Positions 1 through 32,545 of a stretch of DNA of 32,545 bases are shown in pieces (the first letter of the stretch is position 1; each line of letters starts with the position of its first letter). The position numbers and the translations under genes were made by a program. The notes under the pieces were generated by a model. The model saw nothing but the letters and a program-made list of their open reading frames with translations, made no database searches and had not been told where the DNA came from. The stretch is from a bacterium (GTDB taxonomy: Bacteria > Patescibacteriota > Patescibacteriia > UBA9934). The stretch is from assembly GCA_020053275.1 (NCBI GenBank), contig JAGVNL010000010.1, forward strand, positions 1 through 32,545, read 5' to 3'.

Positions 1-55
1 AACTCCATACATAATGGAGCTTACACAAGACAAGGCTCGTCGCCCAGCTTCTGGC

Positions 56-84
56 TGCCCCCGCCCTTACGGGACGGGGTTTTG
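56..84 (+). terminator. Candidate intrinsic terminator at left edge
   Basis: CCCCGCCC-TTAC-GGGACGGGG followed by TTTT; the upstream gene is outside the window. Confidence 0.45.
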
Positions 85-196
85 AGCGGAAGTTAATAAC
101 ATTCGACAGCTTCGGCTGCCGTCTTTTTAAGGCTTTTAGGGTATTTATATTGGCTTCTAGGTGTTCGGCTTTGAATGTGAACTCACCAAGTCCGTA

Positions 197-225
197 TTGA
201 CAGATGATTCTCGTAAGAGCATAGT
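197..225 (+). promoter_or_regulatory. Sigma70-type promoter for ArsR gene
   Basis: TTGACA (197-202), 17-nt spacer, CATAGT (220-225), ~30 nt upstream of the ArsR ATG. Confidence 0.55.
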
Positions 226-254
226 TAAACAGTTAGACAATTAACTAACTAATT

Positions 255-593
255 ATGCTTAGTACAAGCGAAATTCAAAAAAATCGTGAAATACTTAACG
301 AGACTGATAAGAGCATGGTAGCAACCTTTAAGGTGCTGAGTGATCTTAATCGCTACCGAATTTTCAGAATCCTCGCGGAACAACCAAAACTGACCGTCAG
401 TGCTATCGCCACAATTCTCAACATTTCGCTCCCACTCACCTCGCAGCACATCAAGATCCTTGAGAGTGCGAATATAATCCAAAAGGAACGGGATGGAAAA
501 AAAGTGTTTCCAAAACTTTATGATAGCAATCCGTTCGTACAGGCGATAGTTAAAACCATTCAAGACGCTTTGAAAATTAGTAGGATCCAATAA
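255..593 (+). CDS. ArsR-family winged-helix transcriptional regulator
   Basis: 112 aa; FKVLSDLNRYRIFRIL...LTVSAIATILNISLPLTSQHIKILESANIIQKERDGKKVFPKL is the ArsR wHTH pattern. Confidence 0.85.
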   Translation: MLSTSEIQKNREILNETDKSMVATFKVLSDLNRYRIFRILAEQPKLTVSAIATILNISLPLTSQHIKILESANIIQKERDGKKVFPKLYDSNPFVQAIVKTIQDALKISRIQ

Positions 594-619
594 ACATTTA
601 ATTCCTTAACATTAAATAT

Positions 620-1213
620 ATGAACAGAAATATCTCATTGCTGCTCACGGCGTCTGCCATACTTGTCATGATAGGTGCGGGATGTAGTTTGACTTCAGAA
701 GCTGAGTTGGCGGCTGGAACAAAATCTGCTGCAGATGACACAAGTACCCATGACACTATTTCACAAACATTTGCCAGTGAAAAAGGTCAATTCTCTTATA
801 CACTCAACTGGAGCCCACAATTGAATACTTTGTCAGAAGTTGCTCGCTCGGGAGCGTCGGAAAATGCACCAAGTTTTGAGATTGAGAATGGTGGAATAAT
901 TACTGTGGCTACTGGATGGATTGATTCGCCTGGATATAACATGGCCGACTTCATCAACGATACCTATTACAACGGTGACAATGTTTGGCCTACCGTCGAA
1001 CCAACCCCTTCGAGCGCTGGTACAACGAACCCGGTATATTATTTCTCACGGACGCCAGTAGAGAATAATTCAGCCTGCTTTGTACAGTACGCCGTCGTCA
1101 AAGATCTTAACGAAGCCCTGGCTGTGCGCATGGAGGACTGCGATAGTAATGACCTGAAAGCTGGCCAAGCCTTCGGAGACATCTATAGTGACTTAGAGAT
1201 CACCCGTAAATAA
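620..1213 (+). CDS. Putative secreted lipoprotein
   Basis: N-terminal hydrophobic segment ending in lipobox-like IGAGC ([17 protein letters not shown]); no family recognised for the rest. Confidence 0.65.
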
Positions 1214-2332
1214 ATCTAGATATTCTGAAAAAACGAACATACGATTTCGTTTGAAGCCAGTTGTTTCTTTTAGAATGCCTTTCTTCTCAAAGGCTTTTAG
1301 GAGGGTAATGGTGGACTGTGGTGTTACCTTGAGCCATTCTGTAACTTGCCGGCTATTTACGATAGGTTGGGAATAGAGTTTGCTCAGAAGTTCCCTAGCG
1401 ATAGAAGCGCGACGACCAAGTGTAAGCACCTTCCGCTCTGCACGCTCACGCAAGTCAATAATCCTACGAAAGGTCTCTGTACCTTGTTTAGCCGTTTCTG
1501 CTACTCCTACTAAGAAAAACCTCAACCAATGTTCGATGTCGTTGGATGCTCTAACCATAGTGAGAGCATCGCAATACTTACCCTTATTACGCTCGAAGAA
1601 ATCTGACAAATACAATGTCGGTCTACTAAGCATATCTTTTTCGACAAGATACAAGGTAATGAGTAAACGACCAAGACGACCGTTACCATCGAGAAAGGGG
1701 TGGATCGTTTCAAATTGATAATGACTAATGGCGATACGGATTAGATTTGGCACTTCAATTTTCTTATTGTGCCAAAATTTTTCGAGATCACTTAATAAAT
1801 CCGGTAATTCAGTTGGATGAGGAGGAACGAAAACAGCGTCTTTCAGTGTCGCGCCACCAATCCAGTTTTGACTCGTTCTAATTTCACCCGGCAGTTTATG
1901 CTTGCCTCGCACGCCAGAGAGTAGAACTCTGTGTGTATCTTTTAATAGACGAATGGACAATGGCACACCAGCAAGAGCAGTAATAGCGCGATTCATTGCA
2001 TTGGTGTAATTTTGAACCTCTGACCAGTCATCGTGGCGTTCTGGATCAACTGCTTCCTCTGGTAATAAGGCCTCATCCATACCAGTTCGTGTGCCCTCAA
2101 TTCTACTGGAAGCTGTGGCTTCCTTAAGAACATGCATGCGGATAAAGAAGTCTACATCTGGCACAAGGCGAGAAAAGGCGCTTAATTCAGCAAGGTAACG
2201 GTTAGCGTCTTCAAGTAAAACGTCAATCTTTGGATCGTTCCAGGAAAATGGTTGATTGATGATTGTCGGACTAAAACTTTTGTATTCATTTTGTTGCTTG
2301 TAGAGTCCAGCTTTAAAGGAGAGATTTTGCAT
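1193..2332 (-). CDS. Fic/DOC family protein (probable AMPylase) with N-terminal inhibitory motif
   Basis: Fic motif [14 protein letters not shown]; upstream SSRIEG fits the (S/T)xxxE(G/N) inhibitory motif; C-terminal winged-helix-like region. Confidence 0.92.
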
Positions 2333-2434
2333 AGTAATTGTTCTTTTAATATGATTTTCTATATGTAAAGTATAGGCATCAACTTAGAATAAGTCAAACT
2401 ATAGGTAAAGTTGGCGTCAAAGCATGAGTTCAGA

Positions 2435-2961
2435 TGGCAGGTACCCCGCAAACTAGACACATTGTCTCGTTTCAAGGCATATTCAATGCCATATGCCTCG
2501 CCATACAGATCAAGCCACTAAAGATGAGATATTATCAGCTATCAAAGACGGCCTAAGCGTGGCCGACGCTGCCATTAAATATACTAAATCCACTCAGACC
2601 AGGGCAGTGAGTATGTGAGCGGCAGTTATGAACTACTACTTGAGGCTCACGGCACCAAAGCCTCACAAAGTAAGAAGTCATCCCCATGGGAAAACTGCTA
2701 CCAGGAGTCGTTCTACAGTGGCTTTAAGCTCGAGTTTGGTAACCCGGCTCGCTTCCATGACCTAGGCGAACTTGCCGAAGCAGTCCATCGCCAGATACAC
2801 TACTACAACACCAGGAGAATCCACACCGCTCTGAAGATGCCACCAGTGACTTACAGGATTCACCAAGAGAACAAAATAGCAGTCCTCATGACCGCCTAAT
2901 ACCCAACTAATTTACCGCCTCGAAAGGTTGCAAATGTGTCCAAAGAACGGGGTACCTGCCA
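2435..2961 (+). mobile_element. Internally deleted IS3-family element
   Basis: Terminal inverted repeats TGGCAGGTACCCCG...GACACATT at both ends (left from 2435, right ending 2961); start of an orfA-like HTH at the left and the C-terminal end of orfB at the right. Confidence 0.8.
2615..2899 (+). pseudogene. IS3-family transposase orfB C-terminal fragment (integrase core)
   Basis: SPWENCYQESFYSGFKLEFGNPARFHDLGELAEAVHRQIHYYNTRRIHTALKMPPVTY matches the IS3 rve C-terminus; N-terminal catalytic part absent. Confidence 0.85.
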
Positions 2962-3009
2962 GCCCTGTCGTTTCTAAGGATAATTTTCTGCAAAGAAAAA
3001 GTCTCTTTT

Positions 3010-4452
3010 ATGAAATTCATTCATCCAGCTGACGAACAGAGAGAGCTGACTTATCAGGATGTTTTTATTCTTCCGCAATATTCCGACATTGGTTCAAGGA
3101 TGGAGGTGAATGTAGCGCCAATAAGTCATACACCGCTAACGATTCCAGTAGTGGTTGCAAATATGAACGCGGTGGCTGGTAGACGGATGGCAGAAACGGT
3201 GACAAGACGAGGTGGGATTGTTGTTTTGCCGCAAGACAAAACTATTGAGCAGATTAGGTTATCTGTTGAGTACATAAAAAAATGTCATCCAATTATTGAG
3301 ACGCCAGTCATTTTAGATGAAACGCAGACCTTACAAACTGCTCTCAATCTAATCAATAAACGATCACACGGCGCGGTGTTTGTGACTGACGACCAAGGCA
3401 AGCCCGTCGGAATCTTCACAGAAAAAGATGCGGCGATGCGCGACTTGCATACTCCAGTTGCCAATGCAATGACTAGGGATTTGATTACCATGCCTGACAC
3501 TTCTTCCCCACTAGAAATCTATAACAAACTAATTGCGACTCGGCTTAATATAATGCCGCTAGTCAACAGTGCGGGCCGGCTGGTCGGCGTACTGACCAAG
3601 ATGGGTGCATTGCGATCCCAGTTCTATAAACCTGCGTTGAACACAAAAGGTGAATTTTATACGGCTGTAGCGGTTGGAGCTGGTTCCGGATTGGAAGACA
3701 GAGTTACTAAACTACTTGAAGCAGGCGTCGATTTAATTGTGCTGGATACCGCACACGGTCACCAACAACGAATGGTTGATGCAATTAGGTTGGTACGAGC
3801 AATGCTCGATCCTGCAGCGTCGCTTTGTGCTGGTAACATTGTGACGGCTGGAGCTGCTGAACAGTTTATTTCTGCTGGTGCCAATATTCTAAAAGTTGGC
3901 GTGGGGCCAGGCGCTATGTGCTCAACCCGAATGATGACTGGTGTTGGCCGGCCACAGTTTAGTGCCGTACTAGAAACTGCTCGTGTAGCCAGTCAGAATG
4001 GTGCTGAAGTTTGGGCCGACGGCGGCATTAAATATCCTAGGGATGTGGCGTTGGCAGTAGCAGCCGGAGCTACTGCTGCATATTTTGGTAGCTGGTTTGC
4101 GGGAACATACGAGAGTGCCGCCGATTTACAAAAAGATGAACAGGGGCGTTGGTATAAGGAAAACTTTGGTATGGCTAGCAATCGTGCGGTCGTTGGTCGA
4201 AACTCAGAGCTGGATGCTTTTGCTAATGCACAAAAAGAATTTTTCCAAGAAGGTATTAGCCATAGCAAAATGTATTTGAAGCCTGGCGAAGAAAGTGCTG
4301 AGGATATTCTTGATCGCATCACCTTTGGCTTGCGCAGCGCTTGTACATATTCTGGCGCCAAATCATTAAAGGAATTTTCTGAAAAAGCAATCATCAGCAG
4401 TCAAACCGACGCTGGCTATCAAGAAGGTAAGCCTGTTTATGAGCGGTGGTAA
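3010..4452 (+). CDS. guaB1: GuaB1-type IMP dehydrogenase/GMP reductase family protein with CBS domains
   Basis: LTYQDVFILPQYSDIGSR...VVVANMNAVAGRRMAETVTRRGGIVVLPQDK; CBS pair; GVGPGAMCSTRMMTGVGRPQFSAV resemble GuaB1. Confidence 0.85.
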   Translation: MKFIHPADEQRELTYQDVFILPQYSDIGSRMEVNVAPISHTPLTIPVVVANMNAVAGRRMAETVTRRGGIVVLPQDKTIEQIRLSVEYIKKCHPIIETPVILDETQTLQTALNLINKRSHGAVFVTDDQGKPVGIFTEKDAAMRDLHTPVANAMTRDLITMPDTSSPLEIYNKLIATRLNIMPLVNSAGRLVGVLTKMGALRSQFYKPALNTKGEFYTAVAVGAGSGLEDRVTKLLEAGVDLIVLDTAHGHQQRMVDAIRLVRAMLDPAASLCAGNIVTAGAAEQFISAGANILKVGVGPGAMCSTRMMTGVGRPQFSAVLETARVASQNGAEVWADGGIKYPRDVALAVAAGATAAYFGSWFAGTYESAADLQKDEQGRWYKENFGMASNRAVVGRNSELDAFANAQKEFFQEGISHSKMYLKPGEESAEDILDRITFGLRSACTYSGAKSLKEFSEKAIISSQTDAGYQEGKPVYERW

Positions 4453-4472
4453 GGTGTAATTAATTTCTGTCT

Positions 4473-4907
4473 ATGAATGCAATACAGTTTGGTGAAGAGA
4501 TAATAAATCCTATCAATCGCCTTTCGGTTTACGGAGTTATCTTGAATGAGAGCAAACAGATTTTAGTGGCTAATGTCAACGGGAAGTATCATTTACCCGG
4601 TGGTGGAATTGATGCGGGCGAGGATGATATTCAGGCATTGAAACGGGAGATATTGGAGGAGACAGGGTATGAGATTACAGACATAAAGTTGATTGGAAAA
4701 GCAAACCAGTTTATCCCAAATGCATCTGTCGGACCGATGAATAAAATTGGAACATTCTATTCTGCTCTAGCTGGTGCTTAAGATATTTCAAAACGCGTTG
4801 AGCTGGATCATCTGCCTGAATGGATTAAGTACGATAAATTAATGGCTGCACCGATGGCAGAGTTTCAGAAATGGGCGGTGACCAAAGTGTTCGAGGCTCA
4901 TAAATAG
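4473..4907 (+). pseudogene. NUDIX hydrolase interrupted by an in-frame TAA
   Basis: Nudix box GGGIDAGEDDIQALKREILEETGYE; stop at 4779-4781; same frame continues DISKRVELDHLPEWIKYDKLMAAPMAEFQKWAVTKVFEAHK to TAG at 4905-4907. Confidence 0.75.
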
Positions 4908-4937
4908 TTATGTTTCGTGCTATACTCATGGTGAAGA

Positions 4938-5033
4938 ATGAGGAATATCAAACCTGATAACGGAATGATAATCTGCCAAGCTGCCGACGGCACGCCCAGA
5001 ATTGAAGTGCGTGTTGAAGATGAATTGGCTTAA
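4938..5033 (+). pseudogene. Truncated RhuM-like N-terminal fragment (31 aa)
   Basis: MRNIKPDNGMIICQAADGTPRIEVRVEDELA resembles the RhuM-type N-terminus (IxxYQxxDGxxxIEVRLEDE); TGCTATACT -10-like element just upstream. Confidence 0.45.
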
Positions 5034-5071
5034 AATGCAACTGTTAAGAAATTATTAACAGTTCAGAAAGT

Positions 5072-6136
5072 ATGCTCACACAGAGATTAAAGGAAACGAG
5101 AACTTATAAACGGCTGTCCGAGCTCGCAAAAAAATACGAGCGGTTTACGATGCCGTTCATGTTGTTGGCTGGTACAACCACGGACGCGTTGCAGTTTAGG
5201 TTATTAAGTTTACACACGACGCTGATTATTAGTATTGTGTATGCCGTTATTTGCGCTGGCACGATGATGATAATTGTTGCGCCGATTAGAGGCGAGAATA
5301 AAGTTTTACGCTACGCTAGATTGATCGCGCCATTCTTACAGCAATTCACCATTGGTTCCCTGCTGAGTACGGCGCTGTTGTTCTACTGGTTTAGTGGAGC
5401 AATCTCTGTTAGCTGGCCGATCATTGGCATAATTGCCGTTATAATGGTGGTGAATGAAGCAGCACGGCAGGTTGTTACGAGACCTGGTGTACAGTTTGGT
5501 ATTTTCTCTTTTGCCATCATCTCACTGTCGTCGACGCTGTCGGCATTCATTTTTAATTCACTGGAACCGTGGGTGTTTGTGGTCGGCGTGTTAGCAAGCA
5601 TAACATTGCTCGGTGGTTATTTGGTACTCTTCCTCAATGTTGGTGAACGGCATGACGCACAGCGCACGCACTGGCTGACGGTGGTTGGCATTGCCACTTT
5701 TTTGACGATTTTCTATTTTGCGAATGTCATTCCTCCCATTCCACTTTCATTACGGGAAGCAAAGATTGTTTATAATGTCGCCCGCAGTGATGGAGAGTAT
5801 CTACTGGTGAGTCAACCAGAAAATTGGTTAGAGAAACTTATTCCGAGCGTCACCATGACCATTAAACAAGGTGAACCGATTTATGCTTTTACAAATGTTT
5901 CGGCGCCGACTGATTTGCAAGCAACATTGGTGCATCGCTGGCAATTTTATGATGATGTGAGTAAAAAGTGGGTCTCGAAAAGCGTGTTAAGTTATCAGAT
6001 GACTGGCGGACGGAGTGAAGGTTACCGAGGCTACTCTTACAAAACTAGTTTGCTGGCTGGAAAGTGGCGCGTAAGTATCGAAACGGCGCGAGGTCAGGTG
6101 CTGGCACGAGTTCCATTCTTTCTAGTGTATAAATAA
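5072..6136 (+). CDS. DUF2914-type membrane protein
   Basis: Several hydrophobic segments, then RWQFYDDVSKKWV...MTGGRSEGYRGYSYKTSLLAGKWRVSIETARGQVLARVPF, DUF2914-like. Confidence 0.75.
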   Translation: MLTQRLKETRTYKRLSELAKKYERFTMPFMLLAGTTTDALQFRLLSLHTTLIISIVYAVICAGTMMIIVAPIRGENKVLRYARLIAPFLQQFTIGSLLSTALLFYWFSGAISVSWPIIGIIAVIMVVNEAARQVVTRPGVQFGIFSFAIISLSSTLSAFIFNSLEPWVFVVGVLASITLLGGYLVLFLNVGERHDAQRTHWLTVVGIATFLTIFYFANVIPPIPLSLREAKIVYNVARSDGEYLLVSQPENWLEKLIPSVTMTIKQGEPIYAFTNVSAPTDLQATLVHRWQFYDDVSKKWVSKSVLSYQMTGGRSEGYRGYSYKTSLLAGKWRVSIETARGQVLARVPFFLVYK

Positions 6137-6183
6137 TCTGGCGATATGTGCTATACTATACTTATGAATCTTAAATAAATTAT

Positions 6184-6264
6184 ATGGGCAAAGGAGACGC
6201 ACGACAAAATAGAGATGTTAAGAAACCAAGTAAGGCACAAATTGCCAAGAAGGCTCGGGCCTAA
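6184..6264 (+). CDS. Small basic protein (26 aa), MGKGD-type
   Basis: MGKGDARQNRDVKKPSKAQIAKKARA*; extended -10 TGCTATACT upstream; below the ORF-track length cutoff. Confidence 0.5.
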   Translation: MGKGDARQNRDVKKPSKAQIAKKARA

Positions 6265-6265
6265 A

Positions 6266-6757
6266 CTAGAGGCTAATACATTTCCTGCAGAGGCCGAAGA
6301 GTTCGACCGTATGCTCATTCACAGTCGCAAAGTTGCGGCTGTTTTTGATAGCAGTTCTTATTAGAGAAGTTGCGCCACAACCATAAAAGTCTTCGACCAG
6401 TCCGCAGCTAGTGCAGACAATATGGTGGTGATCATCAAGATGCTCGATTATCTCGTAATCGAGATGACCGTGGCGGAGGTTGACTTCGCGGATCAATCCC
6501 TTCTGCCTGAAAGAATCGATAACGCGATAGATGGTAACGGAATTAATGGGAGGAGAGGCTTGTATGGTGGGAAGGGATGGGAGGGCGGCCGCAACTTCTT
6601 GCACACTAATGGGGTGGGTGCTGTTTTTGAAGATTTTGAGGACGGCAAGTCGAGGCCTAGTCACCTTGAGACCGCACTGTGCGAGCATTGTTGCGAGCTC
6701 GGAGTGAACAGGTGTTAATCTGGTTGGTTTGGCTGGCGTTGGCATAATTGACACCAA
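6266..6757 (-). CDS. Fur-family metalloregulator (probable Zur)
   Basis: LTPVHSELATMLAQCGLKVTRPRLAVLKIF, HLDDHHHIVCTSCG, CRKC; divergent from a zinc ABC transporter; true start may be the internal Met (MPTPAK). Confidence 0.88.
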   Translation of the reverse strand: MVSIMPTPAKPTRLTPVHSELATMLAQCGLKVTRPRLAVLKIFKNSTHPISVQEVAAALPSLPTIQASPPINSVTIYRVIDSFRQKGLIREVNLRHGHLDYEIIEHLDDHHHIVCTSCGLVEDFYGCGATSLIRTAIKNSRNFATVNEHTVELFGLCRKCISL

Positions 6758-6776
6758 GCTAACACACTGCTATTCT
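6748..6776 (+). promoter_or_regulatory. Promoter of znuACB-like operon
   Basis: TTGACA (6748-6753), 17-nt spacer, TATTCT (6771-6776). Confidence 0.65.
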
Positions 6777-6779
6777 AAA

Positions 6780-6794
6780 TGCAAGTTAGTTGCA
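6780..6794. promoter_or_regulatory. Candidate Zur/Fur operator
   Basis: Perfect inverted repeat TGCAA-GTTAG-TTGCA just downstream of the -10 and between fur and znuA. Confidence 0.5.
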
Positions 6795-6807
6795 ACAAGT
6801 AGAGCCT

Positions 6808-7743
6808 ATGAAAAAATCCTTTCTCCTTGGCGGTCTCGTCGTTTTCGCCATCCTGGTAGTCTGTCTGGCCCTCTTGCCAGTCAACAAACCCAGCCAGGTA
6901 GCCGGCCCCGACTCCACGCATAAACTGAAAGTTGTTGCCTCCTTTTACACACTCGGCGAATTTGCCCACCAGGTCGGCGGCGGTTTGGTGAATGTGGAAG
7001 TAATTACGCCAGCTGGTACAGAACCTCACGATTACGAACCGACACCAAAACAGATTGAAAGCATTTATGCGGCTGATGTGTTTTTGTTTAACGGCGCGGG
7101 GTTGGACAGTTGGGCTGAGAAAATTTCCGCTGATTTGACAACACAACATAAATTGGTCATCGAGATGAATTCCGTTATAAATCGCAAAATGCTCGATTCC
7201 AGACCTGACCCCCTATTGAACGATCCACATTTCTGGCTCGACCCAGAACTAGCCGTCGATGAGCTCGAAGTAATTCTCAAAACATTAACGACTGCAGATC
7301 CGCGAAATGTTGAGACTTACGCCCGTAATTTTGCAGCTTATGTGATTCAATTACAATCTCTTGCCGATGTTTTCCGAAGTGGTCTAACGACATGTAGTCA
7401 GCGAACAATTGTCGCCAGCCACGACGCGCTCGGCTACTTGGCTAGCGCCTATAACTTCGAGGTTATTGCTTTGACTGGTCTTTCGCCTGACGCTGAACCG
7501 TCGGCTGGTCGACTCGCCGAGATTGCCAAGCTCGCACAAGACAAACAGATAAAGTATATTTACTTCGAAACTCTCGTCAGTCCGAAGCTAGCGCAGACTA
7601 TTGCCAATGAGATTGGTGCGCAGACGCTGGTTTTCAATCCATTAGAAGGACTGACTTATGAGGAATTAGCGGCTGGTGAGGATTATATTAGTGTGATGCG
7701 AACCAACTTGCAGAACTTAAGAACTGGTATGATATGCGAATAA
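6808..7743 (+). CDS. znuA: Zinc/manganese ABC transporter substrate-binding protein
   Basis: Signal peptide MKKSFLLGGLVVFAILVVCLALL; KLKVVASFYTLGEFAHQVGG, GTEPHDYEPTPKQ, DPHFWLDPE; start assigned to the internal Met of ORF 6790. Confidence 0.88.
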   Translation: MKKSFLLGGLVVFAILVVCLALLPVNKPSQVAGPDSTHKLKVVASFYTLGEFAHQVGGGLVNVEVITPAGTEPHDYEPTPKQIESIYAADVFLFNGAGLDSWAEKISADLTTQHKLVIEMNSVINRKMLDSRPDPLLNDPHFWLDPELAVDELEVILKTLTTADPRNVETYARNFAAYVIQLQSLADVFRSGLTTCSQRTIVASHDALGYLASAYNFEVIALTGLSPDAEPSAGRLAEIAKLAQDKQIKYIYFETLVSPKLAQTIANEIGAQTLVFNPLEGLTYEELAAGEDYISVMRTNLQNLRTGMICE

Positions 7744-8498
7744 CTAAAGCGTCGACGATAATCGAAGCTAAGCATCTTACATTTACTCGCAATGACGAGG
7801 AGGTATTGCACGACTTTAGTTTTGCGATTCACGAGGGCGATTATGTTGGCGTGATTGGGCCGAATGGTGGCGGCAAAACAACATTACTCCGCTTGTTGCT
7901 CGGACTAGAAAAGCCGACGAGTGGCGGTATAAAAATTCTGGGAGGCTCGCCTATAAAATGGACTGTGAGGCAACAGATTGGCTATGTTGCGCAAAGGGGA
8001 GGCAGCCTTGATAACCAGTTCCCTGCTACAGTCGAGGAGGTAGTTAAAGCTGGACGAACGCCACGACTTGGCTGGCTTGGTGTCTGGCGCAAAACTGATA
8101 CCTGTGCAGTCGATAAGGCCATGAAGGAAATGAACATTGAGAAGTTGCGCGAACGGCCGATGAGCAGATTGTCTGGTGGTGAACGGCAAAAAGTAATGCT
8201 AGCGAGGGCGATGGCCGCGGAACCAAAAATCTTGTTCCTTGACGAGCCGGTAGATGGGCTTGACCCGCAGTCACGAGAGGACTTTTATAAATTATTGAGG
8301 TCGATCAACAAACGAGGCGTGACGATTATCTTTGTCTCCCACGATGTCCACGCTATTAGTCGCGAAGCTGGTTCCGCGCTATGTCTCAAACATCAATTAG
8401 TTTGTCATGGAAATAAATCCTGTCATATCCAGGGCACGCAGCTACGCGACCTGTTCCACGAAACGCACGAGAATTTAGTTCATCATCACGCTACCTAA
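7734..8498 (+). CDS. znuC: Metal ABC transporter ATP-binding protein
   Basis: Walker A GPNGGGKTT, signature LSGGERQKV, Walker B ILFLDEP. Confidence 0.92.
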   Translation: MRITKASTIIEAKHLTFTRNDEEVLHDFSFAIHEGDYVGVIGPNGGGKTTLLRLLLGLEKPTSGGIKILGGSPIKWTVRQQIGYVAQRGGSLDNQFPATVEEVVKAGRTPRLGWLGVWRKTDTCAVDKAMKEMNIEKLRERPMSRLSGGERQKVMLARAMAAEPKILFLDEPVDGLDPQSREDFYKLLRSINKRGVTIIFVSHDVHAISREAGSALCLKHQLVCHGNKSCHIQGTQLRDLFHETHENLVHHHAT

Positions 8499-8499
8499 T

Positions 8500-9318
8500 A
8501 TGCTGAACTCGATAATCGAAGTACTGAGCTTGGGCTTCATGCAACGCGCCCTCGTGGTTGGCTTGATGGTTGGGCTCGTGGCGCCAACTATTGGTATCTT
8601 TTTTGTAGTGAGGCGTTACTCGTCACTCGCCGACACTTTGGCGCATATCTCATTAGCTGGCGTGGCAGCAAGTTTGTTGCTCGGTGTGGCGGCGATCCCG
8701 GCAGCACTCGTGGTTAGCGTCGCCTCTGTGCTTGGCATGGAGCAATTACGCGAGAAAAAGATTTTGGCCGCAGACACGATTACTCCGCTGTTCCTTTTTG
8801 GCGGCTTAGCTACTGGCGTCGTCCTGCTTGGCTTGGCGCATGGCCACAATGTCAACATACTCAACTATCTTTTTGGCAACATTCTGACCGTTACCTCCGC
8901 CGACGCCGTCAACATTATAATCATCGGCAGCGTTACTCTCTTGATAACTTGCCTCTGCTGGCGTCAACTTTTTGCCATTTCACTTGACGAAGACACGGCT
9001 CGGGCGGCTGGTCTTCCAGTTGGCCTACTTAATAGAGTGCTAGCAGTACTTGGTGCAGCAACAATTGCGATTGCGCTAAATGTAGTTGGCGTGCTGCTCA
9101 TTGGTGCCCTGATGGTAATCCCAGTGCTAGCGGCCATGCAATTCAAAGTTGGGTTCACACGAACATGGCTCATGGCTGTAGTTATTTCGCTGCTATCTGT
9201 GAAAATTGGCTTGCTGGCGTCCTACTTCCTTGATCTCGCGAGCGGCGGAACCATTGTGTTAGTCAACATAGGCTTCTTTCTATTGTCGACATTATGCGCT
9301 AAGATTGTGAAGAATTAA
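8500..9318 (+). CDS. znuB: Metal ABC transporter permease (ABC-3 family)
   Basis: Hydrophobic protein with VRRYSSLADTLAHISLAGVA and VVGVLLIGALMVIPVLAA; adjacent to znuAC. Confidence 0.9.
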   Translation: MLNSIIEVLSLGFMQRALVVGLMVGLVAPTIGIFFVVRRYSSLADTLAHISLAGVAASLLLGVAAIPAALVVSVASVLGMEQLREKKILAADTITPLFLFGGLATGVVLLGLAHGHNVNILNYLFGNILTVTSADAVNIIIIGSVTLLITCLCWRQLFAISLDEDTARAAGLPVGLLNRVLAVLGAATIAIALNVVGVLLIGALMVIPVLAAMQFKVGFTRTWLMAVVISLLSVKIGLLASYFLDLASGGTIVLVNIGFFLLSTLCAKIVKN

Positions 9319-9322
9319 TATT

Positions 9323-10213
9323 ATGGTTTGGCTACCCTTTCAACCTATTCATGCCCCCGTCGAGAACGCTCCCCTGCCCCAGGATTACCGAACATACCTA
9401 GCGGATCCTGGCTACTTGAAACGCGAGGCTGCCACGCAAGCTGGCTTCACGATTGTTGGTACGGAGGATTGTACTGGCGTGGCTTGGAAGTACGGCCCGG
9501 TGCGGTTTGAACGGTATGTGAGTGATGTCGAACCAGTATATGACCCGACTGGCCCGTGGCGTTTGGTTACTTGGCAGCGCGTCAACAATAACGAAATTCC
9601 TGCTGGTTGGAAGACAACTCGTCTCGTGATGAATACTAGCCGTACTGGTTTTGCGACAATTGATGGCGCAGCAGATTATTTTAAAAAATGGGATAGTCAT
9701 GCAGAGCGACACCGCAAGCAGTGGCTTAAGCAACAAACGGAATGGGAGATCGTGCCGATTACCGTCGACGAGTACATCATGGCGTACAAACGCTGCAAGC
9801 AGGACGCGTTCTTGAAGTTTTTGTTTAGCAATATGCTTAAGCAGAAGGCCCGTGGTCATGGTGCGCTGCTGCACATTGTGGGCGCCAGGCACAAAACTCC
9901 GCACTCGCAAGTGGAGGCTGGTTTTGCTTTTGTTGATGTACCAGAAACCAAGCAGTCAATTCACCTCATGTCGTTTCATAGTGAAGAAGCGAAAAAGGTT
10001 TCTGTCGGCACGGGGCTGATGGACTATTGGTTTTTGCGGGCGCCTGAAGCTAACATAAAATATTTAGAGTTTGGTTGTTTTTGGACACCAGGTGAGCCAA
10101 AATCTTGGCAAGGTTTCAGCAAATTCAAAGCGCAGTTTGGTTTACAGTTTACCGATTATCCGCAGCCTCTCGCTCGTTTTATGGGCAAGGCACCGATTAG
10201 TATTAGTTGGTAA
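9323..10213 (+). CDS. Hypothetical protein, possibly FemAB/GNAT-like
   Basis: Intact 296-aa ORF; C-terminal GTGLMDYWFLRAPEANIKYLEFGCFW resembles GNAT-fold peptidoglycan-bridge enzymes only weakly. Confidence 0.55.
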   Translation: MVWLPFQPIHAPVENAPLPQDYRTYLADPGYLKREAATQAGFTIVGTEDCTGVAWKYGPVRFERYVSDVEPVYDPTGPWRLVTWQRVNNNEIPAGWKTTRLVMNTSRTGFATIDGAADYFKKWDSHAERHRKQWLKQQTEWEIVPITVDEYIMAYKRCKQDAFLKFLFSNMLKQKARGHGALLHIVGARHKTPHSQVEAGFAFVDVPETKQSIHLMSFHSEEAKKVSVGTGLMDYWFLRAPEANIKYLEFGCFWTPGEPKSWQGFSKFKAQFGLQFTDYPQPLARFMGKAPISISW

Positions 10214-10313
10214 TTTTCTTGACACTAGCTACTTTTTATTGTTTTATAGTGTAACCATGAAGTGACGGACTGGCCGTCTACTGCATGGCTCATTAACCCA
10301 CAAGGAGGTTTTA

Positions 10314-10985
10314 GTGACTGACATCAACGACATCGACAACGCCATCTTTAGCTACAGCTTACGGATGTGGCGCATCGCCGACTCTGCCATGACCCATCTC
10401 TCACGCCTGCCAAAGGGTAGTATTATCGAGCATCTCAGGCTGCCGCTTGATGTGGCGCAGTGTGCAGAGCTGCGCCTCCTCACCGAAGCTGGGTACCAGC
10501 TGAATTGGCAGTACGCGAACATGACTCTTGAGCAGCTGGAGGCGGTGACGCCAAACTATGAAGTTCGCGAGAACATTGAGAGGTTCATGGCAACGCAGGG
10601 ACTGCAGCACGGAGTTGGGCTCCGCGAAGAGATGCTGCGCGTACTGCAAGGCCGGCGGGAGAACATCTTCGAGGGCAATCCCAAGATGGCCGAGGTGCTC
10701 AACCAGCCGATCGACGAGTTCATGAGGGAGTGTTGCCCTGACTACCTCCTCGCGCTCGACGGCTATGAGATCCAGGCCACCGTGACCTTCCTCCATCTGC
10801 CCAGAGTCCAGCACCTCATTGCCGCCCAGAGAAATCCGTTGCGGCGCGATTTCATCCGCCAACTCGGCAGCACACAACGAGGCGAAAAGCTCATCGGCAA
10901 GTTTGACCGAGCATTGGAGGTCACCGGTCTGTGGTTCAGCTTCGCGCCCACCGAAGCTGAGCGAGCAGTCTGGCCGCACAGCTAG
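10314..10985 (+). CDS. GC-rich hypothetical protein, paralogue of 11114-11539
   Basis: GTG start after AAGGAGG; LPLDVAQCAELRLLTEAGYQLNWQYANMTLEQLEAVTPNYEVRENIERFMA aligns with the next gene. Confidence 0.75.
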   Translation: MTDINDIDNAIFSYSLRMWRIADSAMTHLSRLPKGSIIEHLRLPLDVAQCAELRLLTEAGYQLNWQYANMTLEQLEAVTPNYEVRENIERFMATQGLQHGVGLREEMLRVLQGRRENIFEGNPKMAEVLNQPIDEFMRECCPDYLLALDGYEIQATVTFLHLPRVQHLIAAQRNPLRRDFIRQLGSTQRGEKLIGKFDRALEVTGLWFSFAPTEAERAVWPHS

Positions 10986-11010
10986 CCCCGTCACCGTCGT
11001 CCCGTCCCGC

Positions 11011-11049
11011 TCCACCGCAGTCGCAAGGCTGGCGGTGGATATTTTTTTT
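11011..11049 (+). terminator. Intrinsic terminator after 10314-10985
   Basis: TCCACCGC ... GCGGTGGA stem followed by TTTTTTTT. Confidence 0.75.
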
Positions 11050-11053
11050 GACA
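11048..11053 (+). promoter_or_regulatory. Candidate -35 for 11114 gene, overlapping the preceding terminator T-run
   Basis: TTGACA in TTTTTTTTGACACGAG; downstream -10 (GATCATACC) is weak. Confidence 0.4.
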
Positions 11054-11113
11054 CGAGTCGTTTTTTAGTCGATCATACCGACGACAACTTCCACCCCACC
11101 CCAGGAGACTCCC

Positions 11114-11539
11114 ATGTCCGAGACCCAGCCCTCGCCCGACGAAACAACAACTCAGCCCACGACGCCCACAGGCACACTCCCCCACCAGGAAGAAATGGAG
11201 AGCATCTCGCTTTCCCTTCGTTCCCGCTTCCGCAGTGACTACAACATCGTCTCGGCCGCCACGGTCCATGTGAGCTTTACTTCCGCGCAAGTACGGTTCC
11301 GGGAGCTGCTCCAGCCGCTCGATGTACAGGCCTGCCCCGAGCTCGCCCCGCTGACCAAGCACGGCCTCGAGAAGAACTGGCAGTTCGCGGAGCTGACTCA
11401 AACCAGGTTCGCAGACATGGTGCCGGACCGCCGCTGCCGTGAGAAAATCAAGCTTTTCATGGCGCACCAGCACGGCTTCTTTGTGGAGACGGAGTTCACC
11501 GAGGAGATGCTGCGCACGCTCGCCCAACCTAGCCGCTGA
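11114..11539 (+). CDS. GC-rich hypothetical protein, paralogue of 10314-10985
   Basis: AGGAG upstream; QPLDVQACPELAPLTKHGLEKNWQFAELTQTRFADMVPDRRCREKIKLFMAHQ aligns with the upstream gene. Confidence 0.75.
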   Translation: MSETQPSPDETTTQPTTPTGTLPHQEEMESISLSLRSRFRSDYNIVSAATVHVSFTSAQVRFRELLQPLDVQACPELAPLTKHGLEKNWQFAELTQTRFADMVPDRRCREKIKLFMAHQHGFFVETEFTEEMLRTLAQPSR

Positions 11540-11575
11540 CACCCTCGCGTATCAGCAACTCCCCCCGCCTCCTCC

Positions 11576-11617
11576 GCACTGCAGCCGGCCTACCCCGGTT
11601 GCGGTGCGCTTCTTTTT
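11576..11617 (+). terminator. Candidate intrinsic terminator after 11114-11539
   Basis: GCACtGCAgCCGG ... CCGGtTGCgGTGC followed by GCTTCTTTTT. Confidence 0.6.
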
Positions 11618-11637
11618 ATGGGCTTTTCTGTGGATAA

Positions 11638-11675
11638 GTGGTCTACCTCGAGGGTATACGCTCGAGGTAGACCAC
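11638..11675. repeat. Perfect 15-bp inverted repeat, 8-nt loop, upstream of typA
   Basis: GTGGTCTACCTCGAG-GGTATACG-CTCGAGGTAGACCAC; no adjacent T-run. Confidence 0.85.
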
Positions 11676-11682
11676 CACGGTG

Positions 11683-11711
11683 TTGACCAAAAACCAAAAA
11701 TAGGCCATACT
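11683..11711 (+). promoter_or_regulatory. Promoter of typA
   Basis: TTGACC (11683-11688), 17-nt spacer, CATACT (11706-11711). Confidence 0.5.
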
Positions 11712-11758
11712 TCGGGCAAATTTGGGTGTTTGCACCTTTTTTGTTTCTAATGATTATT

Positions 11759-13555
11759 ATGGAGTTCCGCAACATCGCCATCATCGCTCACGTAGACCAT
11801 GGCAAGACCACTTTGGTCGACGCCATGCTCAAGCAATCTGGTACCTTCGCCGACCGAGAGGTTATTCAGGATTGTGTCATGGACAGCAACGAACTCGAAC
11901 GCGAGCGCGGTATTACTATCTACGCCAAAAATACCTCGATTATCGTCGACGGCATCAAGATCAACATCGTCGACACCCCAGGCCACGCCGACTTCGGCAG
12001 CGAGGTAGAACGCGTGCTGCGCATGGTTGATTCGGTTTTGCTACTCGTCGACGCTTACGAAGGCCCGATGCCACAAACCAAGTTCGTGCTGCGCAAGAGT
12101 TTGGCACTCGGCCTCAAGCCAATCGTCGTCATTAACAAAATCGACAAGCCAACCGCCCGCCCAGATGCCGTACTCAACATGATTTTTGACTTGTTCGTCG
12201 AGCTTGGAGCAACGGAGGAACAACTTGACTTCAAGCACATCTACGCCATCGGTCGTGACGGCGTCGCTAAAATGAATTTGGAAGAAGAAGGTAAGGATTT
12301 GCGCCCGTTGTTTAATCTGATCTTGAAGACCGTGCCACCAGCACCAAGTAACACCACAGTGCCAATGCGCATGCAGATCGCCAACCTGAAGTACGATAGC
12401 TATGTTGGTCGTATCGGTGTCGGCCGTATTTACGAAGGTATCATCAAGGCTGGGCAAACAGTAACCATTATCAACTTGGATGGCAGTCGTGAACAACACA
12501 AAATTACCAAACTCTACACACATAAAGGATTGGCCAAGGTGGAAGTCACTGAGGCTGAGGCTGGCGACATTGTGCAGATTGCTGGTATTCCTGGTATTTA
12601 TGTCGGCGAAACCGTGGCTGAGGATAAGGAGGCTGAGGCCTTGCCAACAATCGGTATTGATGCCCCAACTTTGACCATGAACCTAATGGTAAATACCTCC
12701 CCTTTTGCTGGGCGCGAAGGAAAGCTTGTGACCTCCCGTCAAATCCGTGAACGATTGGAACGCGAGCTTGAAACCAATGTCGGACTAAAGGTTGAATTTC
12801 CTGAGACTGGTGACGAGTTCCGCGTATCTGGCCGTGGCGAAATGCACTTAGCGGTGTTGATTGAACAAATGCGTCGCGAAGGATTTGAGTTGCAAGTTTC
12901 ACAGCCGCAGGTAATCATGAAGGAAGTTGACGGCGCGAAGATGGAACCAATGGAAGCTGTAATAGTTGATGTCCCAGACGAATTTGCTGGTACCGTAATT
13001 GATCAGCTTGGTCGCCGTAAAGGTGAAATGAGTAATTTGATGAGCGAAAATGGTTCTACTCGCTTGGAGTATTCAATTCCAACCCGCGGCTTGCTTGGTT
13101 ACCGAACAATGTTCATGACGGACACAAAAGGTGAAGGTACGCTTTCCCACATCTTCTCACATTACGGTCAACATAAGGGCGAGATCAACCGCCGCTCAAC
13201 TGGCAGTATCATCTCCGGATTTATGGGTAAAACAACACCATATGCATTAGCGATGGTACAGGAACGAGGCCCGTTGTTCGTGGCGCCTGGTTGCGAGGTT
13301 TACGAGGGTATGGTGATTGGTGCTAGCATGAAGGAAACCATGACCGTCAACCCAGTCCGCGAAAAGCAGCTCACCAATATGCGGGCAGCTAGTGCCGACC
13401 ACATCGTCGTTATTACTCCACCGATCGACATGAACCTAGAACGCGCGCTTGAATACATTGATACCGACGAGTATGTGGAAGTGACTCCAAGCAATGTCCG
13501 TATTCGTAAGCAATATTTGACGGAGGGTGATCGTAAGAGGCACGGGGTAGCGTAA
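11759..13555 (+). CDS. typA: GTP-binding translation factor TypA/BipA
   Basis: [50 protein letters not shown]; start at the internal Met of ORF 11726. Confidence 0.96.
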
Positions 13556-13560
13556 ACCAT

Positions 13561-13602
13561 AAAAACAACACCAGGGGTTTGCAAACCCCTGGTGTTGTTT
13601 TT
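13561..13602. terminator. Bidirectional terminator between typA and rpoD
   Basis: Perfect 42-bp palindrome AAAAACAACACCAGGGGTTTG|CAAACCCCTGGTGTTGTTTTT between convergent genes. Confidence 0.92.
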
Positions 13603-13605
13603 ATG

Positions 13606-14982
13606 CTAATAATCTCGCAACTTGTGAATAATGTCCTTCTGCTGGATCTTCTCAAGAGCCTTGGCCTCGATCTGACGGATGCGTTCGCGAGTAACATCGA
13701 ACTCGCGGCCGACTTCCTCCAGCGTATGGCTCACACCGTCAACCAAACCGAAGCGCATTTCCAGGATTTTTTGTTCGCGTGGAGTTAAATCACGCATGGC
13801 CTCATTGACATAATCCTTGAGCAACTGACGAGCAGCAGCCTTGTCCGGCGCAATGTTTTTAACATCTTCAATGAAATCTTCAAGCGTGGAGTCGTCGTCA
13901 TCGTCGCCAACGCTAGTTTCGAGCGAGACTGTTTCCTGCGAAATCTTTTGAATGTGCTGCACCTTCTCAAGTGGCATGTCGAGCTCTGCTGCTAGCTCTT
14001 CCAGCAACGGTTCGCGACCCAAATCCTGAATAAGACGGCGTTCTACCTGCTTGAAGCGGTTGATGGTTTCCACCATGTGTACCGGAATACGAATGGTACG
14101 GGACTGGTCTGCCAGAGCACGAGTAATTGCCTGACGAATCCACCAGGTGGCGTAGGTTGAGAACTTATAGCCCTTGCGGTACTCAAACTTTTTAACGGCA
14201 CGGAACAGGCCGACATTGCCTTCTTGAATCAAGTCGAGGAGTGAGAGCTGCTTACCGACAAACTTCTTGGCGATGGAGACAACTAGACGCAAGTTAGCTT
14301 CGATCAAGCGGCGTTCTGCTTCCTTATCATTGCGTTCCTTGCGCTTAGCAAGAGCAACTTCTTCTTCCGCGGTAAGGAGTGGGATCTTGCCGATTTCTCG
14401 CAGATACATTTGGATTGAGTCCTGCGTCAGCTCTGACGACTCGCTGGCGGCTCGTTGCTTTTCCTTGTCTGAAGTAATACGGAGCTTGTCGTAAACATCG
14501 TCGCGCGACTTACCGCCGCCAAGAAAACCCTCCTTCAATTCGACGAAGTGTAAACCCTTGCGTTCAAGTCGATCCAGGAATTCATCAAAGAGATCAAGAT
14601 GGTCTTCAATAAAACCAAAAGCGAACATGACTTCATTCTCCGTCACGAAACCGCGCATTTGACCGCGCTCCATCATGCGGTTGAGCGACTCCTCGCTTGG
14701 TGGCGCTGACTTTTTTGCAGCCTCACGGGCAGCTTCGTTGATGATTTTTTTGGCTTCTGGCAACCTACGAGCTGGTTTTATTTTCTGTGCTGATGGCTTT
14801 AATTTTCTAATAACTTTTACCAACTTTTTGCTTATTTTAGCTTTTTGTACTGGCCTTGCTTTCGCAACTCTAATGAATCTTTTATGTGTATTTTTCTTTG
14901 CTGCTGATTTGGTTGGAAACTTTTTTGAAAATGGCTTAGCTGGCTTGTTCTTTTTCGCTTGGGCTTTTTTTGCTTGCGCCAT
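13606..14982 (-). CDS. rpoD: Primary RNA polymerase sigma factor (RpoD/SigA)
   Basis: [97 protein letters not shown]; Lys/Ala-rich N-terminus; start likely MAQAKK. Confidence 0.96.
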
Positions 14983-14997
14983 AAAACAATTACCCAT

Positions 14998-16845
14998 TTA
15001 TCCATGCCGGATGAGTTGGGTGTACTCGGTCAAAAGTGCTTGCAGTGTGACAGCGTCGCCGCGTAGCTCAGCCTCACGAATGGCCGACTCTAGCGTTTTC
15101 CGACGGTTGTCTGCCGCTGCACCCTGAAAAAAAGCGATATGCAAGTCGAGTTCCGCCCGCACCATGGCGGGGGTTAATGTTCGGACTTGCTCTTCAAATC
15201 TGATAAGCGTAGCTTCGAGTAGATTGACATCTGCCTCAGCGCCTTGCTCGTGATATTCGCCTACTTGGCGCGCAAAAAGCGATTTGTTTATCGCGCCAGA
15301 GTTCTGAGGCGCAGTATACAGTCTTAAAGCGTCGATGTAAAGCTTGTTCCACGGTTCAGGTAGCACTATATTTATTGGTAACCGCTCAACAATTTCTGGA
15401 ACAACGGAGTCGTCGGCGAGCATGAGGCTGACAATAAATTCGGCGGACTTGGCATCGCGCTGTTGCTTAGGCCCAGCAGTAGACGCTTTACGCGTCACTA
15501 CTGGCTGGTTAGCGGTAGCTGGCATCATGCCAGTCAACACTGGTAAGTCGACATGAGTGGCGTCGGCGATACGGAGCAAGTACAGATGCCGCTCATCAGC
15601 TCTGGTTAAACGAGCTACTTCTGGAATGAGTTCGGCGATGAGTTTTTTCCTATCTTCGATACTCGACGAGCCACGCAACTCAAAAGCACGGATAGTGTGG
15701 TCGAAGAAAAATTCAACAATCTCGCGTGACTCGCTAACAATTTGCTGCCATAACTCCGGACTTTTTTGGACGACCTCGTCTGGATCCTTGCCATGCTCGG
15801 GCGGGATAAGCAAGCAGCGGAGGGCGACGAGGAGCGCGTTACTCTCACTTTTCTGCAAACGAAGCGCGAGGTCAAAGACGCGTTTGGCGGCCGCGATACC
15901 AGCTGCGTCACCGTCGAGCGCAAAGATGAGAGTTTTTGTGTAGCGAGAAAGTATGCGGAGCTGCGCTTCTGTTAGCGCCGTGCCGGAACTGGCGACGATG
16001 TTCTCGACGCCGGCCTTGTGCGAGGCGACGACATCAAGATTGCCTTCGACGATAATGACAGAACCGGCCATCTTCATGCCAGTTTTTGCGAGGTGAAGAC
16101 CATAAAGTACCTCGCCCTTATGATAAATGTGCGACTCGGGTGAATTCATGTATTTCGGCGCTTCTGACGAAGTGGTTTTGCCGCCGTCAAGAATACGACC
16201 GGTAAAGCCGACGACTTGGCCGACAGGATCGTGCAGCGGGATCATGATGCGATGACGAAAACGGTCAATGGTGCCACCGCCGGATTTTTTGGCTAGGCCG
16301 AGGCCACTTTCCATGATGGCTTTGGCAGTGTAGCCCCGTTTAGTAAGAGCGGTGGCTAGACTATCCCAACGGTCTGGCGCATAGCCGAGACCAAATTTTT
16401 CTATGAGGTCGGCGGTGATTCCACGCTTGGCAAGGTAGTCGCGTGCACCGGCTGCTTCGAGGCTCGCGGTGAGAACGGCGGCGTAGTACTTTTGGGCTGT
16501 TTCGTGAATGGCGAGCAAGGCAGTTTTGGCGTCGACCGTGGCCTGCGAAACTGGGTGGAACTCGGGTACTTCGACGCCAGCTTTTTTGCCAAGGTGACGG
16601 ACGGCTTCGGGAAATGTCATGCCTTCCATTTCCATGACAAAGGCGAAAATATCACCGCCCTTGTCACAGCCGAAACAATGCCAAATTTGGCGCTCGTGAG
16701 AAATATGAAAACTTGGCGTGCGTTCACTATGAAATGGGCAGACGGCCTTAAAACTGCCGCTCCCAGCTGGTTTCATCGTTAAATACTCACCAAGAACTTC
16801 GGCGACATCTAGCTTTTGGCGAATTTCGTCTTTTGGTTCGAGCAT
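14998..16845 (-). CDS. dnaG: DNA primase
   Basis: CHC2 zinc finger CPFHSERTPSFHISHERQIWHCFGC; TOPRIM motifs VIIVEGNLDVVASH and ALDGDAAG. Confidence 0.96.
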   Translation of the reverse strand: MLEPKDEIRQKLDVAEVLGEYLTMKPAGSGSFKAVCPFHSERTPSFHISHERQIWHCFGCDKGGDIFAFVMEMEGMTFPEAVRHLGKKAGVEVPEFHPVSQATVDAKTALLAIHETAQKYYAAVLTASLEAAGARDYLAKRGITADLIEKFGLGYAPDRWDSLATALTKRGYTAKAIMESGLGLAKKSGGGTIDRFRHRIMIPLHDPVGQVVGFTGRILDGGKTTSSEAPKYMNSPESHIYHKGEVLYGLHLAKTGMKMAGSVIIVEGNLDVVASHKAGVENIVASSGTALTEAQLRILSRYTKTLIFALDGDAAGIAAAKRVFDLALRLQKSESNALLVALRCLLIPPEHGKDPDEVVQKSPELWQQIVSESREIVEFFFDHTIRAFELRGSSSIEDRKKLIAELIPEVARLTRADERHLYLLRIADATHVDLPVLTGMMPATANQPVVTRKASTAGPKQQRDAKSAEFIVSLMLADDSVVPEIVERLPINIVLPEPWNKLYIDALRLYTAPQNSGAINKSLFARQVGEYHEQGAEADVNLLEATLIRFEEQVRTLTPAMVRAELDLHIAFFQGAAADNRRKTLESAIREAELRGDAVTLQALLTEYTQLIRHG

Positions 16846-16846
16846 A

Positions 16847-16897
16847 GTGCTTCAGGTCTCTAAGTGACCTCGCCGGTCTCTAAGAGACCTGAAGCAC
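16847..16897. repeat. REP-like double palindrome, dnaG-proximal copy
   Basis: GTGCTTCAGGTCTCT (16847-16861) / AGAGACCTGAAGCAC (16883-16897); inner units GGTCTCTAAGTGACC and GGTCTC-TAA-GAGACC. Confidence 0.85.
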
Positions 16898-17564
16898 ATG
16901 GAAGCTCCCGACACGCCCATTCCTGAAGAAAAGCTTTATACGAAGCAGGGGTAGGAAATATTTTCCTCACTTCTACCATGTCGACAATGGGTAAATCCTG
17001 TTTTCTTCCCATGTACGCACCATGACTCGACCACATATAATTATCCAACTGTTTCAGGGCGACTGGCCAGTCATCAACACGGCCTTCACGCCAGCTGGGA
17101 CTAGTGAGATCGAGAGCATTACAGTGAATATAACGAGGTAAATGAAAATATTGAGCATCCTCGGTTATATGAATAGCTAAATAAACAGCTTCAAACAATC
17201 TCCCTCGTCGATTATTTTGACGATTGAAATAGCGAGCAAATCCCATCTGAAGTTTATGCATAAATTTTTCTATGCCCTTGTCTTGCTTCTGTATCAATTC
17301 AAGATGAAAATGATTCGGCAATAAGCAGTAACTAATGATACTGACTAATGGATCTCGTTCGTGCTGTAAGTCGTACGCTCCAGCTAACAATACTTCATTA
17401 TAAAGCGGGTCAGTGCCTGGATTACGATAATTTGCGTCATTGAATAGATAAAGATACTGCTGAAACTTATTATAATCATCAAAAGTTTCAAAGACGATCC
17501 TCTTATCTACGCCTCGGTTAAGAACATGATATGACTCTCCGGTACCCAAAATTATTTTTCGCAT
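16860..17564 (-). CDS. REP-associated tyrosine transposase (RAYT, Y1_Tnp)
   Basis: ESYHVLNRGVDKRIVF, LLPNHFHLELIQ (HUH), MQMGFARYFNRQNNRRGRLFEAVY-like region, YIHCNALDL; start assigned to MRKIILG. Confidence 0.9.
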   Translation of the reverse strand: MRKIILGTGESYHVLNRGVDKRIVFETFDDYNKFQQYLYLFNDANYRNPGTDPLYNEVLLAGAYDLQHERDPLVSIISYCLLPNHFHLELIQKQDKGIEKFMHKLQMGFARYFNRQNNRRGRLFEAVYLAIHITEDAQYFHLPRYIHCNALDLTSPSWREGRVDDWPVALKQLDNYMWSSHGAYMGRKQDLPIVDMVEVRKIFPTPASYKAFLQEWACRELPCASGLLETGEVT

Positions 17565-17572
17565 ATTCGCTA

Positions 17573-17613
17573 AAAGGTCTCTAAGTGACATAGCAGGTCT
17601 CTAAGAGACCTTT
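17573..17613. repeat. REP-like double palindrome, second copy flanking the RAYT
   Basis: AAAGGTCTCTAAGTGACATAGCAGGTCTCTAAGAGACCTTT, same units as 16847-16897. Confidence 0.85.
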
Positions 17614-17632
17614 ATTAGTCTACCACACCTCA

Positions 17633-18250
17633 TTAAACATAGTGCAAAACCTGAAAACCGTACAATAATAGCAGTAGGCCGAGAATTGCCGGCAGCCATA
17701 GGCCAAACGCTGTGCAGACGCCAGTGGAAACTGCCAGTACCAGTAATACGCTTTTCATAGCGCCGCTTTGTACAATAGTTTTGGGTGCCAGATAGCGGAT
17801 AGTCAAGACCGCCACTGCCCCACCAACGCAAAACCAGGTGAGCGCGACAACTGGTGGTACGCCGTAATACAAACCGTAGGCGTTGTAATGCCACAGCCCA
17901 AGCGCCAGACCAGCCGGCTCAACAACCAGAGCTGGCAGAACGGTGGCCAAGCCGCCAATAAGCAATTGCCGGCCAAGTGATTGTCCGTAATGTTCGGCGA
18001 GCAGCCAAGCGCTACCTCCCAGAGCGACAGTTAAACAGGCGAAGACTGGGGCTACGGCCAGCGACAAAACAACGCCGATTACGACAATGAACAGGCCAAC
18101 CTTCCACTGTTTCTCACGCCACAAATCGTTAGCTAACGGCCACAAGGCAATAAGCGAAAATATTGTTAGCAAAACCGTAAAATTCTCGTCATGAATAGCG
18201 TGACCAGTTAGAAAGCCGAAAATGAGTAAAAGCGGAATGAACCAGTGCAT
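17633..18250 (-). CDS. Multi-pass membrane protein, weakly carotenoid-biosynthesis (CruF/DUF422)-like
   Basis: About six hydrophobic segments; LWHYNAYGLYYGVPPVVALTWFCVGG is suggestive only. Confidence 0.55.
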   Translation of the reverse strand: MHWFIPLLLIFGFLTGHAIHDENFTVLLTIFSLIALWPLANDLWREKQWKVGLFIVVIGVVLSLAVAPVFACLTVALGGSAWLLAEHYGQSLGRQLLIGGLATVLPALVVEPAGLALGLWHYNAYGLYYGVPPVVALTWFCVGGAVAVLTIRYLAPKTIVQSGAMKSVLLVLAVSTGVCTAFGLWLPAILGLLLLLYGFQVLHYV

Positions 18251-18309
18251 ACAGACGATATTCTACAACTACGCTATACTATGAGCAACTATTCTTAGCC
18301 TTAGGTTTT

Positions 18310-20925
18310 ATGCAAAGACGACTGCTTGCTCCGTTATGTCTGATGGCTTTACTCGCGTGGCTACTGCCAGCGGTAGTCTCCGCCGCTGCCTTTGTGTCCA
18401 CCGACGCCCCAACTGCGAACAGTATTCGTGGTATTGACTGCTTTGGTACTAACCTGTGCGTTGGTGTCGGCACAAATAATACCATCATCCGCACCACTGA
18501 CGGCTTGGACTGGAGTACGGTGACATCACCGTGGGGAACAGCAACCACCACACTGCACGCTGTCGACATCTACTCGGCAACCTTCGGCTTTGGTTTAGCT
18601 GTTGGTGATAATGGTGCCCTACTCAAGACCGCTGACGCTGGAATAACTTGGACTGACGCCTCATCAAGCACCGTCGGCACTTCCAATATTTACAGCGTGA
18701 CCGTCACCTCGTCGACCTCCGCCTACATTGCCACGAGTGATAGCGACTTTTATCGCACTCAAGACAGCGGCGTAACCTGGACTAATCTTTCAGGCACGAC
18801 ATTCGTCGACCCACTAGCAATCGACTCAAATGGCAGTAATAATGTTTTAGTTGGTGGTACAGCTGGCTATTTGTACAAGTCGACCGATGCAGCAAGTGCC
18901 ATACCAGCATGGGCTACTGTTAACACTGGCACGACAAACTCAATTTATGCGATCGAAGTAGCGTCGTCTAGTATTGCTTACATCGGCGGTACTAATCGCT
19001 TTATCGCGAAAGTAACTTACAGCTCTTCTAGCTCCATTGTTAATCTACAGATTCTACCTGACTTCGGAGTTACCGAGACTGTTACCGATATTTCCTGCAT
19101 CTCAACTACGAACTGCATAGTAACTGGTAATGCTGGCACGGTGGAGTCGACTATTAACGGCGGTAGCACCTGGTCGTCGTCCGCAATAACAGGTAGTTAC
19201 GAGCCGCATGCTGTAGCCTACTATTCGGCGAGCGTGGCTTATCTTGGCGCTGAAACTGGCGATATTCTAAAATATGATGTTGCTGGCCCAAATGCCCCAA
19301 CCAATGTCGCGATGAGTAGTGGCGTGCTGACGAATGACTCAACGCCAACCATTACTTGGACGGCGGCAACCGATACCTTAAGCGCTATTAGCACATACTA
19401 TTTCGCTGTCGACTCCGGCGTGGCAACGAATATTGGCAAGGTCACCACCTACACATTAACTAGCGCGTTGACCTCTGGCTCACATACCGTCTCCGTTTAT
19501 GCTCTTGATGCAGCTGGCAATGTCGGTGCGGTTGCTGGCACATCATTCACCGTCGACCTAACTGCTCCGACACTCTATTCGTTGACGCCAACTACTGCTA
19601 CCGCTGGCACAGCTGTAACTTTCAGTACTCGGGCTGGAGATTCGAGTGGCATTAGCTCATGCAGTCTCTACATAAACGACAGTAATGTTGGCACCCTCAC
19701 CTACAGTGGAGCTTCAGAAAGCTATACCCTAGCCTATACCTTTGCGGCGGCCGGAAGTTACAGCGCCTACAATACCTGCGTTGACTTGGCTGATAATGTG
19801 GCGACTAACACCGCCATCACAGTGACCGTTAGTGCTGCTCCAGTTACTGCCGACACAACGGCACCGAGTGTCGGCAGTGTCTCACCAACTACTGCTACTC
19901 AAAGCTCGGCTACTACTTTTACAGCCAGTTATAGCGACACAGTTGGCGTTACTAGTTGCTCACTTTATGTAAATAGTAGCAATGTTGGTAGTATGAGTTT
20001 GACTGGCAATGTCGCCAGCCTGAGCTATACCCCCGTCTCATCTGGCTCTTATTCTATGTATGTAAAATGTTCTGACGCTGCAGGCAATGTTGGTACAGGT
20101 AGCACCACCACAGTCACAGTAGCCGCCGCCTCGTCATCTGGCTCGAGTCAAGTAGACACCACTGCCCCAAGCGTCAGCGGCATCACTCCAACGACGGCCA
20201 TTCAGAATGTCGCAACGACCTTCTCAACTGGCTATACTGATGCTGTTGGCGTGACTAGTTGCTCACTTTATATCAACGGTAATAGCGTTGGCACCATGGC
20301 ATTGACGAGTGGGACGGCCAGCTTAAGCTACACGCCAACCAGCGAAGGGTCGTTCACGATCTATGCAAAGTGCTGGGACGCTGTAGGTAATGTTGGCACT
20401 GGCAATACAGCAACCATTAGCGTTACTATTCCAGCCAGCAGCTACACCAGCGCAAACCCCGGATCGCTAGTCAAGATGGCCTGTGAAGATGGGTCCGAGG
20501 TCAACGACCCATGTCGCGCTGTTTATTACCTCGACACCACTTACGGCAAACGACATGCTTTCCCAAATGAAAAAGTTTACTTCAGCTGGTACGCAGACTT
20601 CGATGATGTAATTATCGTGACAGATAGCTACATGGCTTCATTGACACTTGGAAAAAATGTTACCTATCACCCAGGTTTGAAACTGGTGAAGTTTATCACG
20701 GTCAACACCGTTTATGCGGTTGGCACCGGTGGTGAGTTGCGCGGCATCAACAGTGAGGCAACTGCCAGCGCCATTTACGGCACTAATTGGAACCATATGG
20801 TAGACGATATTTCCGACGCCTTCCATGGCAACTATGTCTTCGGCACGGACATCACCAGCGCTGCTGACTATGACGCGGCTGCAGTCTATAACAGCGTTGA
20901 TCGGATTGATGAGATATTACAGTAA
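18310..20925 (+). CDS. Large secreted protein: BNR/Ycf48-like repeats, Ig-like repeats, C-terminal module
   Basis: Signal peptide; NTIIRTTDGLDWS / GALLKTADAGITWTD / DFYRTQDSGVTWTNLSG repeats; VTSCSLYxNxxxVGxM repeats; Cys-containing C-terminal module VKMACEDGSEVNDPCRAVYYLDTTYGKRHAFPNEKVYFSWY. Confidence 0.85.
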   Translation: MQRRLLAPLCLMALLAWLLPAVVSAAAFVSTDAPTANSIRGIDCFGTNLCVGVGTNNTIIRTTDGLDWSTVTSPWGTATTTLHAVDIYSATFGFGLAVGDNGALLKTADAGITWTDASSSTVGTSNIYSVTVTSSTSAYIATSDSDFYRTQDSGVTWTNLSGTTFVDPLAIDSNGSNNVLVGGTAGYLYKSTDAASAIPAWATVNTGTTNSIYAIEVASSSIAYIGGTNRFIAKVTYSSSSSIVNLQILPDFGVTETVTDISCISTTNCIVTGNAGTVESTINGGSTWSSSAITGSYEPHAVAYYSASVAYLGAETGDILKYDVAGPNAPTNVAMSSGVLTNDSTPTITWTAATDTLSAISTYYFAVDSGVATNIGKVTTYTLTSALTSGSHTVSVYALDAAGNVGAVAGTSFTVDLTAPTLYSLTPTTATAGTAVTFSTRAGDSSGISSCSLYINDSNVGTLTYSGASESYTLAYTFAAAGSYSAYNTCVDLADNVATNTAITVTVSAAPVTADTTAPSVGSVSPTTATQSSATTFTASYSDTVGVTSCSLYVNSSNVGSMSLTGNVASLSYTPVSSGSYSMYVKCSDAAGNVGTGSTTTVTVAAASSSGSSQVDTTAPSVSGITPTTAIQNVATTFSTGYTDAVGVTSCSLYINGNSVGTMALTSGTASLSYTPTSEGSFTIYAKCWDAVGNVGTGNTATISVTIPASSYTSANPGSLVKMACEDGSEVNDPCRAVYYLDTTYGKRHAFPNEKVYFSWYADFDDVIIVTDSYMASLTLGKNVTYHPGLKLVKFITVNTVYAVGTGGELRGINSEATASAIYGTNWNHMVDDISDAFHGNYVFGTDITSAADYDAAAVYNSVDRIDEILQ

Positions 20926-20941
20926 ATAGTTGTAAACGGTT

Positions 20942-20976
20942 CAAGTCCCGGACTCCTGGAGTCCGGGACTTGTTTT
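20942..20976 (+). terminator. Intrinsic terminator after the surface protein
   Basis: AAGTCCCGGACTC-CTG-GAGTCCGGGACTT then GTTTTT. Confidence 0.9.
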
Positions 20977-21008
20977 TGGGTTATCCACAGGCCGATAAAA
21001 GGAAGGCC

Positions 21009-21034
21009 AGAGGCTGCGAGGTGCAGCCTCTGGT
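21009..21034. repeat. GC-rich hairpin
   Basis: CCAGAGGCTGC-GAGGT-GCAGCCTCTGG; 11-bp perfect stem. Confidence 0.75.
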
Positions 21035-21135
21035 TTGAGTCCCGGTAATTTCGATGATTGACTTAATGGTGTTTTTCATTTACCGTTAGCCACGAGTTGC
21101 CGCATCCAGCGCCATCTTTCACTCCTGAGGTGTCC

Positions 21136-21318
21136 ATGTTTCTTTTCACTTATTTTGTTCCTTCAACTGTAGAACAAGAACCTGCCGCTGTGGCAGTGCC
21201 TGCTGAGTCGCCAGTTGTCGGCCAGAACAGCACTCGGATCAAGAAGATCGCGACACCGTCCCCCATCGCGCCGAACCCATGGCCTGCCTACTCGCGTCAC
21301 TTCGTCGTCACCAACTGA
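21136..21318 (+). CDS. Small Pro/Val-rich hypothetical protein (60 aa)
   Basis: MFLFTYFVPSTVEQEPAAVAVPAESPVVGQ...; GAGG upstream; TTGACT promoter-like element and downstream hairpin with T-rich run. Confidence 0.5.
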   Translation: MFLFTYFVPSTVEQEPAAVAVPAESPVVGQNSTRIKKIATPSPIAPNPWPAYSRHFVVTN

Positions 21319-21390
21319 GCCAAGTCGCAGTTTCACCTTCTGGCCAAGCCGGAGAGGAGGAGCTGCGCTGTCGGCTCTTTCTTTTTTATT

Positions 21391-21804
21391 TTAGCGTTCG
21401 AGTTCCGTGAGTCCCATCTTGAGCAACGCCTTGGCTTGGGGGATGGTAAGTGGCATGACGGATAAGCGAGATTGATTGACGAGGTGAATATGCGAGAGTG
21501 TTTTGCGGAGTTTTATGCTGAGGAGTGTAACTGGTTTTGCCAGTGGTTTCCATGGTGCAATATCTACAGCTGTCCACTTCTCGTCAGCGGGATCAGCGTG
21601 AGGACCGGTGATAATTTTGGCGATGCCGACGATGAGCTTCCGTTCCCCACTGTGATAGATAAGAGCGATGTCGTTGGCTTTCATTTGCAACAAAAAATTG
21701 CGTGCTTGAAAGTTGCGCACGCCGTCCCAGACCGTTTTTTTATCTGCCACGAGGTCGTCCCAACTGTAGCTGGAAGGCTCGGTCTTAAGCAGCCAGTAGG
21801 CCAT
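21391..21804 (-). CDS. EVE-domain protein
   Basis: MAYWLLKTEPSSYSWDDL...VWDGVRNFQARNFLLQMKANDIALIYHSGERKLIVGIAKI; true start MAYWLL. Confidence 0.92.
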   Translation of the reverse strand: MAYWLLKTEPSSYSWDDLVADKKTVWDGVRNFQARNFLLQMKANDIALIYHSGERKLIVGIAKIITGPHADPADEKWTAVDIAPWKPLAKPVTLLSIKLRKTLSHIHLVNQSRLSVMPLTIPQAKALLKMGLTELER

Positions 21805-21844
21805 AATGAGGGTATGGTACCAAAACTTAGATAAAAAGAAAAAC

Positions 21845-21876
21845 CAACCCTGGGGGTCGACCAACCCCCAGGGTTG
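21845..21876 (-). terminator. Terminator of 21878-22423 gene
   Basis: CAACCCTGGGGGT-cgacca-ACCCCCAGGGTTG; T-rich tract follows on the minus strand. Confidence 0.85.
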
Positions 21877-21877
21877 A

Positions 21878-22423
21878 TTATGAAGAAGCGTTGAGGATGG
21901 CGCAATGAGTGGCTGGAAGGTGAGCGATGGCGATGGTGAGTCTGTCGAAGTTGATGGGACGGCCGAGTTTGGCGGCGTGGGCGACAGCGGTGGCGCGATG
22001 ATGACCTTCCAAGCAGACGAGGGCGCCGGTGTCTTCGCGGATGACGGCGATGAACTGGGTTGGTGAGGGAAAGTTGTTCATTAACGAAATAATTTTTGGG
22101 TTGGTTGACCAGTACTCGAGCTCAGCGGGAAGATCGATGAGATTTGTAAACGAGGCTGCGACGATACTGGCTACGCGGGATTGCCAGCCTTTAAACGGGC
22201 CGAGGAGCATGGCTGGGATTTCCATCATTGGGTTGTCGAAGGAAAAAATTTGCCAGTCGAGGTTTGCGGCTCCGAGCTTAGACTCAGCGATGCTGCCCCG
22301 CCAGTCAGCCCAGCTAGTAAAACCTCGTTTGAGGGCTTCGGCCTGCCAGGCTGGGTCAGTTCCCTCTTCTGCTTGCCAAGCGGCAAAGACGGCAGGCCAG
22401 GTTGAGTAAGATAATAATTTCAT
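21878..22423 (-). CDS. Hypothetical protein with ParB-like motif
   Basis: 181-aa ORF from MKLLSYS; LVCLEGHHRATAVAHAAKLG resembles the ParB/Srx-like EGHHRxxA motif. Confidence 0.6.
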   Translation of the reverse strand: MKLLSYSTWPAVFAAWQAEEGTDPAWQAEALKRGFTSWADWRGSIAESKLGAANLDWQIFSFDNPMMEIPAMLLGPFKGWQSRVASIVAASFTNLIDLPAELEYWSTNPKIISLMNNFPSPTQFIAVIREDTGALVCLEGHHRATAVAHAAKLGRPINFDRLTIAIAHLPATHCAILNASS

Positions 22424-22425
22424 AT

Positions 22426-22500
22426 TGGTCGGGCTAGTGAAATTCGAAATCACGACTTCTTGCACCCCATGCATGCGCGCTACCGCTGCGCTATAGCCCG
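22426..22500 (-). tRNA. tRNA-Pro(GGG), divergent
   Basis: CGGGCTA/TAGCCCG acceptor, discriminator A and encoded CCA; D-arm GCGC-AGCGGTA-GCGC; anticodon loop ATGGGGT; T-loop TTCGAAT; 75 nt; mismatches in anticodon stem and at 53:61. Confidence 0.75.
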
Positions 22501-22601
22501 TAAATTACGGCAATATTACCTCAACGGTAAAAGGGCGTAAAGATTAACCTGGGCATTCGGGCTTGATTATAGCCAGCCGGTGGGCTACAATCCCCTCGCC
22601 T

Positions 22602-22689
22602 GGAGGGATCGCATAGCGGCCTAGTGCGCACGCTTGGAAAGCGTGTATACCGCAAGGTATCGAGAGTTCGAATCTCTCTCCCTCCGCCA
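22602..22689 (+). tRNA. tRNA-Ser(GGA)
   Basis: GGAGGGA/TCCCTCC acceptor, anticodon arm CACGC-TTGGAAA-GCGTG, long variable arm, T-loop TTCGAAT, encoded CCA. Confidence 0.95.
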
Positions 22690-22734
22690 CCGAGCTGAGC
22701 TTTCAATATACTTTTTCATTATTTTGACTCACGA

Positions 22735-22810
<76 letters not shown>

Positions 22811-22836
22811 AAAAACAGGCATTTGCCTGTTTTTTT
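22811..22836. terminator. Terminator after tRNA-Pro(CGG), potentially bidirectional
   Basis: AAAAAACAGGCA-TT-TGCCTGTTTTTTT. Confidence 0.85.
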
Positions 22837-22837
22837 G

Positions 22838-23013
22838 TTGGCTTGGAGAAAGTCAACTGCTTGGCTTTCGTCGGGATTTGAGCATCGCGAGGTATGAAGT
22901 GAGAGCTCGGCGCTCTACTTCATACCGAGGCGGTGCCCAGCCCGAACCTTAGTTGCGACGAGGTGAGAGGCGCGGGCAAATCCCGCCAGTTTCTCTTGTT
23001 TTGGCCAATTTTT
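22838..23013 (+). ncRNA. Candidate structured non-coding RNA (long irregular hairpin)
   Basis: Nested pairs TTGGC/GCCAA, GAGAAA/TTTCTC, CAACT/AGTTG, TCGGG/CCCGA, GCATCGC/GCGGTGC, GGTATGAAGT/ACTTCATACC, AGAGC/GCTCT; 3'-side hairpin GCGGG-caaat-CCCGC; ends TTTTT. Strand uncertain. Confidence 0.5.
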
Positions 23014-23025
23014 AAGTTCTGCACA

Positions 23026-23054
23026 TTGACAAAAGGGTTGTTTTGTGATATTTT
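23026..23054 (+). promoter_or_regulatory. Promoter of 23109 gene
   Basis: TTGACA (23026-23031), 17-nt spacer, TATTTT (23049-23054). Confidence 0.65.
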
Positions 23055-23108
23055 GTTCAGTCAAACGGCGTCGATTAAGTCGCCTTTTTACCCTCAAAGG
23101 AGGATTTC

Positions 23109-23573
23109 ATGTTCGCTCTGCTCCCACTTCTCACCCTCGCATTCGCTGCGGAACCTGTAAACACCGAGGTACCCAAGGCCGACCTCATCTCCAACTTCCT
23201 GTTCATCAACCAGGAAGCTGAGATCCCGACCGTGACGCTCATCGGTGGCCGCGACCCCCTCACAGGAATTTGGTGCCGCCTCTACACCATCAACGGCACG
23301 CGCGACGGCATCTCGTGGCACTTCCTCGTGCCCCATGATCGCTTCATCGCCTTCTACGATGAGGTGGTCGTCACGCCGACTGCGTACTATACCTACGCCG
23401 TCGCTTCCATCCCGGATGCGAAAGTGACGGTGACCGTCGAACCAGCGAAGCTTGAGATGGAGCTTTCACGCAATATCCTCAGAACAGGATTTGTCGGTGG
23501 GAGTTACTATGTCAACCTCGACCACGGCATCAGCTGCGAGGGCAGCGCCTGCGACTCGTTGCGGGTGAAGTAG
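23109..23573 (+). CDS. Small secreted hypothetical protein, GC-rich
   Basis: AAAGGAGG upstream of ATG; signal peptide MFALLPLLTLAFAAE; 154 aa; four Cys. Confidence 0.72.
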   Translation: MFALLPLLTLAFAAEPVNTEVPKADLISNFLFINQEAEIPTVTLIGGRDPLTGIWCRLYTINGTRDGISWHFLVPHDRFIAFYDEVVVTPTAYYTYAVASIPDAKVTVTVEPAKLEMELSRNILRTGFVGGSYYVNLDHGISCEGSACDSLRVK

Positions 23574-23690
23574 CCAACATCACCGAGTGACACTCGCGCG
23601 TTCTGCGAGGCCAAGAGCAAGCCGTTCCTCGGCCTGCCAGGCCCAGGGACGCGCTCTTTGTTTACGAATGAAAACCGAACAAATCCCCCG

Positions 23691-23723
23691 CCACTTAGTG
23701 GAAGATGATTCCACTAAGTGGAA
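23691..23723. repeat. Nested palindromes upstream of 23748 gene
   Basis: CCACTTAGTGGAA-GATGA-TTCCACTAAGTGG; second unit TTCCAC-TAA-GTGGAA is itself palindromic. Confidence 0.8.
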
Positions 23724-23728
23724 TCAGG

Positions 23729-23737
23729 TGCTACAAT
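23729..23737 (+). promoter_or_regulatory. Extended -10 promoter of 23748 gene
   Basis: TGC-TACAAT, ending 10 nt before ATG. Confidence 0.5.
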
Positions 23738-23747
23738 ACCTCCAGAT

Positions 23748-24056
23748 ATGGACATTGTTATTCCAAAAGTGAGTTGCCCGAACCCGACGGCTGTGCTGCG
23801 GAGTGCGGGTTATGGTTATAGCGTCGACCCGGTGACCCAGGAGGCTAGTTGGATGGTGCGGCTGACTAGCGGGCTTTACCCCCGTTTTCACCTGTATGTT
23901 GAGGAAAAAGGTGATAATGTGAGGTTTCGCTTGCATTTGGACCAGAAAAAGGCCAGTTACGGCGGCAATCACGCTCATAATGCCGAGTATGACGGCAAAC
24001 TCGTCGCTCATGAGATTACCAGAATAGAGTCCTGGATTCGTGCCGGAAACCGCTAA
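23748..24056 (+). CDS. Conserved-looking hypothetical protein (102 aa)
   Basis: MDIVIPKVSCPNPTAVLRSAGYGYSVDPVTQEASWMVRLTSGLYPRFHLYVEE...; start after the extended -10. Confidence 0.65.
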   Translation: MDIVIPKVSCPNPTAVLRSAGYGYSVDPVTQEASWMVRLTSGLYPRFHLYVEEKGDNVRFRLHLDQKKASYGGNHAHNAEYDGKLVAHEITRIESWIRAGNR

Positions 24057-24071
24057 TAATCGATAAGTTTT

Positions 24072-24100
24072 TTGACATTTCGCTGGATTTAGGCTATAGT
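24072..24100 (+). promoter_or_regulatory. Promoter of DEAD-box helicase gene
   Basis: TTGACA (24072-24077), 17-nt spacer, TATAGT (24095-24100); leader ~95 nt. Confidence 0.72.
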
Positions 24101-24167
24101 TACAGCCTTGATTTTTGCCACCGCTTAATTAATCGCGGTAGGCCTGAACCTTACGGTCGACACCTAG

Positions 24168-24197
24168 TTGTCATGATCATCGGTTCGATCAAGACAA
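24168..24197 (+). promoter_or_regulatory. Leader hairpin next to helicase start codon
   Basis: TTGTCATGATC-atcggttc-GATCAAGACAA, 10 of 11 pairs, ending 3 nt before ATG 24201. Confidence 0.65.
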
Positions 24198-24200
24198 TTT

Positions 24201-25706
24201 ATGACCGTATTAACTTCAACCCCATCCGAGCTTAGCTCGGCTGAGGCGCCAGTTGTCGCGACCAAGAGTTTTTCAACTCTTGGTATCGCTCCCACGCTCC
24301 TCACCATTTTGACCAACGCCAAGTTCCTAGTCCCAACCCCAATTCAAGAAAAGTCTATCCCGGCCGCCATTGACGGTAAGGATATTATTGGTATCGCCCA
24401 AACTGGTACTGGTAAAACTCTCGCCTTTGGTATTCCAATGATTCAACGCCTAGCCCAGCAAAAGGGTCGTGGTTTGATTATTTTGCCGACGCGTGAACTT
24501 GCCCTACAAGTCGACGAGGCTTTGCAGCGCATTGGTAAGCCAATGGGTATGCGCACCGCCGTCTTGATTGGTGGCGAAAATATCCAAAAACAAATTCGCC
24601 AGCTGAAGGCTAAGCCCCATGTCATCATCGCCACCCCCGGCCGTTTGATCGACCACATGGAGCAGAAAACATTAACCTTGGCAGAAGTGCGCATTCTCGT
24701 ACTCGACGAAGCTGACCGCATGCTAGACATGGGTTTTGCGCCACAAATTAACCGCATTCTGGTGTCTGTGCCAAAGGAGCGACAAACCTTGCTCTTCTCG
24801 GCCACCATGCCGAACGACATCGTCGACATTGCCCGCAAGCACATGCAACTCCCAGTTCGTGTGGAAGTTGCGCCAGCTGGTACTGCCGCCGAACGCGTCG
24901 CTCAGGAAATCTTCATCGTTCGCAAGGAAGACAAGGTGCGCTTACTCGAGAAAATGTTGGCCGACTTTAAAGGCACGGTACTTGTTTTCTCACGAACCAA
25001 GCATGGTGCCAAGAAAATCTGCTCCGCGATTCACACCATGAAGCACACGGCGGCTGAAATCCACTCCAACAAGTCGCTCAACCAACGCAAGGAAGCGCTT
25101 GAAGGTTTTAAGCGCGGTAAGTATCGCGTACTAGTTGCGACCGATATTGCTGCTCGTGGTATTGATGTGACCGGTATTGGCTTGGTTGTTAACTTTGACT
25201 TGCCGGATAGTTCTGAGGATTATGTCCACCGTATTGGCCGAACTGGTCGTAACGGCTTGGAAGGTAAGGCTGTGTCCTATGCCACGCCAGACCAGCAACA
25301 GGACATTCGCGCTATTGAACGGTTGATCCGCGGAAAGTTGCCAGTTGGTAAGATGCCAACAGACTTGCCGGCTGCGCGTGCCGCAGCATATGTGCCACGA
25401 GACGAGGATTCTCGCCATGGTGGTGGTCGCGGTCGCCCTGTTCGCGGTGGGCAACGCTCTGGCAAGCCAGCCGGCCGAAGCTCTGCCTACGGTGGTGGCG
25501 CCCGAGCCAGCCAGCCGTACGGTGCTCGCCCGGCCTACGGAAGTGCCCGGCCAACCAGTGCGACACGAGACTCAACTAACGCTCGCCCAAGTTATCCAGC
25601 CCGACCAGCTCCGTCTGCTCGCCCATTGCCAACTTATCGCCGCTTAGAAACGGTGGATGAGGAAGATAGGCCAGCGTATAGGTATGAGGCTCCACGAAGG
25701 AAATAA
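24201..25706 (+). CDS. DEAD-box ATP-dependent RNA helicase
   Basis: AQTGTGKT, PTRELA, DEAD, SAT, ARGID, HRIGRTGR motifs; Arg/Gly/Ser/Pro-rich C-terminal tail. Confidence 0.96.
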   Translation: MTVLTSTPSELSSAEAPVVATKSFSTLGIAPTLLTILTNAKFLVPTPIQEKSIPAAIDGKDIIGIAQTGTGKTLAFGIPMIQRLAQQKGRGLIILPTRELALQVDEALQRIGKPMGMRTAVLIGGENIQKQIRQLKAKPHVIIATPGRLIDHMEQKTLTLAEVRILVLDEADRMLDMGFAPQINRILVSVPKERQTLLFSATMPNDIVDIARKHMQLPVRVEVAPAGTAAERVAQEIFIVRKEDKVRLLEKMLADFKGTVLVFSRTKHGAKKICSAIHTMKHTAAEIHSNKSLNQRKEALEGFKRGKYRVLVATDIAARGIDVTGIGLVVNFDLPDSSEDYVHRIGRTGRNGLEGKAVSYATPDQQQDIRAIERLIRGKLPVGKMPTDLPAARAAAYVPRDEDSRHGGGRGRPVRGGQRSGKPAGRSSAYGGGARASQPYGARPAYGSARPTSATRDSTNARPSYPARPAPSARPLPTYRRLETVDEEDRPAYRYEAPRRK

Positions 25707-25722
25707 TTGAGAATAGAAAAGA

Positions 25723-25746
25723 GTCTGCACAGTGCAGACTCTTTTT
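25723..25746 (+). terminator. Terminator of DEAD-box gene
   Basis: AGAGTCTGCACAGTGCAGACTCTTTTTT. Confidence 0.88.
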
Positions 25747-25759
25747 TAGTTATTTGGAG

Positions 25760-25791
25760 CAACACCAGGGGGCTGAAGACCCCAGGTGTTG
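25760..25791 (-). terminator. Hairpin downstream of dsbA-like gene
   Basis: CAACACCAGGGG-gctgaaga-CCCCAGGTGTTG, one mismatch; stem like that at 13561-13602. Confidence 0.65.
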
Positions 25792-25795
25792 ACTG

Positions 25796-26569
25796 TTACT
25801 TGGCGAGGGCGGCGTCGATGAGTTGGGTGAAGGTGTCGATAGGTACGGCGCCCGAAATGAGCTGACCGTCAATGAAGGTGGCTGGTGTGCCGTTGACGCC
25901 AGCGGTGCGACCAGTGGCGGCGTCGGCGTCGATGACTGATTGATATTTTTTGGTTTTCACGCAGTCGTCAAATTTGTTGCGGTTGAGCTTGAGCTGATCG
26001 GCGACTTGGCCGTAGTAGTCCGAGCTTAAGCTGTCTTGGTTGGCGTACATGATGTCTGTGAACTCCCAGAACTTGCCTTGCTCGTTGGCACATTCAGCGG
26101 CGTTGGCGGCTGGCATGGCTTCTGGGTGGAAAGACAATGGGAAGTGACGGAGGACCCAAGCTACATCGTCGCCATATTTTTCGGAAAGTTGTTGCATGGT
26201 TGGGTTATGACGACCGCAGAATGGGCATTCGTAGTCAGAGTATTCGATCATGACAACCTTTGCTTTCTTGATGTCGCCGCGGATGTGATCTGTAGCTGTT
26301 ACGGCCGCGAGCTTGCCAGCAACAACTGGTGGTGTTGGGTCTGGGTCAGTGTTGTCAGCGATGACAGTAGGAGCTGCGGCGATGACGCCACGGCTGGCAC
26401 CGTTCATAATGTCGCCACCAATGTAGGTGAGGGCAATGCCGGCCACCAAACCGAAGACGAAGATCATCTTAGGGTTACCGTCAAAAAAACCTAACTGTTG
26501 TTTGGCTTCCTCTGGAACAACTGGCTCGATGCAAGCTGGTTCTGTTACTTCAATCGTTTCGTCAGACAT
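25796..26569 (-). CDS. DsbA/thioredoxin-like thiol-disulfide protein, membrane anchored
   Basis: MIEYSDYECPFCGRHNPTMQQLSEKYGDDVAWVLRHFPLSFHPEA; NGTPATFIDG; one N-terminal TM segment. Confidence 0.92.
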   Translation of the reverse strand: MSDETIEVTEPACIEPVVPEEAKQQLGFFDGNPKMIFVFGLVAGIALTYIGGDIMNGASRGVIAAAPTVIADNTDPDPTPPVVAGKLAAVTATDHIRGDIKKAKVVMIEYSDYECPFCGRHNPTMQQLSEKYGDDVAWVLRHFPLSFHPEAMPAANAAECANEQGKFWEFTDIMYANQDSLSSDYYGQVADQLKLNRNKFDDCVKTKKYQSVIDADAATGRTAGVNGTPATFIDGQLISGAVPIDTFTQLIDAALAK

Positions 26570-26612
26570 AATGCAAAAATTAGAGTTGATAGTTGGTACA
26601 TGTTAGCATCTT

Positions 26613-27359
26613 TTATTTTTTCCGCCTCTTAGTTATCCACAGCAACCAAAGGCCGAGAATGGCCAAAATAATGCCGAGATACTGGCCTGGTGTTAGCCCA
26701 AAATAACGAACATCAGCCAATCGCCACCCATCCGTGAGCAATCTGAAGAGTCCGTACCAGAGGCTGAAGACGCCAGCGAAGGTGCCCGTTTTTGCTTTTT
26801 TGCGAGCTAACCACAGAAATACAACGGCCATCCCTGCACCGTTAAGCATTTCGTACAGCCCAAAGTCATGACGGACTACGCTGCCCGGATATTGTACACC
26901 AAGAAAGAAGTGCGTGGCAGTGCCGGGGTGATCGTGAATGAGGAAACAGCCAAGGCGACCGACAACGATACCGAATGGTAAACCAAAAATTGCTATATCC
27001 GCGTACTGCCAAACATTCACCTGACGGTGACGCAAAAACCACAGGCCGACGATGGCACAAGCAATGAGACCACCGAATATAGAAAGCCCGCCATGCCAGA
27101 TGGCGAAGATTTCTAGCGGGCTAGCTAGGTAATATTGGAAATCGTAAAACAGGACATGACCAAGGCGGCCGCCAATCATACCAGCCAGCACCATCCAGAT
27201 GGTAAGGTCGTAGATTATATGTGAACTAAGACCGCGGTGCTTGGCCAGCTTCCCTGCCATGAAGGCGGCAAATAAAAAGCCGAGGGCAACAAAGATGCCC
27301 CAGACTTGGAACGAAAATGGACCAACCATGATTGATGTCCAGGAAAAATACGGGATCAT
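26613..27359 (-). CDS. lgt: Prolipoprotein diacylglyceryl transferase
   Basis: Multi-pass; GGRLGHVLFYD, WHGGLSIFGGLIAC, GIVVGRLGCFLIHDHPG, ADVRYFGLTPGQYLGI. Confidence 0.85.
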   Translation of the reverse strand: MIPYFSWTSIMVGPFSFQVWGIFVALGFLFAAFMAGKLAKHRGLSSHIIYDLTIWMVLAGMIGGRLGHVLFYDFQYYLASPLEIFAIWHGGLSIFGGLIACAIVGLWFLRHRQVNVWQYADIAIFGLPFGIVVGRLGCFLIHDHPGTATHFFLGVQYPGSVVRHDFGLYEMLNGAGMAVVFLWLARKKAKTGTFAGVFSLWYGLFRLLTDGWRLADVRYFGLTPGQYLGIILAILGLWLLWITKRRKK

Positions 27360-27361
27360 AA

Positions 27362-27826
27362 TTACAGTGCTCCGAGGCCAATGAGAGCCGCTTTGAATGA
27401 GGCAACGGCACGCCGTGCCTCACCACGACGCAACGAATAACCAAGCTCGTGAGACAAGGTATTGCGGAGTTTATGCGCCCACCAAACATTATTCAACTTA
27501 CGATATTTTCGCTCCGCAGACTTGAGGCGCAGAGCCATTGTCTCGCCTGGAAAATGTCTCAGCTTTAGCGCTTGGTCAAGCACGGTGTCTGCCTGCATAA
27601 TTGCTAACTTGCTAGCCATGTCTTCGTTACGCGCCAGTAATGCCTCCACCTCTGTCCATGATTTTTTAATCTGCGCGCCTTCACGCCCAAAGAGCCAACG
27701 CCGGTAAACTCTACGAAGGCGATAAATTGAATACCAAACAGCGACAACTATTACTACAAAAGCAACCACCATTAAGCCGAGCTTGGTGTAGTCAATCTCA
27801 AAGTTAAATCCGAGGATATTGTTCAT
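27362..27826 (-). CDS. Hypothetical membrane-anchored protein
   Basis: N-terminal TM then helical basic region; overlaps gatA end and abuts lgt, so likely co-transcribed. Confidence 0.72.
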   Translation of the reverse strand: MNNILGFNFEIDYTKLGLMVVAFVVIVVAVWYSIYRLRRVYRRWLFGREGAQIKKSWTEVEALLARNEDMASKLAIMQADTVLDQALKLRHFPGETMALRLKSAERKYRKLNNVWWAHKLRNTLSHELGYSLRRGEARRAVASFKAALIGLGAL

Positions 27827-29237
27827 GCCATGAGGTTAGCGACTGATAAGCTGCAGCGGCGGCCAGGGCTTGCTCGTCTTGCATGGCACCGGCCAAGAAC
27901 TGCAGACCGACCGGTAAATTGTGGGCAAAACCGCAGGGTACGGAAACGCCAGTAATGCCAGAAATGTTGGCAGCAACGGTTAGAATGTCCGCCAAGTACA
28001 TGGCGACTGGGTCGTCCAGTTTCTCGCCGATCGTCCAAGCTACACCTGGAGTTGTGGGGCAAGCAATGACATCTACGCGCTGAAACGCGTCGTCAAATTC
28101 TTGACGGATGGCGGTTCGTACGGCTAGGGCTTTTTTGTAGTAGGAGTCGTAATAACCGGCAGATAAGATGAAGGTGCCGAGTATTATGCGGCGCTTGGCC
28201 TCGGCGCCAAAACCATCTCCGCGAGCGTTAAAATAACTTTCTTCAAGGTTGCCTGTGGCGCGCGTTCCGTAACGCAAACCGTCGTAGCGACCAAGATTGC
28301 TAGCAGCCTCGGCTGGCTGGATTATGTAATATGTTGGCAAGGCGTAGGGCTGCAAGGGTAAACTTAAATCGATTATCTCAGCGCCGTGCTGACGCATTAG
28401 ATCTATCGCTTCGTTGACGCGAGCTCGCACTTCACCATCCATGCCGTCAATGAAATATTCTTTTGGTACGCCAACACGCAGGCCAACAAAGGACGAAGGA
28501 CATGGGAGACCCCTTCCATCAACCGAGGTCGCATCTCGTTCGTCGCGGCCGCCGATAATTGATAAGGCGAGGGCGGCGTCGTTTGCGGTGTGGGCGAAGG
28601 TGCCGACTTGATCGAGGCTCGAGCCGAGGGCGATTATGCCGTAGCGCGAAACACGGCCGTAGCTAGGCTTGGTACCAACAATGCCGCAGAGCGCTGCTGG
28701 CTGACGAACCGAGCCACCAGTTTCTGAACCAAGGGCGATTGGTACGAAGCCAGCCGCTACCGCCACGCATGAGCCGCTCGAGGAACCGCCCGGTGTCTTG
28801 GTTAAATCCCATGGATTATGCGTTTTTTGCCAAGCTGATGATTCGCCAGACGAACCCATAGCGAATTCGTCCATGTTCGTGCGACCGATGATGATAGCAC
28901 CGGCGTTGATGAGGCGCTCGACAACCGTTGCGGTATAGGCAGCGGTATGGTTGGCAAGAATTTTTGAGCAGGCGGTGGCTGTGTGGCCAGCGTAGAGCAT
29001 GTTGTCTTTGATAGCGACGGGAACACCAGCCAGCGGCGGCAAAGCTGCCCCGTTTTTAACGAGAGCGTCGATGACTGCTGCTTGCGCTAAGGCGTCGGCG
29101 TCAAAAGTTTCGAGGAAGGCAAGGGTGGCGCTATCACGAGCGTGAATATCAGCGAGGGTATCGGTAACGATTTGAGTGGCTGTTGATTTGCCACTCTTTA
29201 TGGCGTCGACGATAGATGAGATGGTAGAGAATTGCAT
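27804..29237 (-). CDS. gatA: Asp-tRNA(Asn)/Glu-tRNA(Gln) amidotransferase subunit A
   Basis: Amidase signature GGSSSGSCVAVAAGFVPIALGSETGGSVRQPAALCGIVGTKPSYGRVSRYG. Confidence 0.96.
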   Translation of the reverse strand: MQFSTISSIVDAIKSGKSTATQIVTDTLADIHARDSATLAFLETFDADALAQAAVIDALVKNGAALPPLAGVPVAIKDNMLYAGHTATACSKILANHTAAYTATVVERLINAGAIIIGRTNMDEFAMGSSGESSAWQKTHNPWDLTKTPGGSSSGSCVAVAAGFVPIALGSETGGSVRQPAALCGIVGTKPSYGRVSRYGIIALGSSLDQVGTFAHTANDAALALSIIGGRDERDATSVDGRGLPCPSSFVGLRVGVPKEYFIDGMDGEVRARVNEAIDLMRQHGAEIIDLSLPLQPYALPTYYIIQPAEAASNLGRYDGLRYGTRATGNLEESYFNARGDGFGAEAKRRIILGTFILSAGYYDSYYKKALAVRTAIRQEFDDAFQRVDVIACPTTPGVAWTIGEKLDDPVAMYLADILTVAANISGITGVSVPCGFAHNLPVGLQFLAGAMQDEQALAAAAAYQSLTSWHEQYPRI

Positions 29238-29239
29238 AA

Positions 29240-29524
29240 TTATTCGAAGACGGCTGGGACTTGCAACGCACCGGCAGCGCTAACTGGAAAGGCGTTAATG
29301 AGCGCGCTATGCTCGGCAGGCGGTACGGGTTGAGCTTCGTCAAAGCGGAAGACATTTACAGCGTCGGTAAAATACGCTTTGGTATTTATTTTTGAAGTGT
29401 CGACTTCCTGTAGACGGCTGACATATTCAAGAATTGCCGGCAGCTGATCTGCGAGCTTGTTCTTTTCCTCGTCTGTTAGCTGCAAACGGGCAAGCTTGGC
29501 TGTGTGGTTGATATCGATTATCAT
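29240..29524 (-). CDS. gatC: Asp-tRNA(Asn)/Glu-tRNA(Gln) amidotransferase subunit C
   Basis: INHTAKLARLQLTDEEKNKLADQLPAILEYVSRLQEVDT; next to gatA. Confidence 0.93.
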   Translation of the reverse strand: MIIDINHTAKLARLQLTDEEKNKLADQLPAILEYVSRLQEVDTSKINTKAYFTDAVNVFRFDEAQPVPPAEHSALINAFPVSAAGALQVPAVFE

Positions 29525-29526
29525 AA

Positions 29527-30336
29527 TTATTTCAGTTTTTTGAGCGAAATGTTACCCAGTAGTGACCGCATTTGAGTAATGGCGGTGGTATTGAGCTGCA
29601 GCAATCGTGTGCCCTGCGGCCAGCCTTGACGAATAAACTCAGCGTTGAGGGATTCGAGATTGGCCAGACAGACAAGTTGTACCACATCTGAGTAATCACG
29701 GATATTGCCAACTTTGCCCTTGTTTTTAGCTTTCCAGGCTTGAGCTGTCAGGCCAAAGAGGGCAACATTTAGGACATCGGCTTCATTGGCGTAAATTATT
29801 TTAGCGTCCTTTGGTGATAATTGTTGCGGTAGAACAATCGTCTCTTTTATGGCGTCGGTGTGAATGCGGTAATTGATTTTGGTCAATAGGCGTTTGGCGT
29901 CCCAACCGATAGCTTGCCGCTCATTCTCTTCTATTTTGAGACGCTGGAATTCTTTGATGAGGTAGAGTTTAAAAGTTGGGCTAATCCACATGCTGAACTC
30001 AAATGCTATATCTTGATGAGCAAAAGTGCCACCGTAGCGTCCAGCCGCAGCTACTAAACCGATTGCTCCGGTCTTTTCAACCCACTCTTTTACACTTATT
30101 TTATAGCTATTTAAGCCTACCTGACTTTTAATTATGGCGAATTCGCCATAATTAAAACTGGGATTATTAATGCTTTCCCAAATGCCTAGAAATTCAACTG
30201 TATTTCTATTTCTCAACCAATCAGCGATAAAAAAATCGCCATCCTTGGCTCTCAACATGTCTGTGAGGGAAATAAAATCATTACTACCCTTAGGCATAAG
30301 ACCTATAACTATGCCCTGAACAGACATCTTCTTCAT
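29527..30336 (-). CDS. KilA-N domain protein
   Basis: DFISLTDMLRAKDGDFFIADWLRNRNTVEFLGIWE...WVEKTGAIGLVAAAGRYGGTFAHQDIAFEFSMWISPTFKLYLIKEFQRLK. Confidence 0.9.
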   Translation of the reverse strand: MKKMSVQGIVIGLMPKGSNDFISLTDMLRAKDGDFFIADWLRNRNTVEFLGIWESINNPSFNYGEFAIIKSQVGLNSYKISVKEWVEKTGAIGLVAAAGRYGGTFAHQDIAFEFSMWISPTFKLYLIKEFQRLKIEENERQAIGWDAKRLLTKINYRIHTDAIKETIVLPQQLSPKDAKIIYANEADVLNVALFGLTAQAWKAKNKGKVGNIRDYSDVVQLVCLANLESLNAEFIRQGWPQGTRLLQLNTTAITQMRSLLGNISLKKLK

Positions 30337-30352
30337 ACCTGGATAACGGCTA

Positions 30353-30470
30353 GAAGGCGTCGAATTCGACCCCTTTAAACTATGAATTCAATTACTACTG
30401 CTTAAACCCATTGAATTCGATGGGTTTAAACTCGACTACTCAACCGTGTCGAATTCGATACGGTTAAAAC
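30353..30470. repeat. Three CGAATTCG-cored palindromic units upstream of the KilA-N gene
   Basis: AAGG-c-GTCGAATTCGAC-c-CCTT; TTAAACCCAT-TGAATTCG-ATGGGTTTAA; AACCGT-G-TCGAATTCGA-T-ACGGTT; four GAATTC sites at 30362, 30384, 30413, 30451. Confidence 0.85.
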
Positions 30471-30478
30471 GAATACTA

Positions 30479-32482
<2,004 letters not shown>

Positions 32483-32545
32483 CTAGTTTATTTAAGTAGC
32501 TGATTAAAACGCAAAATGTGGAAAGGGGTCAGGTCTGGAATCGGG

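Follow-up and report, generated by a model that had tools for sequence, protein, structure and literature searches.

The structured region behind the tRNA-Pro(CGG) gene of the window (the whole stretch of 32,545 nucleotides that was analysed) is a decayed member of a multi-copy family, and probably represents a new RtT-like type of element: anchored to tRNA genes, spreading among them, and predicted to form a structured RNA in the sense of the tRNA. RtT comprises the rttR and tyrT repeats of Escherichia coli and has also been reported after other tRNA operons; until now it has stood as an isolated and little-understood oddity of gammaproteobacteria, and the reports that connect it with the stringent response are vague. 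Comparison of the copies in the window's genome (G000) and its relatives shows, at the level of sequence, a conserved structure, a fixed position and orientation after tRNA genes, arms that match the adjoining tRNA, and near-identical cores spread to different tRNAs. That this design recurs across Patescibacteria, its arms fitted in each case to the host tRNA, suggests that elements anchored to tRNAs form a widespread class.

The copy in the window

The host gene and the parts of the window copy are as follows, with the evidence for each in brackets.

22735..22810, plus strand: host gene tRNA-Pro(CGG) (ARAGORN; Rfam tRNA model, 70.5 bits)
22791-22810, plus strand: 3' end of tRNA-Pro(CGG), R57-A76, the segment copied by the element
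22811..22837, plus strand: first terminator hairpin AAAAACAGGCATTTGCCTGTTTTTTT, spacer between tRNA-Pro and element (sequence; equivalent position in relatives)
22838..22846, plus strand: degenerate inverted copy of the acceptor 3' strand, TTGGCTTGG (ideal TCGGGCTGG) (sequence; arm test on 102 copies)
22849..22868, plus strand: hairpin H1, AAAGTCAACTGCTTGGCTTT (sequence; MFE; found in relatives)
22871..22988, plus strand: region matched by R1, the covariance model of the family core (61.4 bits, E 1.1e-12, whole-genome search)
22872..22881, plus strand: inverted copy of the tRNA-Pro T-arm, CGGGATTTGA (sequence; family arm statistics)
22891..22926, plus strand: palindrome GGTATGAAGTGAGAGCTCGGCGCTCTACTTCATACC inserted into hairpin H2, of which the 5' half is missing (repeat searches; comparison with intact copies)
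22933..22977, plus strand: conserved hairpin H3 domain, GTGCCCAGCCCGAACC...GGTGAGAGGCGCGGGC (alignments A1 and A2)
22978..22989, plus strand: what remains of the direct (second) tRNA-Pro 3'-end copy, AAATCCCGCCAG (sequence; family arm test)
22990..23012, plus strand: eroded remainder of the second tRNA 3' copy and second terminator (empty tRNA-Pro site in the congener G003, L259)

Comparison with intact copies shows that the window copy is missing the 5' half of H2 and that an unrelated palindrome (22891-22926) has been gained at this place, a separate repeat that also occurs at positions 8629-8661 of contig C30 of the same genome (L033) and at several sites in genome G020; its second tRNA copy ends after AAATCCCGCCAG. 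Because the copy is decayed, function is not to be inferred from it, and the fold read from it alone proves partly fortuitous, an instance of how structure prediction from a single decayed copy can mislead. All seven complementary segment pairs of the first-pass annotation are present when their starts are checked against the sequence, as are the side hairpin GCGGGCAAATCCCGC and the T-run; as seven nested helices they do not form the fold conserved in relatives. CAACT sits in the short hairpin H1; TCGGG belongs to the inverted T-arm copy and has its conserved partner in the 3' CAAATCCCG; and GGTATGAAGT..ACTTCATACC is the separate, inserted palindrome. The real clue in that annotation was the match of CAAATCCCGCCAG to the 3' part of tRNA-Pro.

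The region is strongly structured: the plus strand of 22830-23025 has a minimum free energy (MFE) of -82.9 kcal/mol against -62.5 +/- 4.5 kcal/mol for 200 dinucleotide shuffles (z -4.48), none of which equalled it, and the minus strand of the same region gives a similar value (z -4.44). The absence of a convincing open reading frame was also rightly noted, the only frames over the copy being of 60-75 amino acids with GTG or TTG starts; the next gene downstream starts at 23109. Elsewhere in the window (17124-17345, minus strand) there is a weak match to a Y1 transposase (PF01797, 23.9 bits).

Anatomy, tRNA arms and conserved structure

A search of G000 and 95 relatives yielded partial copies, several in the former and many in the latter, some of them at contig ends; the good copies whose flanks were inspected lie directly after a tRNA gene and its terminator. 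In G000, intact or clear copies follow tRNA-Met, tRNA-Tyr, tRNA-Gln and tRNA-Pro(CGG), and remnants follow tRNA-Ala(TGC), tRNA-Glu(TTC) and tRNA-Glu(CTC). A further copy, on contig C12, has tRNA-Lys arms, starts at CCA and a terminator, and appears to have been separated from the tRNA-Lys of contig C39. This tRNA-Lys locus (L031 at the start of C12, L056 at the end of C39) is seemingly split by another insertion, the ends of which are mutual inverted copies, with CACCA and the terminator duplicated.

After the tRNA, the parts come in this order: first terminator; inverted copy of the acceptor 3' strand; H1; inverted T-arm copy; a conserved domain of H2 and H3, whose internal loops are fixed; the tRNA segment that runs from R57 to the 3' end, in direct copy; and, in many cases, a second terminator. 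The core amounts to about 80 nt in two hairpins. In many copies the inverted acceptor arm extends the stem of the first terminator without a break, and in several copies from other Patescibacteria the T-run terminator between tRNA and element is absent, so that the two could be co-transcribed. Another palindromic family of about 125 nt (TGAATTGAGACTAGTTTGGGTGCGG...GCCCAAAATAGGCCAATTCAGG) occurs near tRNAs at L053, L077, L034 and L046 (G000 contigs C16, C6 and C18; contig C82 of the congener G004), and a second family of hairpins, distinct from the present one and carrying both the acceptor and the T-arm in inverted copy, follows tRNA-Gln (L264 in G003, contig C16; L261 in G004, contig C35) and is also nested within the tRNA-Gln copy of L032, suggesting that the tRNA-arm plan is used by more than one core.

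Covariance model R1, built from 23 aligned cores, recovers 127 distinct copies, 102 of which have a tRNA gene on the same strand 24-350 nt upstream (median 67), with 16 amino acids represented. Many of the other 25 lie at contig starts; where enough upstream sequence is available, some stand behind eroded tRNA 3' ends (L107, L221), a few have no recognisable tRNA, and one stands behind a tmRNA-like 3' end (L189; Kaiserbacteria, CP066682). The arms follow the tRNA that each copy adjoins. In 49 of the 102 linked copies, the direct copy reproduces its own tRNA 3' end exactly over 17 nt. When the tRNAs were shuffled among the linked copies in 500 rounds, the scores observed for the direct copy (1474, against 944 +/- 14.5 permuted), the inverted T-arm (683, against 521 +/- 8.4) and the inverted acceptor arm (602, against 511 +/- 7.2) were reached in no round. 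The inverted T-arm agrees at 7 or more of 9 positions in 60 of the 102; many have a poor inverted acceptor arm or none, and it reaches at least 7 of 8 in only 30.

The core itself covaries. Among the 23 cores, 19 of the 30 predicted pairs are changed on both sides, and the covariation score of 0.484 compares with 0.142 for shuffled data and at most 0.068 with slid partners; covariation in relatives, named as a check by the first-pass annotation, supports the structure. The earlier description of the feature as structured and unannotated is retained; the idea that it stands alone gives way to one of many copies tied to tRNAs. In the 127 distinct copies, among which related ones are not independent, core pairs include 55 G.U against 17 A.C mismatches, and one U.G wobble is retained in 92 of 125 copies. 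Since G.U outnumber A.C and this wobble is retained, the tRNA-sense strand is predicted to act as RNA, and the orientation that had been left open can be set by this excess and by the position of the linked copies on the tRNA strand.

Most helices are almost strictly Watson-Crick, so that part of the covariation could have arisen by template-switch correction of palindromes at the DNA level. On one rival reading the element is a DNA palindrome of the REP/BIME type with no RNA function, its covariation being the product of quasipalindrome correction in replication. Such an origin suits a palindromic, multi-copy sequence with almost no wobble intermediates in a genome that holds other palindromic repeats, and RtT itself has been reported as belonging to BIMEs (PMC2965389). 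However, the internal loops GGA/GA and CGA/GAGA and the U.G wobble are kept throughout the phylum, where correction would be expected to erase them; with the predominance of G.U over A.C and the placement tied to tRNAs, this makes the explanation an unlikely one.

Insertion, spread and rival readings

Comparison with empty sites shows that the element inserts at the tRNA 3' end, leaving one complete 3' end and terminator upstream of it and a second downstream. The tRNA-Tyr sites of the congeners G001, G003 and G004 lack the element, and the tRNA-Tyr, terminator and flank of G004 equal the sequence after the second copy in G000; thus G000 gained the insertion, and the old 3' end and terminator were left downstream. 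The tRNA-Pro locus of G003 (L259) is the empty counterpart of the window, in which the displaced copy is eroded, and the flank 3' of 23012 matches this orthologous site. For both tRNA-Tyr and tRNA-Pro, the empty site has a single, restored tRNA 3' end. Simple insertion does not account for tRNA-Met (L034, L046 and L263 in G000, G004 and G001), where G000 and G004 have the first and second terminators in opposite order and the terminator of the empty site in G001 corresponds to the second in G000 and the first in G004.

Cores have moved between tRNAs. The core behind tRNA-Tyr in G000 is identical to that behind tRNA-Met in G004, and in ten pairs, cores with an identity of 95% or more lie beside different tRNAs, each with the arms of its own tRNA. 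In these pairs the direct copy matches its own tRNA at 16.6 of 17 positions, against 9.8 of 17 when crossed, and the inverted T-arm at 7.25 of 9 against 5.65 of 9, with little difference for the inverted acceptor arm. That the arms change and the core stays constant argues against slow co-evolution.

With R1, the element is detected in 31 of the 73 genomes from the order, where its distribution among genera is patchy, and, under strict filters, in 26 of 380 genomes sampled across the phylum. An exact 21-mer scan of GTDB genomes returned 100 matching stretches; R1-positive matches with a lineage in the title are all from Patescibacteria (some R1-positive records are titled only 'bacterium'), and carriers include Uhr-, Portnoy-, Kaiser-, Taylor-, Gribaldo-, Yanofsky-, Moran-, Magasanik-, Nomura-, Kerfeld- and Wolfebacteria, among others. 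The 21-mer matches from named other phyla (Pseudomonas, Nocardia, Rhizobium and others) contained no R1 match and were dropped. The diagnostic 21-mer is absent from IMG/VR viral contigs, and a viral origin is rejected on this ground; a plasmid search with the tRNA-containing stretch as query covered, among the matches listed, the tRNA part only; and a literature search found no description of the element in Patescibacteria or the CPR.

No candidate mobilising enzyme tracks the element by co-occurrence: Y1 transposases are present in 21 of 31 carriers and 28 of 42 non-carriers (p 1.0), reverse transcriptases in 21 of 31 and 25 of 42 (p 0.62), and tyrosine recombinases, counted but not typed, in nearly all genomes, so that carriers are not distinguished. 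An integrase gene would not fit into copies of this length. On another rival reading, the element is a non-coding cassette that a site-specific recombinase, for which the host Xer is a candidate, would move through crossover in the universal T-loop sequence GTTCRA, with the direct copies as attL and attR and the folded strand as substrate, as in integron attC. The extent of the direct copies, from R57 in the T-loop to the tRNA 3' end, recalls many tRNA-integrated elements; the empty sites fit; and a tyrosine recombinase is available in nearly every genome, although its presence does not separate carriers. What makes such a cassette improbable is that a carried site would bring the old tRNA 3' end with it, whereas it is the new tRNA that the two copies and the inverted arms match; nor were the integron core boxes GTTRRRY/RYYYAAC recognised by eye in the element.

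The reading that we favour, an RtT-like element expressed with its tRNA, would work as follows. The core is closed on its 5' side by the inverted host T-arm, often with the acceptor strand too, and on its 3' side by the direct tRNA 3' copy. The tRNA and the element would be read together, by read-through of the first terminator or where no terminator intervenes, and the element RNA may fold into a helix that resembles the acceptor and T stems and ends in CCA. Its release could depend on tRNA-processing enzymes, as reported for RtT RNA, which is described as being freed from the transcripts of tRNAs and as having a link to the stringent response (PMC4986893). The arms would be re-made from the new host tRNA at each move, and the element would persist mainly because insertion leaves the tRNA unharmed, a complete 3' end and terminator remaining; a benefit to the host is possible. 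More tentatively, it may be a gene-less mobile element, found in many lineages of Patescibacteria and of common ancestry with E. coli RtT, whose two ends are built anew from the target on each move, about 20 nt of the host tRNA 3' end being copied both directly and in inverted form. To our knowledge, no described transposition mechanism rebuilds both ends from a target tRNA, and the mechanistic question is how a constant core acquires direct and inverted copies of whichever tRNA adjoins.

Two further readings fare worse. The element might be a control switch of its tRNA, in which the inverted arm pairs either with the 3' end of its own tRNA, disabling it, or with the second copy, freeing it, while the core senses a signal. 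The continuity of the inverted acceptor arm with the first terminator hairpin in many copies and a predicted fold of tRNA plus element in which the 5' part of the tRNA is paired to the second copy would suit this; sporadic occupancy among congeners, decayed and orphan copies and the lack of a tRNA preference render it very doubtful. As for a free-standing RNA in the size and shape class of 6S, the suggestion of the first-pass annotation, size and z-score fit, but the tRNA-matched arms refute it: the element is multi-copy and tRNA-bound, and the Rfam search at the window copy (6S RF00013, SRP, RNase P, tmRNA and all other families) gave three tRNAs as its only credible matches.

Comparison with RtT and other known systems

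Among the known elements compared, only E. coli RtT is built in this way. At tRNA-Tyr, RttR consists of an inverted GGGGAAGGAT, a core and a direct AATCCTTCCCCCACCACCA, in units of 178 bp. Copies of the own-tRNA 3' end occur in the RtT elements of tyrV, proK, argQ and lysQ (Tyr, Pro, Arg and Lys); those after proK, argQ and lysQ have 18-19 nt from their own tRNA at the end, and at proK and lysQ the terminator is repeated too. The likeness of design is clear: both RtT and the new family follow tRNA genes on the same strand, measure about 130-180 nt, occur in tandem units, join an inverted T-arm, a core and a direct own-tRNA 3' copy (18-19 nt), and have the motif GGATGAGAA in common, and RtT at proK and lysQ also shares the order tRNA, terminator, element, terminator. 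The new family differs from RtT in core sequence and hairpins, in having H1 between the acceptor and T-arm copies, in a direct copy that starts 1-2 nt earlier, and in that all its named carriers are Patescibacteria. The Rfam RtT model (RF00391, gathering score 45 bits) is blind to it, with no match in the window region, the scanned family loci or G000 at E up to 10. Conversely, R1 run unfiltered ranks RtT copies at the top of two E. coli sets (2.6 kb, 13.6 bits, E 0.0088; 21 kb, 12.8 bits, E 0.12) in the same register; these matches are weak (12.8-13.6 bits) and partly driven by the tRNA arms, and homology between the two is suggestive only.

Likenesses to other systems are partial. Palindromes of the REP/BIME type are also multi-copy and extragenic, whereas the element is bound to tRNA 3' ends, has target-matched arms, is larger, keeps its internal loops and shows no association with Y1 transposases. 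Integrative elements at tRNA 3' ends likewise duplicate the segment from the T-loop to the 3' end; unlike them, the element has no genes, spans about 170-200 bp, uses many different tRNAs and carries inverted copies as well. Finally, tRNA-like structures such as tmRNA and viral TLS share with it a closing helix that resembles the acceptor and T stems and ends in CCA or the discriminator, a feature predicted for the element, in which a two-hairpin domain replaces the T-loop and one hairpin replaces the D and anticodon arms.
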